In this document: one piece after another, positions 1-64,000 of the stretch | Numbering within the stretch: position 1 is the stretch's first letter | Layout of the letters: every line of letters starts with the position of its first letter | Assembly (NCBI GenBank): GCA_030536855.1 | Contig: JAUNPK010000012.1 | Span: forward strand, 1 to 64,000 | From: Eubacteriales bacterium | Lineage (GTDB): Bacteria > Bacillota > Clostridia > Lachnospirales > Lachnospiraceae | Reading direction: 5' to 3' | Length of the DNA stretch: 64,000 nucleotides | The notes under the pieces: generated by a model | Databases searched by the model: none | What the model was told of the DNA's origin: nothing | The model's input: only the letters and a program-made list of their open reading frames with translations | Program-made: the position numbers and the translations under genes

Positions 1-91
1 TTTTATCGTTCCAAATTACTATTTCCCATAATCCCCCCTGTCAGTTTTTGGAGGGCAATTCATTACCCATAAATTATATATGGATTTTATT

Positions 92-1009
92 TCATGGATT
101 ACATATTTTACAAGGGGAATATCCTTGATTTATTATACTTTCCCTGCTATCGTTAACATATTTTTTATTATTCTGTGCCATGCTTTCCACAGCGGAACAA
201 GAATCATAATGAAACTTTTTTGTATTTATATTCAGGACATAATTCCCTTTCTTCCCATTATTCTGCTCTGTGACAACACTATCATCAGATAATGATTCCT
301 TACCTCCATCCTGGTTCTTTGAAATGCAGCTTTCCCCGTTGGCGTAATTAATATCTATACCCGGCTGGACGTTATACACAAACACATTAAAACATATACC
401 GCTGCCGTTATCCTCCACTGAAAATGCTTCCATATACACACCTGAAGCTACAAGGTTATCTCCTTCAAACACAGGTGTAACTCTGTAAAGAACATGATAT
501 CCTGTGGATTTAACAAATGCAGCCACCTTATTTTCAAATGGTAGCATACCATTTACATTAAAATATCTCGTACCGGTTATAAGATTCTTTTCGTTATCAT
601 TTTCTCCTGCAAGCTCAAATGCTATCAAATGGCATCGGTTATACAGGTAATTTCCATCTATTAATTCATGGTAATTCACCGTGTGCCAACCTGAGGGTTT
701 TACATTGCCTATGGTACCCCTCTCTTGTGTAGGCATTATTTCTTTACAGATGTTGGCATACGCAACACCGCATCTTCCCAAAGAATCCAATTCACTGTAT
801 ATCTCAAAGGGAGTCGTCACCTTATCTTCTTCGGAAAACATGGGAACATTCCCATTAACCTCCACATAAGGACTTGAACCATACTGCCCTGCACTTATTT
901 CAGATGATGTTATGTCACTGTGGCTTTTCTTACCTGAACATCCGCAAATCACCAGACATAAGCTTAATATAAATATATTGTAGATAATCCGTTTTTTGGA
1001 TAAATTCAC
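92..1009 (-). CDS. DNA/RNA non-specific endonuclease, predicted lipoprotein
   Basis: Predicted secreted or membrane-tethered nuclease of the DNA-entry (NUC1/EndA-like) family. The start is GTG at 1009, preceded by AGGGGTG; a longer upstream reading frame would run through the tRNA gene. Residues 1-25 form a lipoprotein signal ending in LVICGC. The nuclease core has YNRCHLIAFELAGEN followed by NLITGTRYFNVNGMLPFE. The canonical DRGH catalytic motif reads NRCH, which is usual in related clostridial proteins as I recall them. The last 50 residues (FHYDSCSAVESM ... SPCKICNP) form a small Cys-rich Ada-like metal-binding module common at the end of these nucleases. The role (DNA uptake, nutrient scavenging or competition) is inferred from family only. 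Confidence 0.85.
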   Translation of the reverse strand: MNLSKKRIIYNIFILSLCLVICGCSGKKSHSDITSSEISAGQYGSSPYVEVNGNVPMFSEEDKVTTPFEIYSELDSLGRCGVAYANICKEIMPTQERGTIGNVKPSGWHTVNYHELIDGNYLYNRCHLIAFELAGENDNEKNLITGTRYFNVNGMLPFENKVAAFVKSTGYHVLYRVTPVFEGDNLVASGVYMEAFSVEDNGSGICFNVFVYNVQPGIDINYANGESCISKNQDGGKESLSDDSVVTEQNNGKKGNYVLNINTKKFHYDSCSAVESMAQNNKKYVNDSRESIINQGYSPCKICNP

Positions 1010-1027
1010 CTTTTCACCCCTAAAAAA

Positions 1028-1098
1028 AGCAGGATACGGGAGTCGAACCCGCCCAGCCAGCTTGGGAAGCTGGAGCCCTACCGATAGACCAATCCTGC
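1028..1098 (-). tRNA. tRNA-Gly (anticodon CCC)
   Basis: Reads GGG codons. Cloverleaf seen on the minus strand: 7-bp acceptor stem GCAGGAT/ATCCTGC, 4-bp D stem with two G-U pairs, anticodon stem CCAGC/GCTGG around the loop TTCCCAA (anticodon CCC), 4-base variable loop, and T stem GCGGG/CCCGT with loop TTCGACT. The CCA end is not encoded; the discriminator base is T. It lies just upstream of the nuclease gene on the same strand and overlaps the artificial N-terminal extension of that reading frame. Confidence 0.93.
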
Positions 1099-1122
1099 AC
1101 AATCTTATCCGATTAAGCAAAC

Positions 1123-1175
1123 ATCGGAAATATATTAATCTTCGTTTTAAATAATAATCGGAAACTTATTAATCT
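1123..1175. repeat. Two 19-bp direct repeats upstream of tRNA-Gly
   Basis: Units 1123-1141 and 1157-1175 match at 17 of 19 positions (ATCGGAAA then two variable bases then TATTAATCT) with a 34-bp period. They lie in the expected promoter region of the tRNA gene. They may be a local duplication or a binding-site pair; nothing shows function. Confidence 0.5.
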
Positions 1176-1305
1176 CCTTTCCGAGAATGTAAACATTTTC
1201 GGAATCCCAGACACTCATTATACATCTAATATCAGATAAATTCCACAACAAATATAATATATATATGCAAAATATAAGATATATATGCACATTTCTTCTT
1301 TTTTT

Positions 1306-1539
1306 ACATACAGTAATAGGTAATTGCGAAACTCTGTGATTTAATACTGTACGTTGTGCAATTATACTATGTTACCGCTAGGCACGCTCTCGCTGCTTGC
1401 TGCTCACAGCGGTGCATAAACGGCTAAAATACAGCCGCTAAGCACCGGTGGCAGCAAAACACCTAACTTGCAACATAGTATAATTACACAACTGTTCAAC
1501 ACCGAAAAGTTGTTTCGCAAATGCCTAAACATACAGTAA
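1306..1539. mobile_element. MITE-like palindromic element with 11-bp target duplication
   Basis: An element of 212 bp (1317-1528) is bounded by 16-bp terminal inverted repeats with two mismatches (TAGGTAATTGCGAAAC on the left; the reverse complement of the right end is TAGGCATTTGCGAAAC). A second, internal inverted pair near 1353-1372 and 1471-1491 contains AATTATACTATGTT. The element is flanked by a perfect 11-bp direct repeat, ACATACAGTAA, at 1306-1316 and 1529-1539, which is what a target-site duplication looks like. It has no coding potential, so it would need a transposase supplied in trans. Confidence 0.75.
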
Positions 1540-1561
1540 ATATGAAAGGAGGAATTACATT

Positions 1562-1866
1562 ATGTATGATAGTCAAAATAAATGGAAAGACCAAAAACAT
1601 GTTCATGAATTAACCGGAAGCACCAGAATCTTGAATGAATGTGATGAATGTCACAACACAGATTCTGCACGGTAACAGGAGAAGCAATGTACAGCAAAAA
1701 TAAACATTTTCACGAGTTCTGCGGAAAAACCGGCGGTGCCATCGATGTGGGCAATGGCAAGCATGTACACTTCATTAAAGATTCTACTGAGCCGGAGGAT
1801 AACCATAGACATGATTTTCAGGCTACAACACTAATTGACATCCCTATCGATTTTAAATGCAAATAA
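1562..1866 (+). pseudogene. YmaF-family protein, frameshifted
   Basis: Start ATG at 1562 behind GAAAGGAGG. The first frame reads HVHELTGSTRILNECDECHN and then runs into a stop. Shifting frame near 1655 restores the family sequence: HRFCTVTGEAM, HFHEFCGKTGGAIDVGNGKH, VHFIKDSTEPEDNHRHDF. One missing C in the run CACAACACAG (expected CACAACCACAG) accounts for the break. YmaF-family proteins are His-rich and of unknown function. The gene is either a recent pseudogene or carries a sequencing indel. Confidence 0.75.
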
Positions 1867-1937
1867 ATTACAAAATCCAGCAGGAGACCCCGGATATATC
1901 CGTGGTTGATTTGAGTGAAATCATAAAGATACACATT

Positions 1938-2394
1938 TTATTCGTTATACTCAATACAGAAGAAATCAAGATAAGTTTTGTACTTATCCTGCGCTACCAG
2001 ACAGGTGTCTGTCAAATAGCCCTTTTCCTGATTCCATTCCTTCAAGCCGCGATAATAATACAGTTTCAAATTGTCCTCAATGATGAATGGTACAATATTA
2101 TATTTCAGACATTCTTTGAACATAATTAGTCTTCCCACACGATCATTGCCATCTTGAAAAGGATGAATTCTTTCAAACATTACATGAAACTCTAAAATAT
2201 CATTTAAAGACTTATCTTCTTTGGCATTATACTCGGCCAGTAACGTTTTCATCTTACCGGACACATCTTCCGGAAAATTCGTTTTATGAACGATGTCCCA
2301 TCACAACGACATTCCATGTCGTAAGCTCTTTAAATTGTTTTTGTTCTCCTTTATTTTTCCATGGTTGTCGTTTCTTAGCTGAGGGGGCTAACAT
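1938..2394 (-). pseudogene. Fic-domain protein remnant (AMPylator-like)
   Basis: Fic proteins transfer nucleotide monophosphates to target proteins. The C-terminal frame (from 2264) has the motif HPFQDGNDRVGR; the consensus is HPFxxGNGRxGR, so a normally invariant Gly is Asp. An upstream frame starting at 2394 (MLAPSAKKRQPWK ... TWNVVVMGHRS) ends at a stop at 2284. It matches the segment that normally precedes NFPEDVSGKM in this family, so a frameshift near 2284 separates the two. The usual N-terminal region is missing. Probably non-functional. Confidence 0.7.
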
Positions 2395-2408
2395 TCCGGC
2401 TTTAAGAA

Positions 2409-2621
2409 TTATTTCAATATCAGTTCTGCTAACAGACTCCTCTTTATATTTTCGTATGCTTCTTCACCAAACTCTCCACTTTTTGCCCTTGTCTGATGGC
2501 GCCTTACAGTTTCTTCAAAAGGAATATCAAAGTAGTATGCATATATGTGCTCCCCATATAATTTAACAGCTGTAGTTTTTCCACTTCCGGAATTTCCTCT
2601 AAGAATAATTAAATTTTTCAC
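2409..2621 (-). pseudogene. P-loop kinase-like gene with internal deletion
   Basis: GTG start at 2621 behind GGGAGG. The Walker A motif ILRGNSGSGKTT is followed almost directly by AVKLYGEHIYAYYFDIPFEE, which in the parent family of AAA-type zeta-toxin-like or kinase-like proteins lies some 75 residues further on. The tail FGEEAYENIKRSLLAELILK is also off-family. The internal deletion removes most of the nucleotide-binding core and the product (about 70 residues) is unlikely to be active. It is one of three damaged genes in a row. Confidence 0.6.
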
Positions 2622-2784
2622 CGTGAACCTCCCAAGAGTCATATTCAACCCATATATGATTATTATAGTATACCTGCCTCATACGACAAAGTTATTTATG
2701 ACGCAGTTTCGGCACCGGAAGACATACATAATTCCTTATGTAATAGTTTTGCACCCATTAGAGGGCGCCCATGGCGCGCAAACT

Positions 2785-2818
2785 GAAAAAGGGTTCCCGA
2801 GAAATCTCGGAATCCCTT
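2785..2818 (-). terminator. Rho-independent terminator after tuf remnant
   Basis: The minus strand forms AAGGGATTCCGAGA-TTT-CTCGGGAACCCTT followed by a T run. It lies 23 bases past the tuf-like stop codon, as a tuf terminator would. Confidence 0.65.
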
Positions 2819-2840
2819 AAATTTGCTGTATTATTTACAA

Positions 2841-2861
2841 TTACTCAATGATTGTAGCAAC
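2841..2861 (-). pseudogene. Remnant of tuf (EF-Tu) 3' end
   Basis: The minus strand ends ...GTT GCT ACA ATC ATT GAG TAA, encoding VATIIE-stop, the usual C-terminus of clostridial EF-Tu. Upstream the EF-Tu reading stops abruptly (CDINSH...), so only 21 bases remain, followed by a terminator. A second, longer tuf 3' remnant lies at 23603-23662. The match is short, and the pairing with the second remnant is what gives it weight. Confidence 0.5.
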
Positions 2862-3026
2862 ATGACTATTAATATCACAACTTGTATTGTTCTGAATATT
2901 TCTAGTGATATTTCATTTCATAAAATAGTACATTTTGTGATTATTATATCTATTTCGAAAGTTTTTCAAGTCCAAAATAAGCCCATGGGCTTTTTACCTC
3001 CAATTCAAATGAAAGGACTGCTAACA
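2862..3026. other. AT-rich intergenic region, no gene seen
   Basis: An open frame crosses this stretch into the DUF6061 gene, but it has no ribosome binding site and low-complexity content. It most likely holds the promoter of the 3027 gene; no clear sigma-A motif pair stands out. Confidence 0.5.
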
Positions 3027-3266
3027 ATGAAATTGATACACGCAGAATATAACCCGATGCATAACAGCATCGACATTAACCACTATAACGGCTACATCCT
3101 CCGGATTGATTGTAATCAGGCAGAATCCTGGATACGGACTACTCCTAATTCTCAACGGTGCTTAAATGCTCTGGCGATTGACAATCCGCTGGAATATGTC
3201 CGGCTTGCTCTTGATGGCAAGATGCAGGCGTGGGTGGATGCGGAGGATAGTTTGGAAGTGTTTTAA
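3027..3266 (+). CDS. DUF6061-family small protein
   Basis: A 79-residue protein of unknown function that matches my recollection of the DUF6061 family (MKLIHAEYNPMHNSIDI ... DNPLEYVRLALDGKMQAWVD), typical of Lachnospiraceae. The start at 3027 is supported by AAAGGA ten bases upstream; the longer frame from 2823 has no binding site and is rejected. It is a single-gene unit closed by a strong terminator. These genes are often found on mobile or accessory DNA, which fits the setting. Confidence 0.75.
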   Translation: MKLIHAEYNPMHNSIDINHYNGYILRIDCNQAESWIRTTPNSQRCLNALAIDNPLEYVRLALDGKMQAWVDAEDSLEVF

Positions 3267-3273
3267 TGTGCCT

Positions 3274-3305
3274 CCCCTCTCATAACAAAGAGAGGGGGAT
3301 TTTTA
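3274..3305 (+). terminator. Rho-independent terminator
   Basis: CCCCTCTC / GAGAGGGG stem with an 8-base loop and ATTTTT tail, directly after the DUF6061 gene. Confidence 0.85.
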
Positions 3306-3324
3306 TACTTCTTATCAATTTTTC

Positions 3325-5052
3325 TTATGCATCCTGTAAATTTGGATAAACATTTAAACCAATTTTGGCTATGCCATTTAAATACTCATGTATAATATGT
3401 AAGGTCTGTTTTTCATCAATTTTACATATTCTCTGCAATTCGAAATCTTCTTTAAATTCAACTCCATATGCCATAGATACTATCAAGTTATTGACTGTAT
3501 CTTCTGTGGCCTCTATTCCCCTTGTCTGTAAAACTTGAGAAAGCGTATCCTCAATTTTTTTCTCTATGTTCTGCCTAAAATTCTTATAGTATTCTCTTGA
3601 ATAAACACTTTTATACTCTAAACTTTTCTCTTCGAATCGTATTTTTGCCTTTCCAGAAGCATTTAAACCACATAAATCTAATATACATGAGTCAATATAC
3701 ATACTTCTTTTTGTATTTTTCAACAAGCATATTTTTTCATCAATTTTTATAGGCCAAATACAATCATCCAGTTTTTTGGTATAATCATTTATGCTTTCTT
3801 CTTTAATTTCAACAATATCAAATAGCAACAATAACAACTCGTCCGCTTTTCTTTTTATATCGTCTGGGTACTTATCTAGTCGAATCATTGTACTACATTC
3901 CTGAGAAATAAGCATTCCTGCATATCTCTGCTTACTTCTTGCCTCTGTAAACACATAAATATCACCCATTGACGGATTATTATACTCTTTATTTACGCTA
4001 TAATCCGCAACATTAAACAAAAGGGTTCCAGAATTTAATAACTTCTTTTTATTTGATTCAACCCGTAAATTCTCATATTTATTCTTTGATGAAATGCCCT
4101 TCTCATCCATAATAGCTTTTGAACGCTTGGCACTATATCGCAAAAGGCCTTTCTCATAATCCAAAACATTCGTAGATAATATCTGCTCTAAAACATTCTT
4201 CTTAATAAGAGAATCAATTAACAATTCATAGCTTTCCGTAATTTTTCCACCTTCAATGTATGCGTCAACAATCATATCATCTAGATTATCAATATTAATA
4301 TGAAGTAAATCTTTAAAAGCCTTTTCTACAGAAATCTTCTTCATTTCTATCATCTTACTCAGCGCTTTTCCATACATTGATTTTGAAACCATCTCTTTTA
4401 TTCCAATTACAAGTTGCGTCTCATCCGTAATCTTTGAAAGTGGCCAGAACTGATATAAAATTTCCAAATCATTTTCTTTATTGTTTATCTTAAGATAATC
4501 AACTTTCTTATCATGTTCTAATAATCCGGCAACTTCATTAGAATAAACTATCACAAGATCGCTATATGTCTTTCTTTCCTCTATTATATTTACTATATAA
4601 TCCAGAAATTCATTTTCACGATTTGCGCCCATATCTTTATCTAAAATATACAAAGTATTTCCTTCTAATGTCTGATAAGAACTTTCAAACTTAACTCCTG
4701 TATATATATTGAACATGCTCTCCAATTGACACAATATGCTCTTTAACGTTTTTAATGACGCATCAATATCAATCTGTAAAGTTTCACATATCACAAAAAA
4801 TGTTTGAGGAATTAATGACTTAACATTCTCAGCTTCTTTTACCGGCGTATAGCTATACTCCTTATAAGCGTCAGCTTCCTCTGCAACAATTTCTATACCA
4901 TACGTATCGCAGAAATCCTTTATTGTAATATTTAGGTCATTTCCTGCTTTTTCTATTTTCCCCTCGAGTTCTCCAGCAATACTCCATCCGTCATCAATTG
5001 ATATGATATTTTTTATTTCATATTCATTTAACATTTGTATTAAGTCTTGCAA
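3325..5052 (-). CDS. Receiver-like protein, last gene of MTase-GHKL operon
   Basis: 575 residues. Residues 1-220 look like a divergent response-receiver domain: acidic pair in NIISIDDGW (20-21), candidate phospho-acceptor in LYILDKDMG (138 or 140), and VIVYSNE (about 168-173) in the place of the conserved Ser/Thr strand. Inserted helices make it longer than a CheY fold, as in the Response_reg_2 type. Around 360-392, GDIYVFTEARSKQRYAGM and LISQECSTMIRLD resemble a small beta-barrel module seen in uncharacterised conflict-system proteins. No DNA-binding domain is recognisable, so it is not an ordinary transcriptional regulator. Its start lies 2 bases past the stop of the GHKL gene, so the two are almost certainly co-translated. 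It may be the effector or signalling partner of the upstream kinase-like protein (inference). Confidence 0.75.
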   Translation of the reverse strand: MQDLIQMLNEYEIKNIISIDDGWSIAGELEGKIEKAGNDLNITIKDFCDTYGIEIVAEEADAYKEYSYTPVKEAENVKSLIPQTFFVICETLQIDIDASLKTLKSILCQLESMFNIYTGVKFESSYQTLEGNTLYILDKDMGANRENEFLDYIVNIIEERKTYSDLVIVYSNEVAGLLEHDKKVDYLKINNKENDLEILYQFWPLSKITDETQLVIGIKEMVSKSMYGKALSKMIEMKKISVEKAFKDLLHINIDNLDDMIVDAYIEGGKITESYELLIDSLIKKNVLEQILSTNVLDYEKGLLRYSAKRSKAIMDEKGISSKNKYENLRVESNKKKLLNSGTLLFNVADYSVNKEYNNPSMGDIYVFTEARSKQRYAGMLISQECSTMIRLDKYPDDIKRKADELLLLLFDIVEIKEESINDYTKKLDDCIWPIKIDEKICLLKNTKRSMYIDSCILDLCGLNASGKAKIRFEEKSLEYKSVYSREYYKNFRQNIEKKIEDTLSQVLQTRGIEATEDTVNNLIVSMAYGVEFKEDFELQRICKIDEKQTLHIIHEYLNGIAKIGLNVYPNLQDA

Positions 5053-5054
5053 TG

Positions 5055-7541
5055 CTATACCATCCTTTCACTTAAATCGAATACGAATTTGTACCTTCTA
5101 CCATCTCTTCTCTCATCTGAAAGCCAGACTCTGCCATTCATATTCTCCGTTAATTCCTGTACAATAAATAACCCTAATCCTCTTCCGTTCTCTTTCATAA
5201 AGCGGAAAGGTTCAAACAATTTATCTTCGATTTCTGGATGTACTCCGCAGCCCGAATCAAAGCATTCAATTTTCCCACTTTGTTTTATAACAAAATTAAT
5301 AGATTTTTCTTGTTGAGAATATTGTACCCAGTACAGCGAATTGAGAAATATATTATCAAAAATGGTAGTTAATATTCCCTTATTAGCCTTAATAGATATA
5401 TTTTCCCCTTCAATTAAAACATCCACACCATCTCGTCGTGCTTTTCGAGACATTGGACTATCTTCATTTACATACATATCTACCAGAAAATCCCTTAATA
5501 ATATTTCCTCTTGCTTTTCCAGATTACGCCTATATGTTGATTCCATGTGGGCTAATTGTATTTTCAAGAAATTAGTCTGTGTAATTATGTTCCTCTGATT
5601 TTTTACAATTTTATCAGTATCATTTTTGCTCTTTATAGTATCTCTTGCGCAATCCTCTATATTTTGCTCAATTCGATTCATTTCGTGCGTCAACGATTCT
5701 GCAATTATACCCAACCCCAGCAATGGAACAATGTCTTTTATTTCTTCTATTTGTTGCGACTTTAAATATATTTCTTGCTTTTTTTCATCTATGGCTTTTT
5801 GCTCTGCTACTTCATACTGAAATATTTTATCTTGTAAATTTTCAATTGCTTCTTGTGACATATCAGCAGCCATAGTTCTATTTGAAATTGCAACCTTTAA
5901 ACCTTCAATTTCGGTCTTTACATCTTGCATTTTCTTATTTTTTACCTCTTCATAACCCGCCTTTCTTTGAAATACAATCATTCCATTATCAGTTGCAACT
6001 TCACCTTTTCTTTCTTTGGTCCTCGTAAACCCATCCCTAAACTTAATATCGCTTTCAAAAATAATATTGAGTAAGAAATTTTGTATTAGCATAAAGAAAT
6101 TTTTACCATACTCATCCTGAATAAAACCTTGTCTATTTGTCTGTTCTTCAAGCTTTTCACTTGTAAATCCATCTATTTTTAAATATCCTACAACTGTATG
6201 CTCCTTGTAAATATTATTAGCTGCAGTCTGACTCTTTTCGGTAAAACCAATCCAATCCTTTCTTCCATAAGGCAACACTCTAAAACCATTTCTGTATACA
6301 TAAACACCTTGCATGGAAGACCACGCTTTATTAATCTCACTTAATGAATTTAATTTTGCTTTTATTAAACCTTCTTTCTCTAAAATAATATCTATTTCTT
6401 CCTTATTTGACTTGTCTCTTGCATAAATTACTCCTTTGAAATCTCCTGGATATGCATATTGGTCTAATATAGCTTTTGTATATTCTTCTTCAGTTAATAT
6501 TCCCTTATCTTTCTTTTCTTCAAGCTTGGATAATAATCCCTCACTCAAGAACGTGGTTCTTTCTATTGTAAAATGAATTTTGGGATAATCAATCGAAACT
6601 TTATTCAAATCACTGAAATCAACTATATGTTCCTCATAATCCTTTTCATAGTCTTCTTCACGCAATATCGTAAAGCCGGATTCTTTCATCTTTTTAACGA
6701 GAGCATTCCGACGTTGCATAATATATTTTAAAGGACGTTCAATTTTCACATATAATTTCCATTCTTTAAATTCAAAGGATACCTTCGAATCGTATAATTC
6801 ATCCAACAAACTCTCATCCACAGGTTCAACAAAATATGGAACGTCATTAATCTTTAACAATACATTAAATCTTTCACTCTTTTTCAGATTTAAATTCTTC
6901 TGAAAAGGATCCATCATATTCAATAACTCATTTTTTAGTTTTTCTTCTTTCTTCTTGTCCATATCCCAGAAGTTAAGATTTTTAATTCCTTGGATTACAA
7001 TTTTTGTACCATATGATGTCACAACGTCCTTTTCATATTTTACTGTAGCCATAATATCTGAAAAATCCATATCAATTGGAAATTCAGACCAATCTATATC
7101 GATATTAATTTTACTGTACTCTTTTATAAATTCTACATCTTCCTCTTTAAGTAAATCTGTTTCTTCAAATCTCTCTATATTCGGCACCGTTTCTACAGTT
7201 ATATAATTTCCTAATCTCTGAAACGAAAGACGTCCTATACCTTTCTTACCCAAAACCCTTCTATGATAGTAAATAGAACTCTTCTCTTCCTCTTTAAAAC
7301 TTGTCGATAACCTCAAGAAAGAATTTCTCACAATGCTCGGAATCATCCCATTACCATCATCTTTAATCTCTATACGGCCCTTTCCATAAGGAGTGACAGT
7401 ATCTGTATCAATAACTACATCGACATTATTAGCATCTGCATCATATGCATTCTTAATCAACTCCAAAAGGGCAACCAGCTCATCTTCAATAAGCTGCTCA
7501 CCTAGCTGCATGATTAATCTTGCAGATGCTGTTAAATTCAT
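5055..7541 (-). CDS. Double GHKL ATPase: MORC/Hsp90-like N-term plus histidine-kinase-like C-term
   Basis: 828 residues; start ATG at 7541 directly behind GAGGAGTG. The N-terminal GHKL ATPase has an N box ELIKNAYDADANNV (27-40), G1 DDGNGM (61-66) and G2 lid GKKGIGR (98-104), of the HATPase_c_3 / Hsp90-MutL-MORC type. After a long middle region and a coiled coil comes an H-box-like helix ESLTHEM with His near 619, then a second ATPase: FDNIFLNSLYW (N box, N730), FDSGCG (762-766) and GRGLGLFIV (786-794). This resembles a soluble sensor histidine kinase fused behind a MORC-like ATPase; no transmembrane segment is seen. It sits between a DNA methyltransferase and a receiver-like protein in one operon. 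I infer a phospho-relay or ATP-gated clamp in DNA defence; this is unproven. Confidence 0.8.
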   Translation of the reverse strand: MNLTASARLIMQLGEQLIEDELVALLELIKNAYDADANNVDVVIDTDTVTPYGKGRIEIKDDGNGMIPSIVRNSFLRLSTSFKEEEKSSIYYHRRVLGKKGIGRLSFQRLGNYITVETVPNIERFEETDLLKEEDVEFIKEYSKINIDIDWSEFPIDMDFSDIMATVKYEKDVVTSYGTKIVIQGIKNLNFWDMDKKKEEKLKNELLNMMDPFQKNLNLKKSERFNVLLKINDVPYFVEPVDESLLDELYDSKVSFEFKEWKLYVKIERPLKYIMQRRNALVKKMKESGFTILREEDYEKDYEEHIVDFSDLNKVSIDYPKIHFTIERTTFLSEGLLSKLEEKKDKGILTEEEYTKAILDQYAYPGDFKGVIYARDKSNKEEIDIILEKEGLIKAKLNSLSEINKAWSSMQGVYVYRNGFRVLPYGRKDWIGFTEKSQTAANNIYKEHTVVGYLKIDGFTSEKLEEQTNRQGFIQDEYGKNFFMLIQNFLLNIIFESDIKFRDGFTRTKERKGEVATDNGMIVFQRKAGYEEVKNKKMQDVKTEIEGLKVAISNRTMAADMSQEAIENLQDKIFQYEVAEQKAIDEKKQEIYLKSQQIEEIKDIVPLLGLGIIAESLTHEMNRIEQNIEDCARDTIKSKNDTDKIVKNQRNIITQTNFLKIQLAHMESTYRRNLEKQEEILLRDFLVDMYVNEDSPMSRKARRDGVDVLIEGENISIKANKGILTTIFDNIFLNSLYWVQYSQQEKSINFVIKQSGKIECFDSGCGVHPEIEDKLFEPFRFMKENGRGLGLFIVQELTENMNGRVWLSDERRDGRRYKFVFDLSERMV

Positions 7542-7576
7542 CTTTTCACTCCTCTGCACTTTTCATCTTCTCCTCT

Positions 7577-9253
7577 CTATTTTTTCCTAACCACCAATAT
7601 ATATTCATTCATCATTGTATTTACTTCTTCACAACGTTCAATGGTTGAATTAATATGATGTGGCATTCTCTTAAAAGAATACTTTCTACTCAAGGAAGCT
7701 TCACACTCATACCCCCTGTTCAAAAACCAATCTTTTAATATTCCTTCCATGTTGATAGTAATCTTTCCCATGACAGTTCTATGACCTACTATCCAAACCT
7801 GAAAGCCACCTTTTTTCATCACTCTATCAGTTTCTAAAACAACTTTATACAAATCCTTTAAAAAAACTAATACATCCTCTTTTCGCTTTTGAATTGACTT
7901 TTCATTTCTATCTAAAGTTTCTGTTACTCTGTCCAACTTCTCATCCAAGTGTGCCTGGCGTATTACATATTTAGATGAATATACATTCTCCATCTGTTTC
8001 ATATATTCAATTGCATTTTTCTTTGCCAATTTTTTTGTTTCTTTATCTTTCAATCTTGTCTTAGAATTTTTAATCTTTCTGTAAATATCCAATCTAACTC
8101 TTTCAGAGATTAGTTGATAAAGGATTTCATTTTTATGTAATAAATCTGTTGATACAAACTGATTGTTGTTAATGCATCCCCTCATTTCTTCCAGCACTTC
8201 TTTAGCTCTTGCTATGTCATTCTTCTTTTCCCGAATTCTGGACTGCATTTGTATTTCTAAACTTGCAACTTCATTTGATTTATAAAAATCTTTTTCATCT
8301 TGCAAGCTCCATTCAGATTTTCTTCCTCCTAATAATTGTTCATCGCAATTACAATCTGCCACTTCAATTCCGACATATCTTTTTAATAAATCTTCCATCC
8401 ACTGGAGAGAAAGCTTTGAAAATTCACCATATGCAACTGTCGTTTTCGAATCACCATATGGCGGTGAAGTAATTACTAAATCTATACTCTTATTTTTCAG
8501 ATAGTTCAATGACTTAGCATTTTGCAAACAAATTGTACTTCTAGTCTCTTTTTTATAACTATCATTCGCCACAACCAACATATCTAACAAATGAGTTACT
8601 GCATCTTCAAATTCATCAATCGCACTAACAGAAAATCTCTTTATGTCACTAGGCGACATTCTGTATAATTTAAATTCACCATTCCTAGTTAATGAAACTC
8701 TTCGTATTGTAGAGCTAAATGCGGTTAACAATATTAAAGCATACATTTCCCGGTTAACCTTATTAGCTTTATTAATAAATTGACCTATTTTATATTTTAA
8801 GAAGTTTAATTCGCGAATATTTTCTTCTTTAAACCAATAATCAATACTGTTAAATGTACAAACTGGTATTAATCGTGCATCAGGGTACTCTTTTTTTACC
8901 TGTTGAACAAAATCACTTAATCTCTTTTTTGTATAATTAGTATTATCTATAGTTAATGCTTTAGTTTTGGACAATAAAACAGCAAGAGGATTCAAATCTG
9001 ATCCCCAAAAGTCCAATCCTAAATATTTTGACTCCAATGCAGTTGTTCCACTTCCCACAAAAGGGTCTAATACAGTTTTTATTGATTTAATTGACATAAC
9101 CTTTTTTATTAAATCACTAACCATTTCAGGAACAGCTTTTGCTGGATATGTATGTAAATTACCCGTTGAAGAGAAAAAAGAGGCATACTTATTTTCACCT
9201 TCGTAATCTAAATTAAGTTCTTCCCATTTTAAAGCATTTTCTGCATTTTTCAT
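7577..9253 (-). CDS. Site-specific DNA methyltransferase (N4-C/N6-A amino type)
   Basis: 558 residues. The SAM-binding motif I is DPFVGSGTT (63-71) followed by FWGSDLNPLA; catalytic motif IV is ITSPPYGDS (261-269), diagnostic of amino-methyltransferases acting on exocyclic N of cytosine or adenine. Residues of roughly 320-460 are highly charged and helical (coiled-coil-like), an insertion that probably carries target recognition or partner contacts. The C-terminus (DRVMKKGGFQVWIVGHRTVM) completes the Rossmann fold. It is the first gene of a three-gene operon, 35 bases before the GHKL start (17 before the open frame). No restriction endonuclease gene is adjacent, so protection of self DNA is presumably coupled to the two downstream proteins (inference). 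Confidence 0.88.
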   Translation of the reverse strand: MKNAENALKWEELNLDYEGENKYASFFSSTGNLHTYPAKAVPEMVSDLIKKVMSIKSIKTVLDPFVGSGTTALESKYLGLDFWGSDLNPLAVLLSKTKALTIDNTNYTKKRLSDFVQQVKKEYPDARLIPVCTFNSIDYWFKEENIRELNFLKYKIGQFINKANKVNREMYALILLTAFSSTIRRVSLTRNGEFKLYRMSPSDIKRFSVSAIDEFEDAVTHLLDMLVVANDSYKKETRSTICLQNAKSLNYLKNKSIDLVITSPPYGDSKTTVAYGEFSKLSLQWMEDLLKRYVGIEVADCNCDEQLLGGRKSEWSLQDEKDFYKSNEVASLEIQMQSRIREKKNDIARAKEVLEEMRGCINNNQFVSTDLLHKNEILYQLISERVRLDIYRKIKNSKTRLKDKETKKLAKKNAIEYMKQMENVYSSKYVIRQAHLDEKLDRVTETLDRNEKSIQKRKEDVLVFLKDLYKVVLETDRVMKKGGFQVWIVGHRTVMGKITINMEGILKDWFLNRGYECEASLSRKYSFKRMPHHINSTIERCEEVNTMMNEYILVVRKK

Positions 9254-9292
9254 TTTATTTCACCTCATTTGAGCCTAAAATCCCATAATCTT

Positions 9293-9321
9293 ATTATACC
9301 TAATTCAACCTGATTTCTCAA
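9293..9321 (-). promoter_or_regulatory. Sigma-A promoter of the MTase-GHKL-receiver operon
   Basis: Minus-strand TTGAGA (9316-9321), exact 17-base spacer, TATAAT (9293-9298), about 40 bases before the methyltransferase start. It gives the operon its own constitutive-looking promoter. Confidence 0.8.
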
Positions 9322-9416
9322 TTATTTTATTCTGTTTTATCAATATAAATATTTATATACTTATTATGTTTCTGCTTATCTCACAAAGCATTTTTCAATA
9401 ATCAAGTCTTTATGCC

Positions 9417-9782
9417 TCATTCCCCATACGGATAATAATGCTCTGCCTTCGACTGAAACTCCTTCAAATCACAAATCTTCAAATCTGCATCAAACTCAGC
9501 AATGGTAACTCCGTCAAAACCATCCACATTGCCCTCGTAGTCACACTTAAAATACCATTCCACCACAACAGTATTCCCGTAAACAATCACACGCTTTATA
9601 TCCCACTGCAAAACAGTACCTTTCCGGTTCCAATCCCCAAACCATCTGCTTATCTGTCCAATGCCTTTATATACCGGACCATAACACTCGCTGTAAATAA
9701 TATCATCGCTGAAAATCTCCTTTACAGCATCAATATCTTTATCCAGCCAGCACTGAAAATATTTTCTAATAACCTCTTCCAT
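9417..9782 (-). CDS. SnoaL/NTF2-like domain protein
   Basis: 121 residues, a single alpha+beta cone of the SnoaL/NTF2 superfamily: IRKYFQCWLDKDIDAVKEIF at the N-terminus and strands such as VVVEWYFKCDYEG. Function is not predictable from the fold; members range from isomerases to binding proteins. Good binding site GAAGGAG at start. It follows the isochorismatase-like gene by 7 bases, so both are probably one transcript. Confidence 0.8.
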   Translation of the reverse strand: MEEVIRKYFQCWLDKDIDAVKEIFSDDIIYSECYGPVYKGIGQISRWFGDWNRKGTVLQWDIKRVIVYGNTVVVEWYFKCDYEGNVDGFDGVTIAEFDADLKICDLKEFQSKAEHYYPYGE

Positions 9783-9789
9783 TCTGTAC

Positions 9790-10314
9790 TTACTCCTTCA
9801 TCCGTTCAATCATTTTCTCCACAGAAATACATTCCGCATATCTGCTCTTCCACATAAATTCGTTATAATACTTATAACTCTGCTCCCCTGTCATAAAAGC
9901 ATTATCGAATGTGGAATTCGCATTTTCCGGCACAATCATTTTAAAACCATGCTCAAATCCGCACTTAATTGTGGCATCAATACTGTAATCTGTCTGCAAT
10001 CCAACAACAGCTACCGTCTGGACATTCTTCTCCCTCAAGTATTCCAACAAACCGGTTCCCTTAAAAGAACTATTTACTGTCTTATCGAAAATATTTTCAC
10101 CCGGCTGTGGGCTAAAACCTTCATATATCTCAAATCCAGATGTTCCCTTCGTCAATTTCTCACCAGCACCATCATCGTGTCTTACATAAATTACTTCAAC
10201 ATGATTCTCTCTGGCTGCTGCAATTAACGTTTTTACAGCATTTTCAAACGCACTAAAATTATACAAATCCAAATTGGTTATCAATTTCTGTGTATCCACC
10301 ACTAACAGTACCAT
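9790..10314 (-). CDS. Isochorismatase-family (cysteine hydrolase) protein with Ser at nucleophile site
   Basis: 174 residues. Family features: catalytic Asp in LLVVDTQ (residue 7), the TVNSSF segment holding the conserved Lys/Ser loop, and GLQTDYSIDAT followed by KCGFEHGF. In family members I know, the last motif reads QTDYCID with the nucleophilic Cys; here the codon gives Ser. Either the protein is inactive, works as a Ser variant, or acts in binding only. Members hydrolyse amides or esters of small metabolites. The start follows AGAGAGGTAGAGC. Neighbours are a SnoaL-like gene and a DUF3795 gene on the same strand. Confidence 0.8.
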   Translation of the reverse strand: MVLLVVDTQKLITNLDLYNFSAFENAVKTLIAAARENHVEVIYVRHDDGAGEKLTKGTSGFEIYEGFSPQPGENIFDKTVNSSFKGTGLLEYLREKNVQTVAVVGLQTDYSIDATIKCGFEHGFKMIVPENANSTFDNAFMTGEQSYKYYNEFMWKSRYAECISVEKMIERMKE

Positions 10315-10331
10315 CTGCTCTACCTCTCTCT

Positions 10332-10709
10332 TTACTTCCTCAAATTGTTTTCTTTATCAAAAAATGCTTTCTCCAGCATATCGTACTCTGCACCCGAACA
10401 GACCTCTTTACATCGTTTCTGATATTCCTTAGAACACTCCAACATACTGCTAATCTTCTCACATGGAAATTCTCCACACTGATTGCATTTATTCACATTA
10501 TGCTCCTTTGTACATTCTACCAAATGATATGTACACTGTTTATGAGAAGAACATCCTTCACATCTAATTTCTTCGTTGGATACAACGCAGTCTCGCCAGC
10601 CTACCCGATACCATAACTCTGCCACATTCTGAAGTTCTTGCTCACTATGTGCATTGTATCTGGGACACTCTATGCAATTATCTCCACATAAGGTAATTTT
10701 TTCTTCCAT
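10332..10709 (-). CDS. DUF3795-type cysteine-rich protein
   Basis: 125 residues; start ATG at 10709, five bases after GGAGG (an upstream GTG/ATG frame is longer but unsupported). Cys clusters CGDNCIECPRY, CEGCSSHKQC, CNQCGEFPCEK and CKEVC match the DUF3795 zinc- or metal-binding pattern. Function unknown. It begins just after the broken GNAT acetyltransferase gene, whose stop lies 18 bases upstream. Confidence 0.75.
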   Translation of the reverse strand: MEEKITLCGDNCIECPRYNAHSEQELQNVAELWYRVGWRDCVVSNEEIRCEGCSSHKQCTYHLVECTKEHNVNKCNQCGEFPCEKISSMLECSKEYQKRCKEVCSGAEYDMLEKAFFDKENNLRK

Positions 10710-10726
10710 GTGACCCTCCACAACAA

Positions 10727-11187
10727 TCATTTCAGCACAATTTTCATATTATGATACTTGACCACAACATCCTCAAAACCAACAGATTTATAAAGTAAAT
10801 ATCCATCCTCTGTTGATTTTAATTCAATAACGCTGACATCTTGTGCTGTAGCTTCTTCCAGCATCATGGTCATTAGTTTCTTTGCATAACCCTTATTCCG
10901 ATATTCCGGCTTTGTATATACATTTAAAACAGTTCCCGTTTTTCAAGTAATAAATGACGGGCTCATAGGTTTTTCCACTATCAGCAAAAAGGCACAAGCA
11001 ATTATATCCTCATCATCCCTTGCAACGTACACCGTCAAATCTTTGTTAAGGTGTTTTTCATAATAGCCTGCAGCGATTCTTGTATCAATTGTTTATCTGT
11101 AATAACCCCTAAATCCTCTTGTAGATATGCAAGTCGTAAATCAGTTAACATATTTATATCTTTTATAGTTGCTTTTTCAAAATTCAT
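10727..11187 (-). pseudogene. GNAT acetyltransferase, frameshift plus nonsense codon
   Basis: ATG at 11187 begins a GNAT-like N-terminus (ATIKDINMLTDLRLAYLQED). The frame must shift near 11070-11085 to continue as YYEKHLNKDLTVYVARDDED. An in-frame TGA at 10943-10945 (where relatives have a Gly codon, GGA) breaks it again before the acetyl-CoA-binding segment VLNVYTKPEYRNKGYAKKLM. The C-terminus is FEDVVVKYHNMKIVLK. Two independent lesions make a true pseudogene likely rather than one sequencing error. Confidence 0.8.
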
Positions 11188-11243
11188 AATTACCTCGTAC
11201 CTTTCGTCTTTCACAACATACTAAAATATGCATGAACGCACCG

Positions 11244-12055
11244 TTATTCCTTAAATGCTTTCTGCGAATTCAAAGTAGTCTGTCTTCTTTTCTCTAATGT
11301 TTTATCAAAAATTGCATCTGAAACTTGCGGAAACGATTCTTGTATTACCTTTACACCTTCTTCTGTAATCCCACCTTTCGTCGCCACTCTTGTAATCACA
11401 TCCTGATATGAATAATTATTTTCAATCATCAATTGCCCCGTCCCTATCATTGTATTTAAAACCATTTGGGCAATTTCTTACACCGCAAGACTTGTATGTT
11501 TTTGTGCTGATGCACAAATTTCATTAAATATTGCCGCTATAAATCCCGGCATACAGCTAACGAGCTCAGATCCCATTCCCATCTCTGATTCTGGCAATTC
11601 TATTACCGACCCTATATATATAACAAATCTTTTATATTAGCTTTGTCCTGCTCATTTACCAAACCATTACAACAAATCAGTGTCTGTGACTTGTTTATCT
11701 CTGCCATCACACTTGGTATGGCTCTCACTATTTTATTTTTACAAATACCTTCAATCTGTTCAAAAGTAATACTTCCGTTGAGCGATACAATGATCTGCTC
11801 TTTCCTTAGACAATTTTTTATTTCTTCCAATACATTTTTCATATCAATAGGTCTGACACAAATAAACAAGATATCAACCAATGTTGCAATTTCTTGATTA
11901 TTTTGACACAAATGACACTCTTCAGCCAAATCGGCTATTTTTTCATAACTTCTATTTGCCACATATAGTTTCCCGTCAACCAAATCACTATTTAAGGACA
12001 ACTTCTCCAAGAGCATCTTGCCCATACTTCCATAACCAATTATTCCAACTCTCAT
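11244..12055 (-). pseudogene. Pyrroline-5-carboxylate reductase-like gene, frameshift plus stop
   Basis: The N-terminal frame MRVGIIGYGSMGKMLLEKL is a Rossmann NAD(P)-binding fold and proceeds to NIKDLLYI, then stops near 11610. Another frame continues SVIELPESEMGMGSELVSCM and FIAAIFNEICASA, has an in-frame TAA near 11481, then resumes as IAQMVLNTMIGTG and VATKGGITEEGVKVIQE, the P5C reductase dimerisation domain. The intact protein would be about 265-270 residues (ProC or ComER-like). Its start overlaps the stop of the upstream membrane protein gene (TAATG), so they were once translationally coupled. Confidence 0.8.
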
Positions 12056-12603
12056 TATGCTTTTCCCTTCCTCTCCTTCTCAATCATCCTTATTACCCTT
12101 GGTCTGTTATATCGTTGCATTATCACAAACATACTCTCCACACCGGCAGCTAAAACTGATGTTATAAAAAATACCCAAAATGTTCCCCAAATTAAAGTAG
12201 CTAATACAGGCACAAAACATAGTACTACTATAATCGAATGCACCACTTCTGACTGGCACATTGCTCCTGCAATTTCTTCCCATGTATGTACTTTTAAATC
12301 TAGCATTTCCGGTACAAAAGTAGGCATTTTATCTTTCCACTTTTTCACTCGCAACACTTCATACAAATGCTTTTCAAATTTCTTCTCTTGAAACCATTTT
12401 CTGCTATAATTGAACCTATTATGAAAGATTCCATTAACAACATATCCAACGGCTAAACGCATCAAAAAATGATAGCTAATAGTACCAAATGTAATCGCTA
12501 TACTCAATATCACAGTATTGGGATTTCATTGATAAATTAGCGTAAATATAATTGTTAACATCACAAGAACTATTGCGGAAATCTTAATCGTTTTTGCAAA
12601 CAT
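12055..12603 (-). pseudogene. Small membrane protein (CrtO-type acyltransferase-like), nonsense codon
   Basis: A good start at 12603 (AAAAGGAGACCGGT then ATG) gives a membrane helix FAKTIKISAIVLVMLTIIF, but codon 26 is TGA. The same frame continues NPNTVILSIAITFGTISYHF, KKFEKHLYEVLRVKKWKDKM, HTWEEIAGAMCQSEVVH and further membrane helices to the end. The pattern recalls proteins annotated as glycosyl-4,4'-diaponeurosporenoate acyltransferase. Translation from GTG 12513 would need a start with no binding site, so I treat the gene as broken. Confidence 0.65.
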
Positions 12604-12721
12604 ACCGGTCTCCTTTTAACGGAAGTAGTACAGAGGGAAACAACTCTCGATATATTAGTTGTAAATAACTCTTACACTCATGCCCCTATTATATCATCTG
12701 CAAAACTTGACTACAATTAAC

Positions 12722-12755
12722 AAAACACCCCAAGCAGCATCTCTACCACTTGGGG
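12722..12755 (-). terminator. Terminator after the 12.8-kb remnant
   Basis: CCCCAAG...CTTGGGG stem followed by TGTTTTG on the minus strand, 7 bases past the stop of the remnant frame at 12762. Confidence 0.65.
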
Positions 12756-12761
12756 CATCCC

Positions 12762-12917
12762 CTACCGTCCCATCCCGGCAACCTTCCTATGCACCCACTT
12801 CTTCACTTCACCAATCCGCTCCCGGAACACATCCAGCATGTTCCTTCCATTGATTACGAACTGCTTCATGAATTTATAGGCTTTTTCCAGCTTATCCTGC
12901 GAAACTCGAAATGTAGA
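12762..12917 (-). pseudogene. C-terminal remnant of an unidentified (possibly mobilisation) protein
   Basis: One minus frame reads without stops into a terminator: FRVSQDKLEKAYKFMKQFV, then NMLDVFRERIGEVKKWVHRK and VAGMGR-stop. The amphipathic helical tail with WVHRK resembles the C-terminus of plasmid recombination/mobilisation proteins of gut clostridia, but this is recollection without a search. The 5' part is gone. Confidence 0.35.
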
Positions 12918-12975
12918 ACAAAAAGAATGCTCCAAGTATAAGAAGTAACATTCAAATGAATAAATTTAAAAAATT

Positions 12976-13017
12976 AAAGGATTAGGAATAGGCGTCCTAA
13001 CCCTTTAACTAGGTTTT
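12976..13017 (+). terminator. Hairpin with T-rich tail
   Basis: AAAGG-TTAGGA / TCCTAA-CCTTT stem, followed a few bases later by GTTTTTGTTT on the plus strand. No plus-strand gene leads into it, so it is probably left over from a lost gene. Confidence 0.45.
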
Positions 13018-13430
13018 TGTTTACTCTAACATGCTGCAAGGCTCCGCACTCCGCTACTTCAACGTTTTTTATCGTGATTAAACTCCACTATTACTTCGCC
13101 TCAATACCACCAACTGGTGTACCTATTATTGTTTCTTACACATGCGCTTCACTTTGGCAGTCCCTTAACTGCGGGTTTTGCATTAGCAGTATTTACAGAC
13201 ACGGTGAATTACCGGCTACAAGGTCCTTCATACTTGAGTACATTGCAAGTCAATATTGCCTTCAAAACTTCTTTAGAAAGTCTCTTCAACGGCAACACCT
13301 CCCTTACCCATTTGTGTGAATTATAATTCATTTATATTATAACATACTTTTTTCAATTGTGTATTAAACTTATGTTACGACCCTATATAGTGTTTTCCTT
13401 GACTAGGATTACCTGACTTTCCGCAAAAAT
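13018..13430. other. 413-bp stretch without a supported gene
   Basis: Overlapping plus-strand frames (13017-13326) have no binding site. The minus strand has GGGAGGTG before a TTG that would encode only about 27 residues (KRLSKEVLKAILTCNVLKYE). The sequence is richer in GC than its surroundings and may be another remnant, but I cannot name it. Confidence 0.4.
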
Positions 13431-13432
13431 GA

Positions 13433-13927
13433 TTATCTTAACATCAAACAAAACTTTACAATCTTCTCCTCGTCTTCCACTTTAACATTCTCCTTAGGAT
13501 CTATCAAAATAAGTTCTGCTTCAAATTTCTCAATGCCAATATACTTTTTCATTTTATCAATTGCTTTATCTGCGCCACCACCACTAAAGCAAGTAAAAAC
13601 TGCTATTTTTTTATCCTTAATATCCGGATTATCATTGATAAAAGTTCTGAGTGGAGGCACAAAGGTGCTTGCCCATACAGGCGTTCCTATGATAATTCTG
13701 TCATATTTATCTGCATCAAATTCATAGGGTAACAATTTCGGTTTTTCACCCATAACAGCACTTTTACCACCCCAGAAAAACTTCTTGGCGCCTTTGTCCG
13801 GATACGCTTTCTTCGGCTCAATTCTAATGATATCCACCTCTCCTGAAGCTTTTATCCCCTCCGCAATTTTATCAGCTACATATTTTGTATTCCCGGACAT
13901 TGAATAATATACAATCGCTGTTCTCAT
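13433..13927 (-). CDS. Flavodoxin
   Basis: 164 residues from ATG 13927, which overlaps the PadR stop as ATGA. The FMN phosphate loop YYSMSGNTKYVA lies at the N-terminus, followed by the flavodoxin core (IIIGTPVWASTFVPPL, then VFTCFSGGGADKA). A single-electron carrier in the cytosol. Third gene of an operon with a membrane ferredoxin-type protein and a PadR repressor, suggesting a small, inducible electron-transfer module. Confidence 0.88.
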   Translation of the reverse strand: MRTAIVYYSMSGNTKYVADKIAEGIKASGEVDIIRIEPKKAYPDKGAKKFFWGGKSAVMGEKPKLLPYEFDADKYDRIIIGTPVWASTFVPPLRTFINDNPDIKDKKIAVFTCFSGGGADKAIDKMKKYIGIEKFEAELILIDPKENVKVEDEEKIVKFCLMLR

Positions 13928-14472
13928 CGCTTTTCCCACTCCTTTATTTGTTCTTTTGCCTCATGGCACCACTCTAAATATGACTCATAAGTCTTAATAC
14001 CAAATTTAACTGTCAGATAATAATGCTTATGCGTATCATCTTCCAAATACTGCCTCAGATTCTCAGCGAACATATTTAAAATCAATAATTCATCCTTGCA
14101 CTTTTCTTCAAATCGCTCAATATGTTCCTTGGCGCCTTCCATACCTATTTCATTTCCAAAAAAGAGTTTCAAAAGCGTTTCATATCGAAGTTCATCCTTT
14201 TCCACCGGCTTTCTCAGCCACTCTTTTAACGAGTCTTTCCCATACTCTGTAATGGAATAAGAAATCTTTTCCCGTCCATTGGAACTTGTATCTTCCTTTG
14301 TAACTTTTCCTTCCTTTTCAAGCTGATTTAAAGTCGGATATATACTTCCGTAACTACCTCCCCAGAAAAAACGAAGCGTTGTGTCAAGTCTCTTTTTCAT
14401 TTCATATCCGGTCATAGGCTCATGGCTTAGCAAGCCTAATAAAACATAATCCATTTTCTTTGTATTTGCCAT
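13924..14472 (-). CDS. PadR-family transcriptional repressor
   Basis: 182 residues. The winged helix is MDYVLLGLLSHEPMTGYEMK ... YGSIYPTLNQLEKEGKV, followed by the wing and a long C-terminal coiled dimerisation domain (VirR-type PadR, Vir_C-like). PadR proteins repress their own operon and respond to small toxic compounds. Two palindromes just upstream of the first gene of this operon (15221-15262) are good candidates for its operators. Confidence 0.88.
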   Translation of the reverse strand: MANTKKMDYVLLGLLSHEPMTGYEMKKRLDTTLRFFWGGSYGSIYPTLNQLEKEGKVTKEDTSSNGREKISYSITEYGKDSLKEWLRKPVEKDELRYETLLKLFFGNEIGMEGAKEHIERFEEKCKDELLILNMFAENLRQYLEDDTHKHYYLTVKFGIKTYESYLEWCHEAKEQIKEWEKR

Positions 14473-14475
14473 TCT

Positions 14476-15219
14476 TCACTTGCTCCTTTTAAATCCATAG
14501 GATAACACTGTCTTTGAGCAATTATCCACACAAGCACCACACTGAATGCATTCCGTGCCAAAATCACAATCATTCTTTACTAATTTTACCACATTCAATC
14601 CCATGGGACACTTCTGATTGCATTTTTTACAGGAAATACATTTCTCCTTCTCCGAAACAATATGGATTCCCGGTAAATGCAATAATTTTCTTATTTTCAT
14701 TCCTATAACCATAAAAGGAGCCATCCAACAGAAATAATGGCAAAATATTCTTTTTCCAAAGAGCACTGCAGGAATCAATATCAAAAATACCACTCCATAA
14801 TAAATCACATAGTCATATATCTCTGCAATGGAAATTCCATGGTCTGTCATATAAAAGAAGTCTATTGTAATTTCCTTTTTTCTAAATATAAAGCATATAA
14901 TTACAGCCAGAATCCAAACTGTCCATATAACATACTTAATATTGTTTCTCCAGCCTTGCTTTGGTGCTTTTTTATTCACAGAAAATAGACATTCCTGCAT
15001 GCCTCCCATAGGACAAGTCCAACTGCAAAACAATCTTCCAAAAAAGACAGACCCCAGCAGCATCAATAAAAAAACAATAAAGCTTCCTGTTACAATACCT
15101 TCCATAGCTCCTTGAATAATCAAGTAAGGAGACATATACCAAATTGTAAGCGGAAACAAAAGCATCGAGATAATCAGTATTAATTTTCTAACATTTTGTC
15201 TTTTCATAATGTTCTTCAT
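14476..15219 (-). CDS. Membrane 4Fe-4S electron-transfer protein (NapH/CcoG-like)
   Basis: 247 residues. Membrane helices near 10-30, 45-65, 100-120 and 140-165 carry cysteine motifs CSWTCPMGGMQEC and CHYFCWMAP. The C-terminal part has two ferredoxin clusters, CISCKKCNQKCP and CIQCGACVDNC. This layout is that of NapH/MauN-type quinol or flavin electron-transfer proteins at the cytoplasmic membrane. First gene of the operon; the PadR gene starts 4 bases after its stop. A partnership with the flavodoxin is inferred from context. Confidence 0.85.
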   Translation of the reverse strand: MKNIMKRQNVRKLILIISMLLFPLTIWYMSPYLIIQGAMEGIVTGSFIVFLLMLLGSVFFGRLFCSWTCPMGGMQECLFSVNKKAPKQGWRNNIKYVIWTVWILAVIICFIFRKKEITIDFFYMTDHGISIAEIYDYVIYYGVVFLILIPAVLFGKRIFCHYFCWMAPFMVIGMKIRKLLHLPGIHIVSEKEKCISCKKCNQKCPMGLNVVKLVKNDCDFGTECIQCGACVDNCSKTVLSYGFKRSK

Positions 15220-15220
15220 A

Positions 15221-15268
15221 TATCAAATTGATACATTATACAATATATCATTTTGATATATTTGTCAA
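15221..15268 (-). promoter_or_regulatory. PadR-type double operator and promoter
   Basis: A perfect 21-bp palindrome at 15242-15262 has arms AATATATCA / TGATATATT around TTT. A second, shorter one at 15221-15233 is TATCA-AAT-TGATA. Both fit ATCA-N3-TGAT, with centres 25 bp apart. A -35 box TTGACA (15263-15268, minus) abuts the larger palindrome, and TATAAT at 15235-15240 lies 22 bases on, so the operator occupies the spacer. This predicts repression of the ferredoxin-PadR-flavodoxin operon by its own PadR. Confidence 0.65.
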
Positions 15269-15399
15269 GACAAAAACGCCCTTCACACTACCATCATTTC
15301 AGAGCGGTTAAAACACGAAGTTCAAAGAATGATTATGTTCTTTTAAAAAAGTTCCTTCGTATACGCTTTTCATTTCATCATAACTTATTTGACAAACTA

Positions 15400-16413
15400 C
15401 TATGTAAATCTTTGCATGCTATATTTGAAATCTTCCAATCCTTTTAATCTTTTTACTCTGCGAAGTTTAATACCACATACATTACATATCTGCTCAAGTC
15501 CGGCTTCCACAATTATATTTGACACCCTTATTTCCTTCGGTGCTCCAAATTGAAAAATAAAACCTATCAGAATTTCTGCCAGCATTACAATCGCATCGTC
15601 CTCCGGCCCAAGCATTTCAAATTTAATGATAGTTCCTGTATTTGCATCTCCTAATAACGACAATGCCGGATTTGCAGGGCGATCATACTTTTTATCCGTA
15701 ACTGATGCTCCTAACACAGATACATCCGCTTCTAAAACAGCTTTGCATTTCGGGGCTTTTCCTAGGTCTGAGAGCAAATCTTCATCTGTAATCAGTAAAT
15801 TTCCAAATTGAAAAGCTGTAAAAGGAAGTGGTTCTTCACCAAAATCCCATGTTTTCTTATCTTTTCCAAAAGAAAACAGAAACATATTTCCCGATTCAAA
15901 GTCAACCTGCATGTCTGTTTCATCATAGTAACGCAGAGCCAGTTCCAAATCTTGCAGATATACGCTCATACGCAATACTTCTTCCTCATCCATATTATAT
16001 GGATAATATCCCGGCTCAAAAGACAGGAAATACAGCCACTGATTTTTCCCTCGATATGTATATCCCAATTCCTTAATAATCTTTCTTTGCTTATCAGAAA
16101 GCTCGTCACGATTACCCCAATAGCAGGTGAAATTTCTTTGGTTGAACATCGCATATTCTGGAGCCAGATTCATACTCTCCTGCATGGTAAGCATAAGAAA
16201 GCTATTTAGTCCCTCATATCCTTCATAAACAGCTATTCCATAACAATCACCGCCTCGCCCCAGTATACTGAAGAAAATCGTTTCCTCTTCAGCACCATAT
16301 CTGATGCCGATTAAATCCATATCCCAGAACTTCTCCCATGGCTTCAGTTCCTTAATGCGTGTTCCTGCCTCATATAATGTTTTCCATTGTTCTATAGATG
16401 CCTCTTTTCTCAT
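15400..16413 (-). CDS. DUF7309/DUF6930-type protein of unknown function
   Basis: 337 residues, soluble. Segments such as IEQWKTLYEAGTRIKELKPW, CYGIAVYEGYEGLNSFLML and FAFQFG-like C-terminal motifs (FIFQFGAPKEIRV) match proteins annotated with the DUF7309 and DUF6930 pair. No catalytic motif is recognisable. The start follows TAGGAGAAGG. It is 8 bases downstream of the YkgJ-type gene, so both are probably co-transcribed; that pairing is common in gut clostridia as I recall. Confidence 0.65.
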   Translation of the reverse strand: MRKEASIEQWKTLYEAGTRIKELKPWEKFWDMDLIGIRYGAEEETIFFSILGRGGDCYGIAVYEGYEGLNSFLMLTMQESMNLAPEYAMFNQRNFTCYWGNRDELSDKQRKIIKELGYTYRGKNQWLYFLSFEPGYYPYNMDEEEVLRMSVYLQDLELALRYYDETDMQVDFESGNMFLFSFGKDKKTWDFGEEPLPFTAFQFGNLLITDEDLLSDLGKAPKCKAVLEADVSVLGASVTDKKYDRPANPALSLLGDANTGTIIKFEMLGPEDDAIVMLAEILIGFIFQFGAPKEIRVSNIIVEAGLEQICNVCGIKLRRVKRLKGLEDFKYSMQRFT

Positions 16414-16421
16414 ATGTTCCC

Positions 16422-16928
16422 CTACCTTCTCCTAAATCCGTATTCTTTCTTCAAACGCTCAAATATTTCAAAAGCAACCGGACAGATGGAAATGGTGTCT
16501 AACATCCCCAACAAACTGCACAATCTTTCTGGCTGGTCAGTATAAGGATATTTCTTACAACTATCCGGTTTACAACCCCCAAGTTTACAGTTTCCATCTT
16601 CCTGCAGAAAATCACAAGGCTTATGCTTCGTATGATACCCAATTCCAGATTCCTCTTTATCCAAAAAGAAATCAATAAACTGTTCTACTGTAATTCCCAA
16701 ATATTCCGCATCTTTTTCTAAATCCTCTTCAGGTATACTTCCCTTGTACATCTTGCAGCAATTTCTGCACTTACTACAATCATAATCAGCGAACAGTTCT
16801 TTATGCAGTCGCAGAAACTGCTCATCTAATTCTTCCTCATCTGCATGTCCTTTCAAGAAACTATGGAATTTAAAATTTTCATCTTCTTTCCTCTTAGCTT
16901 CTATTCCAACTTTATCCGGGTGTACCAT
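16422..16928 (-). CDS. YkgJ-family cysteine cluster protein
   Basis: 168 residues. The CxxCxxCC cluster CSKCRNCC lies near residue 51, followed by the second set HKPCDFL ... GNCKLGGCKPDSCKKYPY, the YkgJ (CxxCxxCC) signature thought to bind an Fe-S cluster or zinc. The start is behind GATAGGAGG. Function unknown; some relatives are required for flagellin or protein modification, which is not indicated here. Confidence 0.85.
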   Translation of the reverse strand: MVHPDKVGIEAKRKEDENFKFHSFLKGHADEEELDEQFLRLHKELFADYDCSKCRNCCKMYKGSIPEEDLEKDAEYLGITVEQFIDFFLDKEESGIGYHTKHKPCDFLQEDGNCKLGGCKPDSCKKYPYTDQPERLCSLLGMLDTISICPVAFEIFERLKKEYGFRRR

Positions 16929-17051
16929 ATGATGCCTCCTATCATTGCTTGTATTGTCAACTTTCTTAGTCTACATTAAAAATCTCTTATCCCCACATGC
17001 ATTATATCATAGGTAAGGAGTATAGTGGGGATATAAATAGCTTCTTGCTTT

Positions 17052-17849
17052 TTACACCTCATAAATAAATTCCAAATCCTTCTTTAGTACCTCGTCTACC
17101 GACAAATCAAGCCAATTCTTTTTAGACCGCTCCACTTGCTTTTTGTATGTACTACTATTAAAGATTCTCTCAGCTCTTTTTCTTATCTCATCAGCATCAT
17201 TTACATCAATTGTAGTATCAGCATATATGTACTTCTGTATGCAGAATCGAAGTTTCTCCATATCTGCCAATTCAGACAAATAACAGATATCAAATACATC
17301 TTTATATCTGGTAGACCGGGTTCCGAAACGCATCAAAGATTTCAATTTTTCAGCAATCATCTGCTCACATGAATTAATTAACACACTGGCAGAATCCTCT
17401 TGAAAACATACATCAAAACAATACTCTTCCTGTTCAATATCTAAGTCTTTATGTACACCAATATCCATTTTCAACGAAAGCACATTGCCGAAGTCATCGG
17501 ATATCTCAATATGAATACGCTTGCCTTTATAATCCTGATGTTTTAATTCCTCTATGGGTGCTGACATCCGCAATCGAATCCCATCTATACAATTCAGCTT
17601 TTCAATAAATATTCCTATGGATTCTTCGGATATGGAAAATCGAATAAAATCCAAGTCCAAATCCTGCGTAGCTCGTCTTGCATTCTTGGACAGGCTACGC
17701 ATAACTACACCGCCCTTAATGGTGACTTTTCTATTCAGACTACTCTGTGAAATTGCCTTTATAATAATATCCTGGCACAGCTTGGCTTCTGCATTTGCTT
17801 CGCTGTATCCATCTTTTTTAATTTTATCTACTTCATCCAACAAGTTCAT
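17052..17849 (-). CDS. abiEii: AbiEii-type nucleotidyltransferase toxin
   Basis: 265 residues. Nucleotidyltransferase fold: IKGGVVMRSLS (45-55) and the metal-binding DLDLDF after RATQ, then a second acidic strand LKMDIGVH and KLKSLMRFGTRSTRYKDVFD, all typical of AbiEii/AbiGii (DUF1814). AbiEii toxins act by adding nucleotides to tRNA or related targets and cause growth arrest, giving abortive phage infection and plasmid maintenance. Its ATG overlaps the stop of the antitoxin gene (TAATG), ensuring coupled translation. Confidence 0.9.
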   Translation of the reverse strand: MNLLDEVDKIKKDGYSEANAEAKLCQDIIIKAISQSSLNRKVTIKGGVVMRSLSKNARRATQDLDLDFIRFSISEESIGIFIEKLNCIDGIRLRMSAPIEELKHQDYKGKRIHIEISDDFGNVLSLKMDIGVHKDLDIEQEEYCFDVCFQEDSASVLINSCEQMIAEKLKSLMRFGTRSTRYKDVFDICYLSELADMEKLRFCIQKYIYADTTIDVNDADEIRKRAERIFNSSTYKKQVERSKKNWLDLSVDEVLKKDLEFIYEV

Positions 17850-18391
17850 TACAATACCTCCAACTCAATAATCTGCATCATTTTATCCGAATGTTTAAAC
17901 TTAGCTGCGTACTCTTCCACCTTCGCAATATCCATAGTCTCCACACGATTCCTGTACGATCCGATAATCTCCTTGTAATAGTCAAATGGTAATTTGCCTC
18001 GAAATCTAACAAGCTCAATCAGCATCCTTTCCAAGTTGTAAATGCATATCTCCGTGTTATGATATGACATCTTAATCTGCCCCATATCAAAAATATCCTC
18101 TTTCAAAAATGTCTGCTTTACCCGTTCATCCTTAATCCTGCCATCGGTTCTGACCGTTGCCAAATGATAAAAATCAGGAATCACATCCGTCAGACCATGA
18201 TAGTAAAAAGCACTTTCCCCGGAAAAAACTGCCTTCGGGTATTTCGCACCGATAATCTCCAACTCAGAACAATTTTTGCTTAGGGAATAAATTCCCTTTT
18301 CTTTTTGAAAAAGATTCCCTTCCGCTATTTCTTTTTTCAACATATGGTCGCTACCATATTTCTCTATACATTGCTTATATGTCAAAACCAT
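17849..18391 (-). CDS. abiEi: AbiEi-type antitoxin
   Basis: 180 residues. N-terminal winged-helix region (CIEKYGSDHMLKKEIAEGNL, GIYSLSKN), then the AbiEi C-terminal domain with FSGESAFYYHGLTDVIPD and YNLERMLIELVRFRGKLP. Antitoxin of a type IV system and DNA-binding autorepressor. The first gene of the pair, directly downstream of a promoter flanked by two inverted repeats. Confidence 0.9.
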   Translation of the reverse strand: MVLTYKQCIEKYGSDHMLKKEIAEGNLFQKEKGIYSLSKNCSELEIIGAKYPKAVFSGESAFYYHGLTDVIPDFYHLATVRTDGRIKDERVKQTFLKEDIFDMGQIKMSYHNTEICIYNLERMLIELVRFRGKLPFDYYKEIIGSYRNRVETMDIAKVEEYAAKFKHSDKMMQIIELEVL

Positions 18392-18406
18392 AATCCACCA
18401 ACTCCA

Positions 18407-18541
18407 TTTAAGTGTTTATACACACAGTTGTGGTTTGTGTGTATCTTTACTTAAATTTTAGCATTACACAGATACTTCGTCAACAAATATTTTAGTAAAA
18501 GTACACACGAAAACAGATAGCGTGTGCTTTTACTAAAATAT
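18407..18541 (-). promoter_or_regulatory. abiE promoter bracketed by two inverted repeats
   Basis: Promoter on the minus strand: TTGACG (18478-18483), 17-base spacer, TAAAAT (18455-18460). Downstream lies inverted repeat 1 (18407-18455): TTTAAGT-N4-ATACACACA-N9-TGTGTGTAT-N4-ACTTAAA. Upstream lies inverted repeat 2 (18487-18541): ATATTTTAGTAAAAG arms with inner ACACACG/CGTGTG. Both share an ACACAC/GTGTGT core. AbiEi antitoxins are known to repress by binding inverted repeats in their promoter, so these are the expected operators. Confidence 0.75.
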
Positions 18542-18599
18542 AATTTATGCTATAGTGTTTGCGGAATTGATAATTGTTATTCTTTTGCTTGCTTTATAC

Positions 18600-19163
18600 C
18601 TACATAAACTCCCCTTCCGTCCAATCAAACAGATAATTCGGATCATTCCAATACTTTATATCCCCATACTCTCGCTCATACACACCGAATTTCTGCCTTG
18701 CTTGCTGTAACGTCTTTTTATACTCTATATGATTAAACGGACTATAAAGCTCCACCTCTTCTTCACAACATCCCACAGTCCGCAGGTGAGGCTTCTTATC
18801 TGGAGACATAGGGTTCACTTCATACACCCACTTCACCGGTTCCGGATGACACCGGCTATGTTCGTAAACCGTCTCAAAATATTCTTCCCACGAATACTGC
18901 CTCCTATATTCATCATAAACCTCCAAATCCGCCTGATGCTCCCGATAAAACGCCTCCAGCTTCCGAAAACTATCAAACGCTCTATGTTTCTGAAACAAGG
19001 GCCGCCATCCGCAACTTAATTTATTCAGGTGACACCGATAACCAAGATATGGCTCATCCACGATGGTATACTCCTCGCCAAGCACACCCCACTCCGACTT
19101 CTCAGCAAAATAAGTCTGCATCAGTTCCTTATTCCTGCTCATAAAATAATAATTGGTTCCCAT
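18600..19163 (-). CDS. Conserved hypothetical protein (MGTNYY type)
   Basis: 187 residues starting MGTNYYFMSRNKEL, with LGYRCHLNKLSCGWRPLF and a Trp/Tyr-rich C-terminus (KYWNDPNYLFDWTEGEF). Short proteins beginning MGTNYY are widespread in phages and genomic islands and have no assigned function. Excellent binding site (GGAGAGGAGG). No catalytic motif seen. Confidence 0.7.
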   Translation of the reverse strand: MGTNYYFMSRNKELMQTYFAEKSEWGVLGEEYTIVDEPYLGYRCHLNKLSCGWRPLFQKHRAFDSFRKLEAFYREHQADLEVYDEYRRQYSWEEYFETVYEHSRCHPEPVKWVYEVNPMSPDKKPHLRTVGCCEEEVELYSPFNHIEYKKTLQQARQKFGVYEREYGDIKYWNDPNYLFDWTEGEFM

Positions 19164-19183
19164 GACAATCCTCCTCTCCCAAA

Positions 19184-19234
19184 TAAAAATATCCTCTTAC
19201 CAGAACCCATTCAGAGGTTCTGATAAAAGGATAT
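19184..19234 (-). terminator. Terminator of the 19.3-kb HTH gene
   Basis: Long hairpin ATATCC...TATCAGAACC / GGTTCTGGTAAGAGGATAT followed by TTTTTATT on the minus strand. Confidence 0.75.
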
Positions 19235-19277
19235 CTCAAAGTCAAGTCTTTGTCATTGGACGGATAGTCCAAAACAC

Positions 19278-19592
19278 TTATGCTACCCTTTGCAAGCACT
19301 GAGCGTAGTATAAAAGACGCTTGTCCTTCGGCTCCTGCGCCACCTTATACAAGCCTATATTCATAGGCTGTCCCTGCAAAACCAGCAGTTCTTCCATATG
19401 CACACCAAGGAGAATACTTAGGGCATAAAGTTTCTCTACCGTTGGCAGATTCTGACCTTTAAACCAACGATAAATCGGCTGAGGACAGGAGAGATTCAAG
19501 TACTCTTGGATGTACTTTACATCAAAGCCTGCCAGTTTGAACATGATTTTTAGTTTTTGTCCGGTTCGTTGTTGATTGATTGTTTGGTACAT
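19278..19592 (-). CDS. XRE-like helix-turn-helix protein
   Basis: 104 residues. The HTH spans roughly 10-70: GQKLKIMFKLAGFDVKYIQE, YLNLSCPQPIYRWFKGQNLP, SILLGVHMEELL. A likely DNA-binding regulator; no ligand domain. It stands alone with its own terminator. The target is unknown. Confidence 0.75.
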   Translation of the reverse strand: MYQTINQQRTGQKLKIMFKLAGFDVKYIQEYLNLSCPQPIYRWFKGQNLPTVEKLYALSILLGVHMEELLVLQGQPMNIGLYKVAQEPKDKRLLYYAQCLQRVA

Positions 19593-19706
19593 ATAACACC
19601 CCTTCTTTAATTCTTAAATTCATTTGCATCACTATTTTCCCTAAATTCTTCTAACATCCTTCTTAGAATTTACATATTTCGATACTCTTCGCGAAACGCA
19701 TCCATA

Positions 19707-19832
19707 TTATATCCTGACACTAACATCACTTTTTACGATTTTACCTTCCGTTGCTGCTGCCCATGTGGGCAGTCCCATATACGTTTTCTCTGCATCAGCT
19801 CGCTCATATATCAATTCTTCTGCTGTATGCCC
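19707..19832 (-). pseudogene. RhuM-family fragment
   Basis: A 41-residue frame without start reads GHTAEELIYERADAEKTYMG then LPTWAAATEGKIVKSDVSV, which matches the conserved middle of RhuM-family proteins (GHTAAELI...ERAD...MGL...GKI.K.DVSIAKNYL) as I recall them. The frame stops at 19707 and overlaps the 3' end of the neighbouring 69-residue frame. RhuM genes are often found beside type I restriction loci, which fits the HsdS fragment nearby. Confidence 0.5.
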
Positions 19833-20013
19833 ATGATCTTTTCAGTTCCTCATCGCAGTTAATTGGCTCTGTTGTCATGTAATCAGAATAATTTGTCTTC
19901 AAATCACCTATAGCCTCTAAAGCTTGATAAAAGCAGTCTTCATGTTTTTCGCACACCAAGAGACATTGAATTAATTTTCTTTTCTCAGAATTATTCACAG
20001 AGATTAAATCCAT
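19804..20013 (-). CDS. Small hypothetical protein, probably truncated
   Basis: 69 residues: SEKRKLIQCLLVCEKHEDCF, YQALEAIGDLKTNYSDYM. Its ATG lies 10 bases inside the 3' end of the DUF262 gene, so translation would be coupled. From about residue 60 (RSWAYSRRIDI) the DNA encodes RhuM sequence in another frame, so the original C-terminus was lost at a recombination junction. Function unknown. Confidence 0.45.
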   Translation of the reverse strand: MDLISVNNSEKRKLIQCLLVCEKHEDCFYQALEAIGDLKTNYSDYMTTEPINCDEELKRSWAYSRRIDI

Positions 20014-21797
20014 CCCTTCTTTTTAAATTCCTCAATACGAGCTAAATCTTCTTCAGAAGGTTCGTCCTTTTTTTCAGCCTCAACCGGAACATTTAAATAC
20101 TCATTATTCCATCTATTGAGTATAGCTATGATTTCATCAGAAACACGAATGTCACGTTTCATAATAGAATCCATATTCCAATCAGAAACATCGGATGTTC
20201 CAAGAGCCTTTGTAATAGCGATTTTAGAAGCAGAATATTCCTTTTTCTTCTTTCCAAAATAGCCATTACCAGCCACGATATTCAGCTTCTTTTCAAAAGG
20301 GAGTTTATTACCTATATGCTCAATCTTTTCCTTGATGGTCGCATCTGACTCATCCGGGAAATAGTTTGTCTGCCACTTCTGAGGGAAGATATGCTCAATT
20401 TCCCATTTTGCAGGCAGAAGTTCATCTTGCTGCTCATACGCCAATGTCTTCAAAAGCATACGTACCGCATTACGGTTAGGATTCTGAATATAAGGTTCCA
20501 GCTGAGCCAAATCAATATTCTTGAATTCAAATGTTGGTACATCAGAAGCAACGATTGCTGAATTCAATTTCAGAATATCTGGCTTTACAGCATTGATGGT
20601 CGGAATCATAAGATACTTTGTCATCAATTCCATAAGAAGCTTATTCAAAAATAGTGCAAACCGCACTTCAAAATTTTCTTCATTTCGATAACATACATAA
20701 TAAATTACTACCGGATATTTCCAGAACTCATTTGGATAAGAACTCAAAGTATCGAGTGTCTGCTTGATTTTCATATTCTTCGACCAAGCCTCATTCTCTA
20801 TTTCTTCACCCTTGTTGACAACTTTCCATAGGTTCAAAATTACAAATAGTGTATCTATCAGTTCTGGTTTATATAAACGCTCAAATTTATTGGCAGCATA
20901 ATACTTTCTTACGCCGGGAGTAGTTGTCTTAGTATCCTGCTCCAAGGCACGATAATAAAACATATTGTAGTAGAACAGCTGCTGAATGCTCTCGTTTGCA
21001 TCTGTAGCCTGCTCATCTAAATCCTTCCATCTCTCGATAAAGGCTTTTTTATCTTCCGGTTCAAGCTGGTTATAAATCTTTGCTTTAAAAATATCTGCAT
21101 CTGACAAAGGCAGACCTCTATCATTCAATGTTGAGAAGATTGTTAAAGCAGTATCCTGTGTATCCGCTGTAATCGGAAGCAAAATAGCTTGATTCAGTAA
21201 TGCATAAATAAACTGATATACCATCAAAGGGTTCTCTGTAGAATGCTTATCAAACAGCTCTTGGAAGTAACGATAGTTCTTTGAGTAGTTGTCCTTTGCA
21301 TTCTCGTCAGCACATCCTGTTTCCAGAATTGAACGAAGTATCTCATTCCCGTCGTTATGTACAACACGTGATGTCAAGAGAATATTCTTGTAGTCCACAG
21401 TACCTGTTAGTTTATTAGTTCTCCAAATTGCAGGCTCAATTTTTCCGATAAAGTTATTGGCCTCTGCAGTTCTTTCTGATGCAGGTGTTGCAACCAACTT
21501 TGTATAAATTGCACGCAGCAATAAGAAAAGAGAAGTTATACGTTGTTGTCCATCTATTATTTCCTGCTCACCATCTTCGTTCTCGTAAGAAACGACACTT
21601 CCAAGGAAATATGAGCCTTCTCGCTCTGTACCTCCACTGGTAGCTGTAAACTCCCATAAGTCCTCAAAGAGAGTTTCTACCTGTTCATCTGTCCACGCAT
21701 AAGGACGCTGGTATTCTGGTATAACAAATGGTTTCGATTTACCACTTCCCAAAAGCGCTTCTACGCTTTGTTTGTTAACTTCTATTGTTGTTGGCAT
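20004..21797 (-). CDS. DUF262 + HNH (DUF1524) protein, GmrSD-like type IV restriction enzyme
   Basis: 597 residues. The DUF262 part has FVIPEYQRPYAWTDEQVE (24-41), YFLGSVV and IIDGQQRITSLFLLLRAI (about 80-97), the ParB/sulfiredoxin-like nucleotide-binding fold of GmrS. The C-terminal HNH-like DUF1524 nuclease has WEIEHIFPQKW (His near 469) and later NKLPFEKKLN. Single-chain GmrSD enzymes cleave modified phage DNA. GAGGAGG precedes the ATG. Its promoter region now lies inside the adjoining HsdS fragment, so its expression may have been rewired by rearrangement. Confidence 0.85.
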   Translation of the reverse strand: MPTTIEVNKQSVEALLGSGKSKPFVIPEYQRPYAWTDEQVETLFEDLWEFTATSGGTEREGSYFLGSVVSYENEDGEQEIIDGQQRITSLFLLLRAIYTKLVATPASERTAEANNFIGKIEPAIWRTNKLTGTVDYKNILLTSRVVHNDGNEILRSILETGCADENAKDNYSKNYRYFQELFDKHSTENPLMVYQFIYALLNQAILLPITADTQDTALTIFSTLNDRGLPLSDADIFKAKIYNQLEPEDKKAFIERWKDLDEQATDANESIQQLFYYNMFYYRALEQDTKTTTPGVRKYYAANKFERLYKPELIDTLFVILNLWKVVNKGEEIENEAWSKNMKIKQTLDTLSSYPNEFWKYPVVIYYVCYRNEENFEVRFALFLNKLLMELMTKYLMIPTINAVKPDILKLNSAIVASDVPTFEFKNIDLAQLEPYIQNPNRNAVRMLLKTLAYEQQDELLPAKWEIEHIFPQKWQTNYFPDESDATIKEKIEHIGNKLPFEKKLNIVAGNGYFGKKKKEYSASKIAITKALGTSDVSDWNMDSIMKRDIRVSDEIIAILNRWNNEYLNVPVEAEKKDEPSEEDLARIEEFKKKGWI

Positions 21798-21820
21798 ATA
21801 TAAAGCCTCCTCTATAGTTT

Positions 21821-22543
21821 TTGTATCGAATAAATGATAATTTACAGCAGCAGTTAAAGATCCTGTACGATTACTGGTTTACGCAGTTTGACTTTCCTGA
21901 TGTAAATGGCAATCCCTATAAGTCGTCTGGTGGAGCGATGGTTTGGAATGCTATTTTAAATCGAGAAATTCCTGCATGTTGGGAAGTTGATAAATTGCTG
22001 AACATTGTATCTTGGGAAAGCAACAGTCAACCCCCAAAAAGCGAGTTCGTTTATGAACCTAAAGAAGGTTATATTCGCTTTATTCAAAACAGAGACTATG
22101 ATTCGGATAACCATAAAACCTATATTCCATACACCAAGAATCTAAGTACAGTAGACAGATTTGATATATTGATAGATAAATACGGAGATGCAGGTGCTGT
22201 TCGTTATGGAATTGAGGGGGCATTCAACGTTGCTTTAGGAAAAATCAATGTAAATCGCCCAAATTACCAAGAATACATTCGCTCCTTTTTAGAAAGTGAT
22301 GGGGTATACTCATATTTACATAACTCTTGTATGGCTTCAACTCGCGCTTCATTGAATGAAAGTAACTTAAGCATGCTTAACGTAGTAATTCCGGATGAAG
22401 AAACTTTATGTGCATATCAACTGCAAATAAGGAAAATTCGCGAATCAATTTTGCTAACAAATGACGAGAATCTTCAGCTTGAAAATCTACGAAATTGGCT
22501 TTTACCTATGCTGATGAACGGACAAGCTGTAGTACAAGATTAA
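21821..22543 (+). pseudogene. Half HsdS: type I restriction specificity subunit fragment
   Basis: The frame opens with no binding site (TTG at 21821) in the middle of the central conserved helix of HsdS: LQQQLKILYDYWFTQFDFP, NGNPYKSSGGAMVWN, REIPACWEVDKL. It continues through one target-recognition domain (to about residue 190) and the C-terminal helix ending LRNWLLPMLMNGQAVVQD. Thus it carries only the second half of an HsdS. No hsdM or hsdR is in the window. It could be a silent specificity cassette for recombination or simply debris. Confidence 0.8.
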
Positions 22544-22570
22544 GCCGCTAAATTATCATCTGTCCTATAA

Positions 22571-22798
22571 TTAGGACTCAGATGCGTCAACTTCAACTTC
22601 AATCACATACTCCATAATATCCCCATAGTCCACATCAAGCGTCTTGCAAATCTTGCCAAGCACACCCAATGTCACCTCTTCATCTCTCCTAAGCTTAGTC
22701 ATTGTATTAGGTGCAATTGCAGCCTGCTTCCTCAAATCCGCTTTGCTCATTTTTCTATCCACTAATAACTTCCATAATCTGTTGTATGATACAGCCAT
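22571..22798 (-). CDS. Small XRE-family HTH regulator
   Basis: 75 residues; start at 22798 behind GGAGGGCAGATT. The compact Cro/CI-type fold is MAVSYNRLWKLLVDRKMSKA, LRKQAAIAPNTMTKLRRDEE, VTLGVLGKICKTLDVDYGDI. This type is common on integrative elements and phage remnants; it faces away from the integrase fragment. Confidence 0.85.
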   Translation of the reverse strand: MAVSYNRLWKLLVDRKMSKADLRKQAAIAPNTMTKLRRDEEVTLGVLGKICKTLDVDYGDIMEYVIEVEVDASES

Positions 22799-23029
22799 AA
22801 TCTGCCCTCCATCATGCATCAAAAAATAACAAAATTCTATTAAACATTATAACATAAGCATTTTTTATCTTCAAGAAACTTTCGCACACCCTTGCGATGT
22901 TACAAAAGTTCCTTCAGGCTCTTCTCAACCGCTATTTTCAGCTATTTAATCTCTTACTTGTGCAAAACGAAATTCCACCTACTCCTTATTTGTCTCATTT
23001 CTCAATTATTCTTCTTGCATCTTCCCATT

Positions 23030-23554
23030 CGAAACATCATAATACCGGACTTTGTAATGAACGAAGTCAAAGATTATATGTCAAAGCTTTTTGATTTAAA
23101 AGATACGGACAGGGTCTTCCCCTTCACCAAATCTTATATCAATAATGCAATGGCAAGGGCTTGTAAGAAATGCGGAGTGAAAAAGATTCGTATCCACGAC
23201 ATCCGTCACTCCCACGCCAGCTATCTTATCAACTTAGGCTGTGCACCACTGCTCATATCGGAACGGCTAGGACACGAAAAGGTACAGACTACCTTAAGCA
23301 CCTACTCACACCTATATCCGAACAAGCATCAGGAAGTGGTGGATATGATACAGAAACAGCACAAGTTGGAAACAGTAGCTGCCGGTGCATCTGAAACCTC
23401 AGATAAACCAGAAAAGGATCCTCAACCACAGAACACAAGGTTCAAAGTCGTAAGTCCAAAGGATAAAATAAGTCCACAGCAAGTCCACGATAATGACTTA
23501 AGCCCATGCGTCGGCTTCGCAAGGCGCACCATAAAAAGGCTCAACCCCTTGTAA
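23030..23554 (+). pseudogene. Tyrosine recombinase (integrase), C-terminal part only
   Basis: The catalytic domain is present from about IPDFVMNEVKDYM: HDIRHSHASYLINLG (Arg box), SERLGHEKVQTT (His/Lys region) and the nucleophile YSHLYPNKH. The N-terminal arm-binding and core-binding domains are missing; sequence before about 23040 has no homology I recognise. The Pro/Gln-rich tail runs to 23554. It ends 49 bases from a tuf 3'-end remnant, as expected for an integrase next to its attachment site. Confidence 0.82.
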
Positions 23555-23569
23555 ACAAAGGGCTGAGCC
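23533..23569 (-). terminator. Terminator downstream of tuf remnant
   Basis: GGCTCAGCCCTTTG / CAAGGGGTTGAGCC hairpin with TTTTTA on the minus strand. It overlaps the integrase 3' end and lies 34 bases beyond the tuf-like stop codon. Confidence 0.75.
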
Positions 23570-23602
23570 AATTAAGTCAATTGATACTCAAAAAGTATTT
23601 AA

Positions 23603-23662
23603 TTACTCAATGATAGTAGTAGCAGCACCAGAACCTACTGTTCTACCACCCTCTCGGACTCC
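23603..23662 (-). pseudogene. Second remnant of tuf (EF-Tu) 3' end
   Basis: The minus strand encodes GVREGGRTVGSGAATTIIE-stop, an unmistakable EF-Tu C-terminus. Upstream of residue Gly the frame is lost within a few codons. It shares ATCATTGAGTAATT with the remnant at 2841. It probably marks an attachment site used by elements inserting at the 3' end of tuf. Confidence 0.75.
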
Positions 23663-23739
23663 GTATTCAGATAACTAAATACACTCTTGGAATCTTCTAA
23701 TCTATTAGCATTTTAGATTCTTGATTAACACATAGCTTC

Positions 23740-24924
23740 TTACAAAGCCTTCTTATACAGCATCTCAATATCGCTTTGTTTTGAACTTCTTGGATTTACC
23801 AGAATATTTCCACTCTTCATGGCGTCCATTGCCATCGCTTCAATCTTTCCTTCGATTTCCTCTTCGGAAACAGATCCATTTTTAGCCACATTATTGATTG
23901 CTGTTGTAAGATTTTCCGGAATTCCGATTTCTTTATTCAAAGTTTTAATAGCATCTACAAGCATCAAAGGTTCAAACTCGCCCTCATATGCTTTACATTT
24001 GCTGATATAGTTATAAATCTTCATATATTTTCCATTATCAGCAATAGCATTGTATTCTGTGATAACCGGTAAAAGTACAGCATTTGCAACACCGTGGGGC
24101 ACATCAAAGTACGCACTTACAGGATGGCTCATTGCATGCACATTTCCTAATCTTGCCCATGAAAATGCGATTCCTGCAAAAAGAGAGCCTACAAGCATAT
24201 TTTCAGCGGCTTCGATATCTGCTCTGTTTGCCACATATCTTCTTATGTTGGCTCCTATAAGCTCCAAAGCCTTTTCCGCCATAGCATCTGAAAATGGCGA
24301 TGCTGCAGTGGATATATAAGCTTCAAGGGCATGAATCATTGCATCAACGCCGCAGGCTGCAGCAACCGTTGCTGGAGCTGTGGTAAGCAGCTGGGCATCA
24401 AGAATCGCATAAGACGGAATGAGCTTATAGCTGAATACTGTTAATTTATAATTTCTGCTGTGGTCTGTTATAACAGAAAATGCTGTAACTTCAGAACCTG
24501 TACCTGCAGTTGTGGGAATTGCAACAAGAGGAACGATATCTCCCGGTACCTTTCCGCCACCTTCATAATCCTGAATCTTTCCACCGTATTTTGCCACAAT
24601 GCCTACAGCCTTAGCTACATCCATTGGTGAACCTCCACCAAGTGCAATTATAAAATCAGCTCCACTTGATTTAAATTGTTCTGTAGCTTTCTCAACTGTC
24701 TCTGTACTTGGGTTACCTTCTGTTTCAGTGAAGCTTTTGCTTTCTATTCCTTTTGCCATTAAAGCATCAGCACATTTTCCAACTATGCCCATCTTATTAA
24801 GATGAGGTCCTGAAATAATAAATGCCTTCTTTCCACCAAGCTTTACTGCAACTTCAGGAAGCTTACTAATTCCGCCTTTTTCAACATATATATCCTGAGG
24901 TACAGAAAATGTAAAACTGTTCAT
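23740..24924 (-). CDS. Iron-containing alcohol dehydrogenase
   Basis: 394 residues, a full-length group III ADH. NAD(P) loop GGGSPMDVAKAVG and IPTTAGTGSEVT; metal ligands in GVDAMIHALEAY, NVHAMSHPVSAYFDVPHG. Reduces an aldehyde to an alcohol or hydroxy acid in the cytosol. Last gene of an operon with a permease, a class III aminotransferase and a kinase-like protein. The natural substrate is probably the semialdehyde made by the aminotransferase (inference; members of this family include 4-hydroxybutyrate dehydrogenases). Confidence 0.92.
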   Translation of the reverse strand: MNSFTFSVPQDIYVEKGGISKLPEVAVKLGGKKAFIISGPHLNKMGIVGKCADALMAKGIESKSFTETEGNPSTETVEKATEQFKSSGADFIIALGGGSPMDVAKAVGIVAKYGGKIQDYEGGGKVPGDIVPLVAIPTTAGTGSEVTAFSVITDHSRNYKLTVFSYKLIPSYAILDAQLLTTAPATVAAACGVDAMIHALEAYISTAASPFSDAMAEKALELIGANIRRYVANRADIEAAENMLVGSLFAGIAFSWARLGNVHAMSHPVSAYFDVPHGVANAVLLPVITEYNAIADNGKYMKIYNYISKCKAYEGEFEPLMLVDAIKTLNKEIGIPENLTTAINNVAKNGSVSEEEIEGKIEAMAMDAMKSGNILVNPRSSKQSDIEMLYKKAL

Positions 24925-24965
24925 AACCTAACAATCTCCCTTCAATCATCAGTAGCGACACATTA

Positions 24966-26489
24966 TTATGATGCTTTCTTTGCAAGCACTCTTTCGATAG
25001 CAGCTTCGATAACCTGATCAAGTTCTTCATCATTTGCTTCCGGCATAAGTGAAGCAGCTGCATCATCAGAAATAATTTCAACAAGAGTTCCGAATTTTTC
25101 ACCATATTTTCTCCTGCATATTATATAGAAAACAACTCCAAGGAGTGCCCAACCGCCTACCATAAGCCATTCCTGAAGAATCAAGCTTCCGCCTGAACCA
25201 GGAATACAGTACATAGCCACCATAAATCCAGACATAAGAACAGCCATTGTTCCTACGAATTTTCCTGCCGGAACCTTATATGGTCTTGCCATATCCTGCT
25301 CTTTTTTTCTTAAAATAAGAAATGATATTGAAACCATGCAATATGCAAGACAACATCCAAAGTTACCTGCATCACATATCCATACCATCATTTTTCTTCC
25401 TGCAAATGGAGCTATCATTGTAAGAGCACCAATAAGAATTAATGAGTTGATTGGTGTCTTACTCTTTGAATGAAGCTTTGCAAATACCGGTGGAATCATA
25501 TATGATTCTGCCATTGAATACATGGCTCTTGAACCACCAATCATAAATGAGTTCCATGATGTGATAATTCCGCACATTCCACCAACAATTATAACTTTTG
25601 CCATTACAGGTGTACCAAATGCCTTAGCCATAGCATCTGCAGTAACCAGTCCGGTTCCGCTCTGTGATAATGCAATAGCATTACCATCAAGAACATATCC
25701 TACAGCAAGGATAACTAATGCATAAAATACAACTGCCATAACAACTGAAAGAATCATCATCTTTCCTATCTTCTTTAATGGAACATTGATTTCTTCCGCT
25801 GCCTGTGGTATTACGTCAAATCCAATGAAGTAGAATGGTGTAACTACTGCAACAGAAAGAACACTCTTAATCATTGAACCACTTGATGTTCCCACAAAAG
25901 CCTGTCCTGAAAGATTATCTACATCTCCGTTAATAACGGAAGCAACAATAAGTAAAATTCCGGCACCACCGATAATCACAGTAAGAATTGTCTGTAATAC
26001 TGCGGCTGTTTTAGCACCCAAAATATTAATAACTGTGATGATAAGAGCTACAATAACAGCTACTGCCAACCATGATGCATATATATCAAATCCTGCTACT
26101 GTATAAAGATATCCTTTTAAAAATCCCGGCCATAAATATGTAAGAATTGTAGGGAAAGCACATGCTTCGAAGCATGCAACTCCCACATATCCCAGAATAA
26201 TTGCCCATGTACATACAAATGAACCTGTAGGTCCCATAGCTCTGTGACTGAATACATGTTCACCACCACACTGAGGCATTGCTGCTGTCAGTTCAGCATA
26301 TGTAAGACCAACAAAAAATATCATTATTCCGCCAATTGCAAATCCTAACGCAGCTCCAACAGCTCCGCCTGATTCAATCCAACCGCCTGAAGAAACAACC
26401 CATCCCCAGCCGATCATTGCGCCAAAAGCAATAACAAGTATGTCCCAGGCACTAAATACTTTATCAAAATCTGATTTTTTCTGGTTCAT
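24966..26489 (-). CDS. APC-family amino acid permease
   Basis: 507 residues with about 12 membrane helices. The helix I signature is AFGAMIGWGWVVSSGGW, with helix VI-like PFYFIGFDVIPQAAEEIN and a long cytoplasmic tail ending in a charged helix. Imports or exchanges an amino acid or amine at the cytoplasmic membrane. It lies between the kinase-like and ADH genes and likely delivers the substrate of the aminotransferase; the actual solute cannot be read from the sequence. Confidence 0.9.
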   Translation of the reverse strand: MNQKKSDFDKVFSAWDILVIAFGAMIGWGWVVSSGGWIESGGAVGAALGFAIGGIMIFFVGLTYAELTAAMPQCGGEHVFSHRAMGPTGSFVCTWAIILGYVGVACFEACAFPTILTYLWPGFLKGYLYTVAGFDIYASWLAVAVIVALIITVINILGAKTAAVLQTILTVIIGGAGILLIVASVINGDVDNLSGQAFVGTSSGSMIKSVLSVAVVTPFYFIGFDVIPQAAEEINVPLKKIGKMMILSVVMAVVFYALVILAVGYVLDGNAIALSQSGTGLVTADAMAKAFGTPVMAKVIIVGGMCGIITSWNSFMIGGSRAMYSMAESYMIPPVFAKLHSKSKTPINSLILIGALTMIAPFAGRKMMVWICDAGNFGCCLAYCMVSISFLILRKKEQDMARPYKVPAGKFVGTMAVLMSGFMVAMYCIPGSGGSLILQEWLMVGGWALLGVVFYIICRRKYGEKFGTLVEIISDDAAASLMPEANDEELDQVIEAAIERVLAKKAS

Positions 26490-26504
26490 ATCTGTTTCTC
26501 CTTC

Positions 26505-27119
26505 CTATTCCTGTTCCTTTTTTATATATTTCTCCGCAAGTGTTTCAATTAAATTTGCAGTTCCATCCACACCTAACAGGCTACTGTCAATAAGAATATC
26601 TCTGTTGTGACGGTCTCCTCTGTTGCTTCCTGTGAGTGCAAGATGCCTCTGATGCAATCTCTTATCATTTTCTGCAATTAACATCTTTGCATCCTTCTCA
26701 CTAAGATTATGTTTCTGCATTATGTATTCAAGTCTTGTTTCATTAGGGGCATATACAAAGACTCTTAAAACATTTTCTCTGTCCTTTAAAATGTAATCAG
26801 CAGAACGTCCGATAATAACACAAGATTCTCTGTCTGCCAGTTTCTTTACTATCTGCTTCTGTACATGGATTGCTCTGTCAGTAAGATCGGAATATTTAGA
26901 GAAATCTCCTCTTTCCTGTCCCTGAACACCTTTACCGGCAATAGTCACTCCGGATTCAACTTTATCCATTATTTCATTTGGAATACCAACCTCGCTGATA
27001 ATCTCATCTACTAAGTCTCTTCCGTAGAACCTTATTCCTAAATCTTCGGCAATCTTCTTACCTATAGAGTTGCCTCTGGCCCCATATTCACATCCAATTG
27101 TAATTACCAAAGGTTTCAT
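26505..27119 (-). CDS. Cytidylate kinase-like protein
   Basis: 204 residues; start at 27119 behind GGAGGACAAT. N-terminal ITIGCEYGARGNSIGKKIA is the family's modified P-loop, followed by FYGRDLVDEI, CVIIGRSADYIL and the conserved tail NRDILIDSSLLGVDGTANLI. These proteins, annotated as cytidylate kinase-like (AAA_33/PF13189), are common in gut clostridia; their true substrate is not known and CMP is not assured. Why it sits in a transaminase operon is unclear. Confidence 0.8.
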   Translation of the reverse strand: MKPLVITIGCEYGARGNSIGKKIAEDLGIRFYGRDLVDEIISEVGIPNEIMDKVESGVTIAGKGVQGQERGDFSKYSDLTDRAIHVQKQIVKKLADRESCVIIGRSADYILKDRENVLRVFVYAPNETRLEYIMQKHNLSEKDAKMLIAENDKRLHQRHLALTGSNRGDRHNRDILIDSSLLGVDGTANLIETLAEKYIKKEQE

Positions 27120-27173
27120 ATTGTCCTCCATTCACTTTCGCATATATTATGAACATCTATTACAAATTTTATA

Positions 27174-28388
27174 TTATGATAAACTTTCAACAGCTTCCTT
27201 AATGATATCTACAGCCTTATCACAATCTTCTTCTGTAAGAATAAGTGGTGGTACCATACGAATTGTATGCGCTCCTATTGCAGTAATAAGCAGATGTCTG
27301 TCAAGGCACGCATGCTTAACATCTACTCCGCCGATTGTATCGTCGAATTCAACGCCTACTAAAAGCCCCTGATGTCTTACTTCTTTAACATGTGGAAGTG
27401 TCTCTAATTTTGCTGAAAAATAATCTCCCATCTTCTTTGCATTTCCTGCCAAATCTCTGTCAAGAAGCTCATTTACCTCTGCAAGGGCTGCTGCACATGA
27501 TACCGGATGTCCGCCAAATGTTGTTCCATGTGAGCCTGCTGTGAATGCCTTTGATACTTCTTCTCTTGCACAGATTGCTCCGATTGGCATTCCGCCTCCC
27601 AGACCCTTTGCCATTGATACGATATCCGGCTTGATTCCGTAATTCATGTATGACATTACTGAGCCTGTTCTGCACCATCCTGTCTGTACCTCATCGATAA
27701 GAAGAAGCATACCATTCTCATCACAGAATTTTCTAAGACCTGTCATAAATTCCATTGTTGCAGGATGTACTCCACCTTCTCCCTGAACCGGTTCTATCAT
27801 AATTGCTATTGTATTTTCTGTACATGCATTTTTAAATGCTTCAAGGTCATTATATGGCGCATAAGAGAATCCGTATGTCATTGGTCCGAAGCCTACCTGA
27901 CATCCGTTTCCCGGCTGTCCTGTTGCTGACATAGCTCCAAATGTTCTTCCGTGGAATCCGTTCTTAGCTGTTACGATATGGTACTTGTTAGGACCATATT
28001 TCTCGATACCATACTTACGAGCCATTTTTATCATTGCTTCGTTAGCCTCTGCTCCTGAATTCTGGAAGAATATCTTATCCATTCCAATTGTTGTACAAAC
28101 CTTCTCAGCAAGAAGTGCCTGTGGAATTGTGTATGGATAGTTAAATGTATGCATTATATCTCCAACCTGATCCTTAACTGCTGCAACCACCTTTTCATTA
28201 CAGCTTCCGGCATTGTTTACTGCGATACCTGCGTAAAAATCAAGGTATGGAGTTCCATTTTCATCGTAAAGATACATATCTTTTGCTGTCTCAGCAAGAA
28301 AATCGAAACGCTCATATGTTTCAATCATGTACTTGTTTACTTTGTCCTTAATGTCCTGTGCTGTTAAACCTGTGTCTTTTAATCTCAT
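27174..28388 (-). CDS. Class III aminotransferase (omega-amino acid / acetylornithine type)
   Basis: 404 residues; start at 28388 behind GGGAGG. PLP-fold features: FFQNSGAEANEAMIKMARK, NGFHGRTFGAMSATG, LLIDEVQTGWCRTG, and the Schiff-base Lys in SMAKGLGGGMP. Transfers the omega-amino group of a substrate such as 4-aminobutyrate, 5-aminovalerate, ornithine or acetylornithine to 2-oxoglutarate or pyruvate. No arginine-biosynthesis gene is nearby; the permease and Fe-ADH downstream favour a fermentative role (inference). A leader with a terminator hairpin precedes it. Confidence 0.88.
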   Translation of the reverse strand: MRLKDTGLTAQDIKDKVNKYMIETYERFDFLAETAKDMYLYDENGTPYLDFYAGIAVNNAGSCNEKVVAAVKDQVGDIMHTFNYPYTIPQALLAEKVCTTIGMDKIFFQNSGAEANEAMIKMARKYGIEKYGPNKYHIVTAKNGFHGRTFGAMSATGQPGNGCQVGFGPMTYGFSYAPYNDLEAFKNACTENTIAIMIEPVQGEGGVHPATMEFMTGLRKFCDENGMLLLIDEVQTGWCRTGSVMSYMNYGIKPDIVSMAKGLGGGMPIGAICAREEVSKAFTAGSHGTTFGGHPVSCAAALAEVNELLDRDLAGNAKKMGDYFSAKLETLPHVKEVRHQGLLVGVEFDDTIGGVDVKHACLDRHLLITAIGAHTIRMVPPLILTEEDCDKAVDIIKEAVESLS

Positions 28389-28412
28389 AATCTTTACCTC
28401 CCTGAAATTGCA

Positions 28413-28472
28413 ATAAAAAAGGCAAAGACCACCGCTGGAAGAACTTACATCTTCCAATGGCGCCTTTGCCTT
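28413..28472 (-). promoter_or_regulatory. Leader terminator/attenuator upstream of aminotransferase
   Basis: The minus strand forms AAGGCAAAG...CTTTGCCTT (28419-28472) with an inner stem TGGAAGA/TCTTCCA and then TTTTTT. It is a rho-independent terminator placed in the 5' leader, 25 bases before the Shine-Dalgarno sequence. The operon therefore seems controlled by transcription attenuation, or by processing. It matches no riboswitch class I recognise. Confidence 0.6.
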
Positions 28473-28499
28473 AAATTAATTATTATATTGAACATATAC

Positions 28500-28528
28500 A
28501 CAATAACATTCAATATATTGGATGTCAA
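28500..28528 (-). promoter_or_regulatory. Sigma-A promoter of the aminotransferase operon
   Basis: TTGACA (28523-28528), 17-base spacer, TATTGT (28500-28505) on the minus strand. An inverted repeat ATATTGAA/TTCAATAT overlaps the -10 region and start site and may be an operator. Confidence 0.6.
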
Positions 28529-28755
28529 TACACTTTATTAAATTTTCTGATTTTTTGTTTTGATTTTCAGTAAAACATATATGTACCAGTTGATAAATAT
28601 GCCTTATATACTATATATCCTCTTGTTTAAAATTTCTTCATCAATTGAACAAATTCCTTGCCTTATAACTTATCAGCACGGATATTTGTGCATTATATTG
28701 TATATTTGTGTATCACATCTATCTTGTGTGGAATTTATAAATATTTTAGAAATAT
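28529..28755. other. AT-rich intergenic stretch, no gene
   Basis: Very AT-rich spacer between the glycosidase 3' end and the aminotransferase promoter; a plus-strand frame crosses it but has no binding site or family features. Confidence 0.5.
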
Positions 28756-28784
28756 TTTATAAAAATTTTCCGGGGTCAGACCCC
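28756..28784. repeat. Half copy of the GGGGTCAGACCCC palindromic repeat
   Basis: Contains GGGGTCAGACCCC (28772-28784) and the adjoining TTTTATAAAAATTTT, matching one arm of the full palindromes at 32682 and 56618. It lies inside the coding end of the glycosidase and supplies its last eight codons. Confidence 0.8.
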
Positions 28785-30784
28785 TTAGCCACAGCTATAA
28801 GAAGGCTTCCGTTACCCGGCAGATACAGCGGCAAATCCTTTCTTGAATTCTGACGATTGTTACCGCTCTCCACGTATTCGTTTTTAGGAGAATCCATCAA
28901 GAGCTGGCTAACAGCTGTATCCTTAAGTCCCAACTTATCCGCAGCCATGGCAATTACAGCAAAATCCCAGCCCCATAATGTTGGATAATCCCATACATCA
29001 ATAACTTTTAGAAGGGTTGATTTATATACATCCATATCTATAATATCTTTTGCCCCGAAGCCATCCAGCATTCCGTACACCATCAACATCAAAGGATGAT
29101 CAATAGCCTTCTCGGTAAATGTTTCAGGACAATTTTCATGGGATATATATAATCCGTCTGAAACAGGAAGAGGCGCTATACGTCCTGCTATATTGTCCCA
29201 TTTTTGTGAAAGAGTTATATCTCCAAGATGAGACGCCCACTGTGAAGCAATTACAAGTCCGTATCTAAAATAAGCCAATTCAAATATTGGATTTCTTGTA
29301 TCTTCAGGCAGATGTCTTTCCTGAACAGGAATAACCGGAGACTCAATATTGTAAGTATCAGACATAAAATCATACACCAGATAATCTTCCATAAATTCTG
29401 CCGTTTCTTTCACGAGTATCCAATATTTTCTCATATAAGTATCCACGTCTTCGGTGGATATTCCATTTTCTTTGTAACTATCAAGAACCATCTGCAACAT
29501 ATTGATTATATGCGGCTGCTGCCATACAAGGAGTGGGGCAATTTTTGATGGACAGTCTTTTCCCGTATAAGATACCATTTTAGTCCATCTTGCCCCTTTA
29601 TAACCGTTTCGTGCAGCATTTTTCCTGGCTTCAGGAAGAATATTAATATACCAGTCAAAGCTTCTTTCAAGCAATTCAGGATGTCCCCAAAGAGGTGCCC
29701 ACGCCATATGCCAGTAATGCATTTCAAGATGTGCCTTGCCATACCAGCTGTTGCAGGTAAGCCCCGTCTCCCCGGGAGGAATAAAGCCACTGTCATTAAT
29801 CACAAGGAGATATTGTGAAAGTATAACCCTTCTCATAAGTTCATTATTATCATGAATAAAGAACTTACCGCTATTCCAGTAGTTATGCCAGAATGCACGG
29901 CTATTTTTTGATGCATTTTCAAAATTTTCTCCTATCATTTTCTTACTCTGAAAATTCACAGAAAGATGAAGCAGATTTTCCCCAGAAGATACTCCGTATG
30001 CATGCTCCCTTAACTTTTCAACTCTTGAATCAGAGCTGATATTTACATAATATGTGGTCTCATCTGCAATCCGTTCAATGGTGCATTTATTACCATCTTT
30101 ACAATTCTCATAGCAAATCCTGTCAGAATGCCCTAAAACATCCGTCCAGTCAGACCCGGTTATATCACAGGATGGATATGGAAAATGTATTTCAACAGAA
30201 AGACCTTTTGTCAGAAGTTGAGAATTTATTTTAAATGCAACCGTATCTGATTCCGAGTCACACACAGTAACCACATTTACAAATCCTTCATCTCCATATT
30301 GTTTAAATCTGAAAGTGCTGTGAAGCAGTCCCGTAGAAATATCAAGTGTCTGATTTATACAATCTAAATCATTTCCATTAACAGGTTCACCTTTAAACAT
30401 AAAAGTAATTCTGCCAAGATTGAACTTATGAGGATTCTGCCGAACCCAGTCATAGGCATCCTCATTTCCTTCATACTTTACACGGGGATAAGATACCCTT
30501 CTTCCCATGTAGTCATATTCCGTCATTTTCACATCATCGAGAGAATAACATCCCCTCTCATTATCCGCCTTTATTACATGCCATGCCCATTCAGCCATGG
30601 TACATAACGGTGTTTCATCCAAATAATCATCATACAATGTCTGCATACCTGTAATATCTGCGGTAAAACAAATTCTTCCGTTTCCCACAGACAATGGCGA
30701 CTTTGCGTTAACACTACTCAAATGAGGATTATATTTTTTTACAATCTCTTCTCGATTTATATTGTTGTTATTAATATTCTTCAT
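28757..30784 (-). CDS. Six-hairpin glycosidase-like protein (GH65/GH95-related)
   Basis: 675 residues; start at 30784 (AGGGTGAAT then ATG). No signal peptide, so cytosolic. An N-terminal beta-sandwich (SPLSVGNGRICFTADITGMQ) is followed by an (alpha/alpha)6 toroid with NSWYGKAHLEMHYWHMAWAP and LWGHPELLERSFDWY, the glycosidase pattern in which an acidic residue near the helices is catalytic. Substrate unknown. The final residues GSDPGKFL are encoded by an inserted repeat, so the native C-terminus has been replaced after GSLLIAVAK. Monocistronic. Confidence 0.75.
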   Translation of the reverse strand: MKNINNNNINREEIVKKYNPHLSSVNAKSPLSVGNGRICFTADITGMQTLYDDYLDETPLCTMAEWAWHVIKADNERGCYSLDDVKMTEYDYMGRRVSYPRVKYEGNEDAYDWVRQNPHKFNLGRITFMFKGEPVNGNDLDCINQTLDISTGLLHSTFRFKQYGDEGFVNVVTVCDSESDTVAFKINSQLLTKGLSVEIHFPYPSCDITGSDWTDVLGHSDRICYENCKDGNKCTIERIADETTYYVNISSDSRVEKLREHAYGVSSGENLLHLSVNFQSKKMIGENFENASKNSRAFWHNYWNSGKFFIHDNNELMRRVILSQYLLVINDSGFIPPGETGLTCNSWYGKAHLEMHYWHMAWAPLWGHPELLERSFDWYINILPEARKNAARNGYKGARWTKMVSYTGKDCPSKIAPLLVWQQPHIINMLQMVLDSYKENGISTEDVDTYMRKYWILVKETAEFMEDYLVYDFMSDTYNIESPVIPVQERHLPEDTRNPIFELAYFRYGLVIASQWASHLGDITLSQKWDNIAGRIAPLPVSDGLYISHENCPETFTEKAIDHPLMLMVYGMLDGFGAKDIIDMDVYKSTLLKVIDVWDYPTLWGWDFAVIAMAADKLGLKDTAVSQLLMDSPKNEYVESGNNRQNSRKDLPLYLPGNGSLLIAVAKGSDPGKFL

Positions 30785-30844
30785 ATTCACCCTGCGATAT
30801 TTGTTTATAATTTATCTTATTTAGTTCATCTTATTTATTTCTGA

Positions 30845-31372
30845 TTATCTTATATAATATACGTAATCATCTTTTCTTGGAGCAGCTTCCTTAAGGGGAG
30901 CAGCAGCATAACCCAACACCAAATGTCCTATTCCTTCATAATCTCCCTTGATGCCTAAATCCTCAAGAATCTTCTTGCCTTCAGGAGAGTCAAATTCTTC
31001 TTTAGCTCTGTGAATCCAACAGCTGTCAACTCCTAAATCTGCGGCTGCATTCATAAGATTTCCCATAACAAGACTTCCGTCATATATATATGTAGATACA
31101 GACCTGTCAGCCAGAACTATTAACAACTCAGGCGCTCCGTAAAAAGTATCAACGCCCTCACCACGTCCCATAATCTCTCCATTCATCTTTGAAAGTTTAT
31201 CACGCATTTCCTTGTTGGTTACTGCAATAATGATTGGAGACTGTCTTCCCATTCCTGAAGCGGCATAAGTTCCGGCTTTTATAATCGCCTGAAGTTTCTC
31301 CTCTTCAATCATATCCGGCTTGAAATTTTTGCAGCTTCTTCTTGTTTCTAATACCTTTAAAGTTTCTGACAT
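30845..31372 (-). CDS. Nitroreductase-family FMN protein
   Basis: 175 residues; start at 31372 behind AAAGGAG. FMN-binding RRSCKNFK at the N-terminus, GTYAASGMGRQSP, and the C-terminal GHLVLGYAAAPLKEA. Reduces nitro-compounds, quinones or enones with NAD(P)H; the physiological substrate is unknown. A short single-domain form without ferredoxin domain. Confidence 0.9.
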   Translation of the reverse strand: MSETLKVLETRRSCKNFKPDMIEEEKLQAIIKAGTYAASGMGRQSPIIIAVTNKEMRDKLSKMNGEIMGRGEGVDTFYGAPELLIVLADRSVSTYIYDGSLVMGNLMNAAADLGVDSCWIHRAKEEFDSPEGKKILEDLGIKGDYEGIGHLVLGYAAAPLKEAAPRKDDYVYYIR

Positions 31373-31506
31373 TTTATTTACTCCTTTCACATAACCTGAT
31401 TTTTTTACTCTGATATTTGATTATAACACAACGCAAGAGCTTTTTAAGACTAGATTGAATATTTGCAGCAAATATATTATTATTTTTGAAAATCAAGGAG
31501 GGAATT

Positions 31507-32679
31507 ATGTTACAGAGTATTGCATTGATTTTAATTGTAGGAATGTCTTTGGGATGGTTGTTTAAAAAGATTAAACTCCCCAGCCTTATAGGAATGCTTC
31601 TCACTGGAATTGTGCTGGGGCCTTATGTTTTGAATCTTATAGATTCATCTATTCTTGGAATATCCTCTGGCCTTCGCAAAATTGCACTTATTATTATTTT
31701 GACTCGTGCCGGATTAAGCCTTGATATTTCAGGATTGAAGAAAATAGGCCGCCCTGCTGTTATGATGTGCTTTATCCCTGCAAGTTTCGAACTGCTGGGC
31801 ATATTACTGTTAGCGCCTAAACTTCTTGGAGTCAGCATTTTGGATGCTGCAATCATCGGTTCTGTTCTTGCAGCGGTTTCTCCGGCTGTTGTTGTTCCCA
31901 GAATGGTAAAACTTATGGAAGAAGGGTACGGAACCAAAAAGGGAATTCCCCAGCTGATTTTGGCCGGAGCCTCTGTTGATGATGTTTATGTGATTGTTTT
32001 ATTTACAACATTTATATCAATGGCTCAGGGAACAGAAACATCTGTTATAAGCTTTATTAATATACCCATTTCTATTGTTCTGGGTATTGGCATCGGCATA
32101 AGCGTGGGTTTTGTTCTCTCGAAATTTTTCGAAAAGGTACATATTCGGGATACAAGCAAAGTATTAATTATACTGAGCCTGTCTTTTATACTGGTGTCAA
32201 TTGAAAATGTGCTTGAAACGCCTATCACATTTTCCGCTTTAATTGCCATCATGTGCATAGGAGTTGCAATTCAGCGCTTCAGAAATCCAATAGCTAAGAG
32301 GCTTGGACTAAAATACAATAAACTATGGGTTGGTGCAGAAATATTTCTGTTTGTTCTGGTAGGGGCCACCGTAAACATTAATTATCTGGGAAATGTTGGA
32401 ATAAAAGCTTTGGTTGTGATTGCCGGTGCTCTTATATTCAGGATGATTGGTGTATTTGTATGCTTGATTAAGACAGATTTTAACGCAAAGGAAAGACTCT
32501 TTACAATGATGGCATACACCCCTAAAGCAACAGTCCAGGCTGCTATTGGCGGCATCCCTCTAAGTCTTGGACTTTATTGCGGAGATATAACATTAACCAT
32601 AGCTGTGCTGGCTATAGTACTCACAGCACCACTGGGAGCATTTGCCATAGATATTACGTACAAAAAATTGTTGAAATAA
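31507..32679 (+). CDS. Cation:proton antiporter (CPA family)
   Basis: 390 residues, 12 or so membrane helices. Start at 31507 behind AAGGAGGGAATT (a longer frame from 31486 is less well supported). Helices such as GMSLGWLFKKIKLPSLIGML, LTGIVLGPYVLNLI and the inverted-repeat fold with GASVDDVYVIVLFTTFI, where the DD pair is a likely ion-binding site, match the NhaA-fold CPA antiporters. Exchanges Na+ or K+ for H+ at the membrane. Its stop is followed at once by a palindromic terminator repeat. Confidence 0.87.
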   Translation: MLQSIALILIVGMSLGWLFKKIKLPSLIGMLLTGIVLGPYVLNLIDSSILGISSGLRKIALIIILTRAGLSLDISGLKKIGRPAVMMCFIPASFELLGILLLAPKLLGVSILDAAIIGSVLAAVSPAVVVPRMVKLMEEGYGTKKGIPQLILAGASVDDVYVIVLFTTFISMAQGTETSVISFINIPISIVLGIGIGISVGFVLSKFFEKVHIRDTSKVLIILSLSFILVSIENVLETPITFSALIAIMCIGVAIQRFRNPIAKRLGLKYNKLWVGAEIFLFVLVGATVNINYLGNVGIKALVVIAGALIFRMIGVFVCLIKTDFNAKERLFTMMAYTPKATVQAAIGGIPLSLGLYCGDITLTIAVLAIVLTAPLGAFAIDITYKKLLK

Positions 32680-32681
32680 GA

Positions 32682-32764
32682 AGAGGGGGTCAGACCCCAT
32701 TAAAATTTTATAAACTTTTCCCTCGAAAAGTTTATAAAAATTTTATGGGGTCTGACCCCCCTCT
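32682..32764. repeat. GGGGTCAGACCCC palindrome acting as bidirectional terminator
   Basis: AGAGGGGGTCAGACCCC...GGGGTCTGACCCC(CC)TCT with inner arms rich in TTTATAAA. It fills the gap between the convergent antiporter and ABC permease genes, which end on each side within 3 bases. The stem has T-rich stretches either way, so it likely terminates both. Confidence 0.85.
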
Positions 32765-32767
32765 ACC

Positions 32768-33940
32768 CTATGCTACCCTTTTATTTCTGTATACAACTAT
32801 TGCCACAACTACGATGGCAGCTGCAAATAAAAGTTCTATTCCCATATACGATAATATTGTAGGTATGTCTCCCACGCTGTAGTTTTTAATTGCATCTATA
32901 GCAACTACATACCAGTATGCAGGAAGGAAATGGGCAATTTTAATTACTGTATCGCTTAAAAGTTCCATCGGAACGAATACGCCACACAAGAATGACATTC
33001 CCAGAGATATAATATTACCCATAACAGATATAACATCAGGTTTCGCGGTAATTCTGCTGATAAGATAAGTCAATGCTAATGCCACCATCATATAACACAA
33101 CATATTGCATACCTGCAAAAATCCCGTAAAAGATAAAAGTTCTTCTCTCATGCCTATCAGTGCAACTAACACAAATACTCCACATATACCAACACCTGTA
33201 ACCATCACACCAGCCAGTGTCTCAATATTAATTCTACTGAATTTATATGAAGAACAGCCTATTCTGTCTCTTATTTCTTTTCTGTCAAAAACAGTGAGTA
33301 CCGGAGCAACACCAACAATGCACATAGCTATAAATATCCATCCCAAATACTGAGCCATATATATAAAAGGACTCTGGCTCTCCACTTCACCACCTTCAGG
33401 CAATGACACATTTACTGCAATATTCTCAGCATCATTAGTTTTTTCTATTGCTTCTGATATTCCAAAGCCTGCATTAACATAAGTATAGAGAGTTGCATTA
33501 TAAGAATTAATATTCTGCTCAAAAAGCTGGGTATTATTTACATCAGGAATAGCATATATCTCCAGATAATCTTTGATTTTATTCTGACTTCCTACACCAC
33601 TTTTATCTGTAAATGCTTCTGAGAATCCCTCTTTAATCCTTACCACACATCCGACATTTCTTTCATACAACTCATCCTGGATAGTTTCCATTTCATCATC
33701 ATCAATCTTAACAAGTGTATGTTTATTTTCCAGATAAGACTGCACCGCCTCACTTAATTCGCTGTTATCATAGTCAAATATTGCATATTTACATTTTGAA
33801 TCCTCAAACTTTGATGCATCGTTTTTAACAGCATTTGGAATAATTATCCCGAAAAGCAAACCAACAAATATACCTATGTACATTATCATCTGCCCTTTAT
33901 GCCTTTTAAGAATCTTAAAATACAATTTAAAGACTTGCAT
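32768..33940 (-). CDS. ABC-2 type transporter permease (second)
   Basis: 390 residues. One N-terminal membrane helix (GQMIMYIGIFVGLLFGIII), a large extracytoplasmic loop to about residue 190, then five helices at the C-terminus, the ABC2_membrane_3 layout. Its start overlaps the stop of the first permease by 14 bases. Works with it and the ATPase upstream as an exporter; drugs or peptides are the usual cargo. Confidence 0.87.
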   Translation of the reverse strand: MQVFKLYFKILKRHKGQMIMYIGIFVGLLFGIIIPNAVKNDASKFEDSKCKYAIFDYDNSELSEAVQSYLENKHTLVKIDDDEMETIQDELYERNVGCVVRIKEGFSEAFTDKSGVGSQNKIKDYLEIYAIPDVNNTQLFEQNINSYNATLYTYVNAGFGISEAIEKTNDAENIAVNVSLPEGGEVESQSPFIYMAQYLGWIFIAMCIVGVAPVLTVFDRKEIRDRIGCSSYKFSRINIETLAGVMVTGVGICGVFVLVALIGMREELLSFTGFLQVCNMLCYMMVALALTYLISRITAKPDVISVMGNIISLGMSFLCGVFVPMELLSDTVIKIAHFLPAYWYVVAIDAIKNYSVGDIPTILSYMGIELLFAAAIVVVAIVVYRNKRVA

Positions 33941-35057
33941 ATTTATTCCTCCTTACCATCAAAAAGCTAACTACAAGAAGCACAACCGACATAATACCTA
34001 ATGTAGCGATGTTCCTTATATATCTGTCGTAGGTATCATATATGTTAAGTGCGTAAAATGAATCTACAATCAAAGCTGCAGGATTAATCCTGTTAATGAT
34101 AGGAACTGTATGTTCAATGGCATCTTTTATGCCATGGGCACACAAATCTGCCATAACCGAGAGTGACATACTGACACTTACGCAGATACCCGATCTCATA
34201 CCATCCGGCCACTTGGATACAGAACCGATTATTGTTCCAAGGGCGATTCCTATGCATGAGCCAAAGAACAGAATAACCAGAATCTGTGGATACCTGTCAC
34301 CAAAATCTACACCTAATGCAGTCAGGTATATGAGAGTAATTATCTCAATAATAAACTGAACCACAAGCATAGAAACAAACTCTGCAACTATCACAATCAT
34401 TTTACTGTTAGGAGACAGACATCTTCTCATTCCAAGAGCACTTTCATTAGCCTGTATTTTTGCGATTTTTTCTGTTGCTGCAAATGAAGCAAAAAGACAA
34501 CTCATAGCAAAAATCGCATAAAAATATGTAGTATAAACATCCTGGCTTCCGTCAGTTGATGTCTTTTCTACAAAATACTCTGTGTCCCCTGTCATATCTT
34601 TCACCGCCTGAGACACAACAGCAGGATTTTTCATTGCAATCTCTGTAATAACCTTCTCCGACTTTTTATATTGGGCTATAATTGTCTTTAAAACTGTATT
34701 CTGATAAGTACTTTCATTTACTACAAGACTTATATCGTCTCCCACATACATTATGCCGGAAACACTCTTCTCATTAATTGCATTTTTTGCCTCTTCATCT
34801 GTCATATATTCAGCCTTGAGAAGCTGATCATCGCCCTCTTTTGACAGTTCCTCTATAACTGCCTCAAATCCTTCGTTATCAGCCTCAATTACCACTGCCA
34901 CAGGGATTGCGGAAAACATTTCATCCTTTTCGAAGAGATTTCCAAATGCCATATACATAAAGGTAGCCAGTGCTATAGGAAACAGCATTGTCCATATAAT
35001 GGCACTTTTATTTTTTATCATGGTTTTAAATGCATATTTTAAGTTATGACAAAACAT
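33927..35057 (-). CDS. ABC-2 type transporter permease (first)
   Basis: 376 residues with the same topology: N-terminal helix (SAIIWTMLFPIALATFMYMA), external loop, then helices from about residue 180 including FYAIFAMSCLFASFAATEKI. Start behind AAGGAGG. Forms a heterodimer with the next permease. Confidence 0.87.
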   Translation of the reverse strand: MFCHNLKYAFKTMIKNKSAIIWTMLFPIALATFMYMAFGNLFEKDEMFSAIPVAVVIEADNEGFEAVIEELSKEGDDQLLKAEYMTDEEAKNAINEKSVSGIMYVGDDISLVVNESTYQNTVLKTIIAQYKKSEKVITEIAMKNPAVVSQAVKDMTGDTEYFVEKTSTDGSQDVYTTYFYAIFAMSCLFASFAATEKIAKIQANESALGMRRCLSPNSKMIVIVAEFVSMLVVQFIIEIITLIYLTALGVDFGDRYPQILVILFFGSCIGIALGTIIGSVSKWPDGMRSGICVSVSMSLSVMADLCAHGIKDAIEHTVPIINRINPAALIVDSFYALNIYDTYDRYIRNIATLGIMSVVLLVVSFLMVRRNKYASL

Positions 35058-35071
35058 AATCTGCCTCCTTA

Positions 35072-36010
35072 TTAATCTCTCAATTCTTTTCCTGTGATTT
35101 CAAGGAATACATCATTAAGGGTAGGAAGTTCTGAATATACCCTGCCAAATGAAGTTTCCCTGCTCTGCAGATAATCAAGAAGTCTTACAATATTGTGCTT
35201 GCCTCCGCTGTATCTGACTACCAAAAGCTTCTCATCATACGCTACATCATATACATGTGGCAATGTGCTGATGCCCTCAATACTATCTTTATCAAGTCCC
35301 AAAACCTCAACGGATATGGTTTCAGTGTTCTTGATCATTTTCTTAAGCTCATCCTTTGTACCTATGGCTACATTTTTACCCTTATCCATAATAAGTATCC
35401 TTGTACAAATCTGCTCAACCTCTTCCATGTAATGAGACGTATATACAATTGTTGCCCCATCTTTGTTAAGCTTTTCTATTCCTTCAAGAATTTTATTTCT
35501 GCTCTGTGGATCTACCGCTACCGTAGGCTCGTCGAAAAATATAAGCTTCGGCTTGTGAGCTATTCCGCAGGCAATATTAAGTCTTCTCAAGAGTCCTCCT
35601 GACAGTTTCTTTGGAAGGAATTTTTCATAATCCTCAAGTCCTACGAATTCGATAGCTTCCTTCACATACTGTTTTTTTAAATCCTTATCTTTTATGTAAA
35701 GTCCACAGAAATAATCAACATTATCATAAACTGTAAGTTCATCGAATACTGCCACATTCTGCATAACTACACCGATATTTTTCTTAATATCATAACTGTC
35801 CGGACGCATATCCTTTCCAAACACCTTAATCTCACCCTTATCATAACCAAGCAGTGACAAAATGCAGTTGATGGTCGTCGTTTTTCCCGAACCGTTTGGT
35901 CCCAGAAGTCCGAATATTTCTCCCTCCTTAATCTGAAGGTTAAAATGGTCCAATGCCAACAATTCTTTGTATCTTTTCACAAGATTATTTACTTCGATAA
36001 CATACTCCAT
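35072..36010 (-). CDS. ABC transporter ATP-binding protein
   Basis: 312 residues. Walker A GPNGSGKTT (about 37-45), Q-loop VMQNVAVFDE, signature LSGGLLRRLNIA, Walker B KLIFFDEPTVAVD, H-loop YTSHYMEEVE. The C-terminal 80 residues match the DUF4162-type extension of drug/antibiotic exporters. First gene of the exporter operon, divergent from a two-component system that probably controls it. Confidence 0.92.
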   Translation of the reverse strand: MEYVIEVNNLVKRYKELLALDHFNLQIKEGEIFGLLGPNGSGKTTTINCILSLLGYDKGEIKVFGKDMRPDSYDIKKNIGVVMQNVAVFDELTVYDNVDYFCGLYIKDKDLKKQYVKEAIEFVGLEDYEKFLPKKLSGGLLRRLNIACGIAHKPKLIFFDEPTVAVDPQSRNKILEGIEKLNKDGATIVYTSHYMEEVEQICTRILIMDKGKNVAIGTKDELKKMIKNTETISVEVLGLDKDSIEGISTLPHVYDVAYDEKLLVVRYSGGKHNIVRLLDYLQSRETSFGRVYSELPTLNDVFLEITGKELRD

Positions 36011-36266
36011 ATCGTTTTTCTCCCCATTTCATATTATTTTATGGTTTATTGCCGGTGTTTTCCCGGTACAATCATATATTATGCTTTCAGATTAATTTAC
36101 AACAGTGTAATTAATCATTTTTATGAAATGACATTTGTCATATTTATCTGCTCCTGCCTCTTTAAAACATCATTTTCTCTGTTTATATCTTTCCCAAATC
36201 CATCTTTTTCGTGTATAATTCGTTATGTGCGTACACAACAAATATTAATTGGGGATTTCTAACATT

Positions 36267-37376
36267 ATGAACAGTGTCATATCAAGATTACTTATATATA
36301 TAGCCTGTGCAATGCTGCAGCTTCACTACTTTAAAATAGATAAAGTATTGGTAGTTTCTGCCCTTTTTTCGCTCATTCTCGGTTATCTTGATGCCGCATT
36401 TACGCAAGTGACCGGCAGATTAGAAAACTATAAACGTACCTCATTTATCATAATCTATGGAACATATTGCATTGCAGCTATTTGGATTCCCCAACTTGTA
36501 TGTTTTTTACCATTGATTGTCTACAACATATCCAGATACAGACTATGGTATAATGGGGCACTTCTTGGTTTTGCCACTCTTTTTTCCCTTACCACTGCCA
36601 ACGTATCATTTACAATATATGTAATTATCCTGTGCCTGATATGCGGACTCCTTCAATATGAAATCAGCCAAAGAGAAAAATTAACGGAAAAACTTATTGC
36701 TTTAAGAGATGACTCAAAAGAACATGAAATGATAGTGGAAGAAAAAAACCGCACTCTGAGAGAAAATCAGGACACTCAGATTTATATGGCGACTTTAAAA
36801 GAGAGAAACCGCATTGCCAGAGAAATTCATGACAATGTAGGACATATGCTTACCCGGTCCATTTTACAGGTAGGGGCGATTAAAACCATCAATAAAAATG
36901 AGATTCTAACCATTCCTTTAAACGATTTGCACGAAACACTGAACACCGCCATGACAAGTATTCGTTCCAGTGTACATGATCTTCATGATGAGTCTATTGA
37001 CCTTCATTCTGCTATATGCGAAATCATAAATGGTATAGACCAGTTAGATATTTCTCTTGACTACGATATGGGAAACCATACTCCAAGAGATATTAAATAC
37101 TGCTTCATCAGCGTAATTAAAGAAGCTGTTAACAACACCTTGAAACACAGCAACTCAACTAAAATGGATATTCTTGTAAGGGAACACCCCGGATTTTACC
37201 AGCTTCAAATCGAAGACAATGGTAATAATATCAAGATGAATCCTGAAAACGGAATAGGACTTACCAATATTGAAGACAGGGTAAAAAGTCTTAACGGGAA
37301 TCTTAAAATATCAACAAATTCAGGATTTAAGATACTTATTTCTATAATAAAAAATATGGAGGAAATACCATCATGA
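36267..37376 (+). CDS. Sensor histidine kinase (HisKA_3 type)
   Basis: About 369 residues. Start ATG 36267 after GGGGATTTCTAACATT; an in-frame TTG at 36249 is an alternative. Five to six membrane helices in the first 140 residues with almost no external loop, a linker coiled coil, H box REIHDNVGHMLTRSI, N box EAVNNTLKHSNS and ATP lid ENGIGLTNIEDRV. This intramembrane-sensing NarL-type kinase suits detection of membrane-active compounds. Overlaps the response regulator by ATGA. Confidence 0.9.
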   Translation: MNSVISRLLIYIACAMLQLHYFKIDKVLVVSALFSLILGYLDAAFTQVTGRLENYKRTSFIIIYGTYCIAAIWIPQLVCFLPLIVYNISRYRLWYNGALLGFATLFSLTTANVSFTIYVIILCLICGLLQYEISQREKLTEKLIALRDDSKEHEMIVEEKNRTLRENQDTQIYMATLKERNRIAREIHDNVGHMLTRSILQVGAIKTINKNEILTIPLNDLHETLNTAMTSIRSSVHDLHDESIDLHSAICEIINGIDQLDISLDYDMGNHTPRDIKYCFISVIKEAVNNTLKHSNSTKMDILVREHPGFYQLQIEDNGNNIKMNPENGIGLTNIEDRVKSLNGNLKISTNSGFKILISIIKNMEEIPS

Positions 37377-37993
37377 AAGTAATTATTGTGGATGACGACC
37401 AGCTTGTTTCACTGTCCCTTAAGACAATTCTTGAAGCACAGCAGGATATTGAAGTCGTGGCTCTCGGGCGTAGCGGACAGGATGCAATTGCTCTTTACGA
37501 TTCCCTTAAGCCCGACGTTATCCTTATGGATATCCGTATGGACGGTCTTAACGGTCTTGATGCCGGAAAAACTATTATAGAAAAACACCCGGATGCCAAG
37601 ATACTGCTCCTCACCACATTTTCCGATGACGAGTATATTATCAAAGCAATTCATATGGGTGCCAAAGGATACATATTAAAGCAGGCCTTCGAGACAATTG
37701 CTCCTGCCATCACAGCAGTCTACAATGGCCAGACCGTATTTGGCGATGAGATAATGAACAAAATCCCTACTCTTATTCAGAAGCAGGACTCCGTAGATTT
37801 TGAAGAATATGGCCTCAACTCAAAGGAATATGAAATCATACGCCTTGTGGCGGACGGCCTCAATAATAAAGAAATAGCTGCGGCAGTCTTTCTTGGCGAA
37901 GGTACTGTCCGCAACTACATAAGCACAATACTTGAAAAACTGGAGCTTCGCGACAGAACCCAGCTGGCATGCTTTTATTATAAACATTTTTAA
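37373..37993 (+). CDS. NarL/FixJ-family response regulator
   Basis: 206 residues. The receiver has acidic pocket VDDDQ, phospho-acceptor in VILMDIRMDG (about Asp 54), Thr in LLLTTF and Lys in YILKQA. The LuxR-type HTH at the C-terminus is GLNSKEYEIIRLVADGLNNK, EIAAAVFLGEGTVRNYISTI. Probably activates the divergent ABC exporter (inference from gene order). Confidence 0.92.
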   Translation: MKVIIVDDDQLVSLSLKTILEAQQDIEVVALGRSGQDAIALYDSLKPDVILMDIRMDGLNGLDAGKTIIEKHPDAKILLLTTFSDDEYIIKAIHMGAKGYILKQAFETIAPAITAVYNGQTVFGDEIMNKIPTLIQKQDSVDFEEYGLNSKEYEIIRLVADGLNNKEIAAAVFLGEGTVRNYISTILEKLELRDRTQLACFYYKHF

Positions 37994-37998
37994 TTATG

Positions 37999-39000
37999 TT
38001 ATATGCTTTTTTGATTACGTAGATACATTTCCATTTCCCTGCCCCATCTGTCTGCTATCTGCTCCATGCCTTCAAGGGTAGGATGTGTCAAATCAGCGGA
38101 AATGTATTTACTTTCATTTAAAATATCCAATCCATCCATAAAGATTAATCTCTCTTTTGCGTATTTACGGACAATATTTCTGAACCGTTCCCCTTTTTCC
38201 TGTTTATCCCCGTTAAACCCGAATATTGAGGTTGCAAATACAGGTCTTTTATCATTGCCCAATATCTTGGTAAATCTATCTATTCTTTGCTCAAATTGTT
38301 CGTCTGAAAGGGATATTTTATCGCTTAAAGCATTTATGCCCATTTCCACAGAGGCAAATGTCCAATCTTTCCTGGACACTATGTAAGAAGCGAGTTCCTC
38401 CTCCATAAGGGCACTGCCTGCAAATCCCAAATTAATATAATCACAATTTAATTTCTGTGAGATTCTGAAGGGATACGAATATGGCATCATTAATCCTAGA
38501 CTTCCGTGGGTGATTGAGGAACCATACGCCAGATAAGTTTCCGATGGTACTTCCTCCTTGGATGGAGGCAAAACTTTCCCCTCAACTCCAACATAATAGC
38601 AGTTAGTATACGGAAGAACCACCCTCACAATCTCCGGAGAAAAAGCAAGTCCATTATCTTTTGATATTTTGGCAAGCTTCTCTAAATTGTAGGGATACTC
38701 AATATGAATTACAGTTTCATTTTCATATATCATTTTTGTAGAATATTCCCAGCCACCCTGAATAGATCCATAAAATATGCTTGCCACAGGGGCCTCGGCA
38801 AGATAATCCGATGCAAGAATAATATCGCAGGCGCCATCTGCCATTTTGAACCTAAGTTCAATTCCGGTACCAAAAATATTATTTTTAACGCCCTCGTTTA
38901 CCTTTTCCCGCACATACAAGGGCAATCTTCTCATCACATATCCCTTATCCGTTTTTTCTATTTCCTCTACATTATGAAAATCTATATTTTGAAAAATCAT
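37999..39000 (-). CDS. SGNH/GDSL hydrolase (carbohydrate esterase-like)
   Basis: 333 residues, no signal peptide. N-terminal beta-sandwich to about 150, then the SGNH core: block I YGSSITHGS (nucleophile Ser), GFAGSALMEE, EMGINAL, and the Asp-His pair in ADLTHPTLEGM. Likely removes acyl groups from a sugar or glycoside. It ends a run of minus-strand genes with an MBL hydrolase and two Gfo/Idh/MocA proteins, pointing to breakdown of a modified sugar. Confidence 0.87.
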   Translation of the reverse strand: MIFQNIDFHNVEEIEKTDKGYVMRRLPLYVREKVNEGVKNNIFGTGIELRFKMADGACDIILASDYLAEAPVASIFYGSIQGGWEYSTKMIYENETVIHIEYPYNLEKLAKISKDNGLAFSPEIVRVVLPYTNCYYVGVEGKVLPPSKEEVPSETYLAYGSSITHGSLGLMMPYSYPFRISQKLNCDYINLGFAGSALMEEELASYIVSRKDWTFASVEMGINALSDKISLSDEQFEQRIDRFTKILGNDKRPVFATSIFGFNGDKQEKGERFRNIVRKYAKERLIFMDGLDILNESKYISADLTHPTLEGMEQIADRWGREMEMYLRNQKSI

Positions 39001-39006
39001 TTTTTG

Positions 39007-39642
39007 TCATCCTTCTCCTTTTATATAAGCTTCATTCTTTTCGCGTCTGCTATATATATCCTCAAGCCACTTAATTACAGCATCCTTAGACATAGCGAAA
39101 GGTTCCTTATGACTTAGCATAAATTTGTTTGATGGAATTTTCTTAAGAATCTTAATCTGCTCCTGTAATAATCCCGCATTGTACACCCTTTGGGATTCCT
39201 TTTCCATTGCATATACAGAATCTCCCAGAAAACAGCAGGTCTCATTAACCTCCAAAGCCACCGAACCCCTGGCGTGGCTTGATGGTATGGGGAAAATGTG
39301 GAGTCTGACATCTCCATCTTCAATGAAAATGTCGCCCTCTACTATCTCCCCCTCATTGGTGTACCTGTAAGTCATTTTGCCCTGATACAATTTATCATAT
39401 TTTATATTCTCCAGGTTACAAATATGATCTCTATGAAAATGTGACAAAACTACATTAACCCTTTTCTTATGAGGATTGATAAAATCAATCATCGCAGGAA
39501 TATCCGGATGGCTACCCACATCGTATAACCATATATCATTTTCACATTGAATAATTACCACATTGGCAGAAAGAGGGTTCTCCGTAGGAGAAATATAGGA
39601 TATATTTTCATCTATCTTAATAAGTTTCAATTCATCATACAT
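39007..39642 (-). CDS. MBL-fold metallo-hydrolase
   Basis: 211 residues. Metal motif SHFHRDHICN near residue 67, later His/Asp ligands in PSSHARGSVAL, FLGDSVY and SHKEPF. A lactonase- or thioesterase-like activity is possible. 6 bases before the SGNH gene. No strong Shine-Dalgarno sequence is seen before its ATG, which is unusual for this window. Confidence 0.87.
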   Translation of the reverse strand: MYDELKLIKIDENISYISPTENPLSANVVIIQCENDIWLYDVGSHPDIPAMIDFINPHKKRVNVVLSHFHRDHICNLENIKYDKLYQGKMTYRYTNEGEIVEGDIFIEDGDVRLHIFPIPSSHARGSVALEVNETCCFLGDSVYAMEKESQRVYNAGLLQEQIKILKKIPSNKFMLSHKEPFAMSKDAVIKWLEDIYSRREKNEAYIKGEG

Positions 39643-39697
39643 TTTGCGTTATTCTGCGCTTTGCTGCAGTTCTCCTATTCTATGACATCTCTATGTA

Positions 39698-40843
39698 CTA
39701 TTCCCTGTCAGCCCTAGCTGTTTTTTCTGCCAAAGCATCTTCAAATTCCTTCTCGAATTCCAGTTCATAATCACTTCCCGGCTGGGGTATAAGAACTTTT
39801 CTGTTCTTCCATGAGGACAGATAAATGGCATTGGAAATATATAAGCTGTTTATTGCTTCCTTGCCTTCAGCAACAAATTCTCCTTTGACAAAGCCTTCCA
39901 GTACCTTATTGTAATAATCTTTAGCAGGTTCAACATCAATATTTTCCCACTCGTATACAGGCTTGGCAAATAAATCTCCGTTGCCCTTTCTATATTCTAT
40001 TTCAGGCTTATCAAGCACTCCGATTTTTAATTCACCTTTTTCGCAAACAATCAAAGCATCATCAAGGCTTATCTCCAATCTGTTAACCCCCGGTGCCTCA
40101 CCTGTAGATGCAATAAATACTCCGGTTGCGCCATTTTTCCACTCAAAATATGCTGTAACATCATCCTCAACCTCTATAGGATGATATTTTCCTTCGTTAC
40201 AGAAACCTACTACGCTCTTCGGTTCTCCGCAAATCCAGGCAAGAAGATCCAGATTATGCGGGCACTGATTCAGCAGTGTTCCGCCTCCATCGTATTTCCA
40301 TGTTCCGCGCCAACTCACTGTCTCATAGTAGGCATTGGGGCGATACCAGTCCGTTATAACCCAGTTAACCCTCTTGATACTTCCATATTTTCTGCTTTCA
40401 ACAATCTCCTTCATCTTCTTATATACAGGAAATGTTCTCTGATGGAATATAAAGCTGTACTTAAGAGAGGGATTTTGTGCTTTAGCCTCATTGTAAGCAT
40501 TCATCATATTACGCGCCTGCCTTGAATACACTCCCGCCGGCTTGTCGCATAATACGCTGATCCCACGTTGAAATGCTTTTATAGCAAAATCCTCATGAGA
40601 ATAATGAGGTGTTACAATTATCACCCCATCCAAATTCAGATTTCCTCTGTCAATCTCCCCGAACATATCATCTCCGGAATTAACTCTCACAAGTTCAGAA
40701 GACACATAGTCCTTTATCTCTTCCCATCTTTCTTCATTTACTCTGGTAATGGCTGCAAGCTCCATTCCCTTAATCTCACCTTTTGCTATCAATGCAGCAT
40801 ACTTGCTACCCATATTTCCCATTCCAATGATTCCGATTTTCAT
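39698..40843 (-). CDS. Gfo/Idh/MocA-family oxidoreductase
   Basis: 381 residues. NAD(P) loop IGIIGMGNMGSKYA; the catalytic Lys in LCDKPAGVYSRQA (the EKP-type motif reads DKP); C-terminal alpha/beta sheet with DGGGTLLNQCPHNLDLL. Oxidises or reduces a sugar or inositol derivative with NAD(P). Confidence 0.9.
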   Translation of the reverse strand: MKIGIIGMGNMGSKYAALIAKGEIKGMELAAITRVNEERWEEIKDYVSSELVRVNSGDDMFGEIDRGNLNLDGVIIVTPHYSHEDFAIKAFQRGISVLCDKPAGVYSRQARNMMNAYNEAKAQNPSLKYSFIFHQRTFPVYKKMKEIVESRKYGSIKRVNWVITDWYRPNAYYETVSWRGTWKYDGGGTLLNQCPHNLDLLAWICGEPKSVVGFCNEGKYHPIEVEDDVTAYFEWKNGATGVFIASTGEAPGVNRLEISLDDALIVCEKGELKIGVLDKPEIEYRKGNGDLFAKPVYEWENIDVEPAKDYYNKVLEGFVKGEFVAEGKEAINSLYISNAIYLSSWKNRKVLIPQPGSDYELEFEKEFEDALAEKTARADRE

Positions 40844-40885
40844 TTTAACCTTCGTTCTCAGAACGTTTATGTTGCGACTGATTTT

Positions 40886-41875
40886 CTATATCATACCAAA
40901 TGAACCTTCCACAGGCTCAAAATCAGACTTTCCTGCTTTGTCCATCAATATGGAAATGTACGCATCATACAGCGCTTCATCCATTGGGTATGCTTCTTTT
41001 CCGGTCTCAACATATTCCTTCATCCTTATCAGCAGATTTGCAACAGCCGCTTCCCCCTCCGAAAGATTCGCCTTGGCAAAGGGTATAGCAACCTGAAGTT
41101 TCTTAACCGCTCCCAGATTATTCTCATCCAGATAATACACAGTATCGTTAATTATCTCTCCCCTTGTTCCCCGAATATTAATATATTTGTTCCTTATAGG
41201 ACTGCGATACTGTTCTGACATAAAGTCATAAAAAGCCACTTTACCATTTTCATACTCCATGACAAGATGCTTCTCTTCCTTATTAACAACCTTGCCATCC
41301 GTCAGTGTCTCATATCTTGTCTTGGTATTAGCCACTTTCATTGAAAATGATTTTCCTGTAATCCTCACATCGCCAAGTCCGGTTTTTAACATTCTTCTGA
41401 TAACACTTGATGCATGATAATCGTGCATGGCAGAAATGGTAAGGGAAACCGGTTCACCGATTGTACCTGCATCAACCTCATCAATCACAGCCTTAACAGA
41501 AGGCGTTAAAAAATACTGTTCTGCAACCTGTATCTTAAGGCCATCCTGTATTTCCTTCCTCATAATCTTAAGAGTTTCAAGATCAAGTGCTGCCGGAGTT
41601 TCGGAGAGCACCGGAATTCCCTTCTTGGCCCAGTATCTCACCACTTCGCTCATACTTACTTTGTCAACTGCACTGACAACAAAATCCGGTTTTAAGTCAA
41701 TCACTTCATCTTCACTCATGGTTGTATGAATTCCATACTCTCTTTGTAGCCGGATCATTTTCTCTTCACCCCTGCAAAGCCATGCAACCATATCAAACTT
41801 CTCCGGAAGTGCCTTGGCAATACGGGCATAAAACTCGCTCCTCCATCCTGTTCCAACTACCGCAAATCTAATCAT
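40886..41875 (-). CDS. Gfo/Idh/MocA-family oxidoreductase (divergent)
   Basis: 329 residues; ATG 41875 preferred over GTG 41878 (GGGG eight bases before). The Rossmann loop is FAVVGTGWRSEFYARIA, and the EKP-like motif reads LSETPAALDLE, i.e. Lys replaced by Thr. The C-terminal domain is shorter than in its neighbour. The two paralogues may act on successive intermediates; the missing Lys suggests a different chemistry or a structural role. Confidence 0.85.
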   Translation of the reverse strand: MIRFAVVGTGWRSEFYARIAKALPEKFDMVAWLCRGEEKMIRLQREYGIHTTMSEDEVIDLKPDFVVSAVDKVSMSEVVRYWAKKGIPVLSETPAALDLETLKIMRKEIQDGLKIQVAEQYFLTPSVKAVIDEVDAGTIGEPVSLTISAMHDYHASSVIRRMLKTGLGDVRITGKSFSMKVANTKTRYETLTDGKVVNKEEKHLVMEYENGKVAFYDFMSEQYRSPIRNKYINIRGTRGEIINDTVYYLDENNLGAVKKLQVAIPFAKANLSEGEAAVANLLIRMKEYVETGKEAYPMDEALYDAYISILMDKAGKSDFEPVEGSFGMI

Positions 41876-41905
41876 CACTGTTTCCCCTTTTCTTCTTATT
41901 TCTTC

Positions 41906-42230
41906 TTATTTTTTCTGTTCCTTATCTACTACCTTAATAAGACCCTTTTTCCACATAATCCATGATGAAAGAATTACTATCGGAAGCATAATTATGATTT
42001 TTAACAGTCTTCTTACCTGTGTTGGTGTTGGCAAAAAGTCCTAATGTCAATGAACCGAAGCCAAGCGCAGTTGCCACACTTCCCGATATCATAGTCTCAT
42101 ATGATAATGAACCTATAACGGAAAGTCTCCACCAGGACCACACTGTACCCAGTGCAGATATAAGCACAAACAGTCCTACCACAATAGATAAACTTGGAAC
42201 AATGCTGAAAACGCTGCTCGATTTTATAAC
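41906..42230 (-). pseudogene. Small membrane protein, frameshifted
   Basis: A frame starting around 42227 reads SSSVFSIVPSLSIVVGLFVL then SWWRLSVIGSLSYETMISGS and a hydrophobic stretch to ANTNT. Near 42025 it leaves the membrane-like pattern, while the next frame continues VRRLLKIIIMLPIVILSSWI MWKKGLIKVVDKEQKK to a stop at 41906, a sensible C-terminal helix. GGAGG lies 6 bases before an ATA codon (42227), with no ATG/GTG/TTG until 42182, so the start may also be damaged. Family unknown. Confidence 0.5.
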
Positions 42231-42249
42231 TTTCCTCCGATATCGTATT

Positions 42250-42684
42250 TTACATATTCTCCATCTCTTCCTTTATGGTGTCCTCTGTAGCACTCATAGC
42301 TGCAAGTGTAAGTGTAAGAAGTTTTTCAAGATCCCATCCAAGCTGCCCGGCTCCACGCTCAATTACCTCTCTTGAACATCCTGCCGCAAATCCCTTACTC
42401 TTATATTTCTTCTTTAATGACTTAAGTTCCATATCCTTAGTGCTCTTTGACGGTCTCATAAGTGCTGCTGCCCAGATAAGCCCGGTAAGCTCATCTGCTG
42501 CAAAAAGCACCTTCTCCATCTCATGTTCCGGCTCCACATCCACAGTAATTCCATAACCGTGGGAAACAACTCCGTGGATAATATCCTCCGAAACTCCTCC
42601 GTCTCTTAAGAGTTCCGGCGCCTTAATACAATGTTGTTCCGGATACAACTCAAAATCAATTCCTAAATCTCGTAATCCATACAT
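42250..42684 (-). pseudogene. HD-domain hydrolase fragment lacking its HD motif
   Basis: 144 residues: LGIDFELYPEQHCIKAPELL, IIHGVVSHGYGITVDVEPEH, FAADELTGLIWAAALMRPSK. Relatives carry about 60 more N-terminal residues with the His...HisAsp metal site just before this point. Here the frame begins inside the Dabb gene (overlap 22 bases), so a deletion has joined the two genes. Without the HD residues hydrolase activity is unlikely. Confidence 0.65.
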
Positions 42685-42965
42685 GACCTTACCGCCGTAT
42701 AAGGTCTGACTTTCCCGTCTGCCACTGCCACATGCTTTGGATGTACGGCATATTCCTTAAGAGCGGTCTCATTTTCAAATGTACTATCCAGCATAACATC
42801 AGCATTGGAACTTGGAAGGCACTCTGTACGAACCTTTATTTCCACAAGTCCCGGAATCTGCCCTGCAAGTCCTTCAAGTCCTTCCTTAATTCCCGCTTTA
42901 ACCTGCTCCTTCTCCTGTCCCGTAATTTCATCCTTTAACTTCCACAAAATCACATGTTTTACCAT
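42663..42965 (-). CDS. Dabb-family stress-responsive A/B barrel protein
   Basis: 100 residues: MVKHVILWKLKDEITGQEKE, PGLVEIKVRTEC, SSNADVMLDSTFENETALKE and YAVHPKHVAV, the ferredoxin-like dimeric alpha/beta barrel. Function unknown. Intact C-terminus (RSCMDYEI). Start behind AAAGGAG. It lies 60 bases from the right end of the IS element. Confidence 0.88.
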   Translation of the reverse strand: MVKHVILWKLKDEITGQEKEQVKAGIKEGLEGLAGQIPGLVEIKVRTECLPSSNADVMLDSTFENETALKEYAVHPKHVAVADGKVRPYTAVRSCMDYEI

Positions 42966-43029
42966 AATTCTCTTCTCCTTTCTTCACCGAACATTTATGC
43001 AATCTTACTAATTTACAAAACGTCATTGT

Positions 43030-43145
43030 GAAGCCTCACACGACTAAAGTCGCGTGCTTCCTATAGGTGTCTTGCGACACCTGCTCGCTTTAGGCGAGCG
43101 GACTGCGTTTCTACCATACGGCTAAAACTCAGTATTTTATATCTA
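43030..43145 (-). ncRNA. Probable omega-RNA (TnpB guide RNA scaffold)
   Basis: Immediately after the tnpB stop the minus strand has three consecutive stem-loops ending at the right-end hairpin: GCTCGC/GCGAGC (43083-43099), AGGTGT/ACACCT (43065-43082) and GAAGC...GCTTC (43030-43060). TnpB omega-RNAs are known to arise from the tnpB 3' end and right end, with the guide taken from flanking DNA. The 5' boundary probably lies inside tnpB. Confidence 0.55.
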
Positions 43146-44465
43146 CGCAGATATAAGTACCGCATTTAAGCTAACTAAAGTAGAGAACGTGCAGGTGCTT
43201 CTCTTACAACATTGAGGAACTTTAGCCTCAATAAGTAACCTTGAACTCTCATTCAGGGATTTTAAAATTTCACGTATGAAATATCTTGCACCTATGTTAT
43301 AGGATGCAGATAAATCGCAGTTATAAGTTTTTCCATTTTGGAATTTACAAAGCTCGCAGGTATTGAAACCACCTTCTTTGCCACGGAGAATAAAACCACT
43401 TCCATCGAAAGCTAATCGTGATGTATTCCATGCACAAATATGAGTTATACGCATACTAAGTCTGTGAGCCTTATTTGTAACTATCGACTGAACTTCCTGA
43501 CTGCGCCACATTTTGAGTTTTTGCTTCTTAGAACCACGAGCCTTACCATTCTTATCTAAATGCTCAAATACAATGGTGTCAACATTATAGAGAACAGCTA
43601 TATCCATGATGTAATTTGCTGTCTTAACAGCTATGTCGTGGTTAATACCTTTTGCCTTAGTCCAAAGCCTTGGCGTTTTATAGTTATCGTTCTGTTGCGC
43701 CTTCTTAATACGGTTAATGCTATGCTTTAGACGGTCTGTTTCTTTGGAGAGTTTACAAAAATGTCTTCCAAGAATAGTGCCGTCAGAGCGCATTACGGAA
43801 ACCGTAGCAGCGGTGTTAATACCAAGGTCTACAGCAATAATAGTCTGCTCATAGATAGGAGTGTCAGTGAGTTTTGTATTTTCCTCGAACGGGAAATCTA
43901 AAAACCATTCCTTTCCTCGCTTTTGTAGCGTAGGGGCGCACTGTTTGCGTTTTGTGCATCGTCTGTATATATAATCCATATCAGATTTTTTAAGGACTAC
44001 AGTTATCCAGTCCCAGGTATTGCGGATATAAACCTTAATTTGGGCAGTATAATCACCTATCTGATTATACATTACAGTACGATACATGGAAGGAAATATG
44101 TATCCTGCTTTTGGATAGGATGGTTCTTTACCAGCAGGATTGTTCTGCCAGTTAACAAGATTGCTTTTATATGACGAAGCCTTGCCAATAGCCTCGTTAA
44201 TAGCACCACGGCGCATATAACTTGGCATCTTATAAAACTTAGCATCGAAGTCGTATATAGGGGCTGGATTATCTTTTGTGGCATGAATACATCTCTCCAC
44301 ATACTGTTGCTGCAAAAGATTATTTTTGTTAGCAGAGATGTTGTCCCATTCACTAAGGCAGACATTTATCAGAAAGTCTACGGCTTTGCGGTAAATAGAT
44401 ACAGTATCTTTGAATATATGATTATAATGTTTGATTTTCACACTGTATGTAGAGTATATCTTCAT
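43143..44465 (-). CDS. tnpB: TnpB, RNA-guided endonuclease of IS200/IS605
   Basis: 440 residues. RuvC triad: D213 in IIAVDLGINTAA, E301 in VFEHLDKNGKARG, D384 in YNCDLSASYNIGAR. The zinc-finger region has CELC (370-373) and Cys383 but no obvious second CxxC pair, so the finger is reduced. TnpB cleaves DNA under guidance of omega-RNA and helps keep the element in place. Its start lies 17 bases after the tnpA stop. Confidence 0.9.
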   Translation of the reverse strand: MKIYSTYSVKIKHYNHIFKDTVSIYRKAVDFLINVCLSEWDNISANKNNLLQQQYVERCIHATKDNPAPIYDFDAKFYKMPSYMRRGAINEAIGKASSYKSNLVNWQNNPAGKEPSYPKAGYIFPSMYRTVMYNQIGDYTAQIKVYIRNTWDWITVVLKKSDMDYIYRRCTKRKQCAPTLQKRGKEWFLDFPFEENTKLTDTPIYEQTIIAVDLGINTAATVSVMRSDGTILGRHFCKLSKETDRLKHSINRIKKAQQNDNYKTPRLWTKAKGINHDIAVKTANYIMDIAVLYNVDTIVFEHLDKNGKARGSKKQKLKMWRSQEVQSIVTNKAHRLSMRITHICAWNTSRLAFDGSGFILRGKEGGFNTCELCKFQNGKTYNCDLSASYNIGARYFIREILKSLNESSRLLIEAKVPQCCKRSTCTFSTLVSLNAVLISA

Positions 44466-44482
44466 GTCGCAAAGCCTCCTTT

Positions 44483-44911
44483 CTATTTAGTCTTCTGATT
44501 ATCTATATAGGTTTTAACCTGTTCCAAGGTACGGTCACTTACAGTTGCCACAAAATATGAAGGATTCCACAGATGCCCACCCCAAAGCTGTTTTTTAATC
44601 TCAGGGTGACTTAGAAATAACCATCTTGCAGTATTACCTTTAAGTATTTTTACAGCATCCGAAAGCCGAAGCTGTGGCTTGCAGTTCACGAGAAGATGTA
44701 TGTGGTCGGGCATTATCTCCATTGCAAGGACATCCATATCTAAAGATTTAAGCGTTTCGATGAGGTAGTTTTTAACATCCTGCTCGATAGTGCCTACAAA
44801 TATGGGCTTTCTGTATTTTGTAACCCATACGATATGGTATTGTAATGAGTACACATATCCTCGACCATGTGTAACATCTTTAGGTATTGTAAAATAAGAT
44901 GTTTTATCCAT
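44483..44911 (-). CDS. tnpA: IS200/IS605 TnpA transposase (HUH Y1)
   Basis: 142 residues, the usual length. HUH motif in MPDHIHLLVN (His70, His72); catalytic Tyr near 135 in EQVKTYIDNQ. Single-strand transposase that recognises the subterminal hairpins. YSLQYHIVWVTKYRKPIF is the family N-terminus. Confidence 0.93.
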   Translation of the reverse strand: MDKTSYFTIPKDVTHGRGYVYSLQYHIVWVTKYRKPIFVGTIEQDVKNYLIETLKSLDMDVLAMEIMPDHIHLLVNCKPQLRLSDAVKILKGNTARWLFLSHPEIKKQLWGGHLWNPSYFVATVSDRTLEQVKTYIDNQKTK

Positions 44912-44991
44912 GTTTATATTATACCATATGTAACAGTTAATTACAAGAAAAGCCGCCTAACTCACGACTAAAGTCACGAGTGTGCGGCGGC

Positions 44992-45197
44992 TAATCATCA
45001 ATTTAGTGCACTTCACAATTATCCAGTAATGACGAAATCATTATATAGCATAATCCATAGTAACATAAGAAACAACCCTCTTATTTCCAAAAAGAGTTTC
45101 TCCTCCACAGCACAAAAGTCATTTAACCAATCTTCTTTGTGCAATTTACTAAGGCATAAAATTAAAGTGGGCTTTTCACACCCTGATCCTATTGAAT
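44992..45197. other. Intergenic stretch beside the IS element
   Basis: No open frame with a binding site. Contains tnpA's upstream side of the IS and AT-rich spacer; no terminator other than the one at 45198-45252. Confidence 0.5.
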
Positions 45198-45252
45198 AAA
45201 AAATACCTCCTAAGTAGATTTTGGTTATTTACCTTGTCTACTTAAGAGGTAT
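45198..45252 (-). terminator. Terminator of the surface-protein gene
   Basis: Minus strand ATACCTCT-TAAGTAGA ... TCTACTTA-GGAGGTAT then TTTTTT. Confidence 0.85.
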
Positions 45253-45330
45253 CATATCGCTTATCCATAAAAGCTATATTATTTTCCTAATACTTCTGCT
45301 ATTACTTCTGCATTTTTATGGATTTACCTG

Positions 45331-47808
45331 CTATATTCTTTTTGTCAAATGCTTCTTTCTTCCGGAAAACAGGATTACAGTTGCACTTGTCATCATTATA
45401 ATGAACCATAAGAATATACCGGTTGTATCACTGGTATCCGGTCCATCACCCGTATCAACTGTTGCATTATCCGTATACACAAGCGCATATGTTGAAAATG
45501 CATCTGTGCTAAAGGTAATGGTTCCCGTTGTCACATCAAAATCACAATCAATAATTGACACTTCCTTTTCACCTGTAACAGTATTAGTATGTATTCTAAC
45601 AATCTTATATGTTCTTGCCTTAGAAGTATCTTTATTTAAAAGGTCATCCGGAACCTTCAGACTGATAGTTACGGCACCATTGGTTTCCTTCACCTGTGTG
45701 GCTGCATTGCTTCCAACCTGCTTGTACAGATTAATATCAAAATACATTCCGACTGAAGTTGTACCCTTATTGCTCTCTACCAGCTTTTTATCATCATCGC
45801 TGACTGTTGTCTGGTTATCCTTAACCTCTAACCATACCTTTGCCTGAGCTCCGGCTGAAACAGCCGCCTGTTCCTCTTCGCTAAGCACCTTATTCGTCAA
45901 TTCCACAACACTGTTGGTGAGATTACCGTCACATGCATTTGCATTTGTATCAGTGACATTTTCAGGTTTATTCTCTACCTTCTTCACAATCGTATAAGCA
46001 GAAAATTGATTTGTATCAAAAGTAAGTGTACCTGTTGATGAATTATAAGTAGTATCAAGTTCTGTCAACGTTCCTTCATGATCCCTGACAACGCTATATG
46101 TCTCTCCCTCTGAAAGTTCCTGTAAATCCAAATCCAAACTCACACTAATTGGTTTGTTAAATTCGGTAACGTTGCTTGACCAGTAATTACCGTCTCCCTT
46201 GCTTACAATATTTTCCAGCGAAAGATCCAATGAAGTAATACTTGTAACGCTGGAACCCTCTACCACATCCTGTACGTCTTTGTTGTAGGTACTGTTGTCT
46301 GCCACTGTCATTCTTAAACTACCGCTTGTTGCTGCATTTCCACCATTTGCAATAGTGACATCTTTAACTTTTTCACTGTTTTTTGATATTGTATCTGCTG
46401 TTTTTTCGAATACGCCACTAAAATGGAGATTGCCCTGAATATTGTCAAGCTTAAATGTACTTACAGCATCCTGTGGCGCCATTGTCTGGTCATTTATTAC
46501 AGCGCTCTTTATCTGATAACCATAATCAGGAATAACTTTAAGTACAACATCATCACCCTTTTCAATCGAAACCCATCCGCCATTTTCATCAATCACTACA
46601 TCATCATATGGATGAGTAGAATCATATATTATTTCGTCTCCTCTGGTTATTGATACAATTTCAACTTTTCCGTGTTCAACCTTTATGCCCTCTATCTCAG
46701 GATTTTCTTCGTAGGACCATATTATAGTGACAAGCTTGCTGGCTTCGAATTCAATTGATATTGAATATGAATCTGCAGCAGGAACATTAACTTTAAATAG
46801 ACCTTCGACATTGCATGGATATTTTATTCCGTTTATCGTTGCAGAAACAATCCTTGCACCACCAAATTCCGGTGCAAACTCAATCTCATTAGTTTTGTCT
46901 GCATGAGAGGCATTATATCCTTTTACCGTAACATTACTAAAGCCATTTTCACAGCGTTTGTCGTTAAACTTAATCTCTGCAAGATTTCCGCTCACATCTC
47001 CTGTTACATTAAGAGTTATGTCATCATTTCCTGTATCAGCTGGAGGATTCTGATTTCCTCCGCCCGGATTTCCATTACCTTTTGCTACAACTCTAAAATT
47101 TAAATTGTTCGGTAAACCGCCATTACCATTATTTTTCTTTAAAAGAGAAGTTGCATTGTCTGTCACTGTTAATGTTGTATTAAAACCGTTAGTTTCATAA
47201 ACCTGAACTTCCATAGTATCAGGGTTGAAATTTGTAAGTGAAAATGTAACATCTCCTTCACTTCCGCGAGGAATCTGAATCTTATTACCAGATGGAACAG
47301 TAGCACCGTCGACAGTAACAGTTACATCCTCTCCATCTACAGAATATGTATATGTATTTCCCTGTACACTCTTAAATTCTGCAAATGTTATCTCATAATT
47401 TGAAGAACCCGGATTCCTACTACTGCTTTCCCTAAACTCTACATTTTCAAGAGAATATGCAGTATCAGCCTCTAAGGTATATCCATCTTCACTCAACAAA
47501 GATGTTTTGATATAATCATCTAAGATATTATTTCCATTTACACGAAGAAAAATTTCTGTCCAATCAATTTCATAATTCTGATTCGGAACAATTCTTACTG
47601 CAGTGGCACTTGGGCTACCTGTACTATAAGTCTCCCACTGTTCTCCAACCTTATACTCCACTTTGCCATAACTAGCTGACCCATCTTTAAAACTTGCAGA
47701 TATTGTAGCACCTGCCGCCTTTATCGGTGTTATGTTAACACCACACATAACCAATGAAACTATCATCAATATACTCATCAGCCATGCCATTCTTTTCTTT
47801 TTCTTCAT
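45331..47808 (-). CDS. Large secreted surface protein with C-terminal membrane anchor
   Basis: 825 residues. Signal peptide 1-31 (MAWLMSILMIVSLVMCGVN...). A Gly/Asn-rich linker near 245-262 separates beta-rich repeats. Two copies of a module ending in FSAYTIV and FSTYALV (about 575-640 and 700-790) follow: hydrophobic strand, TYKIVRIH-type strand, TGTITFSTDAFSTYA. The C-terminus is TGDGPDTSDTTG, a membrane helix and RKKHLTKR, resembling TGD-type sortase or membrane anchors but without LPxTG. Probable adhesion or structural role. It follows the lipoprotein gene by 24 bases. Confidence 0.72.
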   Translation of the reverse strand: MKKKKRMAWLMSILMIVSLVMCGVNITPIKAAGATISASFKDGSASYGKVEYKVGEQWETYSTGSPSATAVRIVPNQNYEIDWTEIFLRVNGNNILDDYIKTSLLSEDGYTLEADTAYSLENVEFRESSSRNPGSSNYEITFAEFKSVQGNTYTYSVDGEDVTVTVDGATVPSGNKIQIPRGSEGDVTFSLTNFNPDTMEVQVYETNGFNTTLTVTDNATSLLKKNNGNGGLPNNLNFRVVAKGNGNPGGGNQNPPADTGNDDITLNVTGDVSGNLAEIKFNDKRCENGFSNVTVKGYNASHADKTNEIEFAPEFGGARIVSATINGIKYPCNVEGLFKVNVPAADSYSISIEFEASKLVTIIWSYEENPEIEGIKVEHGKVEIVSITRGDEIIYDSTHPYDDVVIDENGGWVSIEKGDDVVLKVIPDYGYQIKSAVINDQTMAPQDAVSTFKLDNIQGNLHFSGVFEKTADTISKNSEKVKDVTIANGGNAATSGSLRMTVADNSTYNKDVQDVVEGSSVTSITSLDLSLENIVSKGDGNYWSSNVTEFNKPISVSLDLDLQELSEGETYSVVRDHEGTLTELDTTYNSSTGTLTFDTNQFSAYTIVKKVENKPENVTDTNANACDGNLTNSVVELTNKVLSEEEQAAVSAGAQAKVWLEVKDNQTTVSDDDKKLVESNKGTTSVGMYFDINLYKQVGSNAATQVKETNGAVTISLKVPDDLLNKDTSKARTYKIVRIHTNTVTGEKEVSIIDCDFDVTTGTITFSTDAFSTYALVYTDNATVDTGDGPDTSDTTGIFLWFIIMMTSATVILFSGRKKHLTKRI

Positions 47809-47832
47809 ACCTTATCCTCCAAGTAATTAATT

Positions 47833-48714
47833 TTATTGTGTTCCACTTCCACCGCATACCTTGCATTTTCCGTTTCCGTTACAACTTGCGCAAGTAACCA
47901 GCTTCGTTCCACCGTTACAGGTAGTGCAGGCGTATACATGTGCTCCCATACAATTTGGGAAATCACAAGTTCCGGCATGCTTATTGCTGTTCCCGGCCGC
48001 ATCGCAATAGATACAAGTTTCTGTCAATGAACCATGACAACGCGGACAGGAAACCGCATATCCGGCTCCTCTGTAGCCACTTCCCAGACATTCATCACAT
48101 TTTCCTGTTCCACCACAGTTACTGCAGGGATTTGCAGAAACCGGTGCTTCCGTCACAGCCTCTGTCGTGGCTGCCTCTGTTATCGCAGTCTCCGTTGTGG
48201 CTGCCTCTTTTGTCACAGCTTCCGTTGTGGCTACCACCTGTGATGAAACCGAGGCATTCACCTTCTTACTTGCAACAGCTTTAGTTGCTGCCGCCCCTGC
48301 CTCTTCACACACTGAAGCACTGTCACAGCTTGCATCTCTGACTTCCAGAATATCAATGTTAACATCCTTTCCATCCGTCAGAAATTGTGTTTCCACAGCC
48401 GCCCCAACAATCTTCTCCATGCCCTCTTCTACAGTCATTCCTGAAAAAGAAATCTCAGAAAAAGCTGTTTTGGCATCCTCATTCAGGTATTCCACACCGA
48501 TAATTTTGCTATTGGCATCTAAATACAGCTTTACCTTTGGATTAATAGTGACAACAATAGCCATAACATAATCTTTAGGAATCTGATCTTCTACGACTTC
48601 CTCCTTTGTATCCGTTGCTATGCCTTCATTTTCCTTCACAGACGCATCTTTGCCACAGGCAAACAATGTAAAAGCAGACAAAAGGCATATCAATATCAAA
48701 AAGATTCTTCTCAT
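47833..48714 (-). CDS. Lipoprotein with RsgI-like domain and DnaJ-like Cys-rich tail
   Basis: About 293 residues from ATG 48714; GTG 48741 (after AAGGAAAG) is an alternative start. Lipobox LLSAFTLFACGKD. Residues about 55-125 (VVTINPKVKLYLDANSKIIG ... FSGMTVEEGMEKIV) resemble the anti-sigma RsgI middle domain. A Thr/Glu/Ala-rich linker (TTEAVTKEAATTETAITEA) leads to a C-terminal set of CxxC pairs: CSNCGGTGKCDEC, CPRCHG, CIYCD, CTTCNGG, CASCNGNGKCKVCGGSG, like the DnaJ zinc-binding repeats. A tethered surface sensor or binding protein is plausible; function unknown. Confidence 0.7.
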   Translation of the reverse strand: MRRIFLILICLLSAFTLFACGKDASVKENEGIATDTKEEVVEDQIPKDYVMAIVVTINPKVKLYLDANSKIIGVEYLNEDAKTAFSEISFSGMTVEEGMEKIVGAAVETQFLTDGKDVNIDILEVRDASCDSASVCEEAGAAATKAVASKKVNASVSSQVVATTEAVTKEAATTETAITEAATTEAVTEAPVSANPCSNCGGTGKCDECLGSGYRGAGYAVSCPRCHGSLTETCIYCDAAGNSNKHAGTCDFPNCMGAHVYACTTCNGGTKLVTCASCNGNGKCKVCGGSGTQ

Positions 48715-48883
48715 AAATGATACCTGTAAGTGTTGACTCACCTTTCCTTGTTAAATATTTTCTCAGTACCGGTCACTTAGATACAGAGATTGTTAACGTA
48801 AATATATTTTAATTAATATACTATTTAGCGCGTTATCGTAAGTTTACAAATGTCTCATTTTACAAAAAATTACAAAAAAACCG

Positions 48884-50284
48884 TTATTTTACACTTCTCC
48901 ATCCATAATAAAACTGAATCAATCCTATTCTGGACTTTGTTTTTGTCTTTTCATTGAGATTTCCGATATGACGATATAAAGCAGCACGTGATATTGCCAG
49001 CTCCCCTGCGATATCCTGTACATTTTCATCTGATATCAGCAATATCTTGAGAACCTCCTGCTCTCTGTCCGTAAGTAAAAATGCTTCTGAAAATGCCTCA
49101 AACTTTTCGTCATCACCGGCCATATTTTTTATATCTGTTTCAAACTTTTCATTTACAAACTGATTTGAATAAACAAAAGTAGATACGCTTATCAATGCAA
49201 ATAATACCAGGGCCGTGATAATAATTGCCATTCCGTTTTCCCGGGATAACAGTATTACTGACATGTTTCCGGTAATAACGGCACAAATATTGTTCGTTGC
49301 CCGTCCGAAGCCTGCCCAAAGTTCAGGAACTTTCATATAATAGGAAAGATCCATAAACCCTACGGTGAAAAATACGACAAAAAATCCTGCAGAAAGATAA
49401 AAGACAACAAGCCCTGCTAAAAATGGGCCTCCCATCTGAAGAATAACTACACATATTGTGGACAAAAGAGTGACACAATACATCATTATATTCATATACC
49501 GCCGCCCTTTTAAATCGTATAAAACACCTGCAATCAATCCGCTTAATGCCAGAAGAAGACGAGGCCACTGGCCGATATCTACGCTTCCCGTTGCATGAAC
49601 AAGAGTCACAGCATTATCCAGTGTTGAAAAAATACATGTCATCAGCACAACACTTATTGCCAGAGCACTCCCCGCTACAATAGGGTTTTTCAATATTAGT
49701 TTCCCTATTTTCCCTGTATTTTCCATCCTGCATTCGTCTTTTTGAAAAGTTATATCTTCATTTAATTTCGCAGTCAGAAAAAAGCAACACATTAATGATA
49801 TGGAAAGAACAATGGACTGAACCATGTCACTTTTATAACAATTATTATTTATAAATTGGAAGAGAATTCCCATTGCATAGGCAATTCCCATCATCTTAGC
49901 CAGATGTCTGCCGTTACCAATCACGCGGGATGCTATAAAATGCACTTGGCTTCCCGTCATTCCAAGCAATATAAAAAGGAGCAGTCCAAAACCCATAATT
50001 ACTCCATAGGATTCATGCTGCTGAATAACAAAAATACAAACAACACTGCTGATTGTACTCACCAGTGTCATAATTCGTTTCGTATTTTCATTTGCCAATC
50101 TGTTCACAACAGGAAAAAGTAAGAAACCCACCACGCTGATGCCTAATACATAATTCTGTGCTAACACAACACCTTTTGAGTCGGTTACATACGCCATCAT
50201 GTTATCAAACATATACTCCGTTCCCAAAAATATGAAATTAAACAAGGCAATCAAAACAATTGCAGCAGTACAGTTTTTCTTCAT
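48884..50284 (-). CDS. MFS-like membrane protein fused to LuxR-type HTH
   Basis: 466 residues. Twelve predicted membrane helices (about 1-390), with an MFS-like loop YDLKGRRYMNIMMY, followed by a cytoplasmic LuxR HTH: LLTDREQEVLKILLISDENV, QDIAGELAISRAALYRHIGN. Such membrane-embedded transcription factors are known in gut Actinobacteria and some clostridia; the transporter part may sense a ligand. Nearby targets could be the divergent or flanking surface-protein genes (inference). Confidence 0.85.
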   Translation of the reverse strand: MKKNCTAAIVLIALFNFIFLGTEYMFDNMMAYVTDSKGVVLAQNYVLGISVVGFLLFPVVNRLANENTKRIMTLVSTISSVVCIFVIQQHESYGVIMGFGLLLFILLGMTGSQVHFIASRVIGNGRHLAKMMGIAYAMGILFQFINNNCYKSDMVQSIVLSISLMCCFFLTAKLNEDITFQKDECRMENTGKIGKLILKNPIVAGSALAISVVLMTCIFSTLDNAVTLVHATGSVDIGQWPRLLLALSGLIAGVLYDLKGRRYMNIMMYCVTLLSTICVVILQMGGPFLAGLVVFYLSAGFFVVFFTVGFMDLSYYMKVPELWAGFGRATNNICAVITGNMSVILLSRENGMAIIITALVLFALISVSTFVYSNQFVNEKFETDIKNMAGDDEKFEAFSEAFLLTDREQEVLKILLISDENVQDIAGELAISRAALYRHIGNLNEKTKTKSRIGLIQFYYGWRSVK

Positions 50285-50401
50285 CCTTCACAGACCCCGT
50301 ATCAATTTTCTCAACTATAAAATAAGTATATACAAAATTCTCAGCAAAGCAAGTTGACATGTGTCTAAAATTGTATTTGCTTTTTTCTTTTACACACAAA
50401 G

Positions 50402-50431
50402 AAAAAAAGATGGCTATAATTGGCCATCTTT
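50402..50431 (-). terminator. Terminator of the choice-of-anchor protein gene
   Basis: Minus strand AAAGATGGC / GCCATCTTT with loop CAATTATA, followed by TTTTTTC. Confidence 0.8.
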
Positions 50432-50470
50432 CCCTCTGTCTTTATATGTCTTTACATATTTTGTATATCT

Positions 50471-53077
50471 TTATATGTCCTTATAGTTCTTTTTACTATC
50501 TCTTTCCACATTTTTTATCACGGCAACTGCCAGAACTGCTGCCATCATTAATAAGATCCACAACCTTACACTACTTTCATCGCCTGTTCCTGTCGCTTGT
50601 GTGGAAGCACTTGCTCCTTGGTCATTGTTGTTCTGATTTGAATTCACTTCAGCAAATGCGATTGCATATGTTGAAAAACGGTCTGTTGTAAATGAAACAG
50701 TTCCATCTTCATTTACTTTAGTTTCCAACGCCGTGATAGTACCATTATGATTTCTTAAAACTACATATTGCCCACCATTTACTTTTATATCTGACGGAAT
50801 CGCAACTGTAATTGTAATTGGTTCTTTCAACTGATGAAGTTCTCCGAGTTCTGTTTCATTTGCTTTTATCATAACAGATACATCTAATAACTGTATTCTT
50901 GCTGCTGTTCCGACTTCTTTTACAGCCTTTTCTGTAAACTCTGCAAGAATCTCTTTTTCTTCTGTTGTTTCAGCTGTTTTATCCTTAACTACAATATCAA
51001 TTTCCAATGCATGCCCCTCTTCAACTGCATTTTTTATCTTTAATGCAGTTTCTTCAGAGATAACACCATCTTTAACAAGTTTTGCTGCCGCTTCTGTATC
51101 GGTTGCGATAACTGTTGCCACTTCACTGACTTCTTTTTTCACAGACGTAAGAGATGCTTCTGTCTTTTCATCTTTCACAACAGTGACTTCCTTAACTTCT
51201 TCTTTATTGAGTTCATCTGATGTTAGTGAATTATCCGGTGTGTCCGCTCCAACACTAATTTCCGCTCCACAGTTGTTCACACATTTGCCACTTACAAACT
51301 TGTGTCCAAGTGAAGGAACTTCCTTACCTTCCTGAATGACAGCTCCACATACTGTACACACTTTGTCTCCTGAATAACCGTTTTCTGTGCAGGTTGCTTC
51401 TTTCACATTTACAAGCTTACCGCTGTGATTGCATGTACATTCATATACAGCCAATGTACCGGATACCTCATAGGCAGTAAGAAGAAGTGCATTTCCCGTT
51501 TTACTTTCTGAGGCAGGTACAAAGCACAATCCCTCCGGTGAAACATCTCCCTTGATAGCTTCATCAAATTCACGGGAATTCACATAATTGGCAAACTTTG
51601 TATTTGCAGGATCCGTAATATCATATACCATCACACCACCAATTCTTTCCATGGCAATAAAAGCATACGTCTTTCCGCCTATAGTACCGGTAACCACACT
51701 TTCAGGTTCCGGTCCTTTTTTACCGGAACGGTTATCAAGGCTTATCTTATCATTGGAAGCATTAAAATATTCAGGTAATTTTTCGGCAGTTACATCCTCA
51801 AACCCGCTGCCACTGTCAAACACAAGGTCTAAACCATTTGCAGTTACCTTATACATTGAGAAAGAGCGCCCACCGAATACATAATCATTCTTGCTGTCGA
51901 GTCCATCCCAATTCTCTGCGTTAAACCAGACAACCTTAGAACCCAGTATTACGTTTCCTGTCGGTGAGTTCTTTTCTTCATATTCGTTATTCAAACCTGT
52001 CCAGTCCTTACGGCTGTCCCCTTCGTTTGCTGTAAGAAGATAGATTTCACCACCTATTTCAGCAACCGATATGCCGTCAGGCATCTTAATTCCATACACA
52101 TTTTGATAATTTTTCAGCTCAATTGTGTCATTCTTTTCAAGATCAACCTTTGTTTCACCGTAGTTCTGGAATCCAAGAGGATATACATTTGTAAATTCTT
52201 TGGAAGCAATATTTAAGACTGCAACGGCATTTGCTTCCTGCAGGGATACATACGCAGTATTTCCTGCAACAGCTATGTACTCCGGCTCAAAATCAACAGA
52301 AGGCTGGCTGCCTTTCTGGACAAGCACGCCGGCGGATGTAAGTTCATCTCTCTTTGAATCAAAGCTGTCAAAGTATACAGACTGTGAAGTCATGCTGTTT
52401 CCAGCCGCGATTTTTATTATTGTAACAGAACCCTTTGGATCTGTACCTGTATTGCCAAGTCTTGGCTCTCCTTCATCTGCCGTAAGAATTGTATCATTGT
52501 CTGAAAATGTTACCATATCCGGCTGTACACCGACACCGACAATTGAAAGAAGTTCAAGAGAGCCGTCTGTTTTACATGAAAACAATGCAACAACACCATT
52601 TTTTTCGTAATCCTCTGCCTGAATTGCTACTGCAAGCTTGGTCTTATCAGGTGAAACTGCAACAGAGGTCATATCCCCATATGTAAATCCGTTTACCAAT
52701 GACTTTACATCATATTCAGTTCCGGCAAGAGTTTCTGTCTTCTCACCCTCCAGCTTTGCATTTAAATTAACAGCAATCAGTTTTCCCTTGACACCACTTA
52801 CCGCATAGGCATATCCGTTTGCTGAATTGTAAGTTACAATTTCAAGGCTACCGCCATCTTCATTCATTGCACCGGAGTTATAACGTCCTGCGAGTTCTAT
52901 CTGTAGAGCTCCCGTAGAATTGTAATATCCTTCTACACGGGTATCGCTGGCTTCTACCGGAGTATAGACCGGAGTATGGTCTTCAGCATAAACGGCTGAA
53001 ACCGTTGTAAGCATCATAACCAGCACCAGCATAATGCTCGCTATTCTTATTCTGCTCATTTTTCTTATTCGTTTCAT
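50471..53077 (-). CDS. Choice-of-anchor I beta-propeller surface protein
   Basis: 868 residues; ATG 53077 is best spaced from GGAGG (a second ATG at 53083 is 1 base from it). Signal peptide to about AVYAED. Residues 40-560 form a choice-of-anchor I propeller with SVAVSPDKTKLAVAIQ, TADEGEPRLG, LTANEGDSRKDW and PEPESVVTGTI. Two Cys/His repeats follow (CTENGYSGDKVCTVCG, LGHKFVSGKCVNNCG). A module ending FTTDRFSTYAIAF precedes ATGTGDESS, a membrane helix and a basic tail. Probably wall- or membrane-anchored; the propeller family is linked to phosphatase-like extracellular proteins, but no catalytic residues are certain. Confidence 0.8.
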   Translation of the reverse strand: MKRIRKMSRIRIASIMLVLVMMLTTVSAVYAEDHTPVYTPVEASDTRVEGYYNSTGALQIELAGRYNSGAMNEDGGSLEIVTYNSANGYAYAVSGVKGKLIAVNLNAKLEGEKTETLAGTEYDVKSLVNGFTYGDMTSVAVSPDKTKLAVAIQAEDYEKNGVVALFSCKTDGSLELLSIVGVGVQPDMVTFSDNDTILTADEGEPRLGNTGTDPKGSVTIIKIAAGNSMTSQSVYFDSFDSKRDELTSAGVLVQKGSQPSVDFEPEYIAVAGNTAYVSLQEANAVAVLNIASKEFTNVYPLGFQNYGETKVDLEKNDTIELKNYQNVYGIKMPDGISVAEIGGEIYLLTANEGDSRKDWTGLNNEYEEKNSPTGNVILGSKVVWFNAENWDGLDSKNDYVFGGRSFSMYKVTANGLDLVFDSGSGFEDVTAEKLPEYFNASNDKISLDNRSGKKGPEPESVVTGTIGGKTYAFIAMERIGGVMVYDITDPANTKFANYVNSREFDEAIKGDVSPEGLCFVPASESKTGNALLLTAYEVSGTLAVYECTCNHSGKLVNVKEATCTENGYSGDKVCTVCGAVIQEGKEVPSLGHKFVSGKCVNNCGAEISVGADTPDNSLTSDELNKEEVKEVTVVKDEKTEASLTSVKKEVSEVATVIATDTEAAAKLVKDGVISEETALKIKNAVEEGHALEIDIVVKDKTAETTEEKEILAEFTEKAVKEVGTAARIQLLDVSVMIKANETELGELHQLKEPITITVAIPSDIKVNGGQYVVLRNHNGTITALETKVNEDGTVSFTTDRFSTYAIAFAEVNSNQNNNDQGASASTQATGTGDESSVRLWILLMMAAVLAVAVIKNVERDSKKNYKDI

Positions 53078-53329
53078 TTTCATTCCTCCATATTATTCTG
53101 TACCATATTCCGGTACATTCATATTCCTATAGTTACACGGACGAAGATGATTATAAGAAAGCATTGTAAACTCTACTACTACAAGGCTGTAAAATATATG
53201 TAAAATACAATTTTACAGGTATAACTTTATTTTACAGAAGAATAACACAAGTTTTACATAATTATGATGTTTCTAGTTTCAGAAAGAAATTATAATAAAG
53301 TTTGAAAATCGTAGGAAAAGGAGTTATAT

Positions 53330-54160
53330 ATGCCATCAACTTATGCACATTATCGGATAGGACAGGAAGTAAGAAATAATCTTGGCAAGTCGGAAAAGAA
53401 AGTAGTTGAAGAATATCCGGAGTTGTTTCTGATTGGTTTGCACGGACCGGATATTCTATTTTATTTTAGTCCGCTTTTCAGTAATCAGGTTAACCAGATT
53501 GGGTATACAATGCATGGAAGACCCGGAAAGGATTTTTTTAAGAATGCAGCCGAAGTCATAAAGCAGCATCCGGGAAATGATGCTTATTTGTCTTACGTGT
53601 ATGGTTTCATATGTCATTTTGCACTGGATGAGACCTGCCACGGATATATTGATGAAAAAATTGCAGCCAGTGGCATCAGTCACACGGAGATAGAAGTGGA
53701 ATTTGACAGAATGCTGATGATAAGGGATGGATATGATCCCATAAGGCACAGGCTTACGGAGCATATTGTCCCTTCAATGGAAAATGCGGAGGTGATACAG
53801 GCTTTTTTCCAAGGGGTAGACAGTGTGCAGGTTTGCAAGGCTTTGAAGGGAATGATAAAAAATAACAATCTGCTGATTGCTCCTTCTAAGGTAAAACGTT
53901 TATTGATTAATGCGCTTTTGACTGTGACAGGAAATTATAAAGAAATGCATGGACTTATAGTAAATTATCAGAAAAATCCCCTATGTGATGACAGTACCAG
54001 GAAACTATGGTTCTTATATCAGGAGGCGAAAGAGTTAGCCGTATTGTTGATTCATAAATATCAAGGTTATCTGGAAGGTAGTGAGAATTTAAATGAAATA
54101 TACAATTATACATTTGGGTCACAACTAACAGAGGAAGGGGAGAACAAATATGCGATTTAA
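53330..54160 (+). CDS. Zinc-dependent phospholipase C-like protein (ZnPLC)
   Basis: 276 residues. MPSTYAHYRIGQEV, LIGLHGPDILFYF, YGFICHFALDETCHGYID: His/Asp metal ligands spaced as in the ZnPLC family. No signal peptide, so a cytosolic or poorly exported member of unknown substrate. Start behind AAAAGGAG. Overlaps the MFS gene by 11 bases. Confidence 0.85.
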   Translation: MPSTYAHYRIGQEVRNNLGKSEKKVVEEYPELFLIGLHGPDILFYFSPLFSNQVNQIGYTMHGRPGKDFFKNAAEVIKQHPGNDAYLSYVYGFICHFALDETCHGYIDEKIAASGISHTEIEVEFDRMLMIRDGYDPIRHRLTEHIVPSMENAEVIQAFFQGVDSVQVCKALKGMIKNNNLLIAPSKVKRLLINALLTVTGNYKEMHGLIVNYQKNPLCDDSTRKLWFLYQEAKELAVLLIHKYQGYLEGSENLNEIYNYTFGSQLTEEGENKYAI

Positions 54161-55406
54161 ATTGACGAAGGAAGAAAAAAACTGGGTACTGTACGACGTG
54201 GGAAATTCTGCTTTTATGCTTTTAATATCTACAATCATGCCCATTTATTTTAACTATCTGGCAGGGAATGCAGGACTGTCGGATGTGGATTATATGGCGT
54301 ACTGGGGATATGCATCTTCTATTGCTACCCTGGTTGTAGCTTTGATGGGACCAATATGCGGCACCATGGCAGATACAAAGGGATATAAAAAGCCAATATT
54401 TACAATATCTCTTGTGGTGGGTGCAGTGGGCTGTATTAGTCTGGGATTTGCAAAAAATTGGTTCCTGTTTCTGATAATTTATATTATTGCCAAAATTGGA
54501 TATTCGGGAAGTCTGATTTTTTATGATTCCATGCTTTCCGATGTCACCAAAACAGAGCGGATGGATAATGTGTCCTCACAAGGATATGCGTGGGGATATA
54601 TAGGAAGCTGCGTTCCTTTTATCATTTCTCTTGTAATTGTACTTGGTTCCAACGTTATCGGAATATCCATGGAGACGGCCATGACAATCGCTTTTGCAAT
54701 CACAGCAGCCTGGTGGATTTTCATGACACTGCCTTTATTAAAGACTTACCAACAAAAATACTATGTGGAGAAGAAGCCTAATGCGATAAAAGAGAGCTTT
54801 TTAAGACTTGTAAGAACTTTTCAAAATGTACGCAAGGAGAAAAAGGTGTTCTTATTCTTGTTGGCATTTTTTTTCTACATTGACGGTGTCTATACCATTA
54901 TTGATATGGCAACTGCTTATGGCTCAGCTCTCGGACTTGACAGCACGGGGCTTCTGCTGGCACTTCTGTTAACACAGTTTGTGGCATTTCCCTTTGCTAT
55001 TATATTTGGAAGGCTGGCACAGAAATATGCAGCAGAAAAGCTGATTATGATATGTATTGTGGCGTATTTTTGCATTGCGGTTTTTGCGATTTTTCTTTCT
55101 ACGCAGCTACAGTTCTGGATTCTGGCTATCTTTGTGGGGATATTCCAGGGCGGCATACAGGCACTGTCACGTTCTTACTTTACAAAAATCATTCCGGCGA
55201 ATCAGTCAGGAGAGTATTTTGGTCTCATGGATATATGCGGTAAAGGTGCCTCCTTTATGGGAACAACGGTAGTCAGTGTGGTTTCTCAGCTGACAGGGAG
55301 CGTCAACAAGGGTGTGGGGATGATTTCCCTTATGTTTGTGATAGGAATTCTATTGTTCAGATACGCCGTGAGGGTAGAAGGCACTAAAGACAGTGAGGAA
55401 GCCTGA
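54150..55406 (+). CDS. MFS transporter, UMF1/Atg22-like
   Basis: 418 residues with 12 helices. The family N-terminus is KNWVLYDVGNSAFMLLIS; loop 2-3 is GTMADTKGYKKP. A UMF1 (Atg22/BtlA-like) permease. Flanked by two ZnPLC-like genes in one operon, suggesting export or uptake of a lipid-derived or related small molecule (inference). Confidence 0.88.
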   Translation: MRFKLTKEEKNWVLYDVGNSAFMLLISTIMPIYFNYLAGNAGLSDVDYMAYWGYASSIATLVVALMGPICGTMADTKGYKKPIFTISLVVGAVGCISLGFAKNWFLFLIIYIIAKIGYSGSLIFYDSMLSDVTKTERMDNVSSQGYAWGYIGSCVPFIISLVIVLGSNVIGISMETAMTIAFAITAAWWIFMTLPLLKTYQQKYYVEKKPNAIKESFLRLVRTFQNVRKEKKVFLFLLAFFFYIDGVYTIIDMATAYGSALGLDSTGLLLALLLTQFVAFPFAIIFGRLAQKYAAEKLIMICIVAYFCIAVFAIFLSTQLQFWILAIFVGIFQGGIQALSRSYFTKIIPANQSGEYFGLMDICGKGASFMGTTVVSVVSQLTGSVNKGVGMISLMFVIGILLFRYAVRVEGTKDSEEA

Positions 55407-55454
55407 AATCGGAACACAGACACAAGATAGTTTTAAGTTTATGAGGAGGCTGGA

Positions 55455-56045
55455 ATGAACAAGAAAAGCCATCTGTTTGTTACAGGAAAAATTGCAGAGT
55501 GCCTACCGAAAAGAGACAGAAGATGGTTGTTGCTAGGAAGTATCTTGCCGGATATTCTTTTCTATACCTATTTAAAAGGGCATACCTGGGAAAGTTCCTT
55601 TGAGAATATCAGCAAAAAGATGTACAAGCTGGGAAGGAATGGAAGGAATAACAGATATTCGTATCTGATGCTTGGATATATGCTCCACTATGTGGAGAAT
55701 TTTTATACGCTTGCGCACAACCCGGTCTTTGAAGGGAATCTGTCGGAGCATATCATGTATGAGAGAAAATTGTCAGAATATTTAAGCGAGAGAAACTATT
55801 TATTTTCTGTGAAAGAAGACAATAAAATGTCCATAACGGCAATGGTGGAATATTTAAAAAAAAGTCATAAGACATATCTGGAACAGGCTGGTGATTTTGA
55901 AACAGACGTCCGATATATCTATGCTACAGCAGAAGCGGTAAGCGGCTGTCTGCTGCGGGCAATTGAGTTAAACAGCAGTGTAAATGATGGAGTGGACGGT
56001 ATCCCTGTGTATGCAATTTCGGATTGTCAGAAGGTCAGATTATAA
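55455..56045 (+). CDS. ZnPLC-like protein (short)
   Basis: 196 residues: KSHLFVTGKIAECLPK, WLLLGSILPDILFYTYL, YLMLGYMLHYVENFYTLAHN, with His and Asp ligands matching the ZnPLC fold at about two-thirds of usual length. Strong GAGGAGG. Its last 11 bases overlap the convergent RNA-ligase gene. Confidence 0.75.
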   Translation: MNKKSHLFVTGKIAECLPKRDRRWLLLGSILPDILFYTYLKGHTWESSFENISKKMYKLGRNGRNNRYSYLMLGYMLHYVENFYTLAHNPVFEGNLSEHIMYERKLSEYLSERNYLFSVKEDNKMSITAMVEYLKKSHKTYLEQAGDFETDVRYIYATAEAVSGCLLRAIELNSSVNDGVDGIPVYAISDCQKVRL

Positions 56046-56586
56046 GCGTATATCTGTATTCCGGCATAACTCCCTTCGTATCCTTTAATCCGATACTTAC
56101 AACCTCTGCCTCAAAACGCTTAAAATTAGCAAATAAATTACCAAATGCCAGATTCATTTGAGCCTCACTAAGTCCCTTAGCTATACTTATGTGAGGCGTC
56201 CAATTACCCGGCTTATATTCATCTGCCATCTTCTCATTCATCATTAATTCATTGGCCTGTCTGTTTATATCAATAAGATAATCGTTCAAAACCGGTTGAA
56301 GAAATAGGACATGCGGTTTAAAACATCCTATACTACATATATCAACCCTGCCACTTCCTAAATTATTCATCTCAGTCTTCATTTTCAACCCGCTATTAAT
56401 ACGTGAATATATGCTTTCTTGTGATATTCCCGGTTCATTCAACGGTTCATCAACAGCAATTGTAATATGCGGTTCTATCTCCTTGTCCAGCATAAATGTA
56501 TTGCCGCTACCCACAGCCACATTCTTGATAAGCTTTGCGAGATACTCTCTACTTATGTCATCAAAATATAACGATATGTGATACAT
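56035..56586 (-). CDS. 2'-5' RNA ligase / cyclic phosphodiesterase family
   Basis: 183 residues. Two HxT/S motifs, EPHITIAV (near 45) and TPHISIAK (near 135), define the 2H phosphoesterase fold. Acts on cyclic phosphates or 2'-5' bonds in RNA or nucleotides. Start behind TAGGAG, just past the palindromic repeat at 56618. Confidence 0.88.
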   Translation of the reverse strand: MYHISLYFDDISREYLAKLIKNVAVGSGNTFMLDKEIEPHITIAVDEPLNEPGISQESIYSRINSGLKMKTEMNNLGSGRVDICSIGCFKPHVLFLQPVLNDYLIDINRQANELMMNEKMADEYKPGNWTPHISIAKGLSEAQMNLAFGNLFANFKRFEAEVVSIGLKDTKGVMPEYRYTLII

Positions 56587-56617
56587 ACTATTCTCCTACT
56601 TTAACTGTAGCTTCTTT

Positions 56618-56706
56618 AGGTGGTGGGGGTCAGACCCCATTAAAAATTTATAAACTTTTTGGGGAAAAATTTATAAAATTTTTATGGGGTCTGACCCCCA
56701 CCACCT
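56618..56706. repeat. GGGGTCAGACCCC palindrome, full copy
   Basis: 89 bp. Its outer 21-bp arms are perfect inverted repeats (AGGTGGTGGGGGTCAGACCC and onwards at 56618-56638, mirrored at 56686-56706). The inner part is AT-rich (TTTATAAA on both sides). It starts right at the stop of the thioesterase gene and ends 31 bases from the start of the RNA-ligase gene, so it probably terminates the former. Confidence 0.88.
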
Positions 56707-57114
56707 TTACGATACCAATGACAATAGCTTTTCATTAAACTCTGGGAACTGTTTTGATAAACGTATAGGTCTTCCGTTTTGGTCCAGAAAACAATGGGAA
56801 GAATTAGCTTCACATACAACTTTTCCATCCTTATTTTTCATTTCATAGTGAAGCACAAGCTTAATCCCTTTGAACTCAGTTACTGACACATCAATCAGAA
56901 TCTCATCTGAAAATGTAGTGGTGTTCTTATATTGACAGTCAACGCTCACTACCGGAGAAATAATACCCAGCTCCTCCAGCTTTGCATAATCCCAGCCGAT
57001 TTGTTGAAGATAATCAACTCTGGCTTCCTCCATCCATCTGATATAATTTGAATGATGAGTAATCCCCATCTTATCTGTTTCATAATATTGAACAATATGC
57101 TTATATGCTCTCAT
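56707..57114 (-). CDS. Acyl-CoA thioesterase (4HBT/YbgC-like)
   Basis: 135 residues. YYETDKMGITHHSNYIRWME carries the catalytic Asp and HotDog helix; the C-terminus is GRPIRLSKQFPEF. Hydrolyses acyl-CoA thioesters in the cytosol. GAGGAGGGAAT before the ATG. Confidence 0.9.
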   Translation of the reverse strand: MRAYKHIVQYYETDKMGITHHSNYIRWMEEARVDYLQQIGWDYAKLEELGIISPVVSVDCQYKNTTTFSDEILIDVSVTEFKGIKLVLHYEMKNKDGKVVCEANSSHCFLDQNGRPIRLSKQFPEFNEKLLSLVS

Positions 57115-57295
57115 ATTCCCTCCTCAATTCCCAAGAATAGCTTATTTATCTTCTTATGGATTTTATTATTCATATCTGCAAAGGTTTTCATTTTTTCGTA
57201 CCCATAGACTGTATTATACATCTTTTTATGGATTGTTACATACAAAAAATGCTATAATAACTTCACCAAGCCGTTTTAAGAAAGGATTTTTTGTC

Positions 57296-57916
57296 ATGAA
57301 AAAAAGATATGTACTACTCTGCATGTTGGTTCTCTTAATGGGAATTGTTCTCACCGGATGTAACAAGCAAACTTCTGATAACTCAACTTCTGCTGCTGAA
57401 TCTGTGGAAATTCTGTCGGGAAAACATCACATTTCCATTGAAGTGGAAAATTACGGCACTATCAGCGCCGAACTTGATGCTGATGTCGCTCCTATAACAG
57501 TTACCAATTTTGTTAATCTCGCAAATTCCGGTTTCTATGATGGTTTGACTTTTCACAGAATAATTGATGGATTTATGATTCAGGGTGGAGATCCTGACGG
57601 TAACGGAACCGGAGGCTCAGATGAGAAAATAAAAGGTGAATTTAGGCTAAATGGCGTTGAAAACAATATCAGCCATGTAAGAGGAACTATCTCAATGGCT
57701 CGCTCAAGCAGCTACAACTCTGCCAGCTCTCAGTTTTTTATTATGCAAAAAGATACACCAAGTCTTGATGGTCAATATGCAGCATTTGGCAAAGTAACCG
57801 ACGGCATGGATATCGTTGACAAGATCTGTAAGGATGCCAAGGCTACTAATCAAAACGGTGTTATTACAGATAAATCCAAACAACCTGTTATAACTAAGAT
57901 TAGGGTTATTGACTGA
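57296..57916 (+). CDS. Cyclophilin-type peptidyl-prolyl isomerase, lipoprotein
   Basis: 206 residues; ATG 57296 behind AAAGGA. Lipoprotein signal ending LMGIVLTGCNKQ. Cyclophilin core FHRIIDGFMIQGGDPDGNGT, SMARSSSYNSASSQFFI, GQYAAFGKVTDGMD. Extracytoplasmic prolyl isomerase anchored in the membrane, assisting folding of exported proteins. Confidence 0.93.
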   Translation: MKKRYVLLCMLVLLMGIVLTGCNKQTSDNSTSAAESVEILSGKHHISIEVENYGTISAELDADVAPITVTNFVNLANSGFYDGLTFHRIIDGFMIQGGDPDGNGTGGSDEKIKGEFRLNGVENNISHVRGTISMARSSSYNSASSQFFIMQKDTPSLDGQYAAFGKVTDGMDIVDKICKDAKATNQNGVITDKSKQPVITKIRVID

Positions 57917-57955
57917 CAGCGTATGAGGATATTGTAAAATAATAATATATAAAAT

Positions 57956-58015
57956 GAGACCCCGTTTTATCTCTTTGCCTTATGGCCAGAGATATTTTGG
58001 GGTCTCCTTTTTTTA
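57956..58015. terminator. Bidirectional terminator between convergent genes
   Basis: GAGACCCC...GGGGTCTC with inner ATCTCT/AGAGAT and GCC/GGC pairs, then CTTTTTTT on the plus strand and TTTTATA on the minus strand. Confidence 0.88.
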
Positions 58016-58017
58016 CT

Positions 58018-58662
58018 CTAATTCAAACATAATCCTTCCATTAAATCTCCTAACGTATATGATAATCTCTCCTGCTTATCACTCTTTAAAGTTTCGTAAA
58101 TCGGTATTAATTTATAATCCGGTTCAAGTTGCAGTTTCTTAAATAAGCTTGCTGTATTGTAAGCATCATCAAATCCGTTGTGTTCACCACCTTCACTTTT
58201 AATACCTGACATATACAAAGCCTCACACAATGAATATGACCTCTTTTCCTTAAGCTTATTTGAAAAAATTTTCTGGCAGTCTATCCAATTTTTCAAATAA
58301 TTATCAATACCATCTATCGCAATTCCCTTTATTTCCAATTCCTTTCGAATCTGGTATTTATCTGAATCACTCCATGATACCATTATAGTATCCTGGGGAA
58401 GCCATTCAAAGAATTTATTCACAGCTTCCGTAACATAAGGAGCATCCTTTAAATCATCATTACTTATCCCCGTCAATTCATATATATAATCGTTTACATA
58501 GCCATATTCCGGTTTAACAAATGTATCAAACAAATCAACCACTTCATACTCACTGTTTAACAACGTAGCTCCAATTTGAATAATTTCAGTTCTAAGATTT
58601 ATCTTAGCATTAAACTTAGGAATCTGGCACATTTCCAAATCTATAATTGCATAGTTACTCAT
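58018..58662 (-). CDS. 3'-5' exonuclease (DEDDh, KapD-like)
   Basis: 214 residues; ATG 58662 is 7 bases from GGAGG. Exo I AIIDLEMCQ; Exo II region MVSWSDSDKYQ; Exo III EHNGFDDAYNTA (His-x4-Asp), all DEDDh features. Probably an RNA/DNA trimming exonuclease; relatives include the KinA-pathway inhibitor KapD. Confidence 0.87.
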   Translation of the reverse strand: MSNYAIIDLEMCQIPKFNAKINLRTEIIQIGATLLNSEYEVVDLFDTFVKPEYGYVNDYIYELTGISNDDLKDAPYVTEAVNKFFEWLPQDTIMVSWSDSDKYQIRKELEIKGIAIDGIDNYLKNWIDCQKIFSNKLKEKRSYSLCEALYMSGIKSEGGEHNGFDDAYNTASLFKKLQLEPDYKLIPIYETLKSDKQERLSYTLGDLMEGLCLN

Positions 58663-58772
58663 ACGCATTCCTCCTTTAATTATTAAAATTCTGTATTTTA
58701 TTAAAGTTGTAGGTTCCTTGTAGTTAAAGAGTATCATAGCACCTGTCCAATAAAACAGACTCTAATTAAAAG

Positions 58773-58846
58773 CCCCGGTTATGACTCTGTTCAGTTGACC
58801 GCTTTCGGTTAACTGATGACTCTCATACCGGGGAATGGGATTTTTT
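58773..58846. terminator. Long hairpin with T tails on both strands
   Basis: CCCCGGT (58773-58779) pairs with ACCGGGG (58827-58833); an inner stem TCAGTTGACCG/CGGTTAACTGA closes on CTTT. Plus-strand tail TTTTTT (58841-58846); minus-strand tail CTTTTAATT. It probably ends the ncRNA transcript from 58966, or is itself part of it. Confidence 0.6.
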
Positions 58847-58861
58847 GATTTAATATTCTAT

Positions 58862-58966
58862 ATAATAAAAGCCATCAGCTACCGCGAGTTCTACGGGAAA
58901 AATAATGTGATTGAACCTAGACTCCGGTAGTACTGCTTTCGCAGCACCCCTCCTAGGACTGATAGC
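58862..58966 (-). ncRNA. Unidentified structured RNA, about 105 nt
   Basis: Starts at the position predicted by a perfect sigma-A promoter. Its 5' end GCTATCAG pairs with CTGATGGC (58871-58878), which is followed by TTTTATT. Inside are CCTAG/CTAGG and a GNRA-capped hairpin GTGCTGC-GAAA-GCAGTAC, then CCCGTAGAACTCGCGGTAG. No reading frame of note. I cannot place it in a known class; 6S RNA is conceivable but it is shorter than usual. Confidence 0.6.
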
Positions 58967-58972
58967 AAACAT

Positions 58973-59001
58973 ATTATATTACATTAAAGTTCTGTCCTCA
59001 A
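58973..59001 (-). promoter_or_regulatory. Sigma-A promoter of the structured RNA
   Basis: TTGAGG (58996-59001), 17-base spacer, TATAAT (58973-58978) on the minus strand; the expected start falls on the first base of the closing stem (58966). Confidence 0.8.
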
Positions 59002-59035
59002 TAAGATTTCTCAAATTAACTCATATTCGAACATC

Positions 59036-59668
59036 TCATCCTTTCCTGACATAAGGATTGTACATTCTCTCATGTTCAAGTGTAGTTTCTTCCCTGTGTC
59101 CTGTTAACACCTTATAATCACCGGTAAAATCTTTCATCATTTTGTTAATAGATTCCACCAACAATTCCTCATTACCTCCTGGAAGTGTAGTTTTTCCGTG
59201 CTTTTCAAAGAGCAATGTATCCCCTGAAAATATAACATCATCCATAACAATAGCCATTGAACCATCTGTATGTCCCGGCATTCCGTAAAATAAAAATGAT
59301 AAATCTCCCAGATTAATAACATCTCCATGAGATATAAGAATGTCCGGTTTAACAGCCTTATAAGGAATTGTCACATATGGTCTTTCATTAATCAATTCTT
59401 CATCCTCAAGCCTGTATGCATCAATCTTTGAAATCACAACCGGCACATTAAAATGTTCCTTAACTTCTTTCAACGCTAATATATGATCAGTATGCCCATG
59501 GGTTATAAAAATGTATTTTAAATTCAGATTCTGCTCCTCAATGGCATCAATTATCTTATCCGCTTCATCTGCCGGATCAATAAGAACAGCATCATTAACC
59601 AAATTAGAAACGATATATACATTTGTTATGCATGCTCCAAGAACCAGTTTTGTTATCTTATATCTCAT
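59036..59668 (-). CDS. MBL-fold hydrolase (glyoxalase II-like)
   Basis: 210 residues. Metal motif ITHGHTDHILAL, then GMPGHTDGSMAI, FSGDTLLFEKHG and LTGHREETT: the glyoxalase II-like MBL fold with two metal sites. Hydrolyses a thioester or lactone in the cytosol. The structured RNA lies immediately downstream on the same strand but has its own promoter inside this gene's 3' flank. Confidence 0.9.
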   Translation of the reverse strand: MRYKITKLVLGACITNVYIVSNLVNDAVLIDPADEADKIIDAIEEQNLNLKYIFITHGHTDHILALKEVKEHFNVPVVISKIDAYRLEDEELINERPYVTIPYKAVKPDILISHGDVINLGDLSFLFYGMPGHTDGSMAIVMDDVIFSGDTLLFEKHGKTTLPGGNEELLVESINKMMKDFTGDYKVLTGHREETTLEHERMYNPYVRKG

Positions 59669-59717
59669 ATCTAAGGTACATTCTTCCTTTCTTAAATTCT
59701 CAAATTTTCAAAGAAAT

Positions 59718-61313
59718 TTATTTTTTTATTACATCTTTCACCGAGATACATGAATTATCTCCTGCGGCATGGGTAACGCTAAAATACATATCTACCTGAC
59801 CATCATGCACTGCCCAGAAATCATCTTTAAAATGCATATAGAGGTTACTATTACTGTCAATAAGCGCCTTAAACTTGTCCGCAGTAGTGGTCTTGCCTGC
59901 TATTGCATAAGAGCTACACTGATATATTTCATCTATTACGCTATCATTCACACCACCCTTATAGTCTGTGGTATAATCTCCGTTTCCAACCTTCTCACAG
60001 TATGCATCTATATCAACAATATCTGACAACTGATATTTTTCGCCTGTCTGCATATTAATATTGTAAATATTAACATAGTTATTAGGATGCATTGCACCTG
60101 TATAGTATTCGGAACCGGATATCTTAATAGATAAAAGGTTCTCATTCTGAACAAGTATTTCCACATTACACTCGGCAGAGCTCAAACCCGAAACATCAGA
60201 TTCCGGCGCCAGTACTTTGTTCCATTCATCAATATTTGGATTATCCCATCCTTCAATCTGAATATAATTGTATGTAATATTGGTTCCGACATTCTTTGAT
60301 ACATTCTTGATTTGATAGGTAGTCTCTGACGTTTTATCTATTTCAACGCTATTATTATCATCCTTTGAATCATTTTCATTAAATACATAGTACTCAACTT
60401 CAATAGCTTTTTTATCATTTTCTTCAATTTTATCATTATCATTAAATAATGCGTATCCTCCCACAGCTGCACCTGATATTACAGCAGCTCCGGCAACACC
60501 TATCAGAATCTTTGCAACCAGAGATAAACCCCCTTTTTTGGCAGTCTGCTCTACTGCTGCCACAGCAATATTTTTGACAATTGTATTCTGTACAGACTTC
60601 TGTACAGAAGCAACCCCGCTCTTAGCCATAATTGCTGCACCTGCCTGATTAAGAACAGCAGCAGATACTGTGGTTGCCTTAAACTCTTCCTTAAACAGCC
60701 AGAAAAGAAACGGAATAAGTGGGAAGCAGTACAGTTTTGTACCTCTTTTTTCAAGATCCTCAACTTTCTCTTTTATGTTCTTTCTTGCATAGTTAAGACG
60801 GCTTTTAATTGTATTTTCCGAACATTCACAAGCTGTTGCAATATCTTTTACACTCATTTCATCAAAATAATAAAGTATTACCGCTATGCGTTGCTCTTCT
60901 GAAAGACCGTTGATTATCTCCATAACAAGACGCTTGGTTTCTGAATAATCCATCTGCTCATCCGGACGAAACTCAATGTTCTCATCCTCAAACTGCAGCT
61001 CCGGTGCATCTTCATCCTCTGACTCCATCTCTGAGAAAAGCATTGGCTTCTTCTTTCTACGATAATTCTTCGCCCTGTTGGAAACAATTACATCTACCCA
61101 TCCCTGGAAATTTCCCGTTGAAAATGTGTTTATATTCCTAAATACAGCCACATAGGAATCCTGAAGAACATCTTCAATCGCTTCCTCTCCTTCTTTAACA
61201 AGTATATTCTTTGCCACAAAATATGCTGTCTTAATAGTTTCCTTATATAATCTTGAAAATGCGTTAGCATCCCCATTCTGAGCCAGTCTTATATCTTCAT
61301 TACTTACTGCCAT
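59718..61313 (-). CDS. ECF sigma factor fused to membrane-spanning RsiV-like domain
   Basis: 531 residues; ATG 61313 is 9 bases from AAAGGAG. Sigma region 2 at about 15-85 (VLQDSYVAVFRNINTFS, FQGWVDVIVSNRAKNYRRKK), sigma region 4 at 135-180 (LSEEQRIAVILYYFDEMSVK, IATACECSENTIKSRLNYAR). Then a linker, one membrane helix (266-290, SLVAKILIGVAGAAVISGAA) and an external beta-rich domain, 300-531, resembling DUF4163/DUF3298 of RsiV (TYNYIQIEGW, MHPNNYVNIYNINMQTGEKY). Sigma factor and anti-sigma-like sensor are thus one chain. Release by proteolysis would be needed to free the sigma part (inference). Confidence 0.87.
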   Translation of the reverse strand: MAVSNEDIRLAQNGDANAFSRLYKETIKTAYFVAKNILVKEGEEAIEDVLQDSYVAVFRNINTFSTGNFQGWVDVIVSNRAKNYRRKKKPMLFSEMESEDEDAPELQFEDENIEFRPDEQMDYSETKRLVMEIINGLSEEQRIAVILYYFDEMSVKDIATACECSENTIKSRLNYARKNIKEKVEDLEKRGTKLYCFPLIPFLFWLFKEEFKATTVSAAVLNQAGAAIMAKSGVASVQKSVQNTIVKNIAVAAVEQTAKKGGLSLVAKILIGVAGAAVISGAAVGGYALFNDNDKIEENDKKAIEVEYYVFNENDSKDDNNSVEIDKTSETTYQIKNVSKNVGTNITYNYIQIEGWDNPNIDEWNKVLAPESDVSGLSSAECNVEILVQNENLLSIKISGSEYYTGAMHPNNYVNIYNINMQTGEKYQLSDIVDIDAYCEKVGNGDYTTDYKGGVNDSVIDEIYQCSSYAIAGKTTTADKFKALIDSNSNLYMHFKDDFWAVHDGQVDMYFSVTHAAGDNSCISVKDVIKK

Positions 61314-61476
61314 TATCGTCATCTCCTTTGTATTTATTGTGTCCTGATAAATCCATTCTGTCCTTTTTCCATTCGGATATGGCTGTTAATATATTATTCC
61401 ATATTCTTTCACGAACTTCGTCTGACAATTTACAATCACATTGTACATCATACATTATTTGTTTTAAAGTTACCAT
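61300..61476 (-). CDS. Small protein upstream of the sigma factor
   Basis: 58 residues from ATG 61476, nine bases behind AAAGGAG: MVTLKQIMYDVQCDCKLSDE, VRERIWNNILTAISEWKKDR. It overlaps the sigma factor start by 14 bases, so the two are coupled. The Cys pair CDC and amphipathic helix suggest a small regulator or partner; no family recognised. Confidence 0.6.
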   Translation of the reverse strand: MVTLKQIMYDVQCDCKLSDEVRERIWNNILTAISEWKKDRMDLSGHNKYKGDDDNGSK

Positions 61477-61490
61477 AGGCCATCACTCCT

Positions 61491-61764
61491 TTACTTTTCA
61501 CTTATTTTGTCTCTAAGCGATCCTAACATGTTCATTCCCATCTCCTTGTTACACTCAAATATAACCTTATCTGCGTACATAGATTTCTTTCTGCTGCTTG
61601 GCTCTTCATAAAGTAATCATAGATGCAGGTCCTACTGCTTCTATTGCATCATTCATAACTGAGGTTCCAAAACTTTCATTTCTGCGATTTCTTGCTGAAT
61701 GTAAATTCATAAACTGTGTTGCTACATCCATTCCTGATGGTATTGTACGATTAAATAAACTCAT
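61491..61764 (-). pseudogene. Small ORF with one-base frameshift
   Basis: ATG 61764 behind AAAAGGAG reads MSLFNRTIPSGMDVATQFMN ... AIEAVGPASMITL then stops at 61606. Removing one T from ACTTTATG near 61610 joins it to YEEPSSRKKSMYADKVIFEC and GMNMLGSLRDKISEK ending at 61491, 15 bases before the next start. The join reads as one protein of about 91 residues. No family known. Either a phase-variable or decayed gene, or an assembly indel at a short T run. Confidence 0.5.
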
Positions 61765-61896
61765 AATATATTCTCCTTTTCTTTATCCAAATTATTTTTA
61801 TCAGGCCTCTCTCCTGCCCTTCTGATATATACAACAACCGAACTTGTTGTTAGGTTTTAAAGTTTTAAAAAAAAATTATTTATTATTATGTTCGGA

Positions 61897-61928
61897 TTGT
61901 TAACTTATTGCAAATTACAGGTTCATAA
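61897..61928 (+). promoter_or_regulatory. BirA operator, partly degenerate
   Basis: TTGTTAAC (61897-61904), 15-base spacer, GGTTCATAA (61920-61928). The BirA consensus is TTGTTAACC-N14/15-GGTTAACAA, so the left half is intact and the right half has two or three changes. It lies 14 bases before the bioB remnant. Confidence 0.65.
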
Positions 61929-61942
61929 GAAGAGGAGGGCGT

Positions 61943-62355
61943 ATGCTAAAACTGGCAAAAGAGATTGTAAATGGAAGAAGATTGCTAAGAGGGGATAATA
62001 CAGATTGTCTGTTAACCGCCGATTTACAGGAGTTGTGTAACGGAGCAGATTATATCCGAAAGGAATTATAATTCAAAATGCAGGACTTGAGCTGTGTACA
62101 GGTGGCATTATTGGCATGGGAGAGAGTTGGCAGGACCGCATCAGCATGGCATTTTCCATCGCTGAATTAGGAATACAGTCTATTCCAATCAACGCATTAA
62201 TTCCGGTAAAGGGCACCCCTTTCGGGGACCTGGAACCGATAAAGAAGGAAGATATTCTTCGGACGGTGGCAATCTTCAGATACATTAATCCTACAGCAGA
62301 TATCAGAATAGCCGCAGGAAGAAGTTATTTTGAGGATGGCGGAAAAGAGTTGTAA
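61943..62355 (+). pseudogene. bioB: Biotin synthase (bioB) with large internal deletion
   Basis: ATG 61943 behind GAGGAGGGC gives the BioB N-terminus (LAKEIVNGRRLLRGDNTDC ... ADYIRKEL), then a stop. From about 62070 the C-terminal half follows in another frame: AGLELCTGGIIGMGESWQDR, LGIQSIPINALIPVKGTPFG, IRIAAGRSYFEDGGKEL. About 130 residues, including the radical-SAM CxxxCxxC cluster, are gone. Cannot make biotin. Confidence 0.85.
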
Positions 62356-62379
62356 AGAAAGCGGAGGAATAAGCAAGAC

Positions 62380-62514
62380 ATGGTTAACAATAATTTTTCA
62401 GAAAAGACAAAGGATATGGTACTCATTGGTTTTATGGCAGCTCTCATTTGTGTAATGGGACCATTGTCTGTTAATTTACCATTTACAGCGGTTCCTATAT
62501 CACTTACCCTCCAG
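62380..62514 (+). pseudogene. bioY: Biotin transporter bioY, N-terminal fragment
   Basis: ATG 62380 behind GCGGAGGAATAAG: MVNNNFSEKTKDMVLIGFMA, ALICVMGPLSVNLPFTAVPI and SLTLQ match the BioY start (first helix and the family's FTAVPISLTLQT motif). Homology ends after CTCCAG near 62514, where the convergent hydrolase 3' end takes over. Loss of both bioB and bioY means biotin must enter another way. Confidence 0.8.
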
Positions 62515-63468
62515 AAATGCGAATACCATGTGATAAAACCTTAATCTTGCTTCTTTATCCCCATTGAAAATTTCATGTCTGGTTTTTTCAAAAAAGAAAC
62601 ACCCGGTTGCATTAATCATTTTTGCAAATTTCTCTATACTGCCGATGTTAATCCGATTATCATCTTCCGCATATAGAATAATTATTGGCCGTGTGATATT
62701 TTGGATATTCTTCTTATTTCTGATGAAAAATGTATTTTTACAGGCCGCGTAAAGCCAATTGTAATCAGCGCCCCATGTCTGATATTTACAATTACTCCTG
62801 CGCATATTCATTATGTAGGAATATCTGTTTTTTGATTTGCAGCTGCTATTTTCAAAATTGTCATATGGGCAGAAATCCCCTTCTCCTGTTGCATATTTTG
62901 TTCCATTGCCTAACCGCTTTTCAAATGATGCAATAAGATAAGCCAAGGATAAAGGTACCTTACCTGTATTTACTTGTATCATTGGCGATGACAGCACTGC
63001 CTTTCTAAAATCATTAGGATATTCTTCCATATATCTGGCGACTATGGCTCCACCCATTGAGTGTCCGAATATATAATTGTTATTTTTTGATTTTGATATC
63101 TTGTTAACAAAGAGTACATGAAGGTCTGCGATGTAATCATGAAAATCCTCCACGTCAACTTTACATCCATTGCTCAATTTGCGATGAGAACATCCATGTC
63201 CTCTCAAATCAGGTATAAATACGGTATAATTATTAACCAGCAATATATAAATCATTTCGCTGTATTTCTGGGCGAATTCACTGAATCCATGTACGATAAG
63301 AATATTTCCTTTTGAATTTTCTTTTTCATACACCCTGTAACTGATAGTTGTTCCGTCATATCCACAGAAATAATCAATTTTTTCATAAGTCCTGAGATAC
63401 GGTTCCACATTTTTACACATCATGGATATATATCCCTCTTCTGTTTGTATTAACTCTTCCCCTCGCAT
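62500..63468 (-). CDS. Alpha/beta hydrolase, lysophospholipase-like
   Basis: 322 residues. Oxyanion region LIVHGFSEFAQKY, nucleophile elbow FGHSMGGAIVA, Asp in LYAEDDNRI and His in KTRHEIFNG: the Ser-Asp-His triad of monoacylglycerol lipase/lysophospholipase type (Hydrolase_4). No signal peptide. The last four codons (LEGK-stop) fall in sequence belonging to bioY, so the native end was replaced at the junction near 62514; the catalytic core is intact. Confidence 0.87.
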   Translation of the reverse strand: MRGEELIQTEEGYISMMCKNVEPYLRTYEKIDYFCGYDGTTISYRVYEKENSKGNILIVHGFSEFAQKYSEMIYILLVNNYTVFIPDLRGHGCSHRKLSNGCKVDVEDFHDYIADLHVLFVNKISKSKNNNYIFGHSMGGAIVARYMEEYPNDFRKAVLSSPMIQVNTGKVPLSLAYLIASFEKRLGNGTKYATGEGDFCPYDNFENSSCKSKNRYSYIMNMRRSNCKYQTWGADYNWLYAACKNTFFIRNKKNIQNITRPIIILYAEDDNRINIGSIEKFAKMINATGCFFFEKTRHEIFNGDKEARLRFYHMVFAFLEGK

Positions 63469-63587
63469 GACTTACCTGCCACTTTCTAATATTTTCAGAT
63501 TCATTATCTTCTAATTTTATGGGCATATATGTAAAACTCGCTATCACCGATTTGTAAAAAATGCATAATCTCTGTGTAAAAATCGCA

Positions 63588-64000
63588 TCATCCATGAACC
63601 TTTTTTCTAACTAACCAAAAACATATAACCTGCATAACTATGGTTATAGCCCATGATGCCGGATATGATATAAATAATACATACAGCGATCTGTTATATG
63701 GAAATATTCCAAATATCCATACTATTCTTGTTCCAACGGTTCCGATTACCGATAATATCATAGGAACGGCAGAATATCCCATTCCTCTCAATGCTCCGGG
63801 AAACAAATCCATAATTCCACATAAAAAATATGGAACTGTTGATATTGAAAGAATCTCCATGCCACATTTTATTACTTCTGTTTCATTTGTATATATCCCC
63901 AAAATCTGATGTCCAAAGACGTATGCTCCACATCCCAATACAACCGAAACTACAACCGTTATAATCATACAATCAATAAGTACACGGTCCATACGTTTAT
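63588..64000 (-). CDS. MATE-family efflux transporter, C-terminal part (runs off window)
   Basis: Open to the window edge; at least 137 residues. Four to five helices with GIYTNETEVIKCGMEILSIS, PYFLCGIMDLFPGALRGMGY and SYPASWAITIVMQVICFWLV, the second half of a MatE domain pair. Drug/Na+ or H+ antiporter at the membrane. The start and first half lie beyond 64000. Confidence 0.85.
   Translation of the reverse strand, partial: KRMDRVLIDCMIITVVVSVVLGCGAYVFGHQILGIYTNETEVIKCGMEILSISTVPYFLCGIMDLFPGALRGMGYSAVPMILSVIGTVGTRIVWIFGIFPYNRSLYVLFISYPASWAITIVMQVICFWLVRKKVHG

Follow-up and report, generated by a model that had tools for sequence, protein, structure and literature searches.

A conserved trio of DNA methyltransferase, double-GHKL kinase-like and receiver-like genes, proposed as a modification-licensed immune system

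Restriction–modification (R–M) systems are usually viewed as a marker combined with a cutter. In Detocs, a signal runs from a kinase through a receiver to an effector, and the effectors differ; to our knowledge, Detocs contains no DNA-modification gene and relies on a sensor other than that of the kinase described here. A kinase–receiver pair located beside DNA-methylase genes was described in silico in 2021 as HEF_HK (PF19191) and Response_reg_2 (PF19192), with 91.6% linkage (Bellieny-Rabelo, PMC8011034). The main text of that paper emphasizes C5 methylases with Vsr and includes an N6/N4 methylase in the network. It presents the partner as having no further known domain, proposes R–M control, and contains none of the terms PAPS, phosphoadenosine or phosphorothio-. 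The paraMORC GHKL ATPases were defined in connection with R–M loci and a DNA-looping model, according to the relevant passages of Iyer 2008 (PMC2292703), and passages of a BREX paper (PMC12839542) connect phosphorothioation with DUF4007, PAPS reductase and SspC-like ATPases. Among the open-licence PMC papers searched, no experimental test of the kinase–receiver pair was found.

The window (the whole stretch of DNA that was analysed, 64,000 nucleotides) contained three adjacent minus-strand ORFs within 9253–3325, encoding the methylase P0001, the kinase P0002 and the receiver-like protein P0003 (Table 1). The ORF coordinates bore out the intergenic spacings of 35 and 2 bases given in an earlier note on this DNA, as well as its observation of an amino-methylase unaccompanied by a restriction enzyme, no such gene being among the three ORFs. 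With regard to a type II R–M system, the ORF list and Pfam revealed no endonuclease gene in the operon, and none was recurrent across the 37 trio loci described below. The promoter, which the same note had called perfect, was near-perfect. It was the top-scoring of 36 promoter-like sites in 3000–9800; since shuffled sequences contained 34.1, a mere count of such sites says nothing in favour of a promoter, and only the score and the place of this one matter.

Table 1. Coordinates of the operon, its encoded domains and neighbouring genes in the window.
Feature	Position	Strand	Remarks
Promoter, sigma-A-type, TTGAGA-17-TATAAT	9293..9321	-	11/12 consensus positions, near-perfect
P0001, predicted amino-DNA-methyltransferase, 558 aa	7577..9253	-	N6_N4_Mtase 2.5e-13; PADLOC MTase_II 1.6e-82
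P0002, double-GHKL histidine-kinase-like, 828 aa	5055..7541	-	ATG start at 7541
P0002 N-terminal paraMORC/Hsp90/MutL-type GHKL region, residues 6-232	6846..7526	-	HATPase_c_3 5.2e-18
P0002 His619 codon, H-box phospho-acceptor candidate	5685..5687	-	His in 146/147 aligned kinases
P0002 C-terminal kinase CA domain, residues 724-823	5073..5372	-	HATPase_c 6.1e-21
P0003, receiver-like partner, 575 aa	3325..5052	-	TTG start at 5052
P0003 N-terminal receiver-like region, residues 1-231	4360..5052	-	signature residues; Asp138 codon 4639-4641
P0003 C-terminal domain, effector candidate, GD..SQxC..R..R..LD..R	3325..4011	-	Cys386 codon 3895-3897
Short Fic ORF	1.9-2.3 kb		neighbourhood of operon
AbiEi/AbiEii	17.0-18.4 kb		neighbourhood of operon
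GmrSD	20.0-21.8 kb		neighbourhood of operon
HsdS-like ORF	21.8-22.5 kb		neighbourhood of operon

P0001 was predicted to be an amino-DNA-methyltransferase on the basis of its profile matches and its motifs, DPFVGSG at residue 63 (from ~9067 down) and SPPYG at residue 263 (~8467–8453). Among P0001-type ORFs, the motif-I pattern DxFxGxG[TS] was present in 31 of 46 and [DSN]PP[YFW] in all 46. The two GHKL ATPase sites and the H-box histidine in the C-terminal core that had been assigned to P0002 were both confirmed by the matches and the conservation listed in Table 1. An alternative GTG start 18 bases upstream of the ATG would yield a protein of 834 aa. The best stretch of the HATPase_c_3 match covered residues 23–121. 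Residues 12–187 matched the N-terminus of the BbrUII/HgiDII restriction enzymes (NF050001, 1.3e-18), the N-terminus also matched MutL (1.1e-5), and the PDB matches of this part were Hsp90-type chains. For the H-box region and the CA domain, the top PDB match was the histidine kinase LvrB (2e-22). The count for His619 includes the window, and the single aligned kinase lacking this residue had a gap. Asn730 and Asn734 of the C-terminal N-box were each conserved in 146/147 aligned kinases, and Asp762 and Gly766 in 141/147; the conservation of the N-terminal GHKL residues was partly preset by the search patterns.

This architecture resembles the HEF_HK/Response_reg_2 pair as characterized in the main text of PMC8011034, namely a kinase with HATPase_c_3, an H-box and HATPase_c beside a receiver-like protein near a methylase, and the window has an adjacent same-strand partner with a conserved Asp. 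As a difference, the window trio combines an amino-methylase with no R–M nuclease. The earlier statement that no named system with exactly this composition is known needs correction in that the kinase–receiver pair had been named beside R–M genes in 2021. Pfam searches of the window's genome gave no match to HEF_HK at E ≤ 0.1 and none to Response_reg_2. Across nine genomes or records, HEF_HK exceeded its cut-off in one, L034 (26.7 against 24.1 bits, with coordinates fitting the kinase), and L119 matched Response_reg_2 with 25.5 bits in one search and 27.1 bits against a cut-off of 27 in another. With paraMORCs the window shares an N-terminal GHKL ATPase beside DNA methylases and nucleases; it differs from them in its kinase core and its receiver-like partner, the word "receiver" being absent from the text of PMC2292703. 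The likeness to BbrUII/HgiDII was confined to the ATPase region: P0002 scored 66.9 bits, far short of the curated threshold of 550, and its C-terminal part is instead a histidine-kinase core. Among the PADLOC matches listed, which for P0001 were the top 25 out of 52, none carried the name Detocs.

Relatives were collected with a profile of five kinases (A1), from which the best 80 of at least 537 matches in genome contigs and the best 80 of 107 in viral contigs were taken, so that the sample favours the query. One kinase was kept per locus, kinases hit on plasmids were added and kinase ORFs shorter than 600 aa were dropped, resulting in 158; removal of 85%-identical kinases left 147 non-redundant double-GHKL loci, the window included. 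The kinase was directly followed by a same-strand gene, the presumptive partner, in 143 of these loci, and in 130 the two were −38 to 27 bases apart. An iterated full-length P0003 profile, which ended at its last round without convergence, found 90 of the 156 downstream genes present before redundancy removal and only three ORFs elsewhere. Single-sequence queries with P0003 and P0002 found no relatives in viral contigs, whereas profile A1 did. P0003 had no plasmid match, no match among 144 other relatives searched and no believable match in 397 other genomes of the phylum sample; a hit in L003 (G172, E 9.5e-4) was judged a chance match. Only five phage records matched P0002, none over 47% of its length, and one DNA query with the HNH-type locus L096 gave nothing closely similar in E. 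coli genomes. Pfam scans covered 111 of the 143 partners and, for 28 of the other 32, C-terminal regions or the whole protein (P0003, L005); L042, L053 and L112 were left out, and the region of L005 was not in A8. Before the kinase, the Pfam scan took in 101 of the 121 upstream genes on the same strand (gap <150).

The three-gene system is real, conserved and mobile, and by architecture it belongs to a pair known in silico, of which the amino-methylase-linked form is little studied. At least 37 loci, the window included, combined a P0001-type methylase with a P0002 homologue, and no fourth gene family was shared by more than three of them, so the supposition that the trio is conserved as a unit was upheld by the profile searches. 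This set includes the near-duplicates L022 and L024, a kinase truncated by the end of its contig (L114) and a split partner (L054). The methylase gene was located directly before the kinase in 32 loci, two genes after it in four and two genes before it in one; in L012 it lay 2.1 kb beyond the partner. By their record titles, the loci came from genomes of Bacillota, Bacteroidota, actinobacteria, proteobacteria and nanoarchaea, and metagenome bins were frequent among these. Pairwise distances of methylase, kinase and partner were correlated across 29 loci (Mantel r 0.83, 0.79 and 0.92; 0/2000 permutations each), as expected for joint inheritance, although common descent alone would give the same. 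IMG/VR contigs, the source of half of all loci, carried 9 of the 37 trio loci, and a Hymenobacter plasmid carried the entire trio. The low G+C content over the operon and the lack of P0003 matches in the 144 other relatives likewise speak for mobility. TnsE_C had one match among the upstream genes scanned, and the upstream ORFs of L011 and L029 contain a motif that we take to be that of Tn7-type transposition genes.

A DNA-modification gene was found near the kinase–partner pair in 126 of the 147 loci, nearly always of a single kind. Within four genes, the only such gene was a C5 methylase in 47 loci, a P0001-type methylase in 37, an Eco57I-type N6 methylase in 21 and a PAPS reductase in 16; five loci had two kinds and 21 none, several of the latter at contig ends. 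Co-occurrence of two kinds was rarer than in any of 5000 permutations (mean 31.3, minimum 19). The modification gene was at offset −1 from the kinase in 82/141 loci, at +2 in 23/141 and at +3 in 14/135, and at no further offset between −8 and +8 did its share exceed 5.1%. By Pfam, the upstream genes matched the overlapping families N6_N4_Mtase (21), DNA_methylase (17), N6_Mtase (14), Eco57I (13) and PAPS_reduct (11). Modification modules differ yet keep their place beside one kinase–partner pair. A Vsr profile run on the loci grew to 83 ORFs, which was judged to be drift, and was ignored.

Of the 17 PAPS loci, nine had two extra same-strand genes (~300–345 and 1105–1153 aa) before the reductase, and in three the reductase was on the opposite strand. 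In L034, PADLOC identified the genes before the kinase as SspB (4.8e-115), SspC (E = 0) and SspD (2.9e-137), which indicates coupling of the pair to phosphorothioation genes at this locus; L038 encoded SspD (3.2e-120). L034 thereby resembles the Ssp phosphorothioation systems, having SspBCD-like genes before the same kinase–partner pair. In the described Ssp systems, SspE or SspFGH occupies the place taken here by kinase and partner. A single phmmer search, in which the GmrSD protein of the window served as query, detected no gene of this kind in the 17 PAPS loci (flanks up to ~7 kb).

P0003 had no match of substance in Pfam, NCBIfam or PADLOC, and PADLOC-DB contained no named model for the partner protein. 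Signature residues, their order and the gene context point to a receiver fold. Asp20/21, Asp138 and Ser171 stand in receiver order; the order Asp-Asp, acceptor Asp, Ser/Thr, Lys was present in P0003 and in a methylase-linked set of 29 members, where Asp20, Asp138 and Lys207 were invariant (29/29). Among the 143 downstream partners, Asp138 was conserved in 142, Ser/Thr171 in 134 and Asp/Glu20 in 141, while Lys207 was not conserved outside the 29-member set. Asp140, put forward earlier as a second pocket residue, did not form an invariant column. The N-terminal profile of the window's clade did not match canonical receivers significantly (E 0.035, probability 1.5%; receiver profile built from 11 of 25 own-genome receiver loci), although the alignment placed Asp138 on the acceptor Asp. 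The clade profile matched a set of 13 partner rows (nine short partners and four N-terminal pieces of longer ones) with E 0.0045 and a probability of 7.7%, and this set matched canonical receivers with 1.9e-10. PF00072 was matched by 8 of the 111 scanned partners, P0003 itself not being one of them. An iterated profile of the P0003 N-terminal region found 48 downstream genes and one other ORF; it reached the SspBCD-linked L034 but missed L119, L043, L096 and L161. The 111 scanned partners yielded seven listed Pfam families with E ≤ 0.001, and no DNA-binding regulator family was among them. Of the claim of a receiver-like protein free of a DNA-binding domain, the conserved acceptor and the lack of a known DNA-binding domain were retained, whereas the receiver profile test was not significant.

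In loci with short partners (187–295 aa), the output was encoded by the next gene, two genes after the kinase. This position was occupied by PtuB-like HNH genes in six loci (PtuB 3.6e-5 in a set-based PDB search), ComEC-like metallo-beta-lactamase genes in five (2e-23), a RES gene in L082 (1.8e-12) and an AbiV-like gene in L059 (2.9e-11); the six HNH and the five metallo-beta-lactamase sequences were each searched against PDB as a set, while PADLOC naming was applied to a single member of each, L096 for HNH and L132 for metallo-beta-lactamase. Longer partners were followed by two unassigned families, in 17 and 5 loci, and in the class to which the window belongs, output and receiver-like part form a single fused protein. 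A caspase-like reading of the genes that follow the partner in two loci, L151 and L162, was not adopted: it came from a motif only, with no Pfam match and, for L151, no meaningful PDB match. Output modules are exchangeable, within or after the receiver, yet their position is kept. On the kinase tree, the modification label and the output label each changed seven times, indicating that exchanges were few and old; output labels, assigned by regular expression and small profiles, were available for 93 of the 147 loci. New here are the linkage of the pair to modification genes in 126/147 loci, its association with PAPS reductase and, in L034, with SspBCD, and the exchangeable outputs.

The C-terminal 228 residues of P0003 contained Gly, Asp, Cys, Arg, Arg, Asp, Gly and Arg residues that were invariant in 28/28 relatives; the Cys was kept in 100 of the 143 partners overall and is followed by Ser in the window but by Asp in most relatives. 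The domain had no meaningful Pfam or PDB match and matched no nuclease family. A MazF/PemK fold was not supported by profile comparison (E 0.12, probability 0.5%), in which only three MazF sequences, pattern-recovered from 12 fetched loci, were used. Its profile found exactly one match in 15 of 20 genomes searched and none in five (L034, L038, L052, L066 and L077), whose partners lie beyond the reach of this profile. L054 has two separate genes for the receiver-like part and the C-terminal part, and on a Campylobacter plasmid the gene next to a receiver gene encodes 177 aa and contains a TPSCD motif. Because of these gene splits and the changes of output, we regard the domain as an effector candidate, which would presumably be toxic; it could alternatively be regulatory or DNA-binding. 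The effector placed in this half of P0003 by the earlier note was thus found as a separable module in an effector-like slot, its toxicity staying presumptive.

We consider it probable that the operon provides modification-licensed immunity through a His–Asp relay, and its best reading is that the kinase–receiver pair stands in for the restriction enzyme. An immune role is favoured by modification genes and output genes that vary in kind between loci and yet stay in fixed positions around one pair. P0001 would mark the host's own DNA, and the N-terminal MORC/MutL-type ATPase of P0002 would act as the sensor by engaging DNA or a methylase–DNA complex and detecting the missing mark or another state of the invader. 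The sensor would then switch the C-terminal kinase core to autophosphorylation of His619, from which the phosphate may pass to Asp138 of the receiver-like partner. Phosphorylation would release the C-terminal domain of the partner as an effector that stops the phage or the infected cell. Of the methylase/GHKL/receiver defence reading made beforehand, the conserved trio, the kinase core and the receiver-like partner were substantiated, and methylation-based discrimination of self and non-self fits the wider family; the defence purpose, the phosphotransfer and the sensing of unmodified DNA are functions that we infer. A wider reading is tentative, and we lean slightly against it: one sensor-kinase/receiver core may read the absence of almost any DNA mark and report it by a His–Asp relay to interchangeable effectors, restriction being signalled instead of cut at the recognition site, and the window effector may be a new enzyme domain with invariant Asp-Cys-Arg-Arg-Asp-Arg. 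The marks concerned are an N-methyl base, 5-methylcytosine and phosphorothioate.

The pair could instead be a two-component regulator that tunes the neighbouring methylase or R–M genes and not an effector system, in line with the R–M regulation already proposed in the main text of PMC8011034. A kinase core, a receiver-like partner and a methylase in the same operon agree with such a role, but it appears unlikely given that the scanned partners contained no DNA-binding regulator family, that across the 37 loci the P0001-type trio has no recurrent nuclease neighbour and that nuclease, NADase-type and HEPN families fill the output position elsewhere. SspBCD, moreover, works with a restriction partner. 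We judge equally improbable a MORC/MutL-like DNA-looping restriction complex in which the ATPase clamps unmodified DNA, the C-terminal domain of P0003 is a nuclease, and His and Asp form an assembly switch with no phosphorelay. The looping model for paraMORCs (passages in Iyer 2008, PMC2292703), the BbrUII/HgiDII-like ATPase part of P0002 and the HNH genes that follow in six loci are in its favour, whereas the conservation of His619 and Asp138 almost throughout, together with an intact kinase core, and the absence of a nuclease family match for the P0003 C-terminal domain argue against it. The RES and AbiV outputs, too, are not known to be DNA nucleases.

A selfish addiction module, in which loss of the methylase activates the kinase and its partner, kills the cell and so stabilizes the carrier element, is consistent with relatives on plasmids and virus-classed contigs and with differing output genes of toxin-like families. 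We find this reading very unlikely; it is compatible with defence, R–M systems commonly serving both purposes, and the present data do not separate the two. Should modification-licensed immunity be correct, and the cutter be replaceable by a signalling pair, one mark-reading front end could be connected to nuclease, NADase, RNase or other toxic outputs. This would provide a function for a kinase–receiver family left open since 2021 and explain some of the orphan-looking methylases beside such kinases, and the C-terminal domain of P0003 offers clear residues for functional work.

The genes flanking the operon (Table 1) agree with its earlier description as part of a defence-rich island in so far as AbiEi/AbiEii, GmrSD, HsdS-like and short Fic ORFs are nearby, most other window ORFs having been judged by eye. 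An integrase-family ORF lies, like these, within the first 24 kb of the window. The sole tRNA of the window (1028–1098), considered as an insertion site, had no visible link to the operon. Among 22 genomes of the genus, the flank gene at 9790–10314 occurred in two, one of which is that of the window. The G+C content per kb was 0.30–0.34 over 3–9 kb, compared with 0.34–0.41 across the remainder of the first 26 kb.

At locus L034, genes similar to SspB, SspC and SspD are followed by a double-GHKL kinase and its partner, the receiver-like gene directly downstream. A resembling layout was found in eight further kinase-bearing loci (L032, L036, L038, L049, L052, L069, L076 and L087); PADLOC naming of Ssp genes covers just two of the loci, with three genes from L034 and a single gene from L038. 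The arrangement is read as a putative phosphorothioation module in which the kinase pair occupies the place expected for the restriction module.

The gene two positions after the kinase, the putative effector position, encoded a PtuB-like HNH protein in L096, L116, L129, L136, L143 and L155, each time preceded by a bare receiver of ~210 aa. In 17 other loci this position was held by a family of ~245 aa, accompanied by an Eco57I-type methylase in 14 of them. One member, run against Pfam and PADLOC, gave no match. The family is a second unassigned candidate for the output, besides the C-terminal domain of the receiver-like partner P0003.

Features in the window and in related loci
Feature	Location	Support or remark
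SspB-SspC-SspD-like genes, then double-GHKL kinase and ~650-670 aa partner	L034 1846-11343	
~245 aa family member, two genes after kinase	L105 7660-8397	16 further loci similar
AbiEi/AbiEii type IV toxin-antitoxin pair	window 17052-18391	PADLOC 3.6e-80 and 2.6e-121
GmrSD-type protein	window 20004-21797	GmrSD_N 1e-39
HsdS-like ORF (240 aa), then integrase-family ORF (220 aa)	window 21821-23554	
OrfB_IS605 transposase gene (TnpB-like)	window 43143-44465	

Defence-type genes also neighboured the trio in the window. A relative of the GmrSD-type gene was located near the trio on the Hymenobacter plasmid (L005). The HsdS-like ORF was below the length of the matched models (~400 positions).

A stretch of ~77 bases (window about 2786-2862) showed 81-87% matches in three congeners; neither ARAGORN nor Rfam identified it as a tRNA. 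The transposase gene was also matched by Cas12 models (best 1.8e-14).
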